Shown here: positions 1 to 64,000 of the stretch, piece after piece
Layout: every line of letters starts with the position of its first letter
Numbering within the stretch: position 1 is the stretch's first letter
From: Candidatus Colwellia aromaticivorans
Lineage (GTDB): Bacteria; Pseudomonadota; Gammaproteobacteria; Enterobacterales; Alteromonadaceae
Direction of reading: 5' to 3'
Length of the DNA stretch: 64,000 nt
Assembly: GCF_003333305.1 (NCBI RefSeq)
Contig: NZ_QOLD01000053.1
Location: forward strand, 1-64,000
Notes under the pieces: generated by a model
What the model saw: the letters and a program-made list of their open reading frames with translations, nothing else
Told to the model about the DNA's origin: nothing
The model's database searches: none
Translations under genes and position numbers: made by a program

Positions 1-1
1 T

Positions 2-94
2 GAACATCCTGAGCGATGGTCAAAAAAAGAGAGAAACTGGCAGCCAATAGGCGCTGTGGAGTTAAATCCAGAGCAGCACAAAGAAGCTGCTTAA
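2..94 (+). CDS. 3' end of an unidentified CDS, possibly a transposase C-terminus (partial)
   Basis: An open frame enters from the left edge and ends at TAA 92-94. It encodes about 30 residues ending in a hydrophilic tail with the string WQPIGAVELNPE. That kind of W-x-P-x-x-x-V-x-LNP ending resembles the C-termini of some integrase-core (IS3-type) transposases, but this is recollection from a very short stretch. The start and the rest of the protein lie outside the window, so the family cannot be fixed. Confidence 0.35.
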   Translation, partial: EHPERWSKKERNWQPIGAVELNPEQHKEAA

Positions 95-260
95 CAATTT
101 AGGCGACAACTGCCTTGAAAAACGCCGTTAACTCAAATAAAGTTTGCAAACGTTTTGGTAAATATAAAAAAAATTGTTGGTGTATTTTTAATACTAACTA
201 ATTTTGTCAATAAGTTAACCAATTCCAGCAAGCGAAAATGAATCTATATATATCCCATAA

Positions 261-300
261 AAAAGACTGATAACTACTTTGAGTTATCAGCCTTTTGTTT
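261..300. terminator. Bidirectional rho-independent terminator
   Basis: CTGATAACT (267-275) pairs with AGTTATCAG (282-290). The stem is extended by AAAAG/CTTTT outside, with T-rich tails in both directions. It lies after the partial plus-strand gene and about 90 bp beyond the minus-strand cobO stop, so it can end both transcripts. Apart from this hairpin I see nothing in 95-391. Confidence 0.8.
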
Positions 301-391
301 TAAGCATTATAGTTATTTAGTGTTTTGTCTAACACAATACTCATGGTTAGTTCTTTTTAAGAGTATTGAGAATTAAATTATTTATCTAACA

Positions 392-1045
392 TTACCAATC
401 AAGCCCTTTTTGTGCCTTAACGCCAGCTTTGAAAGCATGTTTAATAGGCTGAACTTCTGATACCGTATCAGCCAATTCAATTAATCGACGATGACAGGCA
501 CGCCCTGTAATTAACACATGTTGCATTTTAGGTCGATTATTCAACGCCTCAATAATATCGTCTAGTTCAATATAGCCATACTTAACCATGTAGGTCATTT
601 CATCGAGTAAAACAATATCAAGGGATTCGTCGCTCAACATTTCCTTACTTTTTTGCCATGCAACTTTCGCCGCTGTTAAATCAGTTTCGGTGCTTTGCGT
701 TTCCCAAGTAAAGCCCGTGCCCATTACATGATGCTGAACAGCGAACTGCTTTAAAATATTCATTTCGCCGCACTCCCATTTACTACCTTTAATAAACTGA
801 ACAACACCTGCTTTTTGTCCATGACCAATAGCGCGTAATACCGTACCAAAGCCAGAAGTACTTTTGCCCTTACCGTTGCCAGTTATTACAACAAGAACAC
901 CACGTTCTTCTGTCGCTTGGGCAATTTTTTCATCAACTTTTGCTTTAATTTTCTTTTGGCGGTCGATATGTTTTTGTTCTTTAGCTGCTGCTTTTTCAAC
1001 TTCTATTTCGGCTTCTTTATTTACATCACTCATATTATTGCTCAT
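392..1045 (-). CDS. cobO: Cob(I)yrinic acid a,c-diamide adenosyltransferase
   Basis: Transfers the 5'-deoxyadenosyl group of ATP to the cobalt of cob(I)yrinate diamide or related corrinoids in the cytoplasm (BtuR/CobO/CobA family). The 217-residue length fits the family. The P-loop GNGKGKSTSGFG lies near residues 57-68, followed by VVQFIKG and the family DEMTYMVKYGY segment. The first 45 residues are charged and K/E-rich, as in other CobO proteins. It is the last gene of the riboswitch-led unit A and starts about 30 bp after the DUF2149 stop. A second in-frame ATG lies four codons in. Confidence 0.95.
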   Translation of the reverse strand: MSNNMSDVNKEAEIEVEKAAAKEQKHIDRQKKIKAKVDEKIAQATEERGVLVVITGNGKGKSTSGFGTVLRAIGHGQKAGVVQFIKGSKWECGEMNILKQFAVQHHVMGTGFTWETQSTETDLTAAKVAWQKSKEMLSDESLDIVLLDEMTYMVKYGYIELDDIIEALNNRPKMQHVLITGRACHRRLIELADTVSEVQPIKHAFKAGVKAQKGLDW

Positions 1046-1074
1046 TCTCTTTAATCATTTTGTTAATCATTGGG

Positions 1075-1422
1075 TTATTTATTACTGATCAGGATTAACT
1101 TACCCGTTTCAGGATCTCGATAAACTTGTCCCATCGACTGATAACCTTCTTGGCTTTTCAGTTTGTTTTTTAACGCTTCAGGTGTTGAAGTTAATTCTTT
1201 ACCGACAGAATCGACGGGTTGTATTTTTGCCGAAGACTCTTTACTTGTTGAAGACTCTAGCTGATTCACCCCGAAGTGTTGTTCTAATTCTGGACTTAGT
1301 GCCACAAGCGCGGCAATCAAGCCACAGGCAAAAACAAGCATGATATCAATCAGGTTCGCTAATGGACCTAAAGGTTCTTGCTCTTGACTATCAAATTGAC
1401 TACTGCGCCATTCGTTACTCAT
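1075..1422 (-). CDS. DUF2149 family protein, ExbD/TolR-like single-pass membrane protein
   Basis: About 115 residues. After a short polar cytoplasmic segment comes PLANLIDIMLVFACGLIAAL, one transmembrane helix with an embedded Asp. This mirrors the ExbD/TolR pattern (PLxDxxLVLLIIFM), where the Asp carries protons. A Gln/Ser-rich, probably periplasmic tail follows. The ATG at 1420-1422 is preferred over an upstream GTG because AAGG sits about 8 nt before it. The gene lies directly behind the ExbB/MotA-type gene, so the two probably form a channel pair working with the anchored CobN. The Pfam name is recalled; the partner role is inferred from order and the TM Asp. Confidence 0.75.
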   Translation of the reverse strand: MSNEWRSSQFDSQEQEPLGPLANLIDIMLVFACGLIAALVALSPELEQHFGVNQLESSTSKESSAKIQPVDSVGKELTSTPEALKNKLKSQEGYQSMGQVYRDPETGKLILISNK

Positions 1423-1432
1423 TTTATTCACC

Positions 1433-1939
1433 TTATGCGCTTTTTGCTACAACAGTTTCAAGAGATGTTTTTGAATCGATTGTTGATAAGGCATTATGTA
1501 CTTCATCATCTAAACGTTGCATGGCGTTATCATACCAACGTCTGCGCATTCGCCCTAAAATAAAACCAATAACACCGGCAAGTAAGCCAATAATCGTGGT
1601 ATCAAAGGCGACGGTCATTGCGGTCGTTAAAATACTAATATCACCGGTACCTAATGCCGATAAGCCAGGGCCTAATGGGATTAATGTTCCCATTAAACCT
1701 AGCATTGGCGCTATGCGCGTAATAAAGTCTGCGCGCTCGATGCGTTTTTTCCCTTGTTCAATCAATTGGCGCCTTTTATTTGCCGCGACTAAAGCTGGAA
1801 TAACAAAGAAGCGCTCGCCGATAGCGATGCCTAATTCATAAATAGCCAAGGCGGTAAAAAACAATAATCCCCACACTACTGGTTGTAATAACCAAGAGGT
1901 AATTAAATGCATTAACTCTAAAGAAAAACCATATAACAT
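1433..1939 (-). CDS. MotA/TolQ/ExbB-type proton channel family protein
   Basis: About 168 residues with three predicted membrane segments. The conserved family core RIAPMLGLMGTLIPLGPGL is followed by a long hydrophobic pair and the basic loop GRMRRRWYD. Such proteins pair with ExbD/TolR/MotB-like subunits to couple the proton or sodium gradient to work across the envelope. The ATG at 1937-1939 is chosen because GGAG lies 8 nt upstream and the start is 1 bp past the cobN stop. A longer frame to 1987 would overlap cobN. Tight spacing to cobN and the DUF2149 gene argues for a three-part complex (inference). Confidence 0.85.
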   Translation of the reverse strand: MLYGFSLELMHLITSWLLQPVVWGLLFFTALAIYELGIAIGERFFVIPALVAANKRRQLIEQGKKRIERADFITRIAPMLGLMGTLIPLGPGLSALGTGDISILTTAMTVAFDTTIIGLLAGVIGFILGRMRRRWYDNAMQRLDDEVHNALSTIDSKTSLETVVAKSA

Positions 1940-1940
1940 A

Positions 1941-4900
1941 TTAAGACTCCAACTTATGTATTTGACGACGAGCACGAAGATAGCCACTGAGCACCAATAG
2001 AAAGATCACAATAACCAAGCCAAACAATAAATAATCATTTTCCAATAACTGTTCATCCTTGCTTTCATCATAATTTTCCGATGACTTTGCATCTTCAGCA
2101 TTATTCTCTACCGCTTGATTATCTTCCTTTATTTGTGAAGACGCTGAAGGTTCAGCATTTTCCCGTTCGATTGCTGTGCTAATTTCTTGAAGATGCTGCA
2201 CACCAGAGCCGATATCACCAACAGGCGTATGATTCGCCGCGGCTAAAACCTCTGCTAATTGGCTATTTAACTGTGCTGACAACATGGGTTTAATAAAATC
2301 ATAAATAGGATGATTAGCATGGGTATGTCCGCTGCCTGGAATGCCATTTTCAATAATGTTTTTGGCAAACTTTTCAGCAAGCTGTGTTTGCGTTTCTTGT
2401 GTTGCTTGCCAAAAGCCCTTTTCGATGGCAACTAGCATCACAGCTAGGATATTACTTTGCACATGAATATTATGCTTTTCTTGTAAAAACTCATCTAAGC
2501 CTATCTCTAAGCTGTCATCTATATAAATAGCCTTTAAATCTTCCCATACCCAAGAACGAATAATTTCAGGGCTAGTCGCTTGCCAGCCCCAAAGGTTTTC
2601 AATGAACTCACTGCCCATAGTTCTTGCGCCTGCGTAACCTTGTCTCATTAATGGTTGTATCCACTGTCTATTAAGAAAACGCCCGCGTAATTCTGACAAC
2701 AAGGCCGTTTGCAGCGGATCAATAGAGAGTTGTTTATTATTAGCGTGAGAAATAACAAAACTGTTTGGTTGCTCACCTGCAATGGTTTCTATTGCTAGAT
2801 TTAAGCCGCCCAAATAGTCATAAGCATCGTTGTTATCGATTAAGCCATATAGGTTACTCGCTCGCCCTAGATACGTATTATTCACATGTGCCAGTTGTTG
2901 GCGAAATAACGTCTGAACATTGCTGCCCATTTCCACACCAGCAGAGGGTGCACCGTAAGCGTGACTCATGCGTTTAATATAAGCTTCACCTAATTGTTTG
3001 CGTTCTTGCCATGCACCAGAACGTTCAGCTAAGCGGTTAATACCCGCGCCATAAGCGCCCGGTGCTGTACCAAAAATACGGTAACTTGCCTGACGACCTA
3101 GTAATTCTGGGCTTATATTGCCATTTATGCGTAATAAATTTTGTGCTTCGAGTAGCCAATTACTGGCAACAAAGTTACTCGCTAAGCTCTCATTAAACTC
3201 ATGCTTTTGCTGGTCAAGCATGTGGGCAACAGGTTGTAATGCTGCTTGTAATGCACTGATTAATGCGGGGTGGTCGCGTTCGATTATTTTTTTACTTGCC
3301 GCGAGTGCCAGTAATACAGAACGGTCGAGCCAAGCGAGCTGTTGAGCATATAAATCTCTGAATAAGCCTGATGTGGTAAAAACAATATCACGGCGTTCAT
3401 TACGCTTATTGTCGAGCGGCATAAGTTCTAGAGACTTTAAGATGCCACGACGATTCCACACTGGCTTAACGCCGAGCATATCCATACCAAAAGCAATCAT
3501 AGCGCCTTCGTCACGAACCGCATCAGATGCCCATAAAATAACGGCTTCTTTGTGAGTTTTATCAACAACTGGATTTTTCTCTCTAGCTTTATTTGCCAAT
3601 TGTTGGCCCGTTGAAAAGCCTAACTGTGAAGGTATCAGGCTACCATCAAGTGCATAAAAATTACGGCCCGTTGGTAAAGCATCAGGAGTTCTTATGGGAT
3701 CATTGCCTTTACCTGGCGCAACAAAGCCACCATTTAAGGCATTGAGTAGTGCTGACATTTCACTTTTTGGAGACTTAATCAGATTTGCTTTTATTTGCTT
3801 GCGCTGAATTTTATCAAAGTCTAATTCGCCTTTTTCAATGGACTCCATCATTATTTCGATAGCATCTTGTTGCCAACCTTTACCATAAACATGTAACCCT
3901 AATGGCATGAAGTCTTCTTGTAGCTTTGTTAAGTAATGCCCTACTTCATGGAGTAAAAAGTCGTCATCAACTTCACCAAAGCCAATACCACGGACCTGTA
4001 GCTCTTCATCCATACTGGCAACAAGTTCGTCGGTTAAATTAAGTACTTCTATTTTATGACGCAAAGCTTTAATCGCTTTTTTCTTAGTATCTTGATTCGA
4101 CGCTGCTTCTGCACTTTCAATTAACTGACGTAGTTGCAATAAGCCGTCATATAACTCAGTTGTTGCTAGCGGTGGCGTTAAGTGGTCTAACATAACGCCA
4201 ATACCGCGACGTTTCGCTTGAATGCCTTCACCAACACCATCAACAATATAAGGATAAATACTCGGAATACTTTCGATAACAAGTGACGGATAATCGCTGG
4301 CAGACAAGCCAACCGCACGTTTAGGTAAAAACTCATAAGTTGAATGTCGACCTAAATGCACAATGGCATTGGCTTTAAAAACATCGCGTAAATGATAATA
4401 GAAAGCTAAATGTTGATGTGGTGGTGGGAAGGTCATATTGGCATGTAATAGTTCTTCATTTAGCTCCCAACCTCTTGGTGGTCGCGGCCCTAAAAAGATA
4501 TTGCCAAATTGAACACCCGGTAGCAAAATTTCATTATTCCATACCATGGTTTTTCCAGGAACTTTGCCCCAGCCACGAATACCTTCAATTTGCATGGTAA
4601 TTAACGCCTTTTTGAGCGCTTCAGCTTCTTGCCATTGCTCTGCTGTAATAGGGCTACTTTCAATATTTAAGCTGATTAAACCTCTATATTTATGGGTCAG
4701 TTGCTCAAGAAGGTCTAATGCACGCACTCGACCTTTATGGCGAATACCGTCTAGCGCATGGTGTAAATCAACCGAGGTGCTCTCAACATTTTCAAGTAAA
4801 GCTTCTAATACCGATTTACGTTCAAGTGCAGAAAGGCTGGCAAGTTCTTCTTGACCATTTTCAAGAAGATATAGCTTAACTCTCGCATGTAAATACCCTA

Positions 4901-6566
4901 ATGGGCCTTCAACCATTTCAGCTTTCACAATATCGGGTAAGGTTTCAAAGTAGCCTTGATACTGGCTTACCGACATAGTATTAATCAGACCCGACATTTT
5001 ATTTAAAGCACCAGCATCTTGCGGTAAGTTAACCGCTTTTAGCTGTAATAAGTCGAGCAATTCATCGGCAGATTTTGGGAAGTCAGCTTCTGGGCCAAGA
5101 TCATAACCCTCCACTTTTAGTCGCTGTAATATGTGCCACAATGACTGTTGTACATCTAAGTTATCTGCGCCGATGTTATGTCGTCCTGGAGGATGATTGT
5201 AATAAACAATCGCCACTTTCTTGGTCGAGTTATCGCTAGTTTTTAGTGCTAACCATGCATTCACCCGAGCTTGTAAACGCTCAATCTCTGTTGTTAACAC
5301 TTGGCTAATAGATAAACTAGCACCTGTTAGTGGATCTAATTTAGCGCTTGAAGCCAGCGCTAAAACGTGGGGCTGAGAAACACCTTGTAGTTCAGGCATT
5401 GCCACGCGGTAGTGAACACTGTCACTGGGTAATCCTGTCGGAGAAAGTTCATATTCTAATACGCTAAGTTCAGTAACCCTGATACCTTTAAATACAGGAA
5501 TGTTCAATACCTTAAGTTTTTCAGTGACCGCTTCTCGTCCTTCCCCGCCACCAATAACAAAGTCTTGTAATGCTATTAGCGCAAATGGCTGTGTTGTCTC
5601 TAAAGTGAGCAGTTGTTCTATCGCTTGTTCGCTAGGTTTTCCCCAGCCCGCAAGTACTGAAACACACAACCATTGGCTTTCGCATAATTGCTGATGCAAT
5701 TGCCATTGCCCCGGTTGATCGCCGGTATCATGATCAATCAAAAAGATCACTGGCTTAGCTTGATTGTCTTTGATGTTTTTCTTGAGTTCGTCAACGTTAA
5801 TAAGTTGCTCTTGCCAATAAAAACGTATCGGTTGAAGAGGTAAAACATTCGCTGCCTGTGCTAGCAATTTTTTCCGGTTAGCCGCTGAGGATGGCGTGGA
5901 AATCTGTGTTAACCAACCAAACAGTTGCCCAAGGTTTTCTTTGCCTCTGTTTTGCCAGTAAGCACGCGCTTGCAACCAGTGAGCGAAATGTGGCCATTCT
6001 TTTTGTTTGGCTGTTAAAGCGCTTAAGTAGTCATTTTTATCTAATGAAGCCATCAAGTGTTGTAATTGTTTTTTAGATAATTTGGTAATACTCCCGCCTT
6101 GCGCATCTTGATGCAACGCCATTAAACGTCGATCGGTATTGAGCATTAAGCGGGTTTGCTGGGGTTGATACTGTAACGAGAGTAAACGTTCAACTGACTC
6201 ACCAAAAACACCGGCAATAACTAACGCTTGATGTTGATTAATCAGTTGCTGTATTTGTTGATTGGTTAACTGATTCAATTGGCTGACACTACGAATGGTA
6301 ATGCTACTTTCTGATGATGGGCCGTTACTTAAGTTTTGCATTGCTAAAAATTGATGCGCGCCTGCAACAATACTTGCTGCAGAACGATCTGAAACCAATG
6401 CCAGTATTTTAAGTTCTGCGGCACTAAGCGTTAGGCTACTGATAGTTGCAACAAAACATAAAGCCATCGGAAAGTAATTTTTGTCTATTCCATTCCTCAC
6501 AGTGTTTTTAAAAAAATATTGTATTACTTGTTTGTAAAAAATGAAGCTGAACATCATAACTCTCAT
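1941..6566 (-). CDS. cobN: CobN/BchH-type cobaltochelatase large subunit, predicted periplasmic and membrane-anchored
   Basis: A large chelatase subunit of up to 1541 residues; classical cytoplasmic CobN is roughly 1250-1300. The CobN/BchH core is clear, for example HLGRHSTYEFLPKR (around residue 735), YPYIVDGVGEGIQAKRR and DEGAMIAFGMDMLG. The N-terminus contains the hydrophobic, signal-like MALCFVATISSLTLSAAE. The C-terminus has an acidic linker of about 60 residues, then LLFGLVIVIFLLVLSGYL and a basic tail RARRQIHK. By the positive-inside rule the main domain lies in the periplasm. The true start is uncertain: Met 1, 4, 5 and 34 (6467) are candidates and none has a strong SD. AAA+ and VWA partner subunits are absent from the window. 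Confidence 0.85.
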   Translation of the reverse strand: MRVMMFSFIFYKQVIQYFFKNTVRNGIDKNYFPMALCFVATISSLTLSAAELKILALVSDRSAASIVAGAHQFLAMQNLSNGPSSESSITIRSVSQLNQLTNQQIQQLINQHQALVIAGVFGESVERLLSLQYQPQQTRLMLNTDRRLMALHQDAQGGSITKLSKKQLQHLMASLDKNDYLSALTAKQKEWPHFAHWLQARAYWQNRGKENLGQLFGWLTQISTPSSAANRKKLLAQAANVLPLQPIRFYWQEQLINVDELKKNIKDNQAKPVIFLIDHDTGDQPGQWQLHQQLCESQWLCVSVLAGWGKPSEQAIEQLLTLETTQPFALIALQDFVIGGGEGREAVTEKLKVLNIPVFKGIRVTELSVLEYELSPTGLPSDSVHYRVAMPELQGVSQPHVLALASSAKLDPLTGASLSISQVLTTEIERLQARVNAWLALKTSDNSTKKVAIVYYNHPPGRHNIGADNLDVQQSLWHILQRLKVEGYDLGPEADFPKSADELLDLLQLKAVNLPQDAGALNKMSGLINTMSVSQYQGYFETLPDIVKAEMVEGPLGYLHARVKLYLLENGQEELASLSALERKSVLEALLENVESTSVDLHHALDGIRHKGRVRALDLLEQLTHKYRGLISLNIESSPITAEQWQEAEALKKALITMQIEGIRGWGKVPGKTMVWNNEILLPGVQFGNIFLGPRPPRGWELNEELLHANMTFPPPHQHLAFYYHLRDVFKANAIVHLGRHSTYEFLPKRAVGLSASDYPSLVIESIPSIYPYIVDGVGEGIQAKRRGIGVMLDHLTPPLATTELYDGLLQLRQLIESAEAASNQDTKKKAIKALRHKIEVLNLTDELVASMDEELQVRGIGFGEVDDDFLLHEVGHYLTKLQEDFMPLGLHVYGKGWQQDAIEIMMESIEKGELDFDKIQRKQIKANLIKSPKSEMSALLNALNGGFVAPGKGNDPIRTPDALPTGRNFYALDGSLIPSQLGFSTGQQLANKAREKNPVVDKTHKEAVILWASDAVRDEGAMIAFGMDMLGVKPVWNRRGILKSLELMPLDNKRNERRDIVFTTSGLFRDLYAQQLAWLDRSVLLALAASKKIIERDHPALISALQAALQPVAHMLDQQKHEFNESLASNFVASNWLLEAQNLLRINGNISPELLGRQASYRIFGTAPGAYGAGINRLAERSGAWQERKQLGEAYIKRMSHAYGAPSAGVEMGSNVQTLFRQQLAHVNNTYLGRASNLYGLIDNNDAYDYLGGLNLAIETIAGEQPNSFVISHANNKQLSIDPLQTALLSELRGRFLNRQWIQPLMRQGYAGARTMGSEFIENLWGWQATSPEIIRSWVWEDLKAIYIDDSLEIGLDEFLQEKHNIHVQSNILAVMLVAIEKGFWQATQETQTQLAEKFAKNIIENGIPGSGHTHANHPIYDFIKPMLSAQLNSQLAEVLAAANHTPVGDIGSGVQHLQEISTAIERENAEPSASSQIKEDNQAVENNAEDAKSSENYDESKDEQLLENDYLLFGLVIVIFLLVLSGYLRARRQIHKLES

Positions 6567-6611
6567 ATAAAAGTGTTAATATAATAATGATCTATATCGT
6601 TAGTCGATACG

Positions 6612-8012
6612 CTAAAAGCAGCGTGTTTTATTAAAAATACGTAATGCTAAACTAGGATTACTTGGCAGGTACCAGTGCATATATGAGGCAAGAATATTGT
6701 TATGTAGATAGACAAACTCGCCTGCGCGTTCACTTGGGTGATGCGTAGTTTGGCAACTCGGTTCAAGATCAATTTCTGCTGAGGAATAATGAAAACTATG
6801 CCCTCGCATTATATTGCCCTCAATATTTACCCCTTCACTTTGATCAAATGAAGGTAAGTCGACCCACTGTGAGCCTATTGAAGCGAGCTTTTTCTGCATA
6901 ATAGCTTTACCCGGCATCAGTCCAAGCATGGAAAACTGTTGACCCGACAAATCGGTAAGTTGATCAAGTAAGTACAACATGCCCCCACATTCAGCAATGA
7001 TAGGTTTGTTACTTGAAGAAAAATGTCTCACATCATTTAGAAAAGTCACATTGTTCATTAACTTCTCAGCATATAATTCCGGATAGCCACCAGGAATATA
7101 CAGAACATCACCTTCAGGTAAATTCGCATCTGTAAGTGCAGAGCAATAAATAAGTTCTGCTCCTGCTTGTTCTAAAAAGGCGATATTAGCTGCATAAATA
7201 AAACTAAAAGCATTGTCTCGAACAATAATGACGCGAGTACCCTTTAATGCTTGATGAACAACCCTTTGTTCGTTTTCTAGTGTAAAGAATTCTACTTTTT
7301 CTGGTAAATCTGTAAGGCCAGTATTCGCTATATGGCTCGAAGCTTGATCAAGTTGGGCATCAATATCAGCAAGTTCTTGTGCTTGTACTAAACCCAAGTG
7401 GCGCTCTGGTAAGGTAATGGTCTCGTCTCTTGGAATACGCCCATGAAAGCGAATGTCATCTGACAAGTGACTACTCAACATTTCTGCATGACGATCTGAA
7501 TTGACTCGATTACCAATCACGCCATAAAAAGGTAGGTCTTCACGAAACTTGACCAAACCAAATACCACCGCCGCAAACGTTTGTGCCATGGCCTTAGCAT
7601 CAATAACACCTAATACCGGTATATTAAAATATTGCGCTAAATCTGCACTACTCGGCGTCCCATCGAATAAGCCCATAACACCTTCAATCAAAATAAGATC
7701 CGATTCCATCGCCGCGCGATAAAGTAATTCTCGACAACCTTGCTCACCCACTAGCCACAAATCTAATTGATAAACTAATTCACCACTGGCTTTGCGTAAA
7801 ATCATAGGGTCAATAAAGTCTGGCCCCACTTTAAAAACGGTCACTTTACGACCTTGATTACGGTGATAACGTGCAAGTGCAGCTGTTACAGTCGTTTTAC
7901 CCGAGCCGGAGTGCGGAGCAGCAATAATTAATGCTGAGCACATAGCACCACTACCTACTTGGTGTTCTGCTTTATCTTGAAACGGTAATTTTTTATTATT
8001 CGATAATGCCAT
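6612..8012 (-). CDS. cbiA: Cobyrinate a,c-diamide synthase
   Basis: Glutamine- and ATP-dependent amidation of the a and c carboxylates of cobyrinate (CobB/CbiA). The 466-residue protein starts with a dethiobiotin-synthetase-like domain carrying the P-loop APHSGSGKTTVTAAL (about 32-46). It ends with a class I amidotransferase domain, nucleophile Cys in PIIAECGGMLYL and the His region near HSFHYSS. It lies between the riboswitch-controlled membrane protein gene (46 bp upstream) and cobN. Residues 1-23 precede the usual family start, so Met24 is an alternative. A GAGA about 8 nt before the first ATG supports the longer form. Confidence 0.95.
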   Translation of the reverse strand: MALSNNKKLPFQDKAEHQVGSGAMCSALIIAAPHSGSGKTTVTAALARYHRNQGRKVTVFKVGPDFIDPMILRKASGELVYQLDLWLVGEQGCRELLYRAAMESDLILIEGVMGLFDGTPSSADLAQYFNIPVLGVIDAKAMAQTFAAVVFGLVKFREDLPFYGVIGNRVNSDRHAEMLSSHLSDDIRFHGRIPRDETITLPERHLGLVQAQELADIDAQLDQASSHIANTGLTDLPEKVEFFTLENEQRVVHQALKGTRVIIVRDNAFSFIYAANIAFLEQAGAELIYCSALTDANLPEGDVLYIPGGYPELYAEKLMNNVTFLNDVRHFSSSNKPIIAECGGMLYLLDQLTDLSGQQFSMLGLMPGKAIMQKKLASIGSQWVDLPSFDQSEGVNIEGNIMRGHSFHYSSAEIDLEPSCQTTHHPSERAGEFVYLHNNILASYMHWYLPSNPSLALRIFNKTRCF

Positions 8013-8058
8013 TAAGTAATCTCTTCTAAATAATTGTGTTTGTTATTTCTAGATGCAG

Positions 8059-8670
8059 CTAAAGTTGCTTATTCATGTAGATATTAGCATTTACCAAATT
8101 TTCCTTGAAAAAATGACTCAGGGTAAAATCAATGACAATAGCGGAAACTACATAGAAAATAGGATTCGAAATAGATTTAAAATAATATTTATCAATACGA
8201 GTTGCATATTCCGACCACGACAAATCAGGGAACTTACCTGATAACGTGTAATAACTGCCATTTGAAATGAAGAATGCAATTGAACTAGCAATAAACAAGG
8301 CTAATGCCACCTTAACAATATTTACTTGCCAAGCGTTTTGCTGCCAATTTGGTTTAATATAAAAGCCGGCAGTAAACATAGCCGCATAACTGAATACCAA
8401 TGCAGGATAAGATGTCGTTATACAATCGCCAAACTGACCGCGATAATATGATGAAGCGAGATCTATAGTGACCGATAAAATATAGAAAAACCAAAACATT
8501 TTAATGTTACGTAAGTACATTCCTGCTAAGAAAAAAATAGCAATTGATGCACTGGGTAAGTGATTCAAACTGGCAAAGTGATGTGTGCGTGTGGCGAGCA
8601 TGAGCAAGGTTAATATTGCAAATACCGCAATGAGCAAGCTAATAGGTAATTTTTGGTTGATTGATTTCAT
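8059..8670 (-). CDS. Riboswitch-controlled integral membrane protein, predicted B12/cobalt-related transporter
   Basis: 203 residues with five or six hydrophobic segments. A conserved-looking block ATRTHHFASLNHLPSASIA is followed by FFLAGMYL. Proteins of this appearance are found in B12 clusters of Pseudomonas and relatives and have been loosely annotated as cobalamin or cobalt transport components; I know no experimental function. It is the first gene after a cobalamin riboswitch and precedes cbiA and cobN, so its expression should rise when B12 is scarce. Cobalt or corrinoid import is the natural guess (inference). No ATPase motif is present, so it would be a secondary transporter or a substrate-binding membrane component. 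Confidence 0.7.
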   Translation of the reverse strand: MKSINQKLPISLLIAVFAILTLLMLATRTHHFASLNHLPSASIAIFFLAGMYLRNIKMFWFFYILSVTIDLASSYYRGQFGDCITTSYPALVFSYAAMFTAGFYIKPNWQQNAWQVNIVKVALALFIASSIAFFISNGSYYTLSGKFPDLSWSEYATRIDKYYFKSISNPIFYVVSAIVIDFTLSHFFKENLVNANIYMNKQL

Positions 8671-8877
8671 TACGATCCCGTAGTCTAAAATACATAGAAT
8701 TTAACGGTGTAGGAAATCAAAGTTAGTAAACGGTGTTAGTCGCGTAATTAGCTATTAACGCGATGAAAATGAGCTATTCATACATTAAGTAATCGCGCAG
8801 CTATAACTCAGGCCGTATACTGTTCTCTGAATCACCGCCCACCGCAGTTGTCGAGTAAAACCTATAAATAGGTTTGA

Positions 8878-9060
8878 TTAGGCCGGTCTCCGGACTCCTG
8901 ATCATTGCATTTGCAACACCTTCCCATATGTTCACTATTGTAATGTGCTAAATAGTGATTCAATACAGTGGTTTTGTTGCTGCTCACAGTTACCGTTGCG
9001 GGGGCAGTACTGGTATTTCACCAGTTTCACGTTTCATCTTCACTAATTGTATTTTGTCTT
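8878..9060 (-). promoter_or_regulatory. Cobalamin riboswitch 1 (unit A leader)
   Basis: Read on the minus strand it has the core ACTGCCCCCGCAACGGTAA (about 8987-9005), an upstream CTGGTGAAATACCAG stem, the GGGAAGGTGTTGCAAATGCA segment and the 3' B12 box AGTCCGGAGACCGGCC (8881-8896). It sits about 200 nt before the membrane protein start. A hairpin AAACCTATTTATAGGTTT follows directly and may be the expression platform. The rest of the 8671-9285 gap holds no gene that I can support. I found no second riboswitch facing the plus-strand operon. Confidence 0.93.
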
Positions 9061-9285
9061 AAATTTATAAAACATAAATACACTTGAAGACACCTAAATC
9101 AGCGCAGATAATACGCCATGAATCGTAGTTATTCAACAATTAACACGGTTTATAGCCACACCTGAGGGCGAAAAAACAAAATATTTCCCATAAATAATAT
9201 TTGCATTGAACCTAGGTAGTGATTTGGTTATTCTCTTCGTCCGCATAAATGATTATGACAACTGCATGATTGGTATTTAAATCAA

Positions 9286-9891
9286 ATGAAAACAAACTTA
9301 TATTTAGCTCGTCATGGTCAGACTCAATGGAATAAAGTTCAACGTTTTCAAGGCAGATTAGATAGTGAACTTACAGAAATGGGCAAGCAACAATCTGAAA
9401 AACTTGCCCAACACCTTGCTAACCAACAAATAGATTTAATAATTTCATCGTCTCTTGGGCGCGCAGTTAATAGCGCACTTATTTGCCAAAAAACATTAAA
9501 TATACCAATAGTTAGTTTAGACGAACTAACTGAACGAGATTTAGGGCATTGGCAAGGGCAATATGTTGATGACATTAAAGTTAATGAAAACTATAACGAA
9601 ATTTTCCACCAGTTCTCCGTATTAAAACCCAAAAATGGTGAAAGCGCGATAAACTGTGGAACACGTATTTATAAAACTATTAAAGTGCTGGCAAATAATC
9701 ATATTAATAAAAATTTATTAATTATTTTTCATGGTGAAGCATTGCGTTGTTTTTTAGCGAAACTTGGTCATCAGTCAACAAATAATGCCTATGAATTATT
9801 CGCCAATGGTTGTACCTTTCACTTAACGTATAATCATGAGGATGAACGTTTTAAAATGCCCCGTGAAAGCGAACTATCACAAGCGGAATAG
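9286..9891 (+). CDS. cobC: Histidine phosphatase family protein, probable alpha-ribazole phosphatase
   Basis: 201 residues with the catalytic LARHGQTQWN near the N-terminus, the second-half TERDLGHWQG (acidic proton-donor region) and FHGEALRCF carrying the distal His. CobC-type enzymes remove phosphate from alpha-ribazole-5'-phosphate or adenosylcobalamin-5'-phosphate. The B12 role comes from context: cbiB starts 8 bp downstream and the cobD-like gene follows. A second member lies at 21.3-22.0 kb, so which one is the true CobC is open. Codon use and AT content match the neighbours. Confidence 0.75.
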   Translation: MKTNLYLARHGQTQWNKVQRFQGRLDSELTEMGKQQSEKLAQHLANQQIDLIISSSLGRAVNSALICQKTLNIPIVSLDELTERDLGHWQGQYVDDIKVNENYNEIFHQFSVLKPKNGESAINCGTRIYKTIKVLANNHINKNLLIIFHGEALRCFLAKLGHQSTNNAYELFANGCTFHLTYNHEDERFKMPRESELSQAE

Positions 9892-9899
9892 AATCAATA

Positions 9900-10925
9900 A
9901 TGACGTTGATAGAAAATATATACGGCCAAACAATGTTATTAGTGCCTGAGCTTGCTACTTCTTTAACTATTTTATTGGCTGTGTTGCTTGATAAAGTATT
10001 GGGCGAAGCCAAAAAGTATCACTACCTAATTGGCTTTGGGTATTTAGCAGACAAGGTAGAGTCAAAACTAAACCCCAACAACCCCCAAAGTAGTTTGGGT
10101 GCGAGCAACCTTAAGTCGACGTTAAAAACAAAATTACTCGGCACATTTTCTTGGTGTTTACTTGTACTGCCTTTACCAATAATGTATTTTTTTATTTTCG
10201 ATAGTCTAGTTTGGTACTGGCAAGTTTTGCTCGATGCTACTGTGCTTTATTTGGCGATTGGTCTTAATAGCTTGCACCACCATGCAATGCAAATTTACAA
10301 ACCGCTAAAATCAGGCGATCTTGATCGCGCACGCCATTTTACTGGTTATATTGTTAGTCGAGAAACAAATTTACTCTCAGAGCAGGAGATGTCAAGGGCG
10401 ACGATCGAGTCTATGCTAGAAAATGGACATGACTCGGTTATTGCCTCGCTTGTTTATTATATTATCGGCGGTGCGCCATTAGTAATATTACATCGATTTG
10501 CTAATACACTTGACGCAATGTGGGGCTACAAAAACCCTCGTTTCAATCACTTTGGCTATGCTAGTGCCAAACTAGATGACCTACTCGGCTTTGTTTCAGG
10601 TAAATGTTGTACGCTACTTTATGCGATACAAGGTGGTTTTCAGAAATCTTTGGTGAATGCTTATCAGCAAGGTAATCAGTATAAAAGCCATAATGGTGGC
10701 TGGGTTATGGCTGCAGGAGCTACTGTGATGAAAATAACACTGGGGGGCAATGCGATTTATCACGGTAAAACAGTTACCTCACCAACATTAGGTTTAAAGT
10801 TAAGTCTAAGTAGTTCAATAACTAACGAGGATATCCCTCGCAGTTTAGCCCTTGTTAGTCGAGCGACTATTTCATTATTTTTATTAGTCTTTATCTATCA
10901 ACTAGCCCGCTATATTCTTGTATAA
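9900..10925 (+). CDS. cbiB: Adenosylcobinamide-phosphate synthase
   Basis: 341-residue inner-membrane enzyme that attaches aminopropanol (phosphate) to the f side chain of adenosylcobyric acid. Family signatures include LARHFTGYIVSRET-like RARHFTGYIVSRET, ENGHDSVIASLVYYIIGG and the FANTLDAMWGYKNPRF segment. Hydrophobic stretches at both ends fit a multi-pass protein. It is translated right after the upstream phosphatase gene (8 bp gap) and supplies the acceptor reaction for the product of the downstream decarboxylase. Confidence 0.95.
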   Translation: MTLIENIYGQTMLLVPELATSLTILLAVLLDKVLGEAKKYHYLIGFGYLADKVESKLNPNNPQSSLGASNLKSTLKTKLLGTFSWCLLVLPLPIMYFFIFDSLVWYWQVLLDATVLYLAIGLNSLHHHAMQIYKPLKSGDLDRARHFTGYIVSRETNLLSEQEMSRATIESMLENGHDSVIASLVYYIIGGAPLVILHRFANTLDAMWGYKNPRFNHFGYASAKLDDLLGFVSGKCCTLLYAIQGGFQKSLVNAYQQGNQYKSHNGGWVMAAGATVMKITLGGNAIYHGKTVTSPTLGLKLSLSSSITNEDIPRSLALVSRATISLFLLVFIYQLARYILV

Positions 10926-10974
10926 TTAACGCTGTTTCTTTCAACATTTAACACTCAACTTTAGGCGAACAAAT

Positions 10975-12003
10975 TTGGCTCTTATTCATGGTGGACAACT
11001 ACAGCAAGTGGCTAAACAGTTTAATATTGCCCCCGAAAACTGGTTAGATTTATCTACCGGCATAGCACCATTTAGCTACCCCATTCCAGATATCCCCGAA
11101 AAATCATACCAAGAATTACCACAATCAAGTCACGATTTAGAAACAGCGGCAAAGCACTATTATGATGCAAATAGCCTGCTAGTAACTAACGGTAGTCAAG
11201 CAATAATAAAGCTTTTACCCACACTTTGGAGTGAACAAAATTCGCATTCAACTACCGTTTATTTACCTGAACAAGGTTATAAAGAACATGCATTAGCGTG
11301 GCAAACGGCAGGCTTTACACTCTGTTGGTATCAAGATGAATTACCTGCCTTTACAGAAATAAAAAAAAACTCAGTGTTGGTGATCATTAATCCTAATAAC
11401 CCAACCGGGCAGTTATACAATCGTTCAATACTTATAAACTATCAAGAAAAATTGGCAAAGTGTAATAGCTTATTAGTTATTGATGAAGCGTTTATCGATG
11501 TAATAAAGCCTTCACAATCAATGACAAATACCATTAATAACTCTAACAACACATTGATATTGCGTTCATTTGGTAAGTTTTTTGGTTTAGCGGGCATTCG
11601 TATTGGCTTTTTAATTGGTGAAGAAACTTGGTTAGAAAAATTTCGCGAGCACCTTGGCGCTTGGCAAGTAAACGGCCCTGCTCAGTATATTGCGGGAAAA
11701 GCATTAGTAGATAAGCGCTGGCAAAAGCAACAACAACAAAACCTAAAGACATTAAGTGCAAGGTTACGGGCAGTATTAGCTGAAAATGTGCCTTTTGAAT
11801 TCACCACTACAATATCAGGTACTGATTTATTTCAAACCGTTTATTTTAAAGAAGGCATTGATGTTGAGCATTACTATGTTGCACTATGTCAGCAAGGTGT
11901 TTATGTGCGTCTAACCGATGATAAGCGAGCTTTAAGGTTTGGCTTAGCAAAGGTGGAGCAACTTGAACGATTAGCGAATGCCTTAGCTTCAATAAATAAT
12001 TAA
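10975..12003 (+). CDS. cobD: Threonine-phosphate decarboxylase-type PLP enzyme
   Basis: 342-residue fold-type I PLP enzyme of the aminotransferase class I/II, CobD/CobC(Pseudomonas) subgroup. It would decarboxylate L-threonine-O-3-phosphate to aminopropanol phosphate for CbiB. Visible motifs are LDLSTGIAPFSYP near the N-terminus, VIINPNNPTGQLY, VIDEAFIDV and the PLP-lysine region LRSFGKFFGLAGIRIGF. No ATG is available; TTG at 10975-10977 with AGGCGA upstream is the best start. It ends the plus-strand block and runs into a shared terminator. An aminotransferase role is less likely given the cbiB neighbour. Confidence 0.88.
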   Translation: MALIHGGQLQQVAKQFNIAPENWLDLSTGIAPFSYPIPDIPEKSYQELPQSSHDLETAAKHYYDANSLLVTNGSQAIIKLLPTLWSEQNSHSTTVYLPEQGYKEHALAWQTAGFTLCWYQDELPAFTEIKKNSVLVIINPNNPTGQLYNRSILINYQEKLAKCNSLLVIDEAFIDVIKPSQSMTNTINNSNNTLILRSFGKFFGLAGIRIGFLIGEETWLEKFREHLGAWQVNGPAQYIAGKALVDKRWQKQQQQNLKTLSARLRAVLAENVPFEFTTTISGTDLFQTVYFKEGIDVEHYYVALCQQGVYVRLTDDKRALRFGLAKVEQLERLANALASINN

Positions 12004-12008
12004 CCAAT

Positions 12009-12042
12009 AAAAAAGGTAACTCAATTGAGTTACCTTTTACCT
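12009..12042. terminator. Bidirectional terminator between cobD and btuB
   Basis: AAAAAGGTAACTCAATTGAGTTACCTTTT is a long perfect inverted repeat with A-rich and T-rich flanks. It lies between convergent cobD and btuB, so it can end both. Confidence 0.85.
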
Positions 12043-12079
12043 ATCTATTAAACTGGATTCAGGTTTAATAGTAATTAAA

Positions 12080-13929
12080 CTAAAATGTATAGGTCGCTGC
12101 TAGCTGATAATTAATACCATCAGTTAGGTAATGTTCAGCAACAGTATAATCTCGATCAAAAAGATTATTGACTTTACCTGACACAGACAACTTATCTGAT
12201 AGCTGGTAGCTTAATGAAATATCAGTTAACAATACTGAATTTAACGTTACAGCGCTATATTTGTTATCTTTACTTTCACCACGGTAATCTAAAACAAGAT
12301 TCGCTGTTAGTGCATCAACTTGATAACCTAAAGTATAAATTGCTGTCACTTTCGGACGACGTAGCAACTCCTTACCCGTTGATTTGTCTTCGGTCTCAAC
12401 ATAGCCAGCGGCTACTAAATGAGAAAAGTCGCCCGTTTGCAATGCGAAAGTGAAATCAACACCTTGCGCTGTTGCATTATCAATATTCTCTGGGTGCCAA
12501 ACTCCTGAAGCATCGGGTGCCCAGTTAATTAAATTATCAATTTCAGAATCATAAATACTAACTTCTAGAATACCGTTATTAAAGTGGTTACGTATAAGTA
12601 TTTCAGTGCTTTTAACTTCCTCAGGCATAAGATCTTTATTACCACCGCCTGGCCAGTATAAATCGTTAAACGTTGGCGCTTTAAAGCCAGTACCTTGGCT
12701 TATGCTTAATAACCAGTCGGCATTTGGTTGATAGCCAGCAGAAAGGTTATAGGTTACCTCATTATCTAACCCTTGAATGTTATCTTGGCGCAATGCACCT
12801 TCAAACAGAAATGAATTCATTTGATGACGAGATTGAATGAAAACAGCACGGGCTGTGCGCTTATCTTTTACATACACTGAACTTGTATTTGAAACACGCT
12901 CTTCGTACCAATCAAAACCACCAACAAAGCTAGTATTTTCACTTAACTCACATACTGACCTAGGAAACCAAATTGATCACGTTTCGTGGTAATTTCATTC
13001 ACAACTTTAGGATCGGAGTCACCTTTAAAAGTCCCTCCTTCATCTTGTGATTTAGCAACAAACGTTTCAACTAAAATGTTACCTGAATTATATACTGCCT
13101 CTAATTTTACCGAGTAGTTTTCATGCTCATTTTCATCAGAGCCACCGTATTTATTATCATACTGTGCCCCCCCCTTTTCATAACGAGAAATTAAATTGAG
13201 TGAGTATTGCTCAGTTAATTTACTTTGACCATTAAGACTAAAAGACTGACGATCATAACCGTCTTTATCTTCTTGGCCTGGATAATCAGTAGTGTTAAAA
13301 CCGTCAGTTTCTTCTAAAGCGCCTGCGATAGTTAATGAGTTCGATTCATTACCTAAACCAATAGCAGCTTCTGTTTTCCAGTAACCGTTGCTACCGAGAC
13401 CCACAGTTACAAAGCCTTCTCCCGATTGAAGCTTTTTAGTGAAAATTTGAATCACACCACCAATAGCGTCCGACCCCCAAAGTGCACCACGAGGGCCTTT
13501 AACCACTTCAATGCGATCAATTAAACCAACAGACATTGAAGAAAAGCTGGTTGTTCCTAGTGTTGCAGAGCCAACACGCACACCATCAACCAAGATAAGC
13601 GTATGATTACCGTTAGTGCCGCGCATAAATACCGAAGCAGATTGACCTGCGCCACCTAGGTTAGCAACGGTCACACCTGCTACGGTATTGAGTAGTTCTG
13701 TAATGTTTTGTGGCTGAATCGCTTCTATTTCAGCTTGACCAATAACTTGTGTCGCTGAAAGCGATAAAAATAAATCTTGTTGAGAACGGTTAGCTGTTAC
13801 AACAATTTGTTCCAAATTAGCGTCTTCTGCACTTTCATTTGAATTAGCCACCGCACTTGATGCAGCAGAAAGCAATGCTGAAGCTACAGCAATTTGAGTT
13901 AATGTTTTATTAAATAGTTTAGTTTTCAT
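12080..13929 (-). pseudogene. btuB: TonB-dependent cobalamin receptor with a frameshift
   Basis: The two parts together encode about 616 residues, the normal BtuB length. The first part (13929 to 12943) has a signal peptide, a TonB-box-like segment near LEQIVVTANR, the plug (VDGVRVGSATLG, VKGPRGALWGSDAIGG) and the first barrel strands. It ends at TAA 12943-12945. The second part continues in another frame (ELSENTSFVGGFDWYEE through YTVAEHYLTDG and the terminal aromatic AATYTF). Restoring one base near 12943-12955 fuses them. No slippery heptamer or homopolymer is present, so this is a true indel or a sequencing error. Start ATG 13927-13929 has GAGG 4 nt upstream. Confidence 0.9.
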
Positions 13930-13942
13930 GTTACCTCGCTCT

Positions 13943-13961
13943 ATGATGCCCTCCGCATCAT
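13943..13961 (-). promoter_or_regulatory. Leader hairpin with GGAGG loop upstream of btuB
   Basis: Minus-strand ATGATGC-GGAGG-GCATCAT, a perfect 7-bp stem with a Shine-Dalgarno-like loop, 13 nt before the btuB start. It lies between the riboswitch and the coding region and may be part of the expression platform. Confidence 0.5.
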
Positions 13962-14004
13962 GTTGATCACTTAGTTGTTTATATTTAGCTAAATGATAAT
14001 TAAG

Positions 14005-14150
14005 TAAGCACAAGATGTCGGACTTAAACTCGTTAATACATCGACGAACTATTACCGTTGCGGGGGCAGTATCTAATTTCCATAGATTTCCCTCGTTGCC
14101 TACCATAATAAAAGTGGAAGATTTTCCACTCGTTGGTTTATCTAATACGT
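14005..14150 (-). promoter_or_regulatory. Cobalamin riboswitch 2 (btuB leader)
   Basis: Minus strand: GAGGGAAATC, then TACTGCCCCCGCAACGGTAA (about 14051-14070), then a diverged B12 box AGTCCGACATCTTGTGC (14008-14024). It begins right after the btuF stop, so the btuB message may start in this 220-bp gap or come from read-through of unit B. The core is strong; the B12 box is weaker than in the other three copies. Confidence 0.85.
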
Positions 14151-14978
14151 TTATCGAAACGCATCAAGTTTGTCACACATATCTTCTATACCGTCTAACA
14201 TGCGGGTGCTAAATCTATGCGTTAAATCTGCATTAATTCGAATAAAGCGATTATGCTTCACTGCGGGAATTTCTGGCCACTTATGCCAATCAATGACGGG
14301 TAGTTCTGTATTCGATTTTTGAACAGGAAAAATTATAACTTCAGGTTGCGCTACAATGACATTTTCAATACCAATTTGCGGGTAAGCTGTAGGATTCTCT
14401 GCAAAAACATTCTGCCCTTGGCAAACTTCAATTAATTGATTAATCAAAGTCCCTTTATTTATCGTGCGCATCGGCTCAGGCCATAGTTGATAAAAAACTT
14501 TCATTGGCGCTATGCTGACATGTTGTTGACGTAATTTTTTAAGTCGTTGTAGGTAATCATTAGCCACTGATTCCGCTTGTATTTCATGCCCTGTTAATTT
14601 ACCTAACTCTCGTAGTTCTTTCGCAACATCCTCAATTTTATGTGGCTGACTGTAAATGATGTTCAACCCCATTTTTTCCATTTGTTCAATGTCAGAAACT
14701 TTATTACCTGATTGCCAAACAATAACGATATCGGGCTTTAGTTCGAGTATTTTTTCTATTTGAATACCGTGATATCCACCGATTCGAGGAATGTTCAATG
14801 CCGCGGCAGGATAGTCAGAATGAGATACCGTACCAACAATTTTATTACCTGCACCTATGTCAAACAACATCTCAACTATATGCGGTGCAAGCGCGACAAT
14901 TCGCTGCTCTTTTGCCGTACTTATAAATGATGAGAGTAGTAAACTAACAATAAAAAATTTTGTGTAAATCATCTTCAT
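14151..14978 (-). CDS. btuF: Periplasmic cobalamin-binding protein of the BtuCDF transporter
   Basis: 275 residues with a cleavable signal peptide ([17 protein letters not shown]) followed by [19 protein letters not shown], the usual opening of class III binding proteins. [11 protein letters not shown] and [18 protein letters not shown] are further family blocks. It delivers B12 to BtuCD. The start overlaps the cobQ stop by 4 nt (ATGA). It is the last gene of unit B, separated from its ABC partners by cobT-S-U-Q. Confidence 0.92.
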
Positions 14979-16504
14979 GTAATTCCCTCCTTATAGGGAG
15001 TTGTCGTGTTAGTCCTAACGCCCGCTTGCAAAATTTTTTCAATATCATCCATATGTAAATGTTGCTCACAAGTATCGGCTAAACGATTCAATTGAACTTC
15101 TCGGTGTTGATCAATATTAATCACCGATTGAACGCCATGATCTTTTTTAACCCACTGCAATACAGCGCTTGTTACCGCACCACGGTCAAACAAACCATGT
15201 AAGTAGGTTGCTACAATTTGGTTATCTTCTGAAATGAAGCCATCAATACCAGAAGATCCCGCCGATAGTTCACTTATCAAGGGGTTATTAAGCGCAGTAC
15301 CATGCGAATGACCACAATGAATCTCGTAACCAGAAACTTCACACTGCTGGCCCGCTAACGTAAATGTGCCAGAGACCTGAGTAAGGGTTTTTGATGTAGT
15401 TAATGTTGTCGTAAAATCAGCTAGGTCCAGTCCAGAAATAACCCTTTCTTCATTGTCTGCAAAGTTTGATTCTATAGCATGAGGGTCAAATATTTTACGG
15501 CCTAACATTTGAAGACCTCCGCAAATACCAAGTACCTTACCGCCATATCTCAAATGGCGATTAATATCTTCTTGCCAACCTTGCGCTTTTAAAAAGGCTA
15601 AATCAGAAATTACGTTCTTACTACCTGGGAGTATAATTAAATCGCAATTATCAATACGCTCACCCATTTTTACGTAACGTAAATCTATCTCAGAATTCAG
15701 TCTTAATGGGTCAAAATCGGTGTGATTACTAATATGTGGCAACAAAGGAACAGCAATTATAATTTTGCTTGAACTGACTTTGTTATCAATAGCAATGGCA
15801 TCTTCAGCATCAAGTGCTAAATCGTGCAAATAAGGTAAAACACCTAAAACAGGTTTTCCGGTACGTTCTTCAAGCCAAGTTAAGCCCGACTCTAATAATT
15901 TAATATCACCACGAAAGCGATTAATAATAAAACCTTTAACCCGGGATTGCTCAGACTGAGACAACAACTCAAGTGTACCCACTAGGTGAGCGAATACCCC
16001 ACCACGGTCGATATCAGCAACGATAATAACCGGACAATCCACTTTTTCAGCATACCCCATATTGGCAATATCATGTGCCCGTAAGTTAATTTCCGCTGGA
16101 CTCCCAGCGCCTTCAACCATAAGTACATCAAACTCTTTCGCTAGCCGATAGTGAGACTCAACTACCGCGTTCATTGCCACCTTTTTATAATCGTGATAAC
16201 TACTCGCGTCCATATTTGAAAGTGCCTTACCATGTACAATAACTTGAGCACCGGTATCACTATTTGGTTTTAATAGAATAGGATTAAAATCAACACGTGG
16301 TGCAATATTGGCAGCAATAGCTTGTAATGCTTGTGCTCGCCCTATCTCGCCACCATCTTCTGTCACGGCGCTATTTAATGCCATATTTTGTGGTTTAAAT
16401 GGGGCAACTTTAAAACCGCGATTAACAAAAACGCGACAAAGCCCAGCAACAATTGTACTTTTTCCTGCGTCAGAGGTGGTACCCTGTATCATCAAGGTTT
16501 TCAT
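14975..16504 (-). CDS. cobQ: Cobyric acid synthase
   Basis: Glutamine-dependent amidation of four side chains (b, d, e, g) of adenosylcobyrinate a,c-diamide. The 509-residue length is typical. The N-terminal ATPase-like domain has [20 protein letters not shown] and [13 protein letters not shown]. The C-terminal amidotransferase domain has its Cys in [14 protein letters not shown] and the His in ATYLHGLFD. Stop and start overlaps of 4 nt with cobU and btuF indicate translational coupling within unit B. Confidence 0.97.
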
Positions 16505-17088
16505 TTTTGCTCCTTTGACTTAAGCGACATTGATTTAAGGGATAATGCAATGCCTGCCATAATAAAATCTACATCCGTTGCTATCGTGGCAATTTCTTGA
16601 TGTAGCCAACCAGCTTGATCAACAAAGTTTCTTGATAATTCGCCCATAGGCACAATGCCATGACCAACTTCGTTACTCACTAGCATTAAATTAACTTCAT
16701 TCGTTTGTGCATAGTCTGAGAGTACATTGAGTAAGTACTCCTTCTCTTGCTTCCAGGTATTTTTATCCATCGAACATAAACAATTACTAAGCCATAACGT
16801 AAGGCAATCTACTAACACGGTTATTGGTGTTTCATACTCGCTTTGGTGTTTTAACACTAATTGTTTAATAGCGTTCGCTAATTTAATCGGCGATTCAATT
16901 AACACCCAATGTTCAGGTCTTTGTAATTGATGTTGCTTTATGCGCGCTGACATTTCTCCATCAAGTGATTGAGCTGTTGCCACATAATAAACTTGAGATT
17001 GAGCGTATTCTTCAGTGTACTTCGCCTGTTTTTCAGCAAATGAACTTTTACCAGAACGCGCACCACCTAAAATGAGATGAAGCGACAT
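16501..17088 (-). CDS. cobU: Adenosylcobinamide kinase / adenosylcobinamide-phosphate guanylyltransferase
   Basis: Bifunctional 195-residue enzyme that phosphorylates adenosylcobinamide and then transfers GMP to it. The P-loop is [28 protein letters not shown] and [17 protein letters not shown] are typical CobU/CobP blocks; the latter contains the guanylylated-His region of the family. Its start overlaps the cobS stop as TAATG, and its stop overlaps cobQ by 4 nt. Confidence 0.96.
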
Positions 17089-17906
17089 TAGTTCGCCACT
17101 CCTGTGCTGGCATTTGAAACTGCAGTACCATAGCCAAAGATCAGTAAACTCAGATAAATAACAATTTCACTACTCTGCTGTGCCGCACCTAAACAATCGC
17201 CAGTGTAGCCACCCAGCTGACGATTAAACCAAAAAACTAGCAACGACCTAAATAAAAATAAAATAACAAACAACAAAAAACATTCACCTAAGGGTAAAAA
17301 CCCTACGCTGACTAATAGCCCTGTCACCAATAAAATAATTAAGTTATTGGTCGATAAACCTTGTGTAACCGATTTAACTTTAGAGGTGGCATCAAGTGCG
17401 ACATAAGGCATCTTGTAAATTAAACTGGTCGCTACGACGCGGCTCAAGGTATTTGCCAAAATTAGCGCAACAACAGGCGAGGCAAGCGCCATTAAACTCT
17501 GATATTTCAGTAATAAAATAATAAATAACGCCGTTGCACCATAAGTACCTAAGCGACTATCTTTCATAATATTGAGTTTATTCTCTACGCTCCAACCACC
17601 ACCAAAACCATCCCAAACATCAGCCCAACCATCTTCATGAAATGCTCCAGTTACAAGTATACTTGCCGCCATAGCAAGTAAAATAACCAATGATTTTGGT
17701 AAATAATTAATCGATACTAGATAAACAACTGAGCATATAATACCTACAACAATACCCACCACAGCAAAATAACGACTGGCTTTATTCAGCTGGTCGGCAG
17801 TTATTTCCTTCGGTAAGCTGACAGGAATACGAGTAAAAAAGCTAATTGCCAACAATAGCAATGTTTTCTCTTTTTGTAGGTTTTCTCTTTGGCTCAAGTT
17901 AATCAT
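17088..17906 (-). CDS. cobS: Adenosylcobinamide-GDP ribazoletransferase (cobalamin-5'-phosphate synthase)
   Basis: 272-residue polytopic inner-membrane enzyme that joins alpha-ribazole(-phosphate) to adenosylcobinamide-GDP. FFTRIPVSLP near the N-terminus, HEDGWADVWDGFGGG and the C-terminal YTGDCLGAAQQSSEIV are CobS signatures, with the acidic cluster likely binding metal. It sits between cobT and cobU, so the three nucleotide-loop enzymes are made together. Confidence 0.96.
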   Translation of the reverse strand: MINLSQRENLQKEKTLLLLAISFFTRIPVSLPKEITADQLNKASRYFAVVGIVVGIICSVVYLVSINYLPKSLVILLAMAASILVTGAFHEDGWADVWDGFGGGWSVENKLNIMKDSRLGTYGATALFIILLLKYQSLMALASPVVALILANTLSRVVATSLIYKMPYVALDATSKVKSVTQGLSTNNLIILLVTGLLVSVGFLPLGECFLLFVILFLFRSLLVFWFNRQLGGYTGDCLGAAQQSSEIVIYLSLLIFGYGTAVSNASTGVAN

Positions 17907-17934
17907 TATTTATTTTCTATAGTGTCAGCAATAA

Positions 17935-18987
17935 CTAAACAACGTTAGTTACTGCTGCTTGTTCAAAACTAGCCATATCGTTATAAAAGGCGGCAGCAGC
18001 TTGAATTAATGGCAACGCTAGTGCCCCACCCGTACCTTCGCCCAAGCGCAGACCAAGATTTAATAACGGTTCAACAGTAAGCCACTGCAGCATTTTCTGA
18101 TGTCCTTGTTCACCTGAACAATGGGCAAAAATCATATAGTCTTTTACTGCAGGGTTTATCTGTATAGCGACCATTGCAGCAGCAGTACAAATAAAACCGT
18201 CAACCAAAATATGCATATTTTCTTCAGCTGCAGCTAACATCGCTCCAGTGATCTGTACAATTTCAAAACCACCTAAACATGCCAGTAATTGCATCGGATC
18301 AGTTAACTTGTCACGATGCAGTTCAAGTGCTTGTTCAACCACTTTTTGTTTTTTAAGCACTACATCATCTGATACACCCGTACCTTTACCGACAGTTTCT
18401 TCTGCTGAAATCTGCATAATAGCCGCCATAATTGCTGATGCTGATGTTGTATTGCCAATGCCCATTTCACCAAAAGCAACCAAGTTACAGCCCTTTTCTT
18501 TAGTTTTCTTGATCAATGACTTAGCCATAGCAAAGCCTTGTTCAACCGTTGCTAATGTCATTGCTGGTGCTTGGTGTAATGGCTTAGTAATACAGCCTAA
18601 GCGTTGATTAATCACATTTAATTCTGCGGCTGGCTCAGTTAAGATCCCAGCATCAACAACACTTAGCTGCCAACCTAGTTGACGACAAAAAACATTAATT
18701 GCTGCGCCGCCAGTGGCAAAATTTGTAACCATTTGCTCAGTCACTTCACTTGGCGCTATTGAAACGCCCTCTGCTGCAACACCGTGATCTCCAGCGAAAA
18801 TAATGAGACTTGGCTGATTGATAACTAAAGGAGCAACTCGATTAGATGACATAGCCTGCACACGTGCCAGTTGTTTGGCCGTAGTTTCTAACTGCCCGAG
18901 TGCTCCTAGTGGTTTGGTCTTACAGTCAATCTTAACTTGGATTTTCTCATCAAATTTTGTACTAACAGTTTGAATAGTAAAAGTCAT
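17935..18987 (-). CDS. cobT: Nicotinate-nucleotide:dimethylbenzimidazole phosphoribosyltransferase
   Basis: Makes alpha-ribazole-5'-phosphate from DMB and nicotinate mononucleotide. About 350 residues. [37 protein letters not shown] and the C-terminal [16 protein letters not shown] are the family blocks; the catalytic Glu lies in the last. ATG 18985-18987 is chosen because GAGAGG directly precedes it; an upstream ATG at 19011 would add eight residues. The substrate DMB can come from BluB encoded at 22.2-22.9 kb. Confidence 0.96.
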
Positions 18988-19035
18988 ATGCCTCTCAATA
19001 GTTATATCCATTGTTGTTCTTGTTAATCGCCTTTA

Positions 19036-20166
19036 TTAACTAGCCCGATTCTTTCGAAAATAAAGCAATGTAAGGAAAAATAGGCTACCTATTGCTGCGG
19101 TAATAACCCCTACAGGTAACTCTTGGTTTACCAAGACAGTACGCGATAATATATCGACCCAGATCATAAATATGCCGCCAACTAGTGCTGTTAGCAAAAT
19201 ACCAAAAATAGTACCTTGGGAGATAAAAAATCGAACAATATGTGGGATCATCAAGCCCACAAAACCGATACCACCGCACATTGAAACTAGCGTAGCGGTA
19301 ATCAACGAACTAAGTAGCAACATAATAATGCGAAAACGATTCACATTAATGCCCAATGTTGTGGCACTCTCGTCTCCTAATAACATTGCATTTAATTGGC
19401 GTCGGTAAGCCAACATAAAAGTGATACAGGTAGTGATCACTACGGCTGGAAATAATAAATTTTCCCACTGAGCGCGTGAAAAACTTCCCATAGTCCAAAA
19501 TAGCACTGCGGTAACAGCTTGAGGGTCAGTATGATAGAGCAGTAAACTCGTAAAGGAGCTAAACAAAAATGATAAGGCAACACCCGCCAGCAACATAGAT
19601 TCAACCTGCTGGCTTTGCCTCCGCCCAGCTATTAACATTAGCATCACCATCGCAACTAAACTGCCTGCAAAAGCCGCAATAGGCGTCATAACAGTAAAGA
19701 TACCGCCTGTAAATGTGATAAGTATAACAACTCCCAATGAAGCACCTGATGAGATACCAAATAAGTAAGGATCAGCTAATGGATTACGCGTAACGGTTTG
19801 AAGAATAAGTCCTGAAATAGCCAAACCACAACCAGCAAGCAAAGCTAATATGGCCCTAGGCATACGCAATTCCCAGATAATGCGACTAACAAAGCCAATG
19901 TCTTTGTCAGCTTCATTTGGCCAAATACTGTACCAAACGTCGGCGAATGAAATATCCGCGGCACCAAAAGATAACGCACAAAACAGGCTGAAAAAACAAC
20001 CGACTATGGCAAAAACTGTTACCACTGGTTGGCTAATACCTTTTTTTTCTAACCATGCGCCATGCTTTTTATGAACGAATGTTTTTTGAGTCTTATTTAC
20101 CTGTGCTTTGCTTACCAACGGCTGGTTAGCTTTGATATTATTTTTAGCGAGTTCTGCTTTAAACAT
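19036..20166 (-). CDS. btuC: Vitamin B12 ABC transporter permease (FecCD family)
   Basis: About 376 residues after the start correction, slightly longer than E. coli BtuC because of a polar N-terminal extension of about 50 residues. ELRMPRAILALLAGCGLAIS, ADPYLFGISSGASLG and IGFVGLMIPHIVRF are classic FecCD signatures. Around ten hydrophobic segments are visible. ATG 20164-20166 overlaps the btuD stop by 8 nt and has GGAGA upstream; the longer frame to 20268 would run deep into btuD. Confidence 0.93.
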   Translation of the reverse strand: MFKAELAKNNIKANQPLVSKAQVNKTQKTFVHKKHGAWLEKKGISQPVVTVFAIVGCFFSLFCALSFGAADISFADVWYSIWPNEADKDIGFVSRIIWELRMPRAILALLAGCGLAISGLILQTVTRNPLADPYLFGISSGASLGVVILITFTGGIFTVMTPIAAFAGSLVAMVMLMLIAGRRQSQQVESMLLAGVALSFLFSSFTSLLLYHTDPQAVTAVLFWTMGSFSRAQWENLLFPAVVITTCITFMLAYRRQLNAMLLGDESATTLGINVNRFRIIMLLLSSLITATLVSMCGGIGFVGLMIPHIVRFFISQGTIFGILLTALVGGIFMIWVDILSRTVLVNQELPVGVITAAIGSLFFLTLLYFRKNRAS

Positions 20167-20986
20167 GGTGTTCTCCATGTTTATATTGAATGTAACCATA
20201 GTCATAGGATATGTGTGGAACTTTGTGTTGATGATGTTCGCTAATATGCGCGCAAACGCCAAAAACATCCGATAACATTTCGCTAGTAAGTACTTTTTTA
20301 GGCTCTCCTTGGCAAACCAGCTTTCCTTGATTTAAAACCAATAGGTTGTCACACATTGCACTAGCCAAATTAAGATCATGAAAAGACGCTATCACCGTAA
20401 TCCCAAGTGACTTTGCAAGCTCCATTATTTGAATTTGATAACGCACATCCAAATGACTGGTTGGTTCATCCATGATCAAAAGAGTAGGCGATTGCACGAT
20501 GGCACGTGCAATTAATGCACGCTGTTTTTCTCCACCCGATAAATGTTCGAAATGCTGTTGAGTTTTATGTGCCAACCCAACTTGCACTATGGCTTGAATA
20601 ATTTTTTCATTATCTGATTTATCAGCACGAGAAAATATGCCTTTATGAGGTATTAGACCTAAAGCTACAACATCATGTACGGTTAAATTAAAATGCGAGG
20701 GTGTTTCTTGCAGTACAACAGCAACGTTTTTAGCATAATCATTGGCGTTTATCTGCCAAATATCATTATGTTCAAAACTCACAGTACCTTGTTCGGGTTT
20801 AACAAATCGATAAAGACAACGAAGTAAACTTGATTTACCCGCGCCATTTGGCCCTAAGATACCAGTAAAGCTGCCTTGCTCTACGGAGAAACTAATATCA
20901 TCAAGGATCAGGTTACCATCAGTACACCAACTAAGATGCTCTGCGGTTAATAACGCTGATTTAGATTCGTTTAGGGCTTGGCTCAA
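20159..20986 (-). CDS. btuD: Vitamin B12 ABC transporter ATP-binding protein
   Basis: 275-residue ATPase of the FepC/BtuD type. Walker A is GILGPNGAGKSSLLRCLY, the Q-loop is VAVVLQETPS, the signature is HLSGGEKQRALIAR, Walker B is LLIMDEPTSHLD and the H-loop is ASFHDLNLA. The first gene of unit B behind riboswitch 3. It seems to start with TTG (20984-20986); no ATG fits. The C-terminus runs into btuC with an 8-nt overlap. Confidence 0.94.
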   Translation of the reverse strand: MSQALNESKSALLTAEHLSWCTDGNLILDDISFSVEQGSFTGILGPNGAGKSSLLRCLYRFVKPEQGTVSFEHNDIWQINANDYAKNVAVVLQETPSHFNLTVHDVVALGLIPHKGIFSRADKSDNEKIIQAIVQVGLAHKTQQHFEHLSGGEKQRALIARAIVQSPTLLIMDEPTSHLDVRYQIQIMELAKSLGITVIASFHDLNLASAMCDNLLVLNQGKLVCQGEPKKVLTSEMLSDVFGVCAHISEHHQHKVPHISYDYGYIQYKHGEHHV

Positions 20987-21094
20987 TGTTAACTCGCTTT
21001 AGATAGCGGTCAAACAGCGCACAATCTATTCTTATTTGAAGTGTTCAAACTAAAGAATGGAATATACAGTGTTCGAGTAACCCGCTCGAATTGG

Positions 21095-21245
21095 AATAAC
21101 TGGTTGATATTTAATGGGTATCCTGACTCATTTCACTAAGTAACAATACCAAGTAGGTAGGTATGTATAAATTAGTATAAATTCACAGTTGCGGGCACAG
21201 TTGTGGACTTTCACCACATTCCCAAATATTACATTTATCGTGCAA
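21095..21245 (-). promoter_or_regulatory. Cobalamin riboswitch 3 (unit B leader)
   Basis: Minus strand: GGGAATGTGGTGAAAGTCC, ACTGTGCCCGCAACTGTGA (about 21183-21203), then GTGAAATGAGTCAGGATACCC (21116-21136). This is the cleanest of the four copies. A hairpin TTCGAG-CGGGTTA-CTCGAA (21072-21090) follows, then about 85 nt to the btuD start. The hairpin lacks a U-run, so control of translation is as likely as termination. Confidence 0.95.
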
Positions 21246-21346
21246 TAACATTAAAAATCAACAATCTTTTTTCAGTTCGTGATTATCAACAGTTGAACAG
21301 AAATAGCAAGTATTACTTATATTTTTAAGCGACAAAAATTTATGAT

Positions 21347-21988
21347 TTATAGTACGAGTTTCGACCAAATCTTTCCGTTTTCATCTCGATATAAAGATAT
21401 TCTAATCAAACTAGCGTATGACACATCAAGTGAAACCATATGAACTGTACCTGGGATAGGTAAATTTAAAATTTTGGCAAGTAAATATTTGATCACGCCA
21501 GCATGTGTTACCACAAGCGTGTTTGGTGAAGTATTTGTTGTAAGATAGCCTTTCCACCAGTTATCAACACGGCTAATAAAGCTTTCCATCGTTTCGCCAT
21601 TTGGTGGTTGATTCTGCCAAGGGTTTTCCCAAAAATCTCCTATTGAACTTGTCGCTGATTGATCAGCCAATTTCCACAATGCCTGGTAGCTATTACCATC
21701 CCAGTCGCCAAAATCCATTTCCTGCAACTTACATTCTACTTCTAGTGGTAAATTTTGTTGCTGACAATACTGACTTGCCCATTCATGACAACGAACCAAA
21801 GGCGAACTAATACACCGGTTGATATGCTTTAGTGAGTCAGTGGCCTGTGATAGTTGTTTATGTCCAATCTCTGACAGCGCAACATCAGTTTTTCCAGCTA
21901 AAATACCTGGTGTTGCTATTTCACCGTGGCGCAATAAATAAAGTGTAAATTCACCAAAAAGTGACTTCTCTTGTTGCTTTTTTTCCAT
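21347..21988 (-). CDS. cobC: Histidine phosphatase family protein, probable alpha-ribazole phosphatase
   Basis: 213 residues with YLLRHGEIATPGILAGKTD, CISSPLVRCHEWA and the distal His in VVTHAGVIKYLLAKIL. LQEMDFGDWDGNSY matches the CobC-type middle block better than the homologue at 9.3 kb does. It lies downstream of riboswitch-led bluB and upstream of unit B, consistent with dephosphorylating the alpha-ribazole phosphate made by CobT. AGGA precedes the start. Confidence 0.82.
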   Translation of the reverse strand: MEKKQQEKSLFGEFTLYLLRHGEIATPGILAGKTDVALSEIGHKQLSQATDSLKHINRCISSPLVRCHEWASQYCQQQNLPLEVECKLQEMDFGDWDGNSYQALWKLADQSATSSIGDFWENPWQNQPPNGETMESFISRVDNWWKGYLTTNTSPNTLVVTHAGVIKYLLAKILNLPIPGTVHMVSLDVSYASLIRISLYRDENGKIWSKLVL

Positions 21989-22116
21989 TGTTCGTCCTTA
22001 TATCACCCTCAAGTTATTCTGCTCTAAAATGTGGTGCCATTGAGTCTTTAAGTGACGGTTTTTTATGATCATTTATTGTAAGAGTTCTACACAATACTTT
22101 GTAAATAAGTGATTGC

Positions 22117-22160
22117 TATATCAGTACACCTTAAAATGCATTTTGAAGTGTACTGATATA
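22117..22160. repeat. 44-bp near-perfect palindrome between bluB and cobC
   Basis: Left arm TATATCAGTACAC... and right arm ...GTGTACTGATATA match at 20 of 22 positions with no loop. There is no T-run on either side. It may be an attenuating hairpin or an operator. Nothing else is evident in 21989-22178. Confidence 0.7.
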
Positions 22161-22178
22161 ATTCAGGCGAATGTATAA

Positions 22179-22925
22179 TTAGTATCTTTGAGCAATACCA
22201 GCATCGGCTGCAATTTTGCTAACCAGAGAATTTCTCTCAATATTATCAGTACCTTGCCATTGATCAAGATATACCAGTTCTTCTAAAGGTAGGCGCTTTA
22301 ACCAGCCAGCAGATTCTAACTCTGGCTTTTTGAAAAAGTCGGATACATAACCTACACAAAGGTAAGCGATGGGGATGATGTCTTTTGGTATCGCTAAGGC
22401 TTCCTGTAATTCTTCTTGCTTGATGATACTAACCCAGCCTACACCAAGACCTTCTGCTCTAGCTGCTAACCATAAGTTCTGAACTGCACAAACACTACTA
22501 TAGGTGTCCATACTTTTAACTGCCGTTCTGCCAAGTACCACTGGACCCGTACGCGAACGGTCACAGGTGATGCAAATATTAAGAGGTGATTCTAAAATGC
22601 CTTCTAATTTAAGTGAGCGGTAAACTTTGCTACGCTCATCATCAAACATATTCGCAGCATCTTCATTTGCTTGCAAAAATGCTTTATGCACTTTTTTCTT
22701 TACCTCTTTGGAGCGCACAATAACGAAATTCCACGGTTGCATAAACCCCACAGAAGGTGCGTGATGAGCTGCATGTAAAACCCGACTCAGCACTTCATCA
22801 GGTATGGGGTCAGATTTAAATTGACCACGCACATCACGGCGATTGAAAATAGTTTTATAAAGCGCATCGCGCTCTTGTTCACTAAAAAACACTTCTTCTT
22901 GGCATTGCTTGGCGATATTTTCCAT
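22179..22925 (-). CDS. bluB: 5,6-dimethylbenzimidazole synthase
   Basis: Oxygen-dependent conversion of FMNH2 to DMB, the lower base of B12. About 248 residues of the nitroreductase fold. FNRRDVRGQFKSDPIPDEVL, HAAHHAPSVGFMQPWNFV and the GLGVGWVSI block are BluB hallmarks. ATG 22923-22925 preceded by GGGG is preferred to the TTG five codons upstream. Riboswitch 4 lies about 60 nt upstream, so DMB synthesis is B12-repressed. Its presence implies aerobic DMB production rather than dependence on scavenged base. Confidence 0.95.
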   Translation of the reverse strand: MENIAKQCQEEVFFSEQERDALYKTIFNRRDVRGQFKSDPIPDEVLSRVLHAAHHAPSVGFMQPWNFVIVRSKEVKKKVHKAFLQANEDAANMFDDERSKVYRSLKLEGILESPLNICITCDRSRTGPVVLGRTAVKSMDTYSSVCAVQNLWLAARAEGLGVGWVSIIKQEELQEALAIPKDIIPIAYLCVGYVSDFFKKPELESAGWLKRLPLEELVYLDQWQGTDNIERNSLVSKIAADAGIAQRY

Positions 22926-22984
22926 TGTAGTCCCCTTCAATTGGAAATAAGAGCACGCCTGTCCAAACGTCTCAATGTGTTATT

Positions 22985-23150
22985 TAGGCCGGTCTTCTGA
23001 CTTAAGATCATTTTATTCAAACACCTTCCCAGTTCTCTATTTATTGGAAACCAGTGGCATTTGTTTGAATAATCACCATTACAGCGTTGGGCACGTAGCG
23101 GGTTTACACCGCTTTCCCGATTCTCCAATACTTTATTGGTACAAGGGCAC
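22985..23150 (-). promoter_or_regulatory. Cobalamin riboswitch 4 (bluB leader)
   Basis: Minus strand: GGGAAAGCGGTGTAAACCCG (about 23100-23119), the core ACGTGCCCAACGCTGTAA, a second GGGAAGGTGTTTG element and the B12 box AGTCAGAAGACCGGCC (22987-23002). The core has GTGCCCAACG in place of GCCCCCGCAACG, a notable deviation from the other copies. Confidence 0.92.
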
Positions 23151-23288
23151 ATGCAATAAAAGTATTAGCACCTAACAACAAAAGCGCTACTATTACAAAA
23201 AGTATTTATGCTGTCAATGCTAACTATACCCTGTAATAACGTAGTTAATATGGCTTGTCATTTAGGGTTAAATAGTAATATTCTGTGG

Positions 23289-23317
23289 CGCTAAGTGCCC
23301 CTTTGTGAGATAGAAGT
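23289..23317. repeat. Left copy of an imperfect direct repeat flanking hipBA
   Basis: CGCT-nn-GTGCCCCTTT-nn-GAGATAGA, matched by a copy at 25236-25264. The rest of 23151-23474 holds no gene. A small hairpin CCAAC-tccctag-GTTGG at 23434-23450 may end hipA transcripts. Confidence 0.65.
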
Positions 23318-23474
23318 CTATGAGATAAAAAGTTTTTTAGACTATAAACTATATGATCTAATACCCCTGTACCTTAGAAGTATTAATTCAAAAGTAAGTC
23401 AATTACACATACCGCCTAAAACTTGTTAGTAAACCAACTCCCTAGGTTGGATTAACATTCAGATGCGTGTACCG

Positions 23475-24749
23475 TTAATTAGAATCAATACGAAAGTCAT
23501 GATGTAAATTTTGCCAATGTGCTTTCAACGTTTGCTGATGTAATTCATCCATAGGCAATTCAGTTAACATTTTCAACCAATGCCCTCTGGCAAGCTCAAG
23601 TGTTTCTTCAAGATGAACTTTTATTGCTTGCCAAGGAGCACCAATCCGTTTTGTCCATGCTTCAAATGATGCCATATCCGCTTGATACCAATTTTTGTTC
23701 TTTGCCATATTGAGTGCGAACTCTTGCTCTCCTTCTACATAGGGTAGCGTTGATACAATATCATAAGCTGGTGACAACATCGGTCTTTTACTATCAGGAT
23801 ATATTAATGACCAATTCTTTAAATGGGCATCACCATTTGCCAATAGAATATTTACCAATAGCCGCCTTGCCATTTGCTGTACATCTTTCAAACCTTGTGA
23901 GCCAAATTGGTAGAGTGCATTAGCAATTTGCTCGTAATTAAACTTTTGATATTTTTCATGAGAGTACACTTGGAACACTTGGGCAAAGTCTTCAGTATGA
24001 ACTCGTTGACCTTCTTGTCGATCAAACCGCTTGATAGCATAAGCGTGAACTTCGTTAGGAAGCTGGATATCAGGCAGGTTATCCAATTGCGTCAATTCAA
24101 CCAATTTGATTTCAGGAATATCAACCCCCACAAATTCAGCTAATCTCATGGCTGTGTATTCATTGTAAGGAACATACTTATGTATGGTGGACGGTGTTTT
24201 GATGATCCAACTATTACTATTTGCATCTTGACCAATATTATATCGACCATCTTTGCTCTTAACTGAAGAAAACTTCATTTGTACGCCTGCCAGAGAAAAT
24301 TTACCTTGGCTGTGTTCAACATCTACTTGAACAGCTTCAACTTGTTCTCGGTGATCAAGTGCCCATTTAGGCACATTGCCAGCAGATATAGGGTCAGCCT
24401 GTAAAGCACCGGGTAAGTTCTTTCCCATATGGGCCATTAAAGGAAATTCATTATCAATGTGCACTTTAAGAGAGTGGACCATCCAATCACGTAGCGCACC
24501 TTCTGGCAGTAAATTTGAAAATACTGGAGCTAGTCTCTGAGAACTTATCAATGGTTGTGATAAGTATTGCTCATTAGCTAGTTGTGTCATCGTAAAAGTT
24601 TGACGTTCAGTCTTTGCCAACGCCACATAATCAGGAGAAAATACGAAAATATTTTTCCCGCCAGAATAATGGGTAAGCACTCCAATATCTTGCCCGTTGA
24701 GTGATAGCCTAAGTCCTTCAACACTTTCCATTCTTTTTTTAGCTGTCAT
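23475..24749 (-). CDS. hipA: HipA-family toxin kinase
   Basis: 424-residue serine/threonine kinase of the HipA family; classical HipA phosphorylates glutamyl-tRNA synthetase and induces dormancy. The N-terminal couple_hipA region includes FSPDYVALAKTERQTF. The kinase core has KFSLAGVQMKFS (nucleotide loop), the catalytic ANGDAHLKNWSLIY (around residue 303) and the metal-binding LSPAYDIVST. The start overlaps the hipB stop by 1 nt. All catalytic residues I can check are present, so it appears functional. The exact target is unknown. Confidence 0.92.
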   Translation of the reverse strand: MTAKKRMESVEGLRLSLNGQDIGVLTHYSGGKNIFVFSPDYVALAKTERQTFTMTQLANEQYLSQPLISSQRLAPVFSNLLPEGALRDWMVHSLKVHIDNEFPLMAHMGKNLPGALQADPISAGNVPKWALDHREQVEAVQVDVEHSQGKFSLAGVQMKFSSVKSKDGRYNIGQDANSNSWIIKTPSTIHKYVPYNEYTAMRLAEFVGVDIPEIKLVELTQLDNLPDIQLPNEVHAYAIKRFDRQEGQRVHTEDFAQVFQVYSHEKYQKFNYEQIANALYQFGSQGLKDVQQMARRLLVNILLANGDAHLKNWSLIYPDSKRPMLSPAYDIVSTLPYVEGEQEFALNMAKNKNWYQADMASFEAWTKRIGAPWQAIKVHLEETLELARGHWLKMLTELPMDELHQQTLKAHWQNLHHDFRIDSN

Positions 24750-25036
24750 TACTCATCCTCAAGGTGCTTATGCTTACTCGACCAAAAATTATCATCTATT
24801 GAAGGTGATTCAACATGCTGACTTTGTGTAGTTTGGTCAGGATCAGTTATTAATAATTCAAGCCCTAGCCCTGCTAATATACGCAGCAAGGTAGAAACTT
24901 TTAAGTCCTGACCTGATTCGATGCGTTGATATTGTTGTTGTGACATACCAATAAGCATGCGCATATCTTTTTGCGAGAGTTTTCTCTTTTTGCGTTCTGC
25001 AATGAGCAATTCAGCAAGAGCTTCAACTGTCTTCAT
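24749..25036 (-). CDS. hipB: HipB-family antitoxin, XRE-type HTH
   Basis: About 95 residues. The helix-turn-helix region is RKLSQKDMRMLIGMSQQQYQ followed by RIESGQDLKVSTLLRILAGL. The tail after the HTH is polar and probably contacts HipA. ATG 25034-25036 is chosen because the longer frame to 25135 would translate the operator region and has an unlikely N-terminus. The gene is co-transcribed with hipA and should repress its own promoter through the three upstream palindromes. Confidence 0.92.
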   Translation of the reverse strand: MKTVEALAELLIAERKKRKLSQKDMRMLIGMSQQQYQRIESGQDLKVSTLLRILAGLGLELLITDPDQTTQSQHVESPSIDDNFWSSKHKHLEDE

Positions 25037-25071
25037 AAAAAAAAACTCATATGATGTATTAAAAGCAAAGA

Positions 25072-25155
25072 TACAACTTTTATGTTGTAAAAACAAGAAA
25101 AACAACCATTGAGTTGTAAATATAACAAAATACAACTCCTAAATTGTTTTGTTGT
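25072..25155 (-). promoter_or_regulatory. Three tandem HipB-type operators
   Basis: ACAAC-N6-GTTGT at 25073-25088, the same at 25102-25117, and ACAAC-N6-ATTGT at 25132-25147, plus an extra GTTGT at 25151-25155. Centres are 29 and 30 bp apart, about three helical turns, so dimers would bind one face. The remainder of 25037-25448 holds the right direct repeat and no gene. Confidence 0.8.
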
Positions 25156-25235
25156 GATAATTCCTTCAACTTATTAAGTTATATTTGCATACATTTAAGC
25201 TGTTCAGCTATCAAGTTAAAGTAAAAAATTTAAGA

Positions 25236-25264
25236 CGCTTTGTGCCCCTTTCCGAGATAGATCT
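25236..25264. repeat. Right copy of the direct repeat flanking hipBA
   Basis: CGCT-TT-GTGCCCCTTT-CC-GAGATAGA, in the same orientation as 23289-23317 and matching outside the two-base spacers. The two copies bracket hipBA and its operators. Confidence 0.65.
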
Positions 25265-25448
25265 GAAGTGAATGATGCTGCAATCCCTGCATTGATGAGA
25301 CCTTTGACTGAATGGTTTTTTAATATACTGATAACTTAACAAAAAATTTTCTATAATCGGTATTTTTTGTTGATGAAAAATGATGAGGTAACCATATCAC
25401 TACAAGCAGATATTGAGTGATATGACTAACTGAGTTTATGGGTAGGTA

Positions 25449-25763
25449 CTACAATGCTGCTATATGCGACAACGTTTCTGGATGCGACTTTACCAATTTA
25501 AGCAGCGTAACCGCTTGTCCATTAGGCGCACTACGTCCTTGCTCCCAATTTTCTAATGTTCGCACTGATGTATGTAGGTAGTTAGCAAAGACACCACGGG
25601 ACATGTGAAAATTTTTACGAATTGATAGTATTTCGTTTGGTGAGATCACCAACTCATCCGCAATTTTCATCTCATGCGTCTTCAAAGTTAACTTACCTTC
25701 GCTATGGTCTTTTGCTTCGTTGAGTGACGTTGTTAGCTCTGCAAATAAATCACGTTTGCTCAT
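25449..25763 (-). CDS. HigA/NadS-type antitoxin with HTH domain
   Basis: 104 residues. The C-terminal half is an XRE helix-turn-helix (NEILSIRKNFHMSRGVFANY then LENWEQGRSAPNGQA). It overlaps the end of the toxin gene by 14 nt, the toxin-first order typical of higBA. It should neutralise the toxin and repress the palindromic promoter upstream of it. Confidence 0.87.
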   Translation of the reverse strand: MSKRDLFAELTTSLNEAKDHSEGKLTLKTHEMKIADELVISPNEILSIRKNFHMSRGVFANYLHTSVRTLENWEQGRSAPNGQAVTLLKLVKSHPETLSHIAAL

Positions 25764-26082
25764 TTTTCCAGACCTCCATAAAGTCTTTAAGTTGTTTTTT
25801 CTGGGTAGTCGTCAAATCTGACACTTCATTTTTTGCATACACGGTAAGTAAATAGAAACGACTATGTCGGTCGAAGTAGTAATAAATGACTCTTGCACCA
25901 CCACGCTTACCTTTGCCTTTTGCAGCCACTCTAATCTTTCTCAACCCACCTGTACCCTGTATCACATCACCCTTAACAGGCTCCGATAACAATTCACGCT
26001 GGAATGCACTATATTCATCATCTAACATGTAGTCACTGCGATGTTTTTCAAAAATACTAGATTCAACAAATACGGCTTTCAC
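25750..26082 (-). CDS. RelE/HigB-type toxin
   Basis: 110-residue basic protein of the RelE/HigB mRNA-interferase group. Typical blocks are GGLRKIRVAAKGKGKRGGAR, VIYYYFD and FYLLTVYAKNEVSDLT. These toxins cleave mRNA on the ribosome. The best start is GTG 26080-26082. It lies only 6 nt after the -10 box of the upstream promoter, so the message would be leaderless. An alternative Met lies at residue 19, which would delete conserved sequence. Confidence 0.88.
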   Translation of the reverse strand: MKAVFVESSIFEKHRSDYMLDDEYSAFQRELLSEPVKGDVIQGTGGLRKIRVAAKGKGKRGGARVIYYYFDRHSRFYLLTVYAKNEVSDLTTTQKKQLKDFMEVWKNEQT

Positions 26083-26434
26083 CCATCAAGTATACGCAAT
26101 ATGCGTACACTTGACAAATTATCTTTCTATTACTGATTATCAGCAGATTAAATGATGATTGTATTGATGCACCTTTGTCGTCACCATTATCATGAAATAA
26201 CTCTAATATCTCATGAGGCTGTTTATAATCATTTTCTATCTCGACAAAAGCAGTGCCATTATATTCCCTTAAGCCTTTGGTTCGATCCCAAATATAAACC
26301 GATTTACCCGTATTATTAGCAGCTTTAAATACCTCAGCTCTTATACGTAAGGTTTCATGACTAATGATTTGAATGATGGGAGAGCCAGCTTGGATATTTA
26401 ACTCAAGTTGAGTGCTGAAATTATTTAAGTACAA
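26063..26434 (-). pseudogene. N-terminal fragment of a Ycf46-like AAA ATPase
   Basis: 123 codons. Residues 10-75 (LNIQAGSPIIQIISHETLRI, then SVYIWDRTKGL) resemble the N-terminal domain of Ycf46-type AAA ATPases, where LxxLIRARYPLIY-type and W-x-x-x-x-GL blocks are usual. The Walker domains are missing. After about residue 93 the frame runs into the toxin-antitoxin promoter and loses similarity. No ATG start exists (TTG at 26432-26434). It therefore looks like the stub of a gene cut by the TA module. The family call is recollection. Confidence 0.5.
26087..26117 (-). promoter_or_regulatory. Toxin-antitoxin promoter embedded in a palindromic operator
   Basis: Minus strand: -35 TTGTCA (26112-26117), a 17-bp spacer and -10 TATACT (26089-26094). 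The same segment is the inverted repeat CAAGTGTACGCA-TAT-TGCGTATACTTG (26087-26113), which fits autorepression by the antitoxin. Confidence 0.8.
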
Positions 26435-26574
26435 ACTACATCCATGTTATTAATTGTATAATTGGGATTAAAATACAATAAAACAATAACTAAGCACATG
26501 TTATTTTGAGGTTTTAACTGTATTTATTGAGATAAAGCAACATATGAAATAATTTATAAACTCAAATATCATGG

Positions 26575-27138
26575 TTAAAACCGTGAATCATTTTCACAAG
26601 GAATACCGTCTCTATCACCATCCATTTTTGTATTAGGACAATGTTTGGTAAAAAACTCTGCTTCTGCGCGAGATGTCATTTGGCTACAATGCTGTCTGCC
26701 ATCACAAGAAAAATTAGCATTCGACTCTGAGAAAGCACGATTTAATAACGAGCCACTCGGTGTTACTGTGTTTGGGGTATGTTGGACTGGCGTAGTGGCT
26801 GTTGATAAACCTAAGCGTTGATAACCAAAAGCGCCAATAGCTATCACTGCAATGAGTAATATTGCCTTGCTTTTGGGTGCTGAAGTGTTTTTGTGAACAC
26901 GTGGCCTATGCCTTTGTATCGCTTTAGCAGCAACACCTTCAATGCGACAGTTAACAGCTCTGGATTTACCATTGGCTTGCTTTTCAACGTCAAAGTAGAT
27001 GAAATCACCAACTTTGGGCTTTCTACTCATGGCTTTTAAGGTAGAGATATGAATAAAGGTATCTTGTTTAAGCTCACTCGATTGAATGAAGCCAAATCCT
27101 TTATCATCTTTCCAGCTTTTTAATTGTCCTTTGTGCAT
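26575..27138 (-). CDS. Cold-shock domain membrane protein with C-terminal Excalibur domain
   Basis: About 187 residues. Residues 1-65 form a cold-shock domain (GQLKSWKDDKGFGFIQSS with the RNP-1-like KGFGFI, then DTFIHIST). A basic linker leads to one transmembrane helix, AILLIAVIAIGAFGYQ. The C-terminus, probably periplasmic, ends in an Excalibur calcium-binding motif (SRAEAEFFTKHCPNTKMDGD then DGIPCEND). The nucleic-acid domain would stay cytoplasmic. ATG 27136-27138 is preferred to the adjacent GTG. Function unknown. A long downstream gap to 26435 holds nothing clear. Confidence 0.8.
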   Translation of the reverse strand: MHKGQLKSWKDDKGFGFIQSSELKQDTFIHISTLKAMSRKPKVGDFIYFDVEKQANGKSRAVNCRIEGVAAKAIQRHRPRVHKNTSAPKSKAILLIAVIAIGAFGYQRLGLSTATTPVQHTPNTVTPSGSLLNRAFSESNANFSCDGRQHCSQMTSRAEAEFFTKHCPNTKMDGDRDGIPCENDSRF

Positions 27139-27245
27139 CACGGTTCCATTGCAGATGTCATTTCAAGTACATAGTAATATACTAATCTAATATCTCATAA
27201 TAACAGTTACTTAGGTAGCGTTAGTTAATAAAACGTTGTTTAGTA

Positions 27246-27791
27246 TCATGCTTTGAAACATAAGGTATGCCAGGAAACGTTATCTCTACTGATTTTGTCA
27301 CCTTCATGATTCGATAGAATAAGTGATAAGCCAAGTTGTTTTGCCTCATGTATTGTTCTGTTAGCATCCATTTCAAATGCCGTTCGAGTATCAGAAAAGC
27401 CACCATGTCTTAGTGTGATAATTAGGTAGTCATTATCATTTAAAAGCGTACTAATGGTTTGCAAACTTTGTGTCTGCTCTTGCGGTGATAGGTGCATCCA
27501 AACAGCACTAACAAGGATGATATCGAAGATTTTTCCTTTCACTTTTTCAAGTTTTGGTAAGGTATCGTTTAGCCAGGTTACATCATCACCAGTAAACGCT
27601 TGTCCTAGCGCCCTTAAATCGTCAGATGGCTCTATTGCGGTAACGCATAACTTTTTATGTTTTGACGCTAATGCATCTCTACCGCTACCTGCACCAATGG
27701 CGAGTGCAGTTTTGCATTGTTTGAAGTTAATTTCCTGAATCCACGAATTATGGACGTTTTCAAACGAAACAGACTGATATTGTGCGAACAA
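27246..27791 (-). CDS. Class I SAM-dependent methyltransferase
   Basis: 181 residues. Motif I is ALAIGAGSGRDAL, the acidic motif II end is VTAIEPSDDL, and motif IV is FDIILVSAVWMHL, where YWMHL-like endings are common in small-molecule methyltransferases. The substrate is not evident. It stands alone between the cold-shock gene and fic. No strong SD is visible, and the N-terminus may be short compared with relatives. Confidence 0.8.
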   Translation of the reverse strand: MFAQYQSVSFENVHNSWIQEINFKQCKTALAIGAGSGRDALASKHKKLCVTAIEPSDDLRALGQAFTGDDVTWLNDTLPKLEKVKGKIFDIILVSAVWMHLSPQEQTQSLQTISTLLNDNDYLIITLRHGGFSDTRTAFEMDANRTIHEAKQLGLSLILSNHEGDKISRDNVSWHTLCFKA

Positions 27792-27930
27792 AAGTGCTGA
27801 CTTTTCACTATAAAACGCTATATTCTTAGTTGTTGCTAGTCAATCCTAAACTCCAAGGCTATTGGCTTGCGGAAGCACTATAATAGTAAAGTTATATGGC
27901 TAACATTACTGTTAAAATAAATGCTATTAC

Positions 27931-29283
27931 CTAAGTAAGTACATCTTCTAGCTTGTCCAATGCATCACTGTTACTATCAGCTAACTGCTGATAATGCTCT
28001 ATCATTTCAAGCAGCTTAGGATCAGATTTGTCTTGATGAAAATCCATATTTCTTTGGATGTTGATTATTAGCTTTTCTAAAGTTTCATCAATAAATTTAT
28101 CTCTGTTACCTTTTTGAGTCAGTGTACTTGTTCTTTTGAACACATTGTTTTCGACAAATTTAATTAGGTAGCGAATATTTCGTTTACCTGAGCCTTCTAC
28201 AGTTAAAACGTCTTTCTCAATCAGACTTTTCAAGTCTCTTGTCGCAGTAGCAAGTGAGCAACCGGTTATAGCTCTGTATTTTTCATTACTAATACCGTCA
28301 GTAACAAAACCTTCGGGTCCTGAAGCAAACATTTTAAGTAATGCTTTGCTCTGTCTATCATTGAGTTCAGTTTGTTGGTGCTTCTCCCAAAACTTAGATT
28401 TCTCTAAGATGAAATCAACTTTATTAGCTGCTAATACTTGCGCATCATGCGTAATATTTACAAACCAATTAACCCAGTTTGAAACGTTTAAGGTTGTATT
28501 TGTGTCTTGAAGCTCTTGATAATACTGTTTTCTGTTGGCGTTAATCGTCGCTGAAAGGCTAAATAGCGGCGGACTCTCGAAGTCTTGATAAAGTGCATGC
28601 TCGGCTATAGCTCTTCCTATACGACCATTACCATCTTCAAAGGGGTGAATTGATACAAACCATAAATGAGCAATAGCCGCTCTTACTGGGCCAGATAGTT
28701 TACTTTCATTGGTATTGGGCAAAGCCGTGGCATTGTACCAATCGAAAAATTGCTGCATTTCTTTAGCAACGTCATTTCTTGAAGTACCTGGTGCTTTGAA
28801 TACGACCTCGATGTTTCCATACAAGTCGTCTTTGATTACATCAACGGTTTCATTTCTATATTCACCTTTAAGTACTGGTTTTCTAGCGTTATCATCATCC
28901 TGAAGCAATAACTTGTGCCAGTAGCAAAGTTTCTCTTTGTTTAGTGGCTGATTAAGGCTTTCTCTAACATTGATAAGTAATGCAGCAATGCCTTCTTCTT
29001 TTAGATGAGGAGTTGAGCTTGATTCAACGTCAAGGCCAAGGAAACGAGCTACAGATGAACGAACTTCCTCTCGGTTAAGGTTTTCACCCTCAATTTCACT
29101 AGAGTTTATGGCTTCTTCAACGATCAATAAGATATGAGCTTCTTGCTGAAACTCCAGATTTAATTGTGCTAATCGACCGAGCAGACTGTATGCATTCTGC
29201 TGATACTTTTGCACAATGGGCTCTAATTCACTGGTGTTATAAGTGAACTCGGGCCAATTTTGTTGTTGCCAATTATATTTCAT
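27931..29283 (-). CDS. Fic family AMPylator with N-terminal inhibitory motif and winged helix
   Basis: 450 residues. The Fic core HPFEDGNGRIGR (around 210-222) is complete, so AMP transfer is chemically possible. The N-terminal inhibitory helix SSEIEGEN satisfies (S/T)xxxE(G/N), making it a class II, self-inhibited Fic. A C-terminal winged-helix region (residues about 310-380, with LNDRQSKALLKMF and SLATATRDLKSLIEKDVL) could bind DNA. A purine-rich AAGGAAGGGG precedes ATG 29281-29283. The protein target is unknown. The ACTCAT repeats around the start suggest self-regulation. Confidence 0.9.
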   Translation of the reverse strand: MKYNWQQQNWPEFTYNTSELEPIVQKYQQNAYSLLGRLAQLNLEFQQEAHILLIVEEAINSSEIEGENLNREEVRSSVARFLGLDVESSSTPHLKEEGIAALLINVRESLNQPLNKEKLCYWHKLLLQDDDNARKPVLKGEYRNETVDVIKDDLYGNIEVVFKAPGTSRNDVAKEMQQFFDWYNATALPNTNESKLSGPVRAAIAHLWFVSIHPFEDGNGRIGRAIAEHALYQDFESPPLFSLSATINANRKQYYQELQDTNTTLNVSNWVNWFVNITHDAQVLAANKVDFILEKSKFWEKHQQTELNDRQSKALLKMFASGPEGFVTDGISNEKYRAITGCSLATATRDLKSLIEKDVLTVEGSGKRNIRYLIKFVENNVFKRTSTLTQKGNRDKFIDETLEKLIINIQRNMDFHQDKSDPKLLEMIEHYQQLADSNSDALDKLEDVLT

Positions 29284-29303
29284 GAGTTAAAAACCCCTTC
29301 CTT

Positions 29304-29334
29304 TTAACTCATAATACATCTCAATATGAGTTAA
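29304..29334 (-). promoter_or_regulatory. Inverted-repeat operator upstream of fic
   Basis: TTAACTCATA (29304-29313) and TATGAGTTAA (29325-29334) are perfect 10-bp arms with an 11-bp spacer, 20 bp before the fic start. Related half-sites overlap the fic start codon (29281-29289) and lie near 29350. Confidence 0.7.
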
Positions 29335-29530
29335 TAAAAGTACTTTTTTACTCATGACCATATTTAAAAATTATTGAATAATAAGGTTCGTACACCGACT
29401 GGTATAAGATTAAATGTTAGGATGAAATTGAAACAAACTAGACAATATAAGCATTTTTATATATTGTTGATGTCTAGAAGGTGTCGCTACAGGCCTTGTG
29501 TATATTGGGGTGTTGACATTGCACAGGTAA

Positions 29531-29645
29531 GATCTAACGCTTAATCTGTGACAAGCATAAAGATCTATTTGTTAGTTTGGGAAGTATCAAAAAAGATCTT
29601 TGTGAACCTCTTCTACATCCCCTGTAAAATACGATCTAAGGATCT
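29531..29645. other. Gene-free stretch with five GATCT sites
   Basis: GATCT occurs at 29531, 29562, 29595, 29633 and 29641, the first four spaced 31-38 bp. The 29335-29865 gap has no ORF that I can support. No DnaA boxes are seen. Confidence 0.6.
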
Positions 29646-29865
29646 ACTGCTTAACTTCGAATGACAATTAGTTATAGAATTTAAATTTAACTATTCGAGG
29701 TTTTCGCTTTATTCTCCTCATTGCTCAGGCTTAGTCGTCGAACGCTTAACCCCAAGATGTATTTAAAAGTTACCTGTTTTATTTGGAATATTTTAAACGC
29801 TGTATTTTCTGATGGTTTTACAATATTTGTTACGCTAAAATACCATAGACTAACAAGGAGTTACC

Positions 29866-30519
29866 ATGATTGAAGTCAAAGATTTGTGTTTTATCCGTAA
29901 TGATGGCGATAACAAGCAAAACATTTTAAATCATCTTGATTTGTCTGTACCCGCAGCACAACACCTTGCATTGCTAGGTGATAGTGGCTCAGGTAAAACC
30001 ACCTTTTTGCACATTCTAGCGGGCCTACTTAAAGCAGATAGCGGTTCAGTCAGTGTTAATAACCAAGAGCTCTCTACACTAAATGAACAAGAACTTGCAC
30101 TTTACCGCCGTAAAATAGGGCTAATATTTCAGCATTATCAATTGCTAGATTGCTTAACCGTAAAGCAAAATATTTTATTTCAGCACAAACTAAACTTTCC
30201 AAATCAAACGGCTAGTGAGTTTGACCATCTAGTTAAGGAGTTAGGGCTACAAAATAAGCTCAATGCCCTACCTCATCAACTTTCTGGTGGTGAACAACAA
30301 AGGGTCGGTATTGCCAGAGCCTTACTGAATAAACCTCAGATTATTTTTGCAGATGAACCTACAGGTAACTTAGATCAAAAGCGCTCGCACCAAGTTGTCA
30401 AACTACTTACCGAGTTATGCAGAGAGCGAAAAATCAACTTAGTAATGGTGACTCATAGTCATCAATTAACTGATTACTTTGATCAAGTCAAAGTGCTTAG
30501 AGATGGCCATTTTGACTAA
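29866..30519 (+). CDS. AttE-like ABC transporter ATP-binding protein
   Basis: 217-residue ATPase of the LolD/MacB/FtsE group. Walker A is LLGDSGSGKTTFLHILAGLL, the signature is LSGGEQQRVGIARALL, Walker B is IIFADEPTGNLD and the switch His is in MVTHSHQL. AAGGAG lies 5 nt before the start. The downstream large FtsX-type permease and lipoprotein recall the AttEFGH arrangement of Agrobacterium and Vibrio annotations. The substrate is unknown; lipid or lipoprotein handling is typical of the class. Confidence 0.9.
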   Translation: MIEVKDLCFIRNDGDNKQNILNHLDLSVPAAQHLALLGDSGSGKTTFLHILAGLLKADSGSVSVNNQELSTLNEQELALYRRKIGLIFQHYQLLDCLTVKQNILFQHKLNFPNQTASEFDHLVKELGLQNKLNALPHQLSGGEQQRVGIARALLNKPQIIFADEPTGNLDQKRSHQVVKLLTELCRERKINLVMVTHSHQLTDYFDQVKVLRDGHFD

Positions 30520-32905
30520 TTCGGCGAATGAAATTAAACTAATTTTAACCACCCATATATCGTTTTATCGAAGACATCCTTGGTTAATGGCATTGTTTAT
30601 TTTAGGGTTTAGTTTAGGTAGTGCCCTATTAACTGCAATTTCTGGGCTTAATCAAGAAGCAAAAATTCGTTATCAACATTCCTCAGCATTAATCAATAAT
30701 CCCGTCACCCATTTAATTAAACCACTCATGGGAAAACAGACTATTGATGGTGATGTATGGATAAATTTACGGCAACAGGGTTTTATAAATGCCCAACCTG
30801 TTTTACGCGGTAAATTAAAAACAAGTGAAGACAAAACGCTGGCAATTCAAGGTGTAGATACCTTGTTATGGTTAAACACGCAATACAAACTAAGTAACAA
30901 AAATGTCAATAAAGCGCCCTCTCGCTTTTCTCTTTCTACCTTGTTAGTAGACTCGCAATTTGCTGACCGAATTTACACCGCAGCGAGTAGCCAAGCACAA
31001 TTTGTTCTGCAAAATGGACAATATCAACCAGACATTAGTTTGGCTGATGGTATTGGGCTATGGGCAATTACCGATATTGCCCATGCTGATTATTTATTAG
31101 AGGCTAAAGGTCAATTAAGCTTTATTGAGCTGTCGCATGTTACTGAGCAGCAATTAGCGCAAATTAAACAGTTGATTGCGGGGCAAGCACAGCTAGTTGA
31201 TGCGCAGCAACAATCGTTTGATGTGCTGTCACAAGCGTTCTTTTTTAATCTTACCGCACTTGCCATGCTTGGCTATATTGTTGCGGCATTTTTGAGTTTT
31301 AACGCCATAAAACTCACCTTAACTGCACGAAAAAAATTGTTGAAGCAAATGCAGTTGTTGGGCTGCACCAAGCTAAATATTCAACTTAGTCTTACTGTTG
31401 AACTTGTTATTGTGAGCATTTGTACCGCGCTTTTAGGCTCATTAGGCGGGTACTTCATTGCTAATGGGCTAGTGCTTGATGTAAATCGCACATTGGTGGG
31501 CTTGTATCAACTTGATAAAACGCTTGTTATCCATTGGCAATGGTCAAATGTTTTATTGGGTTTTGCACTTAATATCTCTGCGTTAGCGGTAATATTGTTA
31601 ACTCAAGCCAAGCAGGTTGCCAATAAAGGTCCATTGATGTTTTACAGTTTATTGGTAAGTACCTCAGCGGGGTTAATTTGGTTACTCAATTACGCAACTA
31701 ACGAATACAAAGCTTTACTGTTGTGTTTTACTATTTTGATATTGTTTATTTTGCTAGTGCCTAAAGCACTATCGGGTTTGGTTGCATTTCCTTTTACCAT
31801 GACTAATCCGTTAACCCAGTGGCTACATGCCGATACGCGATTTCACTTAAAAGACTTACATATTGCCATTATTGCTATTTTAGTTGCCCTTGGTAGTGCC
31901 GTAGGCATGCAAATTATGGTGAATAGTTTTAGTACTACCTTAAATGCACATCTTGAAAAACAACTGAGTGCAGATATTTATTTACGCTCAGATAAGCTCG
32001 ATCAAAATTTAAGGCAAACACTCAGTAACTTGCCTGAAATTAAGCTAATAAGCATATATATGAAAAGCGAAGGCAAAGTAAACAATGTTCCTGCAAAGCT
32101 TTCAAGCTTTGGTGAAAGCTTTAAACATTATCAGCATATTTCGCTTACATCAGGTTTACCCATTAGTGATGAAAACTTCACTGATAAAGGGTGTTTGGCT
32201 AATGAGCAAAGCAAAATTAAATTTGGTTTTTCTTTAGGACATGTGGCTGTATTTGAGCAAAACTTAATGCGTTTTAACTGCCGTATAACGGGTTTTTTTT
32301 ATGATTATGGTAACCCAAGTGTCTCATTACTCACATTGGAAAAACGACAAAAAGCAGCAGAGCTAAACACGGAATATGTGGGTTATTCAATTCGCCTAAA
32401 AAGTAGTACCACAGTTGCACAATTTAGCGAGCGTTTAATTAACGAGTTCAAACAAGACAGCACAAAGATTTTGCCAAACAAACGCTTTAAACAATTAGCC
32501 AATGCCTTATTTGACGATACCTTTGTAGTGACCAAAGCGCTTAATGGCTTTATTCTCGCCATTGCATTGTTAAGTCTGTGTACCAGCCTTTTAAGTTTAA
32601 GTGTTAATCAATTAAAACAATTAACCGTATTACGTAACTTAGGGGTAACACAGCAGCAATTATTAATCATGAAGTTACTACAAACCGGAGGTATAGTGTT
32701 ATTTACTGCATTATTTGCTGTTCCGCTTGGCTTTGCCCTTGGCTTTTCGTTATTAACTTTTGTAATGCCGATTGCGTTTGGCTGGACCATTCACTTTAGT
32801 TTAGATTTGTCCAGTTTACTACTATTGTGCTTAACGCTAGTTGGAGTATCTGTTTTGTGTGCCTACTTGCCTATTCGTAAATTAACCAACTTAGAGATCA
32901 CGTGA
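30503..32905 (+). CDS. AttFG-like FtsX-family ABC permease
   Basis: About 800 residues. An N-terminal TM helix (PWLMALFILGFSLGSALLTA) is followed by a large periplasmic domain, a first FtsX block of three helices (including ALAMLGYIVAAFLSFNAIKL), a second periplasmic domain and a second FtsX block near the C-terminus (LNGFILAIALLSLCTSLLSL onward). Together these form a complete two-half MacB/LolCE-like transporter. ATG 30503-30505 overlaps the ATPase gene by 17 nt. It joins the lipoprotein gene as TGATG. Confidence 0.88.
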   Translation: MAILTNSANEIKLILTTHISFYRRHPWLMALFILGFSLGSALLTAISGLNQEAKIRYQHSSALINNPVTHLIKPLMGKQTIDGDVWINLRQQGFINAQPVLRGKLKTSEDKTLAIQGVDTLLWLNTQYKLSNKNVNKAPSRFSLSTLLVDSQFADRIYTAASSQAQFVLQNGQYQPDISLADGIGLWAITDIAHADYLLEAKGQLSFIELSHVTEQQLAQIKQLIAGQAQLVDAQQQSFDVLSQAFFFNLTALAMLGYIVAAFLSFNAIKLTLTARKKLLKQMQLLGCTKLNIQLSLTVELVIVSICTALLGSLGGYFIANGLVLDVNRTLVGLYQLDKTLVIHWQWSNVLLGFALNISALAVILLTQAKQVANKGPLMFYSLLVSTSAGLIWLLNYATNEYKALLLCFTILILFILLVPKALSGLVAFPFTMTNPLTQWLHADTRFHLKDLHIAIIAILVALGSAVGMQIMVNSFSTTLNAHLEKQLSADIYLRSDKLDQNLRQTLSNLPEIKLISIYMKSEGKVNNVPAKLSSFGESFKHYQHISLTSGLPISDENFTDKGCLANEQSKIKFGFSLGHVAVFEQNLMRFNCRITGFFYDYGNPSVSLLTLEKRQKAAELNTEYVGYSIRLKSSTTVAQFSERLINEFKQDSTKILPNKRFKQLANALFDDTFVVTKALNGFILAIALLSLCTSLLSLSVNQLKQLTVLRNLGVTQQQLLIMKLLQTGGIVLFTALFAVPLGFALGFSLLTFVMPIAFGWTIHFSLDLSSLLLLCLTLVGVSVLCAYLPIRKLTNLEIT

Positions 32906-33981
32906 TGAAAAAGCGAATAGTGAAAAGGTTATTACTCACCGGGCTTGTTTTTGTGTCCTTTGCTTTTGTACTGGGTGCTTGTCAGCCTACGGAGCAAAAA
33001 TCGAAACCGTCTGCGTTGCAAATGGCCATCGGTAAGCCTGTAACAAGGGGCTCTACATTAGTCTTCCCAAAAGATCATGGTATTCACGCTGAACAAGGCA
33101 TTGAATGGTGGTATTTAACGGCTAATTTACAAAGTGACACTGGCGAAACCTTCGGTGTTCAATGGACACTGTTTCGTACATTAATGCCGAGTGAAATTGA
33201 ATCAAAATGGTGGGATAACAACCTTTATTTCGCCCACTTTGCTATGCAACATAAACAAGCACATGTTGCGTTTGAACGTTTTTCACGAGCAGGCCAAGCC
33301 AAGGTGACTAGCTCGCCGTTTAATGCCGTTATTGATGATTGGCAATTGAGCAGTATCAATGATGACTTTTTACCACTGAGCCTAACGGCAGCACATGAAA
33401 ACTACCAAATAGCGTTATCATTAAGCGACAGCCCAATAACATTACATGGCGTAAATGGTTACAGTCAAAAAAACCAAAGTGGCCATGCGTCTTATTATTT
33501 TAGTTATCCATTTTTAAAAGTAAAAGGCAGTCTAACTTTTGCCGGAAGTACGTATAAAGTGACAGGTAATGCGTGGTATGACAGAGAATGGTCCGCCAGT
33601 TTACTTGACAAGAATCAACTTGGTTGGGACTGGTTCAGTCTAGTTGACTCGCAATCGACAAAAAAAGGGCTAATGCTATTTTGCATTAGAGGTAATGGAC
33701 ACAGTTATGATTATTGCAGTGGTACGCACATAGCGTCTAATGGTGAAGCAACTGAGATTTCAAAAGAAAGTATTAAGCTGTCTGTCGTTGAAACGGTAAT
33801 ATTAGATAATCGCGATTATCCCAGCAAGTGGCAGGTTGAGTTACCTAATACCCCTGCCATTTTTATCCAAAGTATCACCAAAGATTCGCGCAATCAATTA
33901 ACTATTCCCTATTGGGAAGGCCGAGTTAAAGCAACAGGAGGCTTTAATGGTAAAGGCTATGCCGAAATAACCGGATATTAA
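32905..33981 (+). CDS. AttH/CrtC-like lipoprotein (lipocalin-like hydratase fold)
   Basis: About 358 residues with a lipoprotein signal peptide ending in the lipobox LGAC. The body has AEQGIEWWYLTANLQSDTGE near the N-terminus, YFSYPFLKVKG and YDREWSASLLDKNQLGWDWF, typical of the AttH/hydroxyneurosporene synthase (CrtC, carotenoid 1,2-hydratase) superfamily. It starts in the TGATG overlap with the permease gene. Being anchored in the envelope next to a MacB-like transporter, it may process or carry a lipid-like substrate (inference). Confidence 0.87.
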   Translation: MKKRIVKRLLLTGLVFVSFAFVLGACQPTEQKSKPSALQMAIGKPVTRGSTLVFPKDHGIHAEQGIEWWYLTANLQSDTGETFGVQWTLFRTLMPSEIESKWWDNNLYFAHFAMQHKQAHVAFERFSRAGQAKVTSSPFNAVIDDWQLSSINDDFLPLSLTAAHENYQIALSLSDSPITLHGVNGYSQKNQSGHASYYFSYPFLKVKGSLTFAGSTYKVTGNAWYDREWSASLLDKNQLGWDWFSLVDSQSTKKGLMLFCIRGNGHSYDYCSGTHIASNGEATEISKESIKLSVVETVILDNRDYPSKWQVELPNTPAIFIQSITKDSRNQLTIPYWEGRVKATGGFNGKGYAEITGY

Positions 33982-34009
33982 TCAACCTATCTAGTCGATT
34001 CAGGTAGCG

Positions 34010-35248
34010 TTAATCAACTTTTCTTTTTCTACCACTCTCCGCTCTCATTTTGTTTTCAGACTGAACATATATAGTATCTGTGGTTGCCATGCTCGCATGA
34101 CCTAAGTCTTCAGAAAGATCCTTTAAAGACCGACCTCGCTCAATTTCCATACTTGCTCCAGTATGTCGAAGCCAATGCGTGGTAGCTTCTTTAAGTTTCC
34201 TCGATTTATTTTCACCTTCAAGTTGTTTCATGCGGGTATATGCTTGGTCAAAGACAACTTGTACTAAACGCCTAAGATGTCTTGAGGTCATTCCTCCTTG
34301 ACCTCGAACTTTTTCAACAAGTACATTATTCTCACTACTTGCAGGAAGTCCAGAAAGTCCACGAGATAATCGATATCGTTTTAAAAACGGCATAAAATCC
34401 GGTGGCACCGTTGTATCACGAAGTTTTCTGCCTTTTCCAAATATTTTTAACCACCAATTTTGATCTTCATCTTGCCAAAAATGTCCCATAATTGGTGACC
34501 AATTATCACGTTCTGAAAGTTCTGATATTCGTAAAAACAAGGTTTTTAACGAGGCAATAACAAAAAGGTTTCGCTCATATAATTGATCTTCATTCGCCAT
34601 AGATACTGCTGTATCTAATAAATATTGCCATTGAGAGCTAGACAACCTTTTCACTTCTTTAACTTGTGCATCACTAATAAAATGCTTGCAATCTTTTTTG
34701 GCTATTTGTGCAGGATTTCCATAGCAAAGTTCTTCACCCATCAAGTAGTTATAAAACACAATAATGGCAGTAAATGTAGAGGTTAATGTCTGTTGTGAAG
34801 GACGATATTTTTTCTTATTAACCTCTTTAGATACTTGGCTTTTAGCCGCTTGTATTTTGAAGGGACGCCATAATTCATTTGAATTGAAATAGCTGTTTTT
34901 AAGCTTGAATCTTTCTTGGCTACTGGTGCCAATCCAACTTACCGGAGGTTTCCAACAAAAATCAGCGTATTCTAGAATGTCAGCTTTTCTGAGTTCATCA
35001 ATGGGCTGTTTTTTTTCGTTAAATGACCACAGTAAAAATTTCTCAATCTCGTTACGGAACCTATCATAAGTATGAACAGATTTGTTTCGTCCGGTGTATT
35101 CAAGAAAAGATTTTCCCCATTGCCAATGTGTTAAAGACCATGCAGAACTAGTTGTTATAAAATCATTAAGTTTTGGATAATCATCAAGCTCTAATTTACA
35201 TAGCTCTACATATATTGGGTAAAGTGGTACGGGAGTTTTTATGGGCAT
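34010..35248 (-). CDS. Tyrosine recombinase / phage-type integrase
   Basis: About 412 residues from ATG 35246-35248; a TTG at 35323 would add 25. The first catalytic Arg lies in LKTLFLRISELSE, the HxxR block is HWLRHTGAS, and LGHASMATTDTIYVQSE carries the H/W-type residue and the nucleophilic Tyr. The SAM-like N-terminal domain precedes. It is not obviously beside a tRNA or att site. It closes the accessory region 23-35 kb, which it may once have mobilised. Convergent with the lipoprotein gene, about 30 bp away. Confidence 0.88.
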   Translation of the reverse strand: MPIKTPVPLYPIYVELCKLELDDYPKLNDFITTSSAWSLTHWQWGKSFLEYTGRNKSVHTYDRFRNEIEKFLLWSFNEKKQPIDELRKADILEYADFCWKPPVSWIGTSSQERFKLKNSYFNSNELWRPFKIQAAKSQVSKEVNKKKYRPSQQTLTSTFTAIIVFYNYLMGEELCYGNPAQIAKKDCKHFISDAQVKEVKRLSSSQWQYLLDTAVSMANEDQLYERNLFVIASLKTLFLRISELSERDNWSPIMGHFWQDEDQNWWLKIFGKGRKLRDTTVPPDFMPFLKRYRLSRGLSGLPASSENNVLVEKVRGQGGMTSRHLRRLVQVVFDQAYTRMKQLEGENKSRKLKEATTHWLRHTGASMEIERGRSLKDLSEDLGHASMATTDTIYVQSENKMRAESGRKRKVD

Positions 35249-35394
35249 ATGTAAATTATTAAAGATATTTTTAAGTCGACTATACTTTCCCCTCCCTTCT
35301 ATGTCCAATACTAGGGGTATCAAATAGATCTTTACTAAATTAATGTTAATAATAGTGATTAAGTAAAAATGGTATATGAGTTTTTATTTTAAGC

Positions 35395-36288
35395 TTAAAA
35401 CTGTTTGTTTGCTGCGGTAACAATTTCAACAATGGCGGGATGCTTTAATCTACGCTCTGGAGAGATAATATAGTAATGCTCTTTAATTTCGTCGGTACGC
35501 CCAACAATTTTAACATCGTATTTATCAGTAACGTATTCGTCAATTAGGGTCGGACTGCTAAAAACACCAAAACCCGCTTGTCCAAAGGACTTCATTAATG
35601 CACTGTCATCAAACTCCGCAACAATGTTTGGCGATATATTATGCTTTTCTAACCATGATGATAAGCGTGTTCTTACTGCTGACTTTTTACTTTGCATTAA
35701 CCAAGGTAACTCTGATAAAGATTGAAGCAAGTCATTGGGTAAATTTTGCAAAAGTGTTTCTGCCGCAAAAAAAGTAAAGCCACATTCAACAAGTAGATAA
35801 TTGTATGCTTTCACATGATTTCCTAACTGAAGCGGTTGGTCTGTCAATATACAATCTAACTTATTAATAGCTAAGTCTGCTACTAAACTATCCTGGTCAC
35901 CTTCCACACAAATTAATCGCACTCTATCTTTCATTTTTAACACAGGTGAAAGTAGTTGATAAGCCAATACTTTAGGTATTACGTCTACTATCCCTACCGT
36001 AAATGTATGCCATAACACAGGCTGCTGTCTTTTTAATATATGTTTTACTTCATCACCTAGTTGAAAAATTTCTTCAGCATAGCTATAGATTAATTGCCCT
36101 ACTTCAGAAGGAAATAATTTTTTTCCTTTTCGATCAAATAAATTAACACCAACTTGAGCTTCAAAACTGGTGATTTGTCCACTTATCGTTTGTGGCGTTA
36201 GATTTAATCTTGTACTAGCCTTACTAATACTACCTTCAGTTGCAACGACATAAAAATAAAATAGATGGTTATAATTAAGTGGACTCAT
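35395..36288 (-). CDS. nhaR: LysR-family regulator NhaR, Na+-responsive activator
   Basis: 297 residues. The N-terminus NYNHLFYFYVVATEGSISKA and LNLTPQTISGQITSFE closely fit NhaR (NYNHLYYFWxVxxEG pattern). The C-terminal substrate-binding domain follows, with the DSALMKSFGQAGFGVFSSP segment. NhaR activates sodium/proton antiporter genes in response to Na+. Here the gene is divergent from the Mrp-type antiporter operon starting at 36.5 kb, its likely target (inference from position). Confidence 0.93.
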   Translation of the reverse strand: MSPLNYNHLFYFYVVATEGSISKASTRLNLTPQTISGQITSFEAQVGVNLFDRKGKKLFPSEVGQLIYSYAEEIFQLGDEVKHILKRQQPVLWHTFTVGIVDVIPKVLAYQLLSPVLKMKDRVRLICVEGDQDSLVADLAINKLDCILTDQPLQLGNHVKAYNYLLVECGFTFFAAETLLQNLPNDLLQSLSELPWLMQSKKSAVRTRLSSWLEKHNISPNIVAEFDDSALMKSFGQAGFGVFSSPTLIDEYVTDKYDVKIVGRTDEIKEHYYIISPERRLKHPAIVEIVTAANKQF

Positions 36289-36379
36289 ATATTATTTCAC
36301 CAAGTTTTTACGATGATAATATCAATAATATTCGAATTTACCTACAACAACAACTGAACTATACCTAAGGAGTGCCCTA

Positions 36380-36437
36380 TATACCCATGATACTTCAACT
36401 CCAGCTGAATCCAACATATTGAAGTAACATGGGTATA
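36380..36437. mobile_element. 58-bp deletion derivative of a MITE-like element
   Basis: Begins TATACCCATGATACTTCAA and ends CATATTGAAGTAACATGGG-TATA, with the internal part CTCCAGCTGAATCC. The ends match the 267-bp element at 57361-57627; the middle is missing. It sits in the nhaR-operon gap and could alter the divergent promoters. TA or TATA at both edges is consistent with a TA target duplication. Confidence 0.72.
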
Positions 36438-36513
36438 AAATACATTGTTGGACAATTATATAAATTTTTGAAACAACGTGCAGTATTGAAATTAGCGGTA
36501 AATGAGGCAATAG

Positions 36514-36828
36514 ATGAAGATTGATGTTCAGAACTCTTTAGTTGATTACGACCATACATTAGATGCTGATATTCAGCGTAGACTACTGCTTGCATTGTCA
36601 AAAGTTAAATCTCATATATCTTCTATCACTTTTATACTATCAAGTGTTGTTAGTGTTACAGGACACCATGCAAACCATTGCTCATTAACTATTACACTTA
36701 AACGATTATCTGACATCTCAGTTGAAGAAACTCAAGTAGATATCAATAACGCTATCGATCGTACCATTCAAAAAGCAACTCATATTATTTTTCGTAAAAT
36801 TTCAACAGGAGGAGATAATCGGATATGA
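36514..36828 (+). CDS. HPF/RaiA-family ribosome-associated protein
   Basis: 104 residues. DADIQRRLLLALSKVKSHIS, a central CSLTITLKR strand and DINNAIDRTIQKATHIIFRK match the small HPF/RaiA-like proteins often annotated in proteobacteria. Long-form HPF proteins silence ribosomes in stress. It is the first gene of the Mrp operon; the 3' end overlaps mnhE by 4 nt, so it is translated together with the antiporter. No His/Lys-rich C-terminal extension is present. Confidence 0.75.
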   Translation: MKIDVQNSLVDYDHTLDADIQRRLLLALSKVKSHISSITFILSSVVSVTGHHANHCSLTITLKRLSDISVEETQVDINNAIDRTIQKATHIIFRKISTGGDNRI

Positions 36829-37298
36829 AAACACATACCATCAGCCTGTTTTTTACTTTAGCTACTTTTTGGCTGCTTAATTCAGGTCACAATACCCTAC
36901 TCATTTTACTGCTTGGCCTCGCTTCTATTTGTTTGGTGATTGCAATTGTTCATCGAATGGATGTGGTTGATCATGAATCACAGCCGATTCATTTAACGCA
37001 AAATATTTTTAGCTACCTTTTATGGCTTATCAAAGAAGTAATACATTCCAATATCATCGTGATAAAACATATTTGGCTAGGAAATAAAAGCATATCTCCA
37101 ACGTTAAGAAGAATTAGAGTCAGCCAAAAAACTGATATGGGAAAGGTAATATATGCAAACTCCATCAATTTAACCCCTGGTACTGTAACAATAGATCTCA
37201 TTGATGATGAAGTTGTAGTGCATGCACTACTTCAAAAAGATATTGAAACATTACTCGCCGGTGAAATGGATCGTCGAGTAAGTTTGCTGGAACGCTAA
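36825..37298 (+). CDS. mnhE: Na+/H+ antiporter subunit E
   Basis: 157 residues; two TM helices at the N-terminus, then the cytoplasmic tail with LTPGTVTIDLIDDEVVVHAL, the MnhE/MrpE signature. Part of the Mrp complex, which exchanges monovalent cations for protons using seven or so dissimilar subunits. The start overlaps the HPF-like stop by 4 nt and the stop overlaps mnhF as TAATG. Confidence 0.92.
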   Translation: MKTHTISLFFTLATFWLLNSGHNTLLILLLGLASICLVIAIVHRMDVVDHESQPIHLTQNIFSYLLWLIKEVIHSNIIVIKHIWLGNKSISPTLRRIRVSQKTDMGKVIYANSINLTPGTVTIDLIDDEVVVHALLQKDIETLLAGEMDRRVSLLER

Positions 37299-37591
37299 TG
37301 CTCATTGCCGCCACGTTCGCCATTTTTATTGCCATGATCTTAGCTATTGTACGAGGCATTGTTGGTCCTACACTTTATGATCGTATTTTGGCGGTTAATA
37401 TGTTTGGTACTAAAACAGTGTTACTGATTTCATTGTTAGGTTTTGTCATGGGCAGACCTGAGTTTTTGGATATTGCAATTGTTTATGCACTCATTAACTT
37501 TATCAGTGTGATAGGCGTTTTACGCTACTCAGATACTAATAAATTTAAACATTCATCTGCCGATAAAGAATCTTTGGATAAGGAGTCTTAA
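37298..37591 (+). CDS. mnhF: Na+/H+ antiporter subunit F
   Basis: 97 residues with three TM helices and the MrpF blocks RGIVGPTLYDRILAVNMFGT and YALINFISVIGVLRY. Part of the same operon; it starts inside TAATG at the mnhE stop and ends directly at the mnhG start. Confidence 0.93.
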   Translation: MLIAATFAIFIAMILAIVRGIVGPTLYDRILAVNMFGTKTVLLISLLGFVMGRPEFLDIAIVYALINFISVIGVLRYSDTNKFKHSSADKESLDKES

Positions 37592-37921
37592 ATGGACATG
37601 ATTACAAATATTAGCGGAGCTGTGTGTTTAATCATTGGCAGCTTTCTTTGTATCTCTGGTGGTATTGGAATTTTACGTTTTCCTGATTTTTATACCCGAA
37701 TGCATGCCGTTGGTGTCACCGATACATTGGGCGCAGGGATGATTTTGATCGGCTTGATGTTTTACAGTCCTGATTTTTTAACGTTTTCAAAGTTAGTTAT
37801 GATTTTGTTACTTACTTTATTGATTGGCCCTACAACCAGTCATGTTTTGGCAAAATCTGCAATGTATAACGGCCTGATGCCAGAATTAAAACAAAAGGAC
37901 AATGTTAAGGAGACAAACTAA
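37592..37921 (+). CDS. mnhG: Na+/H+ antiporter subunit G
   Basis: 109 residues with three TM helices and the MrpG signature GGIGILRFPDFYTRMHAVGV plus the TDTLGAG block. The C-terminal tail is charged. Its last codons contain AAGGAG, the SD for the next cistron, whose start appears to overlap the mnhG stop. Confidence 0.93.
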   Translation: MDMITNISGAVCLIIGSFLCISGGIGILRFPDFYTRMHAVGVTDTLGAGMILIGLMFYSPDFLTFSKLVMILLLTLLIGPTTSHVLAKSAMYNGLMPELKQKDNVKETN

Positions 37922-38949
37922 TCGAATTATTAATTGATATTGTTTTATTAACGTTACTATTAGTCGCTGCTTTTGCGATTATAAGGATGAAAGATCTCTT
38001 CTCTGTAGTAATGCTACTGGGTATATACAGCTTATTATCGGCAAGCTTTTTTGTCGCAATGGACGCAGTAGACGTTGCTTTTACTGAAGCTGCAGTCGGC
38101 GCTGGTATCTCAACTTTATTGATGTTGGTAGTCATTACTATGACTGGACGCAGTGAAAAGACAACTCGACATAAACCCATGTTAGCACTATTAGTTGTTG
38201 TATTTACTGGTGGTGTGTTGATCTATGGTACGTTTGACATGCCATATTTTGGTTTAGCCGATGCACCTATTCACAACCATGTTTCACCTCGTTATATTAA
38301 TGACTCAATGCAAGAAATTGGCATTCCAAATATCGTCACATCTGTTCTTGCAAGCTACCGTGCATTTGATACTTTTGGTGAAGTTGTTGTTATTTTTACC
38401 GCTGGTATTGGGGTGCTAGCACTGTTATCTGTTGTACGTCGCCCAGAAGACAGTGACAAAATAACAGCGATTAATGATTCTATGCATGAACGGTATCTTG
38501 TTATCCGTATTGTCACCAAAATATTGTTACCCTTTATTCTATTGTTTGCACTATATGTACAATTTCATGGAGACTTTGGTCCCGGCGGAGGCTTTCAGGC
38601 AGGCGTTATTTTTGCAGCAGCAATTATTTTGTACACCATGTTGTTTGGTTTAAATACTGCACGTAAAGTCATTAATCAATCTTTTATCCAGTTCATAGCT
38701 GCTGTTGGTGTATTATTGTATGGCTGTGTTGGCCTAGTTTCTTTACTAAACGGTGGGAATTTTTTTGATTATAACGTCTTAACGAATGACCCCATTGTTG
38801 GCCAACATATAGGAATTTTGATAATTGAGTTGGGCGTAGGTTGTACTGTTGCGTCTGTGATGATCATTATATTTTTTAATTTCGCAGGCCGTAGAGAGAT
38901 GCAACAACACAATAAAAAAGTTCACAGTAGCGATCTGGAGTCATTGTAA
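37921..38949 (+). CDS. mnhB: MbhD/MbhE-MnhB fused antiporter subunit with apparent ATC start
   Basis: About 342 residues if started at ATC 37921-37923. It contains DUF4040 (MbhD, with DAVDVAFTEAAVGAGISTLL), an MbhE-like middle part and a C-terminal MnhB domain (FALYVQFHGDFGPGGGFQAG). The first ATG, at 37987, would cut into the first TM helix (LLIDIVLLTLLLVAAFAII). AAGGAG lies 8 nt before the ATC, and TAATC replaces the TAATG junction used elsewhere in this operon. Hence a non-standard start or an ATG-to-ATC change is likely. The fusion replaces the C-terminal part of MrpA. Confidence 0.85.
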   Translation: MELLIDIVLLTLLLVAAFAIIRMKDLFSVVMLLGIYSLLSASFFVAMDAVDVAFTEAAVGAGISTLLMLVVITMTGRSEKTTRHKPMLALLVVVFTGGVLIYGTFDMPYFGLADAPIHNHVSPRYINDSMQEIGIPNIVTSVLASYRAFDTFGEVVVIFTAGIGVLALLSVVRRPEDSDKITAINDSMHERYLVIRIVTKILLPFILLFALYVQFHGDFGPGGGFQAGVIFAAAIILYTMLFGLNTARKVINQSFIQFIAAVGVLLYGCVGLVSLLNGGNFFDYNVLTNDPIVGQHIGILIIELGVGCTVASVMIIIFFNFAGRREMQQHNKKVHSSDLESL

Positions 38950-39341
38950 TGATAATAGGACTTTTTAATGACTGGGTTGTTGTTGTACTTATGATGATCG
39001 GACTTTACATTGTTATTGCCCATGGTAATTTAATTAAAAAATTAGTAGGACTCTCTATATTTCAAACCTCGGTATATATTTTCTATATTAGTATGGCGAA
39101 AGTTGAAGGAGGGTCAGCACCTATATTGGCTGAAAGTATAAAACAATTTTCTAATCCACTCCCGCATGTGTTAATCCTCACCGCGATTGTTGTTGGCATT
39201 GCAACCACCGCTTTGGGTCTTGCGCTAGTAGTTCGCATTAAAGAGGCTTATGGCAGCGTTGAAGAAGAAGATATTCAGCATTTAGATAATCAAACCCAAA
39301 CAGAGTCTCCAAAAAAAGTACTAGAAGGTGATCAAGCGTGA
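38949..39341 (+). CDS. mnhC: Na+/H+ antiporter subunit C
   Basis: 130 residues; NuoK-like three-helix protein with GLYIVIAHGNLIKKLVGLSI and PHVLILTAIVVGIATTALGL, where conserved acidic and polar TM residues are expected. The tail is acidic. The start lies in TAATG, and its end overlaps mnhD by 4 nt. Confidence 0.93.
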   Translation: MIIGLFNDWVVVVLMMIGLYIVIAHGNLIKKLVGLSIFQTSVYIFYISMAKVEGGSAPILAESIKQFSNPLPHVLILTAIVVGIATTALGLALVVRIKEAYGSVEEEDIQHLDNQTQTESPKKVLEGDQA

Positions 39342-40816
39342 TCTCACATCTGCCAGTTTTACAGGTAATTGTACCACTAATGGCAGCACCTTTATGCTTG
39401 CTATTAAGACGTGCACAGTTAGTTTGGTTATTTGCACTCTTAGCTAGCAGTTTAGCTTTTTTGATTAGTATATTATTGTTGCAACAAGTGATGACTTCTG
39501 GCGTGATTAGTTATGAATTAGGGGGATGGGAAGCTCCTTGGGGTATCGAATATAGAATTGATAAGCTAAATGCGTTTTTGCTATTGATTATTACAGCAAT
39601 CAGTACTGTGGTTTTAATTGCAGCCCAAACGAGCATTGAAAAAGAAATTCCCAAAGAGAAGCACACACTTTTCTATATATTATATTTATTATCCTTAACC
39701 GGTATGCTAGGTATTGTGTCTACAGGAGATGCATTTAATGTGTTTGTTTTTCTTGAAATATCCTCACTATCGGCATATGCATTAATTGCCCTAGGCAATG
39801 ACAGACGAGCGCTTTGGGCTTCTTATCAATACCTGATCATGGGAACTATTGGCGCTACTTTTATATTAATTGGCATTGGTCTGATGTATCAAATGACCGG
39901 TACACTGAATATGGAAGACCTTTCCCAACGCTTACCTCAAGTGGCACAAACACGAACCGTATTTACCGCCTTTGTTTTTGTTATTGTTGGCGTCTGTTTA
40001 AAATTAGCTTTGTTTCCTCTTCATTTATGGCTACCTAATGCATATGCGTATGCGCCATCTATTGTCACCGTTTTCTTTGCTGCAACGGCAACAAAAGTCG
40101 CTATTTATTTGCTTATTCGCTTTACGTTTACCGTATTTGGACTTTCTTTTTCTTTTACCACATTACCTTTACAAGGCTTGTTTCTAACATTAGGTTTGGC
40201 GGGAATATTTGTTGCTTCAAGCGCAGCTATTTATCAAAAAAATGTAAAACATATTTTTGCTTATTCTAGCATAGCGCAGGTTGGCTATATTATTGTTGGA
40301 ATAAGTACCAGTACAGTTATGGGCTTAACAGCAACTTTACTCCATTTGTTTAACCATGCACTCATGAAAAGTGCCATTTTTTTAGCGCTGGGTGCTGTGG
40401 TCTATCGACTAGGTACTATTCAACTAAGTAGTTTTCATGGTTTAGGTCGTCAAATGCCACTGACTATGGCCGCTGTTACAATAGGCGGGTTAAGCTTAAT
40501 TGGCGTACCTCTTACCGTAGGTTTTGTGAGTAAATGGTATTTATTGATCGCCTTAATTGAAAAAGGTTGGTGGCTTGTTGCCATACTTATTCTGTTAGGA
40601 TCATTACTCGCTGTCGTTTACGTGTGGCGTATTGTAGAAGCGGCTTATTTTAAAGAGCCTTTAGCTGGAAGTATGCCAGTAAAAGAAGCCCCGATGTTAT
40701 TTCTTATCCCTATATGGACACTAATTATAGCTAATATCTATTTTGGTCTCGATACCCGACTTAGCGTTCAGGTTGCACAATCTGCCGCTCAGGGTTTATT
40801 TGGGGTATCACCATGA
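39338..40816 (+). CDS. mnhD: Na+/H+ antiporter subunit D (NuoM/N-like, first copy)
   Basis: 492 residues with about 14 TM helices of the proton-pumping NuoL/M/N group. VFVFLEISSLSAYALIAL carries the conserved TM5 Glu; KLALFPLHLWLPNAYAYAP and the TM12-type Lys region FVSKWYLL are complete. Start GTG 39338-39340 overlaps the mnhC stop (GTGA). It should form one of the ion-translocating arms. Confidence 0.92.
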   Translation: MISHLPVLQVIVPLMAAPLCLLLRRAQLVWLFALLASSLAFLISILLLQQVMTSGVISYELGGWEAPWGIEYRIDKLNAFLLLIITAISTVVLIAAQTSIEKEIPKEKHTLFYILYLLSLTGMLGIVSTGDAFNVFVFLEISSLSAYALIALGNDRRALWASYQYLIMGTIGATFILIGIGLMYQMTGTLNMEDLSQRLPQVAQTRTVFTAFVFVIVGVCLKLALFPLHLWLPNAYAYAPSIVTVFFAATATKVAIYLLIRFTFTVFGLSFSFTTLPLQGLFLTLGLAGIFVASSAAIYQKNVKHIFAYSSIAQVGYIIVGISTSTVMGLTATLLHLFNHALMKSAIFLALGAVVYRLGTIQLSSFHGLGRQMPLTMAAVTIGGLSLIGVPLTVGFVSKWYLLIALIEKGWWLVAILILLGSLLAVVYVWRIVEAAYFKEPLAGSMPVKEAPMLFLIPIWTLIIANIYFGLDTRLSVQVAQSAAQGLFGVSP

Positions 40817-42327
40817 TTTTTTCTTTAGAAGTGATGCTACAACTAACCATTGCGATACCATTATTAGCGATACTCGGTATTATTTTTGCCCGTAAAAATC
40901 CAAATATTCGTGAAGGAATTACAATTACAGCAAGTATTGTATTGCTGTATATTGTCATAAATTTATATCAGAGCCTACTCTCTGGTAAAACTGTCAATGT
41001 TTTTTGGTGGGAAATCATGCCCAATTTGAGCATTAGTTTTTCTATTGAACCGCTAGGCATGATATTCGCTTTAATCGCTAGTTTCCTATGGCTTATCACC
41101 ACAATTTACGCTATTGGCTATATGCGTAGTCATCAAGAAGAAAACCAAACCCGTTTTTATAGTTTTTTTGCTTTAGCTATTTGTGCAGTAATGGGCATTG
41201 CATTTTCTGACAATCTATTTACATTATTTGTATTTTATGAAGTATTGACCCTTTCAACCTACCCTTTAGTTACGCATGCAGGTACTGACAAAGCCAAACA
41301 AGGCGGAAGAGTTTATTTAGGCATTTTATTAAGTACTTCAATTGCATTTTTCCTATTGGCCATAGCCAGCACTTGGTTCATCACTGGTACTTTAGACTTC
41401 AAGCAAGGTGGTATATTTAGCGCTAATATTGATAAAACCATCGCAGGGGCTTTACTTGTACTGTTTATTTTCGGCATTGGTAAGGCGGCGATAATGCCTT
41501 TTCATCGGTGGTTGCCTGCCGCGATGGTTGCTCCAACACCTGTAAGTGCATTATTGCACGCTGTTGCTGTGGTAAAGGCCGGGGTTTTCACTATTTTAAA
41601 AGTCTGTGTATTTATTTTTGGCTTAGATTTATTAGCCATTTTACCAACAACACAATTTTTACTCTATTTGGCTGGTGCCTCGGTGTTACTGGCCTCACTC
41701 GTTGCTATGCGACAAGATAATTTAAAAGCAAGACTTGCCTATTCAACCATCAGCCAATTAGGTTACATCACTATAGGCGCGCTTTTAGCGACTTCCTCAG
41801 GTGTGATTGGTAGCTCTATGCATATTGCCACCCATGCTTTTGGCAAAATTACCTTATTTTTCTGTGCCGGTGCCATTTTGGTTGCCGCACATAAATCTAA
41901 TATAAGTGAAATGCGTGGACTGGGTCGTCAAATGCCATTCACGATGATGGCATTTTTTATTGCCAGCCTTTGTATTATTGGCTTACCTCCCACAGCAGGT
42001 ACATGGAGTAAATGGTTTTTGTTAATGGGCACTCTAGAAGCCGAACAGTGGACATTAATGATGGTGCTAATACTTAGTTCTCTACTCAATATTGCCTATT
42101 TGCTGCCAATTCCTTTTCTCGCTTTTTTTCCAAACATTTCAGCTAAAAATAATCAAGGGGCTGAGAATGCCACTACCAATATTCAAATAAAAGAAGCACC
42201 ACTAGCATCATTAATTGCGATAGGCATTGCAGCCCTAGCTTGTTTGATTCTATTTATTTACCCAAACCCACTTTACGAATTGGCTACGGCTATTCTGGAC
42301 ACAGAGAGGGTGACTTATGGAAAATAA
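40813..42327 (+). CDS. Second NuoM/N-like antiporter subunit
   Basis: 504 residues. FVFYEVLTLSTYPLVTHAG gives the conserved Glu, GKAAIMPFHRWLPAAMVAPT the central Lys region and TWSKWFLLMG the distal one. It is a second, distinct member of the NuoL/M/N family rather than a duplicate of the preceding gene. The start overlaps the preceding stop by 4 nt. It corresponds to the multi-D organisation of so-called group 3-type Mrp operons; this comparison is recollection. Confidence 0.9.
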   Translation: MIFSLEVMLQLTIAIPLLAILGIIFARKNPNIREGITITASIVLLYIVINLYQSLLSGKTVNVFWWEIMPNLSISFSIEPLGMIFALIASFLWLITTIYAIGYMRSHQEENQTRFYSFFALAICAVMGIAFSDNLFTLFVFYEVLTLSTYPLVTHAGTDKAKQGGRVYLGILLSTSIAFFLLAIASTWFITGTLDFKQGGIFSANIDKTIAGALLVLFIFGIGKAAIMPFHRWLPAAMVAPTPVSALLHAVAVVKAGVFTILKVCVFIFGLDLLAILPTTQFLLYLAGASVLLASLVAMRQDNLKARLAYSTISQLGYITIGALLATSSGVIGSSMHIATHAFGKITLFFCAGAILVAAHKSNISEMRGLGRQMPFTMMAFFIASLCIIGLPPTAGTWSKWFLLMGTLEAEQWTLMMVLILSSLLNIAYLLPIPFLAFFPNISAKNNQGAENATTNIQIKEAPLASLIAIGIAALACLILFIYPNPLYELATAILDTERVTYGK

Positions 42328-42556
42328 CAAAACGACACATCTTTATCCGCTGAAGAACCTCAAAAGAGTTTTATATTATATAGCTAGTTCTTACATAGTT
42401 TTTTCCGCTCAAGGTTTTATGACGTTATGCCTAACCTTTTGCCATTATAAAATATCAACGTTTATGATTTTGCCACTATCATCAGCCTGGTGTATTTCCT
42501 CAAGTGGAAACGTACTTTGCTTGCTATTAGAAAAGCAGACTGGAGAAATACTGTGA
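42317..42556 (+). CDS. Small overlapping ORF in the mnh operon, possibly a decayed gene
   Basis: 79 codons; the ATG overlaps the preceding stop by 11 nt and TGA overlaps the next GTG start. After about residue 45 the hydrophobic character weakens, while another frame (43-codon stretch ending at the next start) encodes a clean helix FATIISLVYFLKWKRTLLAI. Two frames with partial coding character suggest a frameshifted small membrane protein. No family recognised. Confidence 0.35.
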   Translation: MENNKTTHLYPLKNLKRVLYYIASSYIVFSAQGFMTLCLTFCHYKISTFMILPLSSAWCISSSGNVLCLLLEKQTGEIL

Positions 42557-42804
42557 ATGAACAAGAGAAACATTGGCTCGTTAGGGCAAAGACGGTGCGC
42601 TTACTTTGGCGAGGCGGTATTGCTATTTTGTTTTTGTTAGTTATCGCCGATTTTTTTGTTCACGCTCACCCTTATTTCCAGATAGATGGTACTTTTGGCT
42701 TCTATTCATGGTTCGGGCTTGTAGTTTGTGCTGGTATGGTAGTTTTCGCTAAGGCACTTGGTGTTTTTTTAAAGCGTAAGGATACCTATTATGACAATGA
42801 GTGA
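42553..42804 (+). CDS. Conserved small membrane protein of Mrp-type operons
   Basis: 83 residues with two TM helices (GGIAILFLLVIADFFVHAHP and GLVVCAGMVVFAKALGVFL) and the ending KRKDTYYD. Proteins with the WxR...HxHxYF...KGxGxxLKRxDxYYD pattern occur in similar antiporter operons (recollection). GTG 42553-42555 is chosen because GGAG lies 8 nt upstream; a GTG at 42490 would add residues from a different gene's frame. The function is unknown; perhaps an accessory subunit. Confidence 0.7.
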   Translation: MNEQEKHWLVRAKTVRLLWRGGIAILFLLVIADFFVHAHPYFQIDGTFGFYSWFGLVVCAGMVVFAKALGVFLKRKDTYYDNE

Positions 42805-44482
42805 CTTTCCACCGGGCCTTGTCTTAGTTCTTGGCGCTTTTCTCTTACCGATAATAGCAAAAAAGTTCAGAGCTATTCTCACACTCGGCCTTCCGTTGAT
42901 CACACTTTTTTTAGTATGGAATTTACCCAATGGTTCATTCTCTACCTTCCTACTTTTCGACTATCAACTAACCTTTGTTCACAGTGACTCACTAAGCCGT
43001 TTATTCGCCACCGTTTTTTCGATAATGACATTTGGTGGAAGCCTTTACGCACTTAAACAAAAGCAAGTGTTAGAGCTAGTTGCGGTATTTGTCTACGCTG
43101 GCAGTGCTATTGGCGTTGTTTTAGCTGGAGATCTGATAAGCTTATTTATTTTCTGGGAAATGATGGCTGTGGCATCAACTTTAGTACTGCTCTCGGTGGG
43201 CAGTAATATTTCATATCAGGTATCAATGCGTTATTTTCTCGTTCATGTATTCGGCGGTACTTTATTATTAGTAGGAATATTGGCGCATATTATAGACTCC
43301 GGCTCTACCGCTTTCACGGCAATGGAACTTAACTCTTTCGGCTCTATCCTTATTCTCATTGGTTTCCTTATCAATGCAGCTGCGCCACCACTTTCAGCAT
43401 GGTTGTCAGATGCATATCCAGAAGCTTCTTTCAGTGGCGCCGTATTTCTTTCAGCTTTTACCACCAAAGCGGCGGTGTATGTTTTACTACGTGGATTTCC
43501 GGGCGTTGAAATCCTTGTATTTATCGGAGTGTTCATGATTTTTTACGGGATTATCTACGCGCTGTTAGAGAACGATATTCGTCGAATCCTCGCTTACAGT
43601 ATTGTAAATCAAGTGGGTTTCATGGTGACGGGAATAGGAATTGGCACCGAAATGGCGTTGAACGGTGTTGCCGCACATGCCTTCACACACATCATCTATA
43701 AGGGATTGTTATTGATGTCGGCGGGAGCCGTTATTTATATGACAGGTAAGCGCAAGTGCACCGATCTAGGTGGACTATTCCAGAGTATGCCACTCACCAC
43801 CATTTGCGCGATTATTGGTGCACTTTCGATCTCATCGTTTCCATTGACCTCAGGATTCATTAGCAAGTCGATGATCAGTCAAGCTGCTGCAGATGGGGGC
43901 TTAACTACCATCTGGTTCCTACTGATGGCTGCATCGGCTGGTGTATTTCTTCATGCAGGCATTAAATTCCCTTGGTTTGTTTTTTTTCAAAAAGATTCGG
44001 GCTTGCGTCCATCAGACCCTCCTTGGAGTATGAGACTAGCAATGCTCTTATTTGCGGGGATTTGCATCGGCTTAGGCGTTTGGCCAGAATTGCTATACTC
44101 GATGTTACCTTACCCGGTTAACTATGAACCTTATACCGTAACGCACGTGTTACACATGTTGCAGCTATTATTATTCTCGGGCTTTGCTTTTTTCTTGATG
44201 CTACCGTTAATGAAACGAACACTAACCATCACCCTAGATGCCGATTGGTTTTATCGACGCCTTTTCCCTTCAGCTTTTAAAAATATTTTTTCCATTATAT
44301 GGCGAATTGACAAAGTAATACGATTAGCATGCCTTGATAAGCTGAGTAGCGGTTTTCGCTTTATTTCAAAGAAAAACAATCGACTTAGTGGTTTACTTTC
44401 ACGAAATCACCCTTCAGGCAGCATGGCGATGTGGGTTGCCGTGGTGTTAGCCATCTATTTATTTCTTAGCTTTTTTAAATGA
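42791..44482 (+). CDS. Third NuoL/M-like antiporter subunit (MnhA/D-type)
   Basis: 563 residues. SLFIFWEMMAVASTLVLLSV carries the conserved Glu; NDIRRILAYSIVNQVGFMVT is the canonical NuoL/M helix break; the FISKSMISQAA block is the distal Lys region. The C-terminus has an extra TM and a basic region. It overlaps the small membrane protein by 14 nt; AAGG precedes ATG 42791. It ends the operon. Confidence 0.9.
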   Translation: MTMSDFPPGLVLVLGAFLLPIIAKKFRAILTLGLPLITLFLVWNLPNGSFSTFLLFDYQLTFVHSDSLSRLFATVFSIMTFGGSLYALKQKQVLELVAVFVYAGSAIGVVLAGDLISLFIFWEMMAVASTLVLLSVGSNISYQVSMRYFLVHVFGGTLLLVGILAHIIDSGSTAFTAMELNSFGSILILIGFLINAAAPPLSAWLSDAYPEASFSGAVFLSAFTTKAAVYVLLRGFPGVEILVFIGVFMIFYGIIYALLENDIRRILAYSIVNQVGFMVTGIGIGTEMALNGVAAHAFTHIIYKGLLLMSAGAVIYMTGKRKCTDLGGLFQSMPLTTICAIIGALSISSFPLTSGFISKSMISQAAADGGLTTIWFLLMAASAGVFLHAGIKFPWFVFFQKDSGLRPSDPPWSMRLAMLLFAGICIGLGVWPELLYSMLPYPVNYEPYTVTHVLHMLQLLLFSGFAFFLMLPLMKRTLTITLDADWFYRRLFPSAFKNIFSIIWRIDKVIRLACLDKLSSGFRFISKKNNRLSGLLSRNHPSGSMAMWVAVVLAIYLFLSFFK

Positions 44483-44493
44483 TACTGGATTAA

Positions 44494-44694
44494 CTCAAGG
44501 TTATTCTTGGCGGCCCTTTAGAAGGCGATCAGGTTAGTGCAATTTTATCTTAAGCGGCAACCGCAGCCAAAGGGTTTATTCAACATAAGCCTGAACAACT
44601 GGCTTATGTACATTATGGCATAAGAAGATTTGTTGAATGTGGTATAACTATAGCGAACCGGCTGTTAGAGTTTGCTGATGAAAGTAGGTTGTAA
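44494..44694 (+). pseudogene. Decayed coding remnant after the mnh operon
   Basis: One frame reads KVILGGPLEGDQVSAILS, then a TAA (44551 region), then continues in the same frame as AATAAKGFIQHKPEQLAYVH and on to GITIANRLLEFADESRL and a stop. The amino-acid texture on both sides looks protein-like, so this may be the tail of a gene broken by a nonsense mutation. The family is not recognised. Nothing else is seen in 44483-44814. Confidence 0.4.
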
Positions 44695-44814
44695 TCATTA
44701 TCCCATAACATTTAACAAATCCGGTCTTAGAAAAAATACAAATAACTTGGAATCAATCAGAATGATTTCACACTATTTTCATAAGTAATTAAAGAACTAT
44801 TTTAATGAGAAACT

Positions 44815-45645
44815 CTATTTGAAAGGAATTATTTTCATCGCAAGTTGCGGATCAAACCTCACCTTATGCCAATTCATACGCCAGTCTAGATGAGGACCTG
44901 TAACTCTCCCTGAATTACCTACTTTGGCAATGACTTGTCCTTGTTTTACTTTATCACCCGCTTTTACCATTGAAGCGCTTAAGTGTAAAAAGTTTGAGGT
45001 GATACCATGACCGTGATCTATAACAAGGGTGCCACCAGAATAAAACATATCAGGTACCCATAATAAAACAGTGCCACTAGCTGGCGCTGTAACTGGCGCA
45101 CCAATTTGTCCTGAGTAATCAACACCAAAGTGAGGGTTTTTAGGTATGCCATTATAAAAACGCTGGCTACCATAAACGCCTGTTATGCGTGAGCTTCTTG
45201 GTGCAATAAAACCTTGAGAAAAATCAGTTAAATCACTGGAAATTTTGCGAACCTTAACCATTTCTGCGCGATCTTCTCCTGCACGTATATTGGCTTTTTT
45301 ATTTGGGTTCATTATCTTTTTACTAATACCTTCAACACGAGATATTTTATAATCACGTTTTTCTGGGGTAAAAGTTTGCGTTTCTACTGTTCCAGTTGGC
45401 GAGGTAATCGTTAACGTGTATTGTGTTTTATCATCACGAGAAAAAGCAAATACATAATCCCCATGCTTAGATACAGGCAGCACTTTTTCATTTAACGTTA
45501 CTACATCGTTAGTATGAGTTTTTCCTATGACTAAACCACCCTGCTTTATTTCACCTGAAAGCTGTATTTCTGCTTGAGCACTTATAACAGGTAAAGTACT
45601 TAAACTAACAATGAACAAAGCATAAATTTTTCTCAGTTTAAACAC
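44815..45645 (-). CDS. M23 family metallopeptidase, secreted
   Basis: About 276 residues with a signal peptide ending ISAQA. The peptidase domain contains HFGVDYSGQIGAPVTAPASG (the HxxxD zinc motif) and HGHGITSNFLHLS (HxH). Such enzymes cleave peptidoglycan cross-links. GTG 45643-45645 is preferred to ATG 45675: it has GGGG upstream, overlaps the preceding stop by 8 nt, and gives a normal signal peptide. It is transcribed with the PTPS-like gene. Confidence 0.88.
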   Translation of the reverse strand: MFKLRKIYALFIVSLSTLPVISAQAEIQLSGEIKQGGLVIGKTHTNDVVTLNEKVLPVSKHGDYVFAFSRDDKTQYTLTITSPTGTVETQTFTPEKRDYKISRVEGISKKIMNPNKKANIRAGEDRAEMVKVRKISSDLTDFSQGFIAPRSSRITGVYGSQRFYNGIPKNPHFGVDYSGQIGAPVTAPASGTVLLWVPDMFYSGGTLVIDHGHGITSNFLHLSASMVKAGDKVKQGQVIAKVGNSGRVTGPHLDWRMNWHKVRFDPQLAMKIIPFK

Positions 45646-46519
45646 TGACAATAGCCCCTTTAGCAACACCTTCATAGGCGATAACTTTTACTGTTTTGTT
45701 AGGCAATTCTTTTTTAAGCTGTCTGGCAATAAAATCTGCGAGTAATTCTACGGTTGAATCACAATCAACTACATCAAGTACTTTACTCTCAACGGCAATA
45801 TCAAATCGACCTTGTGGCGCGGTGTAACTAAAATATTGATGATCGGGTGTTAAATTGTTTATTGCTTGTGCTGAAAGCTCAATGTCGTCTTTATTAATTC
45901 TATCGGCTTCACTAGCGATATAAATATCCTGCCAACGCTGACACCACATATGTTCTAATTCAGTATCTTTTTGCTCATCAACAAAGACTTGAATTTTAGA
46001 TCTATGCCCATGGGCAATTCGCTGACAATTTCCATCGTGAAGTTTTAAACCATGGGTGTAATGATAATAGTCACTGTTGATAATTTCAGGGCGTAAAATC
46101 AAGGTTAAACCTTGCACATTATTTGGTAGCTCGGCCATGATGATAGCATTCAAGTGCTCATTGACTGAGTCAACGGTTATCTGTAAGCAATCAATTTGAG
46201 CAAAAGCACAATGGGGTGATTGCAGATAATAACTAGCACGATCGCTAACATAGTCGAGCGTTTTATGATTTTCGTGATGAGGTGAATCAGCTAAGGTTAA
46301 TTCAGCGGCTTGCATCGGTAAAAGTAATTTATGATCAACAGCGTCATCAATAATCGCTTTGATCTGTTTTTTAACAATGGCAAAATCAAGTACCATAGAC
46401 TGCTCATTCAACGAGCCATCAAGTAACACATCAACAATCCAGCTTTCACCAACAATACCGCGCTCTTTACAAAGGTAAGAGAAATCAATCACGGTTAAAT
46501 CATTTACAAATAATTGCAT
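45638..46519 (-). CDS. 6-pyruvoyl-tetrahydropterin synthase/QueD family, two-domain
   Basis: 293 residues with two PTPS-like halves. Domain 1 has FSYLCKERGIVGESWIVDVL and a dimer-type DFAIVKKQIKAIIDDAVDH; domain 2 has DGNCQRIAHGHRSKIQVFVD (metal-binding His pair) and ends near VIAYEGVAKG. The typical Cys/His/Glu arrangement is only partly preserved, so the reaction (pterin or queuosine precursor) cannot be fixed. No other queuosine or pterin genes are adjacent. Confidence 0.72.
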   Translation of the reverse strand: MQLFVNDLTVIDFSYLCKERGIVGESWIVDVLLDGSLNEQSMVLDFAIVKKQIKAIIDDAVDHKLLLPMQAAELTLADSPHHENHKTLDYVSDRASYYLQSPHCAFAQIDCLQITVDSVNEHLNAIIMAELPNNVQGLTLILRPEIINSDYYHYTHGLKLHDGNCQRIAHGHRSKIQVFVDEQKDTELEHMWCQRWQDIYIASEADRINKDDIELSAQAINNLTPDHQYFSYTAPQGRFDIAVESKVLDVVDCDSTVELLADFIARQLKKELPNKTVKVIAYEGVAKGAIVSV

Positions 46520-46595
46520 TTTTATCCTTTAGTTATTCTTTAGCTGTTATAGCTATCCTTTAAATACCCTTTAGCTGTTCTTTAAACGCGCTTTC

Positions 46596-47639
46596 TTAAT
46601 CTTCAACTTGCCAAGCAATGCTGTCATCGCCACGAATAGGTACCACAACATCATTGCCAAAGCTTAAGGTTGCTGGCACTTGCCATTCTTTCTTAACTAG
46701 GGTGATTTTATCTTCATTTACTGGTAACTGATAAAATGCAGGGCCGTTCAAACTGGCAAAGGCTTCTAACTTATCTAGCGCATTTTCTTGCTCAAACACT
46801 TCTGCATATAACTCAATTGCCGCATGAGCAGTATAAGAGCCTGCACAGCCACAAGCTGATTCTTTAGCATGTTGCGCATGAGGGGCTGAATCAGTTCCTA
46901 AGAAAAATTTAGCACTACCGCTGGTTGCTGCGCTAACAAGTGCTTGTTGATGAATATTACGTTTTAAAATAGGTAAGCAAAAATAGTGAGGTCGAATACC
47001 ACCAACTAACATATCGTTACGATTAAACAGTAAGTGATGTACTGTAATAGTTGCTGCAACGTTTTCACCAGCACTTTGCACAAAATCAACCGCATTTTTA
47101 GTGGTGATATGCTCAAGCACTACTTTTAGATCTGGGTAGTTGGCAACTAATGGCGCTAATATAGTATCAATGAACACTTGCTCGCGATCGAAAATATCAA
47201 TGTCATTGGTGGTGACTTCACCATGAATCAATAATGGCATACCAACGCTTTGCATTGCTGCAAATACTGCTTTTAACTTAGCAACATCGGTAACACCAGA
47301 AGAAGAGTTAGTTGTTGCACCGGCAGGATATAATTTTGCTGCATAAACAATGCCTGACTCTTTTGCGTCAATAATGTCTTGAGCGCTGGTATTGTCTGTT
47401 AAATAAAGCACCATTAGCGGCTTAAAATGTTTACTTGGTGAAGCAGCCATAATGCGATCATAGTAACTTTTTGCGAGCTCTGCATTGGTAACTGGCGGTA
47501 CTAAATTTGGCATAACAATGGCGCGGCCAAAGTAGCGGCTAATATCAGCGACTGTATTTTTTAATACTTCTCCATCACGTAAATGTACGTGCCAATCGTC
47601 AGGGCGAGCAATAGTGATTGTACTAATTTGAGCTGTCAT
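46596..47639 (-). CDS. pyrC: Dihydroorotase
   Basis: Third step of pyrimidine synthesis, carbamoyl-aspartate to dihydroorotate. About 347 residues of the class II type. The metal-binding [12 protein letters not shown] lies near the N-terminus; [18 protein letters not shown] carries the carbamylated Lys; [15 protein letters not shown] and FLGTDSAPH supply His and Asp ligands. ATG 47637-47639 is preferred to a TTG five codons upstream. Confidence 0.97.
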
Positions 47640-47766
47640 TCTAGTTATTTCCAATATTATTTAATTTTCTGACCTATATCACTTAAATGATACAAGTTGT
47701 TGATATTTCGAGTTAAGCTATAGCTGCTAACGTAACGCGTAACCATGAGGTTGTTTATTTAATTTG

Positions 47767-48906
47767 TTATTCAAGTATTTCAGGATCATCATTTACGTTA
47801 CCAGCGTTGGCTAGTAATGTTTGTAATTGTTCTTTTAGGTTTGGTGGCACTTTGTAAATTGTTATAGAGTCATTATGCTGATTATAAACCACATCTTGGC
47901 CAAAATGGCTGCGCTCAAAACTCAAACTTATCCCGTTACCATAACCTGAATATTTAGTGATTTTATTAACCACTGTTTGATCATGGGGAAAAGACTCTTC
48001 AATCGGATAGGATTGCTGCTGGCAAAATTGATAAAAGTCTTGGCTCTGACCAGCAGAATCTGTTGTTGTATGACCAATAACCTTGCCTATTTCTTGCACT
48101 GAGACATCTTGCGAGCTAGCTTTTTGTTCTTTACAATAACTGAGCAATTCTTTACGTGTTTGTTGCTTTTCAGTTGCATCTAATTGGTTTACCGAAACAT
48201 AATCTTCAACGGCTTGCACTAAGGTTTGTGTTTGCTCTTTTGAATTTAAGCCTTCTTCACACCCTAAAAAGTCCAGAAAGAAATCAGATACTTTACGTCC
48301 AGCACGGCCTTTAATAAAAGAAATATAACGATTACCGCTAGCATTTTGTTGATAATCAAATAAATCAATGCGTGCTGCCAATTGTAATTTATTGATATCT
48401 AAGTGCTGAGCGGCTGAAATGTTCAATTCACCATCAACACTATAATGTTCAGACACTGGAATAACCGCAACAAGCAAAAATCGTCCGCCCATATATTCAT
48501 AATGGCAAACAACAAGATAACCAGTTTCTTCTATATCATATTTTTCTATTTCATTTTTTAAACTGTTTGCTGCTTGAATGCTAAAGTCATAAAAACTTTG
48601 TTTGTCATTAAAATAGCTTTCCATTAAATCAACAAAGCGAGCAGCTTGTAACCCACTATTGTTACTACTGTTTTCATTGCTGCTTTCAGTATTACCTGCC
48701 ATTGGCATGGCAGTAAAACTGCCATAAGCTTTGCTGGCTTTACCATTATAGATAGCATGTAAACCATCAACAAATGCGGTTATTTTAGTACTGGTTCCAC
48801 CTTGTTCAGGTGTTAAGTTTTCAGGACCCAAGCGTAATGAAACTTCCCCTGAACCCTCTTTTTTAGAAAGAAAATGTAATGCAATATTTGAAATGATTAA
48901 ACTCAT
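47767..48906 (-). CDS. yejK: Nucleoid-associated protein
   Basis: 379 residues of the NdpA/YejK family. The N-terminal MSLIISNIALHFLSK and the later FIKGRAGRKVSDFFLDFLGC are family hallmarks; the C-terminus has a basic DNA-contact region. A Ser/Asn-rich insertion lies at about residues 70-82. It is divergent from yejL, the classical gammaproteobacterial arrangement. Confidence 0.95.
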   Translation of the reverse strand: MSLIISNIALHFLSKKEGSGEVSLRLGPENLTPEQGGTSTKITAFVDGLHAIYNGKASKAYGSFTAMPMAGNTESSNENSSNNSGLQAARFVDLMESYFNDKQSFYDFSIQAANSLKNEIEKYDIEETGYLVVCHYEYMGGRFLLVAVIPVSEHYSVDGELNISAAQHLDINKLQLAARIDLFDYQQNASGNRYISFIKGRAGRKVSDFFLDFLGCEEGLNSKEQTQTLVQAVEDYVSVNQLDATEKQQTRKELLSYCKEQKASSQDVSVQEIGKVIGHTTTDSAGQSQDFYQFCQQQSYPIEESFPHDQTVVNKITKYSGYGNGISLSFERSHFGQDVVYNQHNDSITIYKVPPNLKEQLQTLLANAGNVNDDPEILE

Positions 48907-49006
48907 ATAATACTCATATTAATACTCAAGTGACTTTATTAGTATATTGTTCAGGCATTTGATAAACTAAGGCTATTAAATTTATCATCAGCAATTAAGT
49001 GTCATT

Positions 49007-49225
49007 ATGCCCATTGTATCGAAATACTCCAATGAACGTGTAGAAAAAATTATTCAAGAATTAATGGATGTTCTTGTTAACGAATCAGCAACCACAGATT
49101 TAGCATTAATGTGTTTAGGAAATACTATCACTAACGTTATTAGCAAAGTCCCTGCTGATCAGCAAAGTGCTATTGTAGACAATTTTAGCCGCGCATTAAA
49201 ACAATCTATCCAAAAAACTCATTAG
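49007..49225 (+). CDS. yejL: YejL family protein (DUF1414)
   Basis: 72 residues with [20 protein letters not shown] and [14 protein letters not shown], the YejL pattern. Small, soluble, mostly helical; function unknown. It is followed 41 bp later by the YejM-like gene. Confidence 0.93.
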
Positions 49226-49266
49226 TTCTGACAATTAAAGACAAAAATAAAGAAGAAAAATAATCA

Positions 49267-50997
49267 ATGGTCTCTTTTGATACAAAAAGCTATAGCAAAA
49301 AACTTTTACATTTAATCAGCTGGAGCCATTGGTTCACTTTTTTCAATATTATCGCCGCTATCGCGCTATCCTCATATTATTTATTTAGCGAAACTCCACC
49401 AGACACCTTAATAGGACAAATTTACCTCATTACAACATGGGTTAGTCATATTGCTTTTTTAACCTTTATGAGTTTTGTTTTAATTTTGTTTCCGTTAACG
49501 ATTATATGGCCAAATACTAGGGTAATTCGTACGAGTGGCTCCATTATTTTTACTTTTGGGCTACTACTACTGATACTTGATGGGTTTATATATAGCCGAT
49601 TAGGTTATCACTTAAATGCTTCTTCTAGTTCACAAATTATTGGATTGATAAAAGAAATTGCGCAAACTAATGATATTTTTTATATTGTTAGTGGCATGTT
49701 AGCTATTGTAATTTTAGGCTTTGAATTTACAGTCAGTAACTACGCTTGGAAGCATTTAAAACAACTGCAAAAAACGATTTTTGCCCGCTTTGTCATTTTC
49801 ATCTTAGTCTTAGCCTTTTTCTTTAGTCACCTAACCCATATTTGGGCAGATGCTAACCTTGATTATGACGTACTACGCCAAGACACTGTATTGCCTTTAT
49901 CATACCCAGCAACAGCAAAAACACTATTAACCAAGTATGGTTTGTTTGATATTAATGATTATATTGAGCGAAAAGCGAGCCCACTCTCTTTTAGTCGTAC
50001 TATTCCTGATTATCCTCAGCTAACTGACCAGCAATGTTCTACAGCAACCGCAACTACACAGTCAGTATTTTTAATACTCACTGATGAACAGTTAAATAAG
50101 CATCAATTACAACAGGTTGAGCGTCGAGTCAGTGTGGCAAGTTATCAGCTAAACAATCATGTAGATACCGCATTACTTGATGATACTTGGTTTAACCTAT
50201 TTTATTCACTGCCAAGCATTTACCAAGAAGATATTTTAGCGCAGCAAACTAAACCCTTATTATTTCAAGCAATTGAACAACAGAATTTAGCTAGTAGCTA
50301 CACATTAATTAGTAAAGAAGTTGATGATGAAAATAGTAATACTTTGTGGTTTTCTGATTTATTTAATGAAAAAATTAAACTTAATGATATCTCTCCTCTT
50401 GTTTTTGCTGACAAGTTAAATAGTAAAAAACCTGGCTTACATTTGATTTACTTTAAAAGTTCACCACGAGAAAATGAACAAAACAGTGAGAAAAACAATA
50501 ATAGTCGCTATCAGTTTGAATTGTTTGTTGATGCACTGATGTTAGCCCAACAACAAAAAACAGATAAAGATATTATTTGGATAAGCTCGTTGGGGAATCA
50601 AAGCAATGATACTCGATTAGGTGTTAAGCCCACGTTGTTGATTGCACCAAATAAAATAAATAACGATGCTAAAACGTTAAGCTTATTAACTAGCCATATG
50701 GACTTACAACCAACACTAATGACAAATTGGCTTAGCTGTCATGTTGAGAGTAAAAGCTATAGTAATGGTGCTGATCTATTGACGTTAAATAAAGATAGAG
50801 TTATTGCTAATACTTCTGCTGAAGGACTGATGATATTTAATAAGGATAAATCTGTATTCATTGATCAAAATGGTAATTTTGAAAGCTATTCAAGTCAATT
50901 AGCTGCCCCGATCACCGTAAATAAAGATTTTCCGTTAATGATTGACGGCGTGCACTTTATTAAACAATTTAGCTTACAAGCAGAACAAAACAAGTAA
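49267..50997 (+). CDS. yejM: YejM/PbgA-like inner-membrane protein (DUF3413, sulfatase-like)
   Basis: 576 residues. Five TM helices in residues 1-190 (DUF3413) are followed by a periplasmic alkaline-phosphatase/sulfatase-fold domain with SVFLILTDEQLNKHQLQQVE and DIIWISSLGNQS. The catalytic metal motif of true sulfatases is absent, as in YejM, which in E. coli regulates LpxC and LPS synthesis. The C-terminal domain is diverged, so LPS control is likely but not proven. Confidence 0.88.
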   Translation: MVSFDTKSYSKKLLHLISWSHWFTFFNIIAAIALSSYYLFSETPPDTLIGQIYLITTWVSHIAFLTFMSFVLILFPLTIIWPNTRVIRTSGSIIFTFGLLLLILDGFIYSRLGYHLNASSSSQIIGLIKEIAQTNDIFYIVSGMLAIVILGFEFTVSNYAWKHLKQLQKTIFARFVIFILVLAFFFSHLTHIWADANLDYDVLRQDTVLPLSYPATAKTLLTKYGLFDINDYIERKASPLSFSRTIPDYPQLTDQQCSTATATTQSVFLILTDEQLNKHQLQQVERRVSVASYQLNNHVDTALLDDTWFNLFYSLPSIYQEDILAQQTKPLLFQAIEQQNLASSYTLISKEVDDENSNTLWFSDLFNEKIKLNDISPLVFADKLNSKKPGLHLIYFKSSPRENEQNSEKNNNSRYQFELFVDALMLAQQQKTDKDIIWISSLGNQSNDTRLGVKPTLLIAPNKINNDAKTLSLLTSHMDLQPTLMTNWLSCHVESKSYSNGADLLTLNKDRVIANTSAEGLMIFNKDKSVFIDQNGNFESYSSQLAAPITVNKDFPLMIDGVHFIKQFSLQAEQNK

Positions 50998-51164
50998 CTT
51001 GAATATTAATTATCCAATTACCGATAATTAAGAACAATAAATTAAGCGTACGGTTAATTGTCGTTGCATTCGTTAAATAAATCATTAATATAGGCATCTC
51101 AAAACGCAAGTATAGTGAGCCACTCCCCTAGGGTGCTTATGAGAAAATCACTTTGTTTTGTTAT

Positions 51165-51241
51165 CGGGGTATAGCGCAGCTTGGTAGCGCGTGCGTCTGG
51201 GGGACGTGAGGTCGCAAGTTCGAATCTTGCTACTCCGACCA
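51165..51241 (+). tRNA. tRNA-Pro (GGG anticodon)
   Basis: 77 nt including encoded CCA. Acceptor CGGGGTA pairs with TACTCCG; D-arm GCGCAGCTTGGTAGCGC; anticodon loop CTGGGGG gives GGG at positions 34-36; T-arm TTCGAATC. The anticodon stem has two wobble pairs. A hairpin terminator follows. Confidence 0.95.
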
Positions 51242-51258
51242 AATTAAAAATAAAATTC

Positions 51259-51307
51259 AGCCACTTTTAGAGTAAACCAAATAACTCTTAGGTGGCTTCT
51301 TTGTTTT
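51259..51307 (+). terminator. Terminator after tRNA-Pro
   Basis: AGCCACTTTTAGAGT pairs with ACTCTTAGGTGGCT across a 9-nt loop and is followed by TTCTTTGTTTT. The rest of 51308-51454 shows nothing further. Confidence 0.85.
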
Positions 51308-51454
51308 ATCTACTAATGCATAACTCACCAATGCTTAATCAAATAAGATATAATCATTAATCTGTAGGATTAAATACTGACTTAGCGTTTATTTTACTCC
51401 ATATGAAAAATGCCATACTAGAATGCTTTTATATTTGTCCCTACATCATATTTA

Positions 51455-52534
51455 ATGGATACTCACCTTAACATGCAATACGCACGCGTATTTATCGATG
51501 ATATTAGTTATCAACTAGCGCCACGTATTATTTCTAGTGATGAAATAGAGCGAAGGCTTGAACCTGTCTATAAGGCTCTTCGCATACCTAAAGGTCAACT
51601 GAAAGCTTTTACTGGCATTGAGCAACGTCGATGGTGGAATGAAAGTTTTCGTTACTCTGACGGTGCAATTGCTGCGGCTACAAAATGTCTGACTAAAACA
51701 AACTTTAATATTAACGATATTGGAGCGATCGTATACACAGGTGTGTGCCGAGAAGGCTTTGAGCCCGCTACTGCCTGTCGAGTTGCCGCCAAATTAGGAG
51801 CAAACAGTCACACAGTTGTTCATGACATTAGCAACGCTTGCCTTGGCGCACTAAATGGTATTATTGATATAGCCAACCGTATTGAGTTAGGCCAAATTAA
51901 AGCAGGTTTGGTGGTTTCTTGTGAATCTGCTCATACTATTGTCGAAAGTAGCATCAAGTATTTGTTAGATAATCCCACCATGTCTGTTTTTGCTGATACG
52001 TTGGCCACACTTACTGGTGGGTCTGGTGCAACTGCTATTTTAATTACCAATGGCTCCTTTGCTAACAATCAAAAATCCCAAGTACTTAAAGGACATAAAT
52101 TAGTAACAGTAACAAGCAGAACATCAGCTGCCGATTTTGAAATTTGTCATTGGGGTATGCAAGCAGTAGCACCAGGGCTATTTAAAGAAATAATGACTAC
52201 TGATGCTACATCTTTACTTAAAAAAGGAATGCACTTAGGTAATTTGACCTGGCAGGATTTTCTAGTAGAATCTGGTTGGCAAAAGTCAGATGTAGATAAA
52301 TTGATTTGCCATCAAATAGGTTCGGTTAATCGAAAACATGTACTTGAGCAACTAAATATCAGTGAGCAACAGGATTTCATCACGTTTCCAACTCTTGGTA
52401 ATATGGGTACAGTATCACTGCCTGTGACCGCCGCTATGGCGACGGAACAAAACTTTTTGAAAAAGAACGATAAAGTTGCATTTCTAGGTATCGGGAGTGG
52501 TTTGAGTTGCATAATGATGGGGCTAGAATGGTAA
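51455..52534 (+). CDS. 3-oxoacyl-ACP synthase III-like enzyme
   Basis: 359 residues, thiolase fold, KAS III/FabH-like. The nucleophile Cys is in HDISNACLGALNGIIDIAN, the His in LICHQIGSVNRKHV and the Asn in TLGNMGTVSLPVTAA. The long N-terminal insertion and the WWN segment after GIEQRR resemble OleA-like or secondary KAS III enzymes rather than housekeeping FabH. No fab genes are adjacent. A second ATG at residue 7 (51473) may be the true start. Confidence 0.8.
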   Translation: MDTHLNMQYARVFIDDISYQLAPRIISSDEIERRLEPVYKALRIPKGQLKAFTGIEQRRWWNESFRYSDGAIAAATKCLTKTNFNINDIGAIVYTGVCREGFEPATACRVAAKLGANSHTVVHDISNACLGALNGIIDIANRIELGQIKAGLVVSCESAHTIVESSIKYLLDNPTMSVFADTLATLTGGSGATAILITNGSFANNQKSQVLKGHKLVTVTSRTSAADFEICHWGMQAVAPGLFKEIMTTDATSLLKKGMHLGNLTWQDFLVESGWQKSDVDKLICHQIGSVNRKHVLEQLNISEQQDFITFPTLGNMGTVSLPVTAAMATEQNFLKKNDKVAFLGIGSGLSCIMMGLEW

Positions 52535-52544
52535 CTTCCCTCAC

Positions 52545-52970
52545 TTAGCTATTTTTCAAAGATAAAAACAACCCACTTATAAATAAACCTATCACTAGCA
52601 ACAGCCATTCCCATGGTGGATCTCCAGGGGTCATAAGGTCAATTTCTACCGCAGCACGTATGGTTATTAACATAGCACTAATGCCTATTAGCGGAATAGC
52701 CCAGAAACACCATCGTTGATCCTGCTTAAAAGGTATAATTAATAAGAGTATCAACGTCAATGCTGTCAATAACATTAAACTACCTGACCCATTAAGCATT
52801 GCTCGAAACAATATCTGCACACCCGGTGATAGTTCATGCCAAGAATGATTTGTTGCTGCGGCATGATATGACATATAGCTGTTTTGTATCGCATAAACCA
52901 GTCCTCCGACAAACATAGGAGAAATTGCTAAGCTATGACAAATCAGGGCGGCTGTTTTAGTTGTGATCAT
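52545..52970 (-). CDS. Hypothetical four-helix membrane protein
   Basis: 141 residues with four hydrophobic segments (for example SGSLMLLTALTLILLLIIPF and LLLVIGLFISGLFLSL) and a conserved-looking central RAMLNGSGSL. Convergent with the preceding gene. I recognise no family; integral membrane location is all that can be said. Confidence 0.6.
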   Translation of the reverse strand: MITTKTAALICHSLAISPMFVGGLVYAIQNSYMSYHAAATNHSWHELSPGVQILFRAMLNGSGSLMLLTALTLILLLIIPFKQDQRWCFWAIPLIGISAMLITIRAAVEIDLMTPGDPPWEWLLLVIGLFISGLFLSLKNS

Positions 52971-53208
52971 TGATTGCTAACCTTGAGTTTATTATTCATT
53001 ACTTTTGAGCATTGGCATTTTTTATAAGTAGATTATACGTCATCAATCTAGCATATCAGCCTAAATCAACATTATTATCTCAACAATTAACAAAGCCTAA
53101 TCCATTATAAATATGTTAGTTGTTAACTCATTACTATAAACACTATCAAAGACTTTATGCTTTCAACCAAAGTAGAGTATATTATACCGTCCAATACAAA
53201 GAGATATA

Positions 53209-53889
53209 ATGAATAAACAAACAATGTTGCTAGATCGCATTACGATTGAGCCAAAAACAAAAGCTACTTCTTGTGTTATCTGGCTACATGGGTTAGGTGA
53301 TTCAGGTGCCGGGTTTGCACCAGTGGTACCACTCTTAAATTTGCCACAGGGTCATGCTATTCGTTTTGTTTTTCCTCACGCACCAGAGCAAGCTGTTTCT
53401 ATCAATAATGGTTTTGTGATGCCTGCTTGGTACGACATTAAAAATGATGATTTACATAATCGGGCAGATATGGATGGTGTACTACAATCTGAATGCTTGG
53501 TGCGCGCTTTAATTCAAGAACAAATTGATAACGGAATTGCAGCCAGTAGCATTATTTTAGCCGGATTTAGTCAAGGCGGTGTAATGAGTTTGTACACTGG
53601 CTTACGGTTTGAACAAAAATTAGCAGCAATCATGGCCTTGTCATGTTATTTACCGATAAAAGATCAATTGCCCACTCAGTTGAGTACAGCCAATAAAAAC
53701 ACACCAGTATTACAACACCATGGCAAACTTGATGATGTGGTACCTATGTCATCAGGAAAAATGGCAAACGAGTTAATGAAAAATAAAGGTTATAATACTC
53801 AATGGAAAACTTACCTAATGGCTCATAGTGTATTGCCAGAACAACTTAATGATATTGGTACTTGGTTAACTAAATACCTTGTAGACTAA
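53209..53889 (+). CDS. Alpha/beta-hydrolase carboxylesterase/lysophospholipase
   Basis: 226 residues. IWLHGLGDSGAGFAPVVP (oxyanion region), the nucleophile elbow GFSQGGVMS, the Asp in HGKLDDVVP and the His in MAHSVLPE complete the triad of the EstB/phospholipase-carboxylesterase (COG0400) family. Soluble, cytoplasmic. The 53890-54253 gap downstream holds no gene that I can see. Confidence 0.92.
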   Translation: MNKQTMLLDRITIEPKTKATSCVIWLHGLGDSGAGFAPVVPLLNLPQGHAIRFVFPHAPEQAVSINNGFVMPAWYDIKNDDLHNRADMDGVLQSECLVRALIQEQIDNGIAASSIILAGFSQGGVMSLYTGLRFEQKLAAIMALSCYLPIKDQLPTQLSTANKNTPVLQHHGKLDDVVPMSSGKMANELMKNKGYNTQWKTYLMAHSVLPEQLNDIGTWLTKYLVD

Positions 53890-54253
53890 TACTTTACCAT
53901 CCTTTTTTACCTATGTTCAAAGCATATAATAGCTAATAAATATGATATTCAGACAGAAAAAAACAATCTGCATTAATGGTATTTTATAACGACCCAAAAA
54001 GTTGTGTATTAACATAAAAGTTTTAATAGTCATTATATTAACAAGAAAAAATATGATGTTGTGGTAAAGGTTTTAAGCTAATAACTTCGTCAATTTATTT
54101 TTACAACTCATTGCTTTTTATTTCAACTTGCTTCATTAAAATATAATAGCCTCGATGTAATAAATCATATAAGATTATAAATAACATACCGTTTTCATCG
54201 GTTTTGGCACATGAAATACCCACCATTTATTTCAAAGGGATACAGTCTCAAGT

Positions 54254-56632
54254 ATGGATACTAGCAGTTTTATCGTTCTACTCTATAATGCCGCACTCCT
54301 AATTGCTTTAGGCGTTATTTATGATGCGCTGAAACTTGAGTCCATTAAGAATAAAACAATACGCAAATTAATCTCTGGATTATTTGTCGGGATGCTTGGT
54401 CTTGCAGTGATGAACACTTCATGGCAAATGGCACCAGGAATATTTTTTGACACACGGTGGGTGCTGATCAGCCTTTGTGGTTTGTTTTTTGGCATTGTGC
54501 CAACCCTGATTGCCGGTATTATGATGGTAAGCTTCAGACTGCACTTAGGTGGAGTAGGAGCGCTAGTCGGCTCCTTAATTATCATTATTCCTGGTAGCAT
54601 TGGTTGTTTATTTGCCTACATATCGAAACACAAAAACCTGCAGCTTAATTGGTTCAAACTATACGCATTTGGCATGCTGATTCAAGTCTGTGCATTGAGC
54701 TGTATGTTACTAATGCCCGAACATTTACGATTCAAAGTCATCGGCGCAGTTATAGAGCCCGTAATATTTATTTTTCCTATTTGTACCATGGTAGTAGGTT
54801 TGATACTAAGGCGTCAACGTGATCGACGTAAATCTGAACACGACCTAACTTTAAGTCAAAAACTATTAAACAGGGAGCAAAGTATACTGAGAGGTTTAAT
54901 TGGCTCATTACCTGATTTAATCTCTTTTAAAGATGTTCAAGGACGTTATCTTGGCTGCAATCATGCTTTTGAACAATACGTAGGCCTGACAGAGGAAGAA
55001 CTGAAAGGAAAAATGGATCAAGAGCTAACCGGGAGTTTTAAACCTACAGAAATAGCAGCGCTTGATGAACAGGAAATAATTACCAGTGGTAAAGTTTATA
55101 GTCAAAATGAGTGGGTCGTATACCCTGATGGAAGCAAAGTTTTACATGAAACCATTAAGAAAACCTTTGATGGTTTAGATGGTACTCGCTATGGTTTAAT
55201 GAGCGTCAGTAGAGATATCACTGAACGAAAAAATCATGAAGAGCAAATTCAACGACTTGCTTTTTATGACCCACTAACAAAATTGCCTAACCGCAGAATG
55301 TTGCAAGACAGGCTGCAACTCATGGTGACCTCTAGTTCTCGTGACGAACGATTAAGCGCACTTCTTTTTATCGACCTAGATAATTTTAAAACCCTTAATG
55401 ACACACAAGGGCATAATATGGGCGACCAATTATTAATTGCTGTTGCCACCAGAATACAAAACAGTCTTAGAGACAAAGATCTTGTCGCTCGATTAGGCGG
55501 AGATGAGTTTGTTGCCTTGATTGCCAACCTTGGTGATGATGAAGTGACTGCTGGTCATATTGCCGAAGAAATCGCTGAAAAAATACGGCTATCCATTTGT
55601 AAACCATACAAACTATATATCAAAGGAAATTCAGATACCGAAAAAGAATTAGTTTTTCATTGCACGCCCAGTATTGGCATCAGTATATTCAAGTCAAACT
55701 TAAGCAACCATGATGATATTCTAAAACAAGCTGACGTTGCTATGTACCAGGCAAAAGCGGCGGGGAGAAATACTATTCGTTTCTTTGATCCTGCCATGCA
55801 GAATGCATTAGAAAAAAATGCAGCTATTTTAGCTGAACTGCACCAAGCAATAGATAATGCTGAGCTTGAATTGTATTATCAAATACAGATAGACGAAACC
55901 AAGGGTATTCAAGGTGCGGAAGTCTTATTACGCTGGTTTCATCCAAAACGCGGAATGGTTTCACCACTCGATTTTATTCCTTTAGCAGAAGAAAGTGGCT
56001 TGATCATCCCAATAGGTATTTGGGTATTGGAATCAGCTTGTCAGCAACTTAAAGTTTGGGAAAGCATCCCCAACCGAGAAAGTTGGCAGATATCTGTTAA
56101 TGTTAGTGCTTTACAATTTCAACAAAATAATTTTGTTAAACAAGTACAAGATATCATTGCTTCAAAAAATATAAATCCGCGCAGTTTGAAACTAGAATTA
56201 ACTGAAAGCATGGTATTAGAAGATGTTGATATTACTATTGAGAAAATGAATCAGTTGAATAAACTCGGCATTGATTTTTCCATGGATGATTTCGGCACTG
56301 GATACTCTTCTCTATCATGTTTGAAACGTTTGCCACTGAAACAATTAAAAATAGATCAATCATTTGTACGTGATATCACAACAGATCCTGATGATGCAGC
56401 AATTGTTCAAGCAATTATCAGCCTGTCTAGTAGCTTAAACTATGATGTTATAGCTGAAGGTGTTGAAACCAACGAGCAGCGACAATTTTTGTTTAATAAT
56501 GGCTGTAGTCAATATCAGGGCTTCTTGTTTGGCCGTCCGGTGCCTATTATTGAATTTGAGAAGTTAGTAAGCTCCATGTCTTTTGATTATTCCGCTTGCT
56601 CTGCGCTAAATATGTTGGATGCTCAAATATAA
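54254..56632 (+). CDS. Membrane-bound GGDEF/EAL protein with LytS-like sensor and PAS domain
   Basis: 792 residues. Residues 1-190 form five or six TM helices of the 5TMR-LYT type; about 205-325 is a PAS domain (GSLPDLISFKDVQGRYLGCN). GGDEF (335-505) has an intact RLGGDEFVALI. EAL (520-775) has EVLLRW in place of EALLRW but retains ELTES and DDFGTGYSSL. It is thus a potentially bifunctional cyclic-di-GMP enzyme. The A-to-V change in the signature does not remove a catalytic residue. No partner gene is adjacent. Confidence 0.93.
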   Translation: MDTSSFIVLLYNAALLIALGVIYDALKLESIKNKTIRKLISGLFVGMLGLAVMNTSWQMAPGIFFDTRWVLISLCGLFFGIVPTLIAGIMMVSFRLHLGGVGALVGSLIIIIPGSIGCLFAYISKHKNLQLNWFKLYAFGMLIQVCALSCMLLMPEHLRFKVIGAVIEPVIFIFPICTMVVGLILRRQRDRRKSEHDLTLSQKLLNREQSILRGLIGSLPDLISFKDVQGRYLGCNHAFEQYVGLTEEELKGKMDQELTGSFKPTEIAALDEQEIITSGKVYSQNEWVVYPDGSKVLHETIKKTFDGLDGTRYGLMSVSRDITERKNHEEQIQRLAFYDPLTKLPNRRMLQDRLQLMVTSSSRDERLSALLFIDLDNFKTLNDTQGHNMGDQLLIAVATRIQNSLRDKDLVARLGGDEFVALIANLGDDEVTAGHIAEEIAEKIRLSICKPYKLYIKGNSDTEKELVFHCTPSIGISIFKSNLSNHDDILKQADVAMYQAKAAGRNTIRFFDPAMQNALEKNAAILAELHQAIDNAELELYYQIQIDETKGIQGAEVLLRWFHPKRGMVSPLDFIPLAEESGLIIPIGIWVLESACQQLKVWESIPNRESWQISVNVSALQFQQNNFVKQVQDIIASKNINPRSLKLELTESMVLEDVDITIEKMNQLNKLGIDFSMDDFGTGYSSLSCLKRLPLKQLKIDQSFVRDITTDPDDAAIVQAIISLSSSLNYDVIAEGVETNEQRQFLFNNGCSQYQGFLFGRPVPIIEFEKLVSSMSFDYSACSALNMLDAQI

Positions 56633-56737
56633 ATTAACCGTTAAAGATTAATAGACCTCTTGAGCCAAATATATCCAAATCACTTTTACAATCGGCGTTT
56701 TGTAATTTAGATATCCGTATGCCATTTAACGTATCCT

Positions 56738-57343
56738 TTAAAACAAAGTCTTACCGCAGCCAATAAGCACGCGATCATGCCATTTAATGTTAACTTGAGT
56801 AGAAAAGGCTTCACCGCTCATAGTGTCGACACAGTTTTTATCTTCAAGCTTAATAATAACGTCATTATTAAGTTGATAAACAGTAGTGCGCTGGGCAGTG
56901 TTAACTTTTGGCTCAACATAAGGGTAAGTTTTTACTAATTCACCATAATCACTACTAATATAAAAATGCTCACCATTAATAATCTCTAATAACCAAGCTG
57001 GCTCTTGCCCTATTGCACGGTAACTCACCCCTCGCAACTTTGCCACATGCCAAACATTTTTTTCAGTTAACTCATGATTGCGGCTAGTCTTGTCTAAAGA
57101 ATCATCCTGACAAGCTTGATCTGTATAAGATAGCACCTTGGGATCACTGCAAGCGCCACAACCATTACTATATGTTTTAATCTTGTTTTCATTCATTAGT
57201 CCACAAACAGGTCGATAATCCATTGTACAAATTTGCGGTCTAGGGTCTATACAGGTAACTATATTATTGACTGATTTGTCCGTATTAGCAGTGCAAGCCG
57301 TTATTGTAGTGAAGAGGAAAGTACTTAGTAATTTAATGTTCAT
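56738..57343 (-). CDS. Lipoprotein with Kazal-like and COG3650-like domains
   Basis: About 201 residues starting MNIKLLSTFLFTTITAC (lipobox). Residues 25-75 are Cys-rich and Kazal-like (DYRPVCGLMNENKIKTYSNG, CGAC). The C-terminal half has RAIGQEPAWLLEI and EDKNCVDTMSGEAFST, typical of COG3650/MliC-like periplasmic domains. Kazal domains inhibit serine proteases. ATG 57341-57343 with GGAG upstream is chosen; the longer frame reaches into the MITE. Confidence 0.8.
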   Translation of the reverse strand: MNIKLLSTFLFTTITACTANTDKSVNNIVTCIDPRPQICTMDYRPVCGLMNENKIKTYSNGCGACSDPKVLSYTDQACQDDSLDKTSRNHELTEKNVWHVAKLRGVSYRAIGQEPAWLLEIINGEHFYISSDYGELVKTYPYVEPKVNTAQRTTVYQLNNDVIIKLEDKNCVDTMSGEAFSTQVNIKWHDRVLIGCGKTLF

Positions 57344-57360
57344 GTTCTGACTCCTTAATA

Positions 57361-57627
57361 TATACCCATGATACTTCAATATGTGCATTTCAGGGCTGCT
57401 GAACGAGTCATGATCAAGGCGCATTTTTTTATTAAGGGTCGTTCCCTTAAAAAGAGATGCAACGAAGAACATGATTTGATCAGGGGCCCCTGTAAGGCTG
57501 GTTTAGAAACGCTTTATACTACGTTATTGATTTCGACAATGGAACAACCATTATCTTCAATCAAAGCCTTGCCTAAAGACGTTTCTAACTCCAGCTGAAT
57601 CCGACATATTGAAGTAACATCGGTATA
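57361..57627. mobile_element. 267-bp MITE-like element
   Basis: Terminal inverted repeats TATACCCATGATACTTCAAT-ATG and, reversed, TATACCGATGTTACTTCAAT-ATG. The interior has no transposase. A 58-bp relative is at 36380-36437. It lies directly upstream of the Kazal-type lipoprotein gene and may carry its promoter. Confidence 0.75.
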
Positions 57628-57732
57628 TAAGTGATGTAGATTATTTTTATGATAACTTGTAGGAGATTGGCTAGTATAGTATGTAAAAGTAAAAGCAGGA
57701 ATAAAACAGGAAGACTTACTGTAAATTCACAA

Positions 57733-57984
57733 TTATTTAAACCAAACTTTACCTCCAATAATTTTATAAGCCGGTGTACCTTTTACCAATGCTTCTCGGG
57801 CGAATACTTTTTCACATTTAGGACAGACACCGGCTGTTAATGTATAATTTTGGCTAATACGCTCTTTAAAGCATTTCACCAAAGCCCCCTTACCGCCTTT
57901 ACGGTATTTAAATAAGGGTGCACTACATGTCTTACAAAAAATCTTGATGGTTTTCGTTGGACCTTTTTTATTCGGCTTAGCCAT
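57733..57984 (-). CDS. Small zinc-ribbon protein
   Basis: 83 residues with two Cys pairs, CKTC and CPKC, and many Lys residues. Nucleic-acid or protein binding is possible. Its start is 4 bp after the peroxiredoxin stop. I recognise no named family. Confidence 0.72.
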   Translation of the reverse strand: MAKPNKKGPTKTIKIFCKTCSAPLFKYRKGGKGALVKCFKERISQNYTLTAGVCPKCEKVFAREALVKGTPAYKIIGGKVWFK

Positions 57985-57988
57985 AACG

Positions 57989-58549
57989 TTAGTGCTGCTT
58001 GTTCATGGCTGCTTTTTCAATATTTAATTCTCCTAGTTTTTTTGCTATATCTGGTGCTGCTGATTTAGGTGACACGTCTTCATCTATATGTAAGATTTTA
58101 CCATCAATAGAAATATAAAAAGTAACTCGGCTAGCTACTCTAAAAAAATTTAATACATCATAAGCTTTAGCTGTTTCTTTAGTTGGGTCACTCAACATAG
58201 GAAAGTCTGCTCCAGTCTTTTTAGCAAAATCACGATTATCATCAAGAGGATCAACACTAATCATAAAATAACTAACATTATACTCTCTGATCAAATGCCC
58301 TTGTTCGATTAGCGACTTACATTCAAAGGTACAACCTCGAGTATTTGCCATAGGATACCAAGCCACAACTATCGCTTGTTTACCTTGGTAATCACTTAGT
58401 TGATAAAAGTCACCGTTAGTTGCTTGTAAATTAAAATTGGGTGCTTGCATACCCACTGTTAAATCGGTAGCAAAAGTAGGTATTCCTGTTAGCAGTGACA
58501 GTGAAACACCTAGTGTAATGGTTAAGTTCAGGATTAACTTTTTGATCAT
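57989..58549 (-). CDS. Periplasmic peroxiredoxin (AhpC/TSA/BCP type)
   Basis: About 186 residues with signal peptide ending TFATD. PMANTRGCTFECKSL has the peroxidatic Cys within the PxxxTxxC motif, and a second Cys four residues later suggests an atypical two-Cys enzyme. VISVDPLDDNRDFAKKTGA is BCP-like. It reduces peroxides in the periplasm. ATG 58547-58549 is preferred because AGGA lies 6 nt before it. Confidence 0.88.
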   Translation of the reverse strand: MIKKLILNLTITLGVSLSLLTGIPTFATDLTVGMQAPNFNLQATNGDFYQLSDYQGKQAIVVAWYPMANTRGCTFECKSLIEQGHLIREYNVSYFMISVDPLDDNRDFAKKTGADFPMLSDPTKETAKAYDVLNFFRVASRVTFYISIDGKILHIDEDVSPKSAAPDIAKKLGELNIEKAAMNKQH

Positions 58550-58570
58550 GATCATTTCCTACTTAGTATT

Positions 58571-59107
58571 TTAAAATGATGAATTAGGTTGGCTTAAAAA
58601 CTTAATCTCTTCAGCGCTTGATTGCCTCTGTAAAATATTATTACGATGTGGGTATCGGCCAAATTTTTCAATAATATTCAAATGCTGTAATTCAAATTGA
58701 TAATTACTGTCAATGCCATTCTCTTTATATAATAAGCAGGCTTGTTGATGAATGAGCAAAGATTCACTGTGCATAAAGGGCATATAGAGAAAAGTACGTT
58801 CTATCGCATTAAGTTGTTTGTCTGCACCTACCGAAATTGCCTGTTGTGATAAAGCGAGTGCTAATGAATCTTGAGCAAAAGACTGGGGAGTATCTCGGAA
58901 CATATTTCTTGAAAACTGATCCAACACTATAATTTCTGCTAAACGACCTTTAGCACTATTACGCCATTGATACAGTTCACATTGGCTAGCTTGTTGATGG
59001 AGACCTTCAAACCTAATTTTGATGCGCTCATCAAGAGCACTATCCTTTTTCCACCACTGCTGAGAGCTTAGCTCTTCAAACCAGAATGTTAATACATCAC
59101 TATGCAT
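58571..59107 (-). CDS. DUF924 family protein
   Basis: 178 residues. LTFWFEELSSQQWWKKD, LDQFSRNMFRDTPQSFAQD and LEQHE-equivalent QHLNIIEKFGRYPHRN are the DUF924 signature blocks. All-helical, function unknown. The start overlaps the FtsZ-like stop by 8 nt, so the two are translationally coupled, an odd pairing. Confidence 0.9.
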   Translation of the reverse strand: MHSDVLTFWFEELSSQQWWKKDSALDERIKIRFEGLHQQASQCELYQWRNSAKGRLAEIIVLDQFSRNMFRDTPQSFAQDSLALALSQQAISVGADKQLNAIERTFLYMPFMHSESLLIHQQACLLYKENGIDSNYQFELQHLNIIEKFGRYPHRNNILQRQSSAEEIKFLSQPNSSF

Positions 59108-60236
59108 TTTTTTCCCCTATTAATTGTTTTGCTCTTAACTTTCGGGTGATCGCTGGTATATCAGTATAGCTTTGTTCCTTACTATTATTTGAAGTTAATT
59201 CATCATAAAATAAATTATCACTTAAACAATCATCCTCTATAACCTTTGAAAAATTGGTTTCGTTAGGCTCTGACGATAAAGACACTATTCCTGAAGCGAC
59301 AATTAAGATTTCAATTTCAGATGATAAATTTGGCTCTAAGGTAACACCAGGTACAATAAGTACTGACTTGTTAGTAATTTTTTCTCTGATATGATCAATC
59401 AAACCATTATACGTAGAAAGCTTAGGCTCAGATTTACAAAACAGTTGGAAAATAATGCCTTTTGCAGTATCTATGTTAGCAATAGAAACTAACGGGTTAT
59501 TGAGTGCTTGATCCAGCGCATCAAACGCTAACTCTTCTGTTTCTGCTTTTCCCACACCTAAAATAGACTCACCTTCATAAGATAGTATTCTAGAAAAGTC
59601 ATTTTTATCTACATTTACATAACCTGTTTCAGTCAACATTTGCACTAACGATACGAGTAAGTTTTTTAAGACTTCATTACTGTGATTAAATGCTGCAAAC
59701 AATCCAACATTTCCTCCTAACCCTTTCAGAAGTAAATCGTTAGATAAAGTGATGTAAGCATGTATGGGATCTTTAATATCTTTAATTCCCTGTAAGGCAA
59801 AATCCATTCGCAGTTTACCTTCAGACTCAAACGGTAAAGTAACAATAGCTAAACAGTTAATATTTAACTCACGGGCGATACGTGCAACCAGAGGACTAGC
59901 TCCTGTACCGGTACCACCACCAAAGCCGGCCGTAATAATAACAATATCACTATTTTTTATGGCATTTGTTAACAGCTCTTCACTTTCTTCTGCGGCTTTT
60001 AAACCTACATCAGGGTTAGAGCCAGCGCCATAACCGTTAGTTAAATTTTCACCTATTAATATTCTGTTCTCAACCTGCAAGGTATTTAAGGCGGCCAGAT
60101 CAGTATTAACAGCAATTAAATTTACTTGCTGTGACAAACCATTTTCATACAACATGTTAATGGTATTACAACCACAACCACCAATACCAACAACCGTGAT
60201 AAGTAGGTCAGGTTTTGAATGAATAAGCTCTTTCAT
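59100..60236 (-). CDS. FtsZ paralogue with conserved GTPase and C-terminal peptide
   Basis: About 378 residues. The tubulin signature GFGGGTGTGASPLVA is intact; the N-terminal ITVVGIGGCGCNTINML matches the FtsZ nucleotide pocket, and the T7 loop NVDKND keeps the N, D and D residues. The end YTDIPAITRKLRAKQ resembles the FtsZ C-terminal peptide (xxDIPAFLRKQ) that binds FtsA/ZipA. It lies outside any dcw cluster, so it is probably a second FtsZ. ATG 60234-60236 has AGGA 6 nt upstream; a GTG at 60275 would add 13 residues. Confidence 0.87.
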   Translation of the reverse strand: MKELIHSKPDLLITVVGIGGCGCNTINMLYENGLSQQVNLIAVNTDLAALNTLQVENRILIGENLTNGYGAGSNPDVGLKAAEESEELLTNAIKNSDIVIITAGFGGGTGTGASPLVARIARELNINCLAIVTLPFESEGKLRMDFALQGIKDIKDPIHAYITLSNDLLLKGLGGNVGLFAAFNHSNEVLKNLLVSLVQMLTETGYVNVDKNDFSRILSYEGESILGVGKAETEELAFDALDQALNNPLVSIANIDTAKGIIFQLFCKSEPKLSTYNGLIDHIREKITNKSVLIVPGVTLEPNLSSEIEILIVASGIVSLSSEPNETNFSKVIEDDCLSDNLFYDELTSNNSKEQSYTDIPAITRKLRAKQLIGEKNA

Positions 60237-60554
60237 AAAATTTCCTAATGCATTTTTATAATCAAATTCTTTCACTAAGTCGGCGTATTAAATTTAATTA
60301 CATTCAAGAAAAGCATTTAACTTCTTGACGGATTTTAACAGAGTTGATTCATAAAACTCTGTGATCAACCTTTATTATAATGATCAATTTTAGAATCTGC
60401 CATATTAATAGATAACTCTAGAGTATTAATTTTACGCTTTAACAATTTGTTCTTTTTAGAACTAAATAAACACTAAGTCTTTTTCGAATAATTTTAATCA
60501 TCATCGTTTTAAAAAGCTTTAAATTGAAGTGATTAGTCACTTCTTAATTAGAGG

Positions 60555-60686
60555 GAGTTATCAGGGTTACCATCACAGGTGGCAATGGAGTTACCAGGGT
60601 TGCGCTGGGCTTTAACTACAGAGTTATCAGAGTCACCAAGAGTTTGACTTTTAGGGTTGTTAGAGTTATTGTGCTTTTATTGGTTT
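60555..60686 (+). repeat. Four degenerate 33-bp tandem repeats
   Basis: Units start at 60555, 60588, 60621 and 60654. Each opens with an 18-nt block like GAGTTATCAGGGTTACCA, itself two 9-nt halves; the other 15 nt vary. The last unit is most decayed. The region 60276-60706 has no supported gene. Confidence 0.7.
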
Positions 60687-60706
60687 TGTTTATAAAAGTA
60701 GAAAAT

Positions 60707-61129
60707 ATGAAGTATGCAATTATCTTCGTTTCAGCAAAGAACGATGGCGTTTATCAAGTGTCAGTACCTGACCTACCCGGTTGTGCTACTAACGCTGATT
60801 CTATTGATTTAGGATTAGAAAAAATAAGTCAAAGTATTAAATCCCACTTGGCTATCTTGGCTGAGTATGGCGAAAAAATTCCATCAGCATTAAATATAGA
60901 TAAACACAGACAGCAATATACTATCGAGCATCCACACACTCATTCGCAGGCTTTTTGGGCTATTGTAGATATTGATATAACAGCCTATTTAGGCAAAAGT
61001 CATAAGATCAATGTCACCTTACCCGAATTATTAATAAAACAAATAGATGAACAAGTGAGTAAAAGCTCTGCTTATAAAACCCGTTCTGGTTTTATTGCGA
61101 GTGCTTGCTTGGTCGAACTGGGGAAATAA
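60707..61129 (+). CDS. hicB: HicB-family antitoxin with C-terminal RHH domain
   Basis: About 140 residues. The degenerate RNase-H-like HicB fold has YQVSVPDLPGCATNADSIDL; the C-terminal part (INVTLPELLIKQIDEQVSK then TRSGFIASACLVEL) is a ribbon-helix-helix DNA-binding domain. No HicA is found on either side, so it is an orphan or a stand-alone regulator. ATG 60707 is preferred to the upstream in-frame start, which would translate repeat DNA. Confidence 0.83.
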   Translation: MKYAIIFVSAKNDGVYQVSVPDLPGCATNADSIDLGLEKISQSIKSHLAILAEYGEKIPSALNIDKHRQQYTIEHPHTHSQAFWAIVDIDITAYLGKSHKINVTLPELLIKQIDEQVSKSSAYKTRSGFIASACLVELGK

Positions 61130-61195
61130 AGAGATTGTTGAATGTGTAGTAACAAGGTGAAAACTACCCAGAGATTTGGAGGATTTATTTAAAGC

Positions 61196-61924
61196 TTAAC
61201 GTAAAGGAGATAAATCAATTTTATTCGCGGCGGCATTAATTTTGTCATTCAAACCCATACTTTGTTCATGATAAAAGTCGAGTTGAGCAATTTGGGGAAT
61301 TGGTAAAAGTTGTTCTAATGATGTTATATTTTCGTTTAAACAAGGCATTGGTTGTTCAGTGGCACAGTTAGCAATCCAAGCAACACATTGTAAACCGTCA
61401 GCTATTATCGCTTGGTAAGTTAATAATGCATGGTTTAAGCAGCCCAGTTTCATGTTGACTACTAAAATAACTTCTTGCTTAGTGTCTTGAGCAAAGTCTG
61501 ATAAGAAAATATGTTTTTCCCCACCTGTATCTATATTGTTGTTTACATATATTGGTAAACGCCAGCCACCTGCACCTTCGGTAATATTTATATCTGCTTT
61601 TAATGACGTTACTTTACTAAAACCTTGTGATATTTCAGCAATAGATATTTTTCTATTTTCATTAGAGGCTGCAATATGAGGGGCAATCGCTTCTTCAAGC
61701 GCAATAGGATTCACGTCGCTAATGCTTTGGTTACAATTACTAAATTGACTTAATAGCTGAGCATCTTCATTGACTAACTGTTCACCGATATGATGACAAC
61801 CCGCTGCAATTGGCTTATACACAGCTACCTTTTTACCACTATTTATTAACGCTTGAGTAAGCGCACAAGCAACAAATGTTTTGCCTGCATCAGTATCAGT
61901 GGCGGTAATAAAAAAATTTTTCAT
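61196..61924 (-). CDS. bioD: Dethiobiotin synthase
   Basis: 242 residues. P-loop FITATDTDAGKTFVACAL, Walker-B-like INITEGAGGWRLPI. Closes the ureido ring of biotin from DAPA, CO2 and ATP. It lies 28 bp before a possible small ORF and 193 bp from bioC, on the same strand. Confidence 0.95.
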   Translation of the reverse strand: MKNFFITATDTDAGKTFVACALTQALINSGKKVAVYKPIAAGCHHIGEQLVNEDAQLLSQFSNCNQSISDVNPIALEEAIAPHIAASNENRKISIAEISQGFSKVTSLKADINITEGAGGWRLPIYVNNNIDTGGEKHIFLSDFAQDTKQEVILVVNMKLGCLNHALLTYQAIIADGLQCVAWIANCATEQPMPCLNENITSLEQLLPIPQIAQLDFYHEQSMGLNDKINAAANKIDLSPLR

Positions 61925-61952
61925 CTTTAGTCTTTATCTCAAAAAAGGTAAT

Positions 61953-62099
61953 TTAAATAGATAACTTAACTTGCCTATGTACTTTACTCAGGAGTTCATT
62001 AATAACGTCATCTTCGAAGTCTTTTGTCGAAGATCCATTGTCTTTTTGCTTGGATTCTTTTCCAATAATAAACTTTTCCTGATTAATAGGCATAGGCAT
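61953..62099 (-). CDS. Possible 48-residue small protein between bioC and bioD
   Basis: Starts MPMPINQEKFIIGKES and ends VHRQVKLSI, highly charged in the middle. It fills most of the bioC-bioD gap on the operon strand. No clear SD and no recognised family, so it may be chance. Confidence 0.35.
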   Translation of the reverse strand: MPMPINQEKFIIGKESKQKDNGSSTKDFEDDVINELLSKVHRQVKLSI

Positions 62100-62117
62100 G
62101 TAATTTAATTATTCAGC

Positions 62118-62915
62118 TTAAATATTCAACTTAGCGACAAGACCCGAATATAATCGGTAAGTAGCTGGGTATATACCACTAGGTTCAAGAAAATCTTGGT
62201 AATGTTCAGTCATCGCAAACCATTTGTCTTTACCGGATAAACCACGATTGCGCTTTTTCGGTAAATGATTCGCACCTAAACCTTTAAGTTCACGTGCTAA
62301 ATGGATAACATTTTGATATTCAAGCACTATGTCTTGGCATTTATGCTCTAAGATCTTTGAAATAGGTGTATTGAAAAGCTCACTTAATTCACTTTCGGCT
62401 TTAAAGTCGATTACATGTTGATCATCATCGACTTGTCGCCATGATGATTTTAATTCATGTAAAGTACCATCAACTAAGCTAGTAAATATGATCAAGCCAC
62501 CTGGCTTTAATACGCGTAACATTTCTGAAATAGCAACATCAAGGGGATCACACCACTGAATAACAAGGTTCGAATAAATTAAGTCTACACTTTCATCTTG
62601 TAAGGGGATTTTATGCACATCTGCTTCAAGCCATGTAATCTCTTTATTACGACTTTCTTGTGCAAAATGAAGCATGCCTTTTGATAAATCTAAACCAATA
62701 ACTTGCTGATAAGAACTAGCCAATAAATCGGTGAAAAAACCTGTTCCTGAGCCTAAATCTAAGACCGTGAGATCATTTCTATTTGGCAACCACGGCATTA
62801 AATGTTTACCGGAAAATCGCTGTAGTCTGGCAGAAACATCATAAGATTTGCTAGCAGAGCCAAAACTTTGTGCTATTTTTATTTTATTTTCTTGATACTG
62901 CACTGTTGGAGTCAT
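62118..62915 (-). CDS. bioC: Malonyl-ACP O-methyltransferase
   Basis: 265 residues. SAM motif I VLDLGSGTGFFTDLLA, followed by VIGLDLSKGMLHFA, and VDLIYSNLVIQWC, the BioC hallmark. Methylates malonyl-ACP to start pimelate synthesis on the fatty acid machinery. 17 bp after bioF. Confidence 0.94.
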   Translation of the reverse strand: MTPTVQYQENKIKIAQSFGSASKSYDVSARLQRFSGKHLMPWLPNRNDLTVLDLGSGTGFFTDLLASSYQQVIGLDLSKGMLHFAQESRNKEITWLEADVHKIPLQDESVDLIYSNLVIQWCDPLDVAISEMLRVLKPGGLIIFTSLVDGTLHELKSSWRQVDDDQHVIDFKAESELSELFNTPISKILEHKCQDIVLEYQNVIHLARELKGLGANHLPKKRNRGLSGKDKWFAMTEHYQDFLEPSGIYPATYRLYSGLVAKLNI

Positions 62916-62931
62916 GAAGACTTTCCTACCT

Positions 62932-64000
62932 TTATTTACAAAGTGCTTTATTTAAACAGCTGGCCAAATGATTGATATCATTATAATTATGGCTCGCACA
63001 AATGGTAACGCGTAACCTGGAGCTGCCAACGGCAACAGTTGGTGGGCGTATAGCCGTTAGCCAAATCCCTTGATTCTTTAATTGTTCACTGACATTTAGG
63101 GCTTTTTGTTCATCCCCAATAATAATCGCATGAATTGAAGATGCTGACGGTATGACTTCAATACTTGAATCGAGTAATTCAATGAATAAAGTACTTAACT
63201 CAGTAATTTTATCACGTCGCCATTGTTCTTGTTGAATGAGCTCAATACTTCTAATTGTTGCCCAAGCAAGTGCCGGAGAAATTGCCGTTGAATATATATA
63301 ATGCCTAGCAAAATTAATTAAATAATCATGCACATTTTCATCGCATGCTAAAAAAGCACCGCTAGTGGCAATCGCTTTGCCAAAGGTTGCCATGGTGATG
63401 TCTGCTTGATTATTGTTAGTTAATACACTGGCACTACCCTGACCTTGTTCACCAATAACACCAATACTATGGGCGTCATCAACATAAAGCCAAGCATTAT
63501 GTTGTTTGGCAACACTGGCAAGTTCGATAAGATTAGCTTGATCACCGTCCATACTGAACACACCTTCAGAGGCAACCAACTTATTTTGAACATCAGAACT
63601 AGACAATAACTGTGCTAATTGCGCTGTATTATTATGAGCAAAGCGCTTTACTTTAGCCTTACTTGAAAAAGCACCATCGAGCATAGAAGCATGGGATAGT
63701 TTATCAAGAAAAAAATGCGCTCTGTCTTTTCCTGTTTCTTGGCCTAGTGTTTGAAATAGCGCTACATTTGCAGAAAAACCACTGGTAAAAATTAGACAAC
63801 GAGGTTTATTTATCCACTGGCAAATTTTATCTTCTAATGCTTGATGCGCATAATGAAAACCAGTTACTAAGCTTGAAGCACTTGCACATAAACCAAAACG
63901 AGCAACACCTTCTTGCATGGCTTTATTTATTTCATTATGGTTATTTAACCCTAAATAATCATTTGAAGAAAAGTTTATATAGGGCTTACCATCGACAAGT
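62932..64000 (-). CDS. bioF: 8-amino-7-oxononanoate synthase (5' end outside window)
   Basis: PLP enzyme joining pimeloyl-ACP and alanine. Reading through the right edge gives [10 protein letters not shown], the family start, so at least 25 further residues lie inside the window beyond the internal ATG at 63918. [19 protein letters not shown] and the PLP-lysine [12 protein letters not shown] are intact. Confidence 0.95.

Follow-up and report, generated by a model that had tools for sequence, protein, structure and literature searches.

An anchored CobN, predicted to be periplasmic, and its MotA/ExbB-DUF2149 channel pair in a B12 riboswitch operon of Candidatus Colwellia aromaticivorans: a possible corrin chelatase

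CobN-related proteins that we call type B, one of which is encoded in a B12 riboswitch operon of Candidatus Colwellia aromaticivorans, form a distinct clade (SH-aLRT 100), and their gene is directly followed by that of a MotA/TolQ/ExbB channel protein in 85 of 85 surveyed loci. The reading that we prefer, with a probability of somewhat under 40%, is that type B is a proton-driven periplasmic chelatase that inserts or exchanges the metal of salvaged corrins. The combination of an anchored CobN with a channel pair is already in print for HmuS/HmuU/HmuV (excerpts of PMC12583661, PMC10100974, and PMC13227078) and, under zinc control, for PA1922-PA1925 of Pseudomonas (excerpt of PMC4542158). The anatomy itself is not new; the distinct type B clade is. 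An earlier note on this DNA, made from its letters, had proposed a corrinoid machine and had suggested a phylogeny of anchored and soluble CobN. The phylogeny sets type B apart, and the riboswitch, the cobB/cobO context, and the failure to find a motor agree with the proposal, whose architecture turned out to be published.

The operon and the layout of its CobN

The window, a stretch of 64,000 nucleotides (contig NZ_QOLD01000053.1), holds an operon in which the riboswitch is followed by genes for a BtuM-like protein, CobB, CobN, MotA/ExbB, DUF2149, and CobO, in this order:

8864..9112, minus strand: cobalamin riboswitch at the operon head (RF00174, 94.5 bits, E 3e-22)
8059..8670, minus strand: BtuM-like small membrane protein, candidate corrinoid transporter (phmmer to PDB 8c7p)
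6612..8012, minus strand: cobB/cbiA, cobyrinic or hydrogenobyrinic acid a,c-diamide synthase (NF002204, 433.7 bits, cut-off 254)
1941..6566, minus strand: cobN, type B, predicted anchored, 1541 aa (PF02514, E 1.4e-228)
4323..4358, minus strand: active-site motif HLGRHSTYEFLP of CobN, residues 737-748 (alignment)
2805..2837, minus strand: second cleft motif DNNDAYDYLGG of CobN, residues 1244-1254 (alignment)
1977..2033, minus strand: predicted C-terminal TM helix of CobN, residues 1512-1530 (sequence; hydropathy over the clade)
1433..1939, minus strand: MotA/TolQ/ExbB channel protein, ATG start (PF01618, E 2e-9)
1075..1431, minus strand: DUF2149 protein with a single TM, which holds Asp29, and a small portion behind it (PF09919, E 1.3e-12)
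392..1045, minus strand: cobO/btuR, corrinoid adenosyltransferase (PF02572, E 4.7e-62)

In the window no gene lies between cobN and the channel gene, and B12 genes stand on both sides. The interval singled out by the earlier note (1075-6566) covers cobN and the pair and misses the riboswitch, the BtuM-like gene, cobB, and cobO. The product of the first gene matches PDB 8c7p ("Cobalamin ABC transporter") with a phmmer E of 2.6e-21 and contains a Cys within GDCITTSYP; Pfam and NCBIfam searches with it gave no match. The name BtuM is our own candidate assignment from this similarity, and the function attached to it is taken from an excerpt of PMC6072759.

By eye and by hydropathy, CobN carries a Sec-signal-like N-terminal stretch (MALCFVATISSLTLSAAE) and an acidic linker, and the basic tail RARRQIHKLES lies behind its TM helix, as the earlier note had described. 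Hydropathy finds a hydrophobic start in 77/82 type B rows and a C-terminal TM in 74/82, vs. 0/11 soluble CobN for each; a second N-terminal measure gives 58/82 and 1/11, respectively. We infer that type B CobN is probably periplasmic and anchored in the inner membrane. The solved structure nearest to the window's CobN is HmuS (9d26, E 2.3e-109), and its best NCBIfam CobN score (617.7) is far under the cut-off of 1619. An AlphaFold model of residues 310-1480 from six rows (mean pLDDT 49) was set aside. A chimeric artefact was ruled out, as the same length and layout recur in relatives from many genomes.

The channel gene has a possible ATG at 1939, one base past the cobN stop; its mechanical ORF opens at GTG 1987. 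DUF2149 may start at ATG 1422 or at GTG 1431, which lie 10 bases and one base past the preceding stop, respectively. With the two ATG codons the gaps of 1 and about 10 bp given in the earlier note hold. The motifs GLMGTLIPLGPGL and AFDTT are near-invariant among 80 aligned channel proteins, and the TM Asp pointed out in the earlier note (Asp29) is the same residue in 78/78 aligned DUF2149 sequences, an alignment in which an IDIMLV motif is also present (L016-L020 were left out of both alignments). The ExbB half of the suggested ExbB/ExbD-like channel is borne out by PF01618. The likeness of DUF2149 to ExbD comes down to a match with one ExbD over 11 columns (hhalign probability 6%, E 0.006), and DUF2149 is a Pfam family of its own, separate from ExbD. 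Its structure is modelled as a long helix with a small hairpin (pLDDT 66, pTM 0.29).

Type B loci and their relatives

The survey scan was queried with type B sequences and hence saw type B only, taking the best 80 of 236 relatives. Since all 85 loci (84 distinct, L019 and L034 being an identical stretch) have the channel gene behind type B cobN, chance association is excluded; DUF2149 is present in 83/83 loci with enough contig. The three-gene co-occurrence to which the earlier note had looked holds to this extent and fails on a Marinobacter plasmid, where a type B cobN without the C-terminal TM stands in a corrinoid operon and the pair was not found within the fetched 16 kb. A tblastn search of plasmids with the channel protein did not hit this record. 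The plasmid copy is a counterexample to the constant company of anchor and pair and bears on one of the refuting conditions set in the earlier note.

Type B was seen in five phyla. Of the type B rows the tree holds one in two (42), and it leaves out the Mtb CobN fragment; HmuS and ChlH lie on long branches and HmuS is partial, so that their placement is unsure. Across 247 genomes of Enterobacterales, DUF2149 lies within ~1.3 kb of the match for 12/12 anchored cobN and near 0/18 soluble cobN. Methanosarcina acetivorans is the only one among 14 control genomes with DUF2149, and at the genome level it also has a CobN match; it is an archaeon without an outer membrane, which speaks against TonB receptors as the constant partner.

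Type Z, a separate clade with the motif HxGTHG, is taken as kin of PA1922-PA1925, P. aeruginosa itself lying outside the alignment; the PA1922-PA1925 type shares the anchored CobN and the same channel pair with type B. BLAST to the window's btuB places TonB-receptor-like genes near type Z in 6/6 loci. The pSZ77 CobN of Geobacter (Trichlorobacter) lovleyi is described as having no CobS/CobT and its role as unknown (excerpt of PMC3403914). Its cluster resembles type B in B12 riboswitches, MotA/ExbB, and DUF2149 and differs in its HIGTHG motif and in the pair being placed before cobN; an ExbB-ExbD-TonB set of its own comes directly after cobN, besides the pair, and the host is reported as a cobalamin maker.

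Rfam places a B12 riboswitch ahead of cobN in 26 of the 30 type B loci covered (24 of the best 80, the window, and L016-L020) and in 0/6 type Z loci. An upstream same-strand riboswitch is missing from four of the type B loci, namely L081, L106, L016, and L065, the last of which has one on the opposite strand. The distance to cobN is at most ~500 bases in 14/24 loci and ~1.9 kb in L105; genes separate the two in L075, L086, L087, L092, L093, L095, L019, L020, and the window. Weak riboswitches near the gathering score of 31.5 occur in L017 (33.5 bits) and L073 (37.5). A home-made pattern, which caught part of the Rfam hits, was replaced by Rfam.

BtuB-, BtuF-, BtuCD-, or BtuM-like genes recur beside type B cobN. 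Within 6 kb, BtuB-like ORFs occur in 20/84 loci (60 have full 6-kb flanks) and BtuM-like genes in 11/84; TonB receptors are not a constant partner of type B CobN. In three of the 85 loci (L066, L074, and L081), DUF2149 is followed by genes for CbiZ and nitrilase-family proteins that look secreted.

Active-site residues and B12 gene content

Residues were counted in 82 of 86 type B sequences (81 distinct rows), leaving out L061, L066, L090, and L097, which have no ORF >1350 aa; cobN is broken into two ORFs in L061 and L066. His741, which aligns with the essential His538 of HmuS, is conserved in 82/82, as is each of the two Glu in the chelatase motifs. Arg740, again in 82/82, is the type B signature: its position holds Lys in soluble CobN (11/11, and in 7c6o and 9uk9) and Thr in type Z (13/13), HmuS, and ChlH. 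The position of Asp1247, where HmuS has the ligand His1209, is Asp in 82/82 type B and 11/11 soluble CobN; since Asp also stands there in 12/13 type Z sequences, this residue does not single out corrins. Judged by alignment, the type B active site is closer to that of cobalt CobN, with Arg for Lys and Asp for the HmuS heme ligand, and its residues appear to be of the corrin-chelatase kind.

HmuS (hmuYRSTUV, Bacteroidota, PDB 9D26) is described as a membrane-bound heme de-chelatase that removes metal (excerpt of PMC12583661). It is like type B in its CobN/ChlH-type body, membrane anchor, retained catalytic His, MotA/ExbB and DUF2149 genes, and the absence of an ATP motor from the operon. The hmu operon is under iron control, whereas type B is under a B12 riboswitch, lacks hmuY and hmuT in its operon, and has cobB/cobO/cobQ company. 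The HmuS motif HFG(T/A)HG with His538 reads HLGRHS in type B (His in 82/82), and the counterpart of LSLDHxxEFMGG with His1209 is NNDAYDYLGG in the window's CobN, with Asp throughout type B (82/82). The heme site of HmuS comprises Met79 and His254. In one pairwise alignment, which gave Met79 no counterpart, His254 falls near Glu342 of the window's CobN, beside a gap, and the Met-rich insertion of HmuS (285 residues, 638-923) faces 86 residues. On motif tests, the idea that type B belongs to the HmuS family as a heme de-chelatase was rejected.

The CobN of CobNST (PDB 7C6O and 9UK9) shares with type B PF02514, the catalytic His/Glu with a basic residue in front of the His, an Asp in the second motif, and a B12 gene context. 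It is soluble and cytosolic, has AAA+/VWA partners, and serves cobalt insertion into hydrogenobyrinate a,c-diamide, whereas type B is predicted to be exported and anchored, and no partner of the CobS or ChlI/ChlD type was found for it. A plain aerobic cobaltochelatase was ruled out, given the ring marker missing in 45/49 genomes and no motor found.

Gene content was searched in 49 genomes, hand-chosen among the 80 loci for isolates and long contigs; genome completeness is not given, so absences are only as good as the assemblies. The ring marker CbiC is present in 4/49 and missing from 45. CobB was found in 40/49 (36/45 ring-less ones) and CobQ in 49/49, the order-wide background being counted for CobB only. 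In that background CobB (E<1e-70) occurs in 7/221 ring-less genomes of the order, and type B is found in 4/7 of these vs. 1/214 others (Fisher p 1.8e-6, uncorrected for kinship and with the window's genome, picked for its type B, as one of the four). Two counts go against the preferred reading: 9/45 ring-less type B genomes have no CobB, and three ring-less genomes hold CobB without any CobN.

Soluble CobN was detected in 1/49 type B genomes, together with its AAA+/VWA partner; 9/49 hold a further CobN that its score assigns to type Z, of which eight are in the tree and that of G275 is not. Strong TIGR02442 matches (E<=4e-98, 59 genomes) are confined to that one soluble-CobN genome and the 5/5 soluble-CobN controls. 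Neither TIGR02442 nor TIGR01650/CobS matched anywhere in the window's whole genome at E<=1e-10, consistent with the statement in the earlier note that the AAA+/VWA partners are missing. Among the 31 genomes of the CobS search, the type B genomes G281 and G295 have a homologue slightly below the cut-off, which counts against the preferred reading.

Zhongshania marina (G256) and Z. aliphaticivorans (G264) carry an aerobic-type ring cluster with CobG (269.3 bits in G264, cut-off 234.8; 202.5 in G256, where the ORF is cut at the end of the fetched stretch), plus CobB. In both, type B is the sole CobN match, no CobS scored above the cut-off, and no TIGR02442 match was stronger than 1.3e-13. Hydrogenobyrinate is expected in their cytosol, yet the sole CobN carries a predicted signal peptide, which counts against the preferred reading. 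In the ring-containing holders G023 and G259, the clusters are of the CbiD type and include a gene like CbiK or CbiX; this implies early cobalt insertion, a step for which these two genomes do not need type B.

The proposed chelatase and its rivals

In the preferred reading, type B CobN would be a periplasmic chelatase of class I attached to the inner membrane, with the MotA/ExbB-DUF2149 channel in the role that the AAA+/VWA motor has for cytosolic CobN. Protons flowing through the pair would move the CobN body and so bring about metal insertion or exchange, with cobalt going in. The substrate would be a corrin carried into the periplasm by BtuB; the cobalt corrin could then cross the inner membrane via the BtuM-like protein or BtuCDF, to be amidated by CobB, adenosylated by CobO, and finished by CobQ and later enzymes. 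Corrins that are incomplete, lack a metal, or carry the wrong one could thus serve bacteria unable to make the corrin ring. What we infer about type B CobN comprises its export, proton coupling, reaction direction, and substrate. Proton-driven insertion or exchange, as suggested in the earlier note, would fit most of the findings; HmuS, the one experimentally known member of the architecture, runs the opposite way, by removal, which counts against insertion. If the preferred reading is true, it amounts to a B12 salvage route from corrins without cobalt or side-chain amides in bacteria that are widespread and often marine, the one scan having given 236 relatives.

It is unlikely, though the best of the rivals, that type B instead strips cobalt or a wrong metal from periplasmic corrinoids to yield cobalt or free corrin. 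Its nearest solved relative, HmuS, is membrane-bound with the same gene neighbours (PMC12583661), the CbiZ/nitrilase-family neighbours in three loci look as if corrinoids were dismantled outside the cytosol, and related anchored CobN genes adjoin cobalt-transporter or hydrogenase genes. The active site, however, has Asp and not the HmuS ligand His1209, and since no other cobalt-restoring enzyme was found in ring-less hosts, stripping would spoil the substrate of CobB, CobO, and CobQ. Also unlikely, and placed second, is energised corrinoid handling without metal chemistry, with CobN as a periplasmic corrin-binding arm moved by the channel; such an arm would pull corrinoids off BtuB or pass them to BtuM/BtuF. 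The BtuB-like and BtuM-like neighbours would suit it, as would the binding of non-substrate heme at a head/neck site of HmuS (excerpt of PMC12583661), but the catalytic His and the two Glu, invariant throughout type B, are not needed for mere binding.

That the channel pair energises a TonB-dependent receptor and CobN is a separate enzyme appears improbable. HmuU/HmuV are described as driving HmuR (excerpts of PMC10100974 and PMC12583661), and the receptor-like genes near all six type Z loci point the same way; against this, the pair accompanies CobN in 85/85 loci and a BtuB-like receptor lies within 6 kb in 20/84, and T. lovleyi has ExbB-ExbD-TonB alongside the pair. An ordinary cobaltochelatase with its AAA+/VWA partner encoded elsewhere is very improbable despite the near-cut-off CobS homologues in two genomes, as the window's genome has no such match and the signal peptide and TM would place the body across the membrane from the ATPase.

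Returning to the chelatase reading, we tentatively, and with more doubt than for type B itself, propose that class I chelatases come in two forms, one cytosolic and driven by an ATP-dependent AAA+/VWA ring, the other periplasmic and driven by MotA/ExbB-DUF2149, with the channel powering the chelatase (HmuS and the zinc, nickel, and B12 relatives) and not TonB; type B might be the cobalt-inserting branch, serving a salvage pathway that begins in the periplasm with corrins that are unamidated or lack a metal. Should the channel indeed power the chelatase, a task so far credited to an ATPase ring would fall to a motor driven by protons, and HmuU/HmuV could no longer be assigned to TonB as published. 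The role of anchored CobN-like proteins outside heme becomes directly testable. A third CobN-related kind, BtuS (Rodionov et al., 2003), has been proposed for metalloporphyrin salvage (excerpt of PMC6460266); the experiments described there concern heme iron in Bacteroides fragilis, whereas the context of type B is B12.

Window operon and B12 gene content

An anchored CobN adjoined by a MotA/TolQ/ExbB gene and a DUF2149 gene (the channel pair) had been described in the earlier note, and this observation stands after re-reading of the operon, the protein termini and the gene spacing. Judged by the nearest named relatives, the window is Colwellia-like. A cobalamin riboswitch heads a minus-strand operon encoding, in order, a BtuM-like membrane protein, cobB, cobN, MotA/TolQ/ExbB, DUF2149 and cobO. 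The cobN product (1541 residues) starts Sec-like, has an acidic linker and ends in a TM helix (1512-1530) plus basic tail; a possible start of the channel gene lies one base past the cobN stop. Other genes, as read, beyond the operon in the window are cbiB, a Thr-P decarboxylase gene, btuB, btuF, cobQ, cobU, cobS, cobT, btuC, btuD and bluB; most of these non-operon names were assigned from translations, with family searches backing cbiB and cobQ, and the aminotransferase at superfamily level only. The btuB-like receptor reads as two ORFs in the assembly, through either a genuine break or an error of sequencing, and a second full-length CobQ match was found in the same genome (G000:C93:26942-28411).

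9112-8864, minus strand, cobalamin riboswitch
12080-12877, minus strand, btuB-like ORF
12943-14106, minus strand, btuB-like ORF
13996-14138, weaker B12 riboswitch match (35.6 bits) overlapping the btuB-like ORF at 12943-14106
14975-16504, cobQ

The whole genome of the window seems unable to build the corrin ring, since its four TP-methylase matches (one under the cut-off) are too few for the corrin-ring route and CbiC, the ring marker, is missing. It contains one CobN; searches found neither a TIGR02442-type AAA+/VWA chelatase partner (E<=1e-10) nor a CobS partner in it. Both enzymes for amidation of an incomplete corrin, CobB and CobQ, are retained.

Conservation of type B CobN

Named genomes were scanned with six sequences of the window's clade (type B), which gave 236 relatives; the best 80 of these come from Pseudomonadota, Campylobacterota, Nitrospirota, Nitrospinota and Myxococcota, and together with five loci from the host's order they make a survey set of 85 loci (84 distinct). 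MotA/ExbB directly follows type B cobN in 85/85 loci, and DUF2149 comes next in all 83 whose contig continues, the other two stopping 178 and 481 bases past cobN. A same-strand B12 riboswitch lies upstream in 26 of 30 type B loci examined and in 0/6 loci of the second anchored clade, type Z. The type B CobN of a Marinobacter sp. M3C plasmid (L135:5977-10179), between cobB and cobO, has a signal peptide; C-terminal TM, linker and channel pair are all missing at that locus. PepSY_TM-like membrane proteins, relatives of which are known as ferrisiderophore reductases, occur somewhere in 9/85 type B loci, where by analogy a role as corrinoid reductase is conceivable.

PepSY_TM-like proteins at type B loci
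L088:8362-9930 and L093:8301-9818, PF03929 confirmed
L039, L042, L043, L064, L070, L092 and L101, home-made profile

Among 247 genomes of the order, soluble CobN was found in 18 (scores 1268-1316), type Z in six (about 1000) and type B in six; one genome combines types B and Z, and one soluble CobN and type Z. DUF2149 is close by 12/12 anchored cobN genes and none of the soluble ones. CobN appeared only as fragments in G091 and as a spurious match in G195; in G019 DUF2149 matched weakly and CobN not at all.

Type B, type Z and soluble CobN each received SH-aLRT 100 in the tree. His741 of the window CobN corresponds to the essential His538 of the heme de-chelatase HmuS and does not vary across the 82 type B, 13 type Z and 11 soluble sequences. 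At the preceding position all 82 type B sequences have Arg. Lys stands there in all 11 soluble CobN sequences and in structures 7c6o and 9uk9; all 13 type Z sequences have Thr, as do HmuS and ChlH. Where HmuS has its second ligand, His1209, Asp is found in every type B (82/82) and soluble (11/11) sequence and in 12 of the 13 of type Z. Cysteines 295 and 301, each present in 77/82 type B and not conserved in the type Z or soluble rows, would suit an oxidising compartment. HmuS clusters with a Pseudomaricurvus copy, HmuS and ChlH being partial sequences on long branches. This copy (L134, P. alkylphenolicus, same genome as L071) has the HmuS motif LSLDHVYEFMGG, so that one gammaproteobacterium holds both type B and an HmuS-like CobN.

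Hosts with and without ring synthesis

CbiC was found in 4/49 type B genomes searched, CobB (E<=1e-40) in 40, CobQ in all 49, soluble CobN in one and an additional CobN, type Z by score, in nine. In the order, 7/221 genomes without CbiC (ring-less) have CobB at E<1e-70, and type B occurs in 4 of those 7 versus 1 of the other 214 (Fisher p 1.8e-6, uncorrected for kinship; the four include the window's own genome, and two come from a single genus). The link between CobB and type B is strong but not absolute, because three ring-less CobB genomes of the order have no CobN match (G003, G073, G120) and in the 49-genome set nine ring-less type B holders gave no CobB. The former three are apparently cobyrinate salvagers of another kind. 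Cobyrinate-level salvage in general is a recognised pathway class (PMC8123684).

Zhongshania marina (G256) and Z. aliphaticivorans (G264) each have a single cluster with CobG, CobH, CobI, CobJ, CobK, CobM and CbiD, with a CbiE/CbiT fusion named in Z. marina. CobG, a marker of the oxygen-dependent pathway in which cobalt is inserted late, is above cut-off in Z. aliphaticivorans and below it in Z. marina, where the fetched stretch truncates the gene. As these CobG-type hosts have type B as sole CobN match, with nothing stronger than 1.3e-13 for TIGR02442 and no CobS above cut-off, they offer the strongest natural indication that cobalt insertion is within the reach of type B. Topology is a difficulty: the corrin is expected to be made in the cytosol, yet the type B sequence predicts export. 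Type B must have a further use besides de novo synthesis, because the CbiD-type clusters of ring hosts G023 and G259 come with CbiK- or CbiX-like genes, and in Azotobacter (G289) a soluble CobN is accompanied by a TIGR02442 partner.

Proposed working and related systems

The earlier note had proposed a proton-driven periplasmic metal machine, which is partly supported: the cobN gene with its channel-pair genes is observed, and the mechanism is what we infer. BtuB would bring into the periplasm a corrin that is incomplete, lacks metal or holds a wrong one, and there the proton channel would move the anchored CobN for metal to be inserted or swapped; the product would be imported by BtuM or BtuCDF and completed by CobB, CobO, CobQ and later enzymes. 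We give this channel-driven insertion or exchange a tentative probability of slightly under two in five. Metal exchange would itself include removal; stripping of metal alone is less likely, because no further enzyme able to restore cobalt was found in ring-less hosts. Whole cobamides may also be trimmed in the periplasm, as suggested by CbiZ (PF01955) and a nitrilase-family hydrolase (PF00795) directly after DUF2149 in 3/85 loci (L081:15218-17452, L066:6795-8953, L074:6158-8448), a possible trimming pair with signal-peptide-like starts on both products. Trimming of this kind would account for the requirement for CobB and CobQ.

The type B system is a new variant of an already known architecture. 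As far as the accessible text of these papers goes, the three-gene anatomy is published for hmuYRSTUV (PMC10434189, PMC10100974, PMC13227078, PMC12583661) and PA1922-1925 (PMC4542158, PMC9431628); the hmuYRSTUV literature describes NADH-dependent iron removal from heme by HmuS and assigns HmuU/HmuV to TonB energisation, and HmuV is termed diagnostic of heme transport (PMC10100974). Our data speak against both HmuU/HmuV points, because DUF2149 is equally constant beside B12-controlled CobN, an ExbB-ExbD-TonB set lies next to the pair in T. lovleyi, and the only DUF2149 match in 14 control genomes is in the archaeon Methanosarcina acetivorans, which also has a CobN match (presence, not adjacency). 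The T. lovleyi CobN has been noted to lack CobS/CobT and tied to exbB-exbD-tonB and transport, its role being left open in the accessible part of that paper (PMC3403914). DUF2149 and CobN occur together in two papers of the literature searched. No proposal of a proton channel as motor of a CobN was found in that literature, with the 2003 BtuS paper and the majority of subscription journals outside it.

Two further loci were observed. Cupriavidus sp. EM10 (L137:6212-15398) has an anchored-looking CobN with motif HVGRHGTLE and no channel pair seen beside it, just ahead of a presumably G3E-GTPase-like gene and a soluble cobN. On a Runella slithyformis plasmid (L139), a TonB receptor, a urease-accessory protein, MotA/ExbB, DUF2149 and CobN lie within a hydrogenase maturation (hyp) cluster, which suggests a nickel version of the anchored-CobN system.
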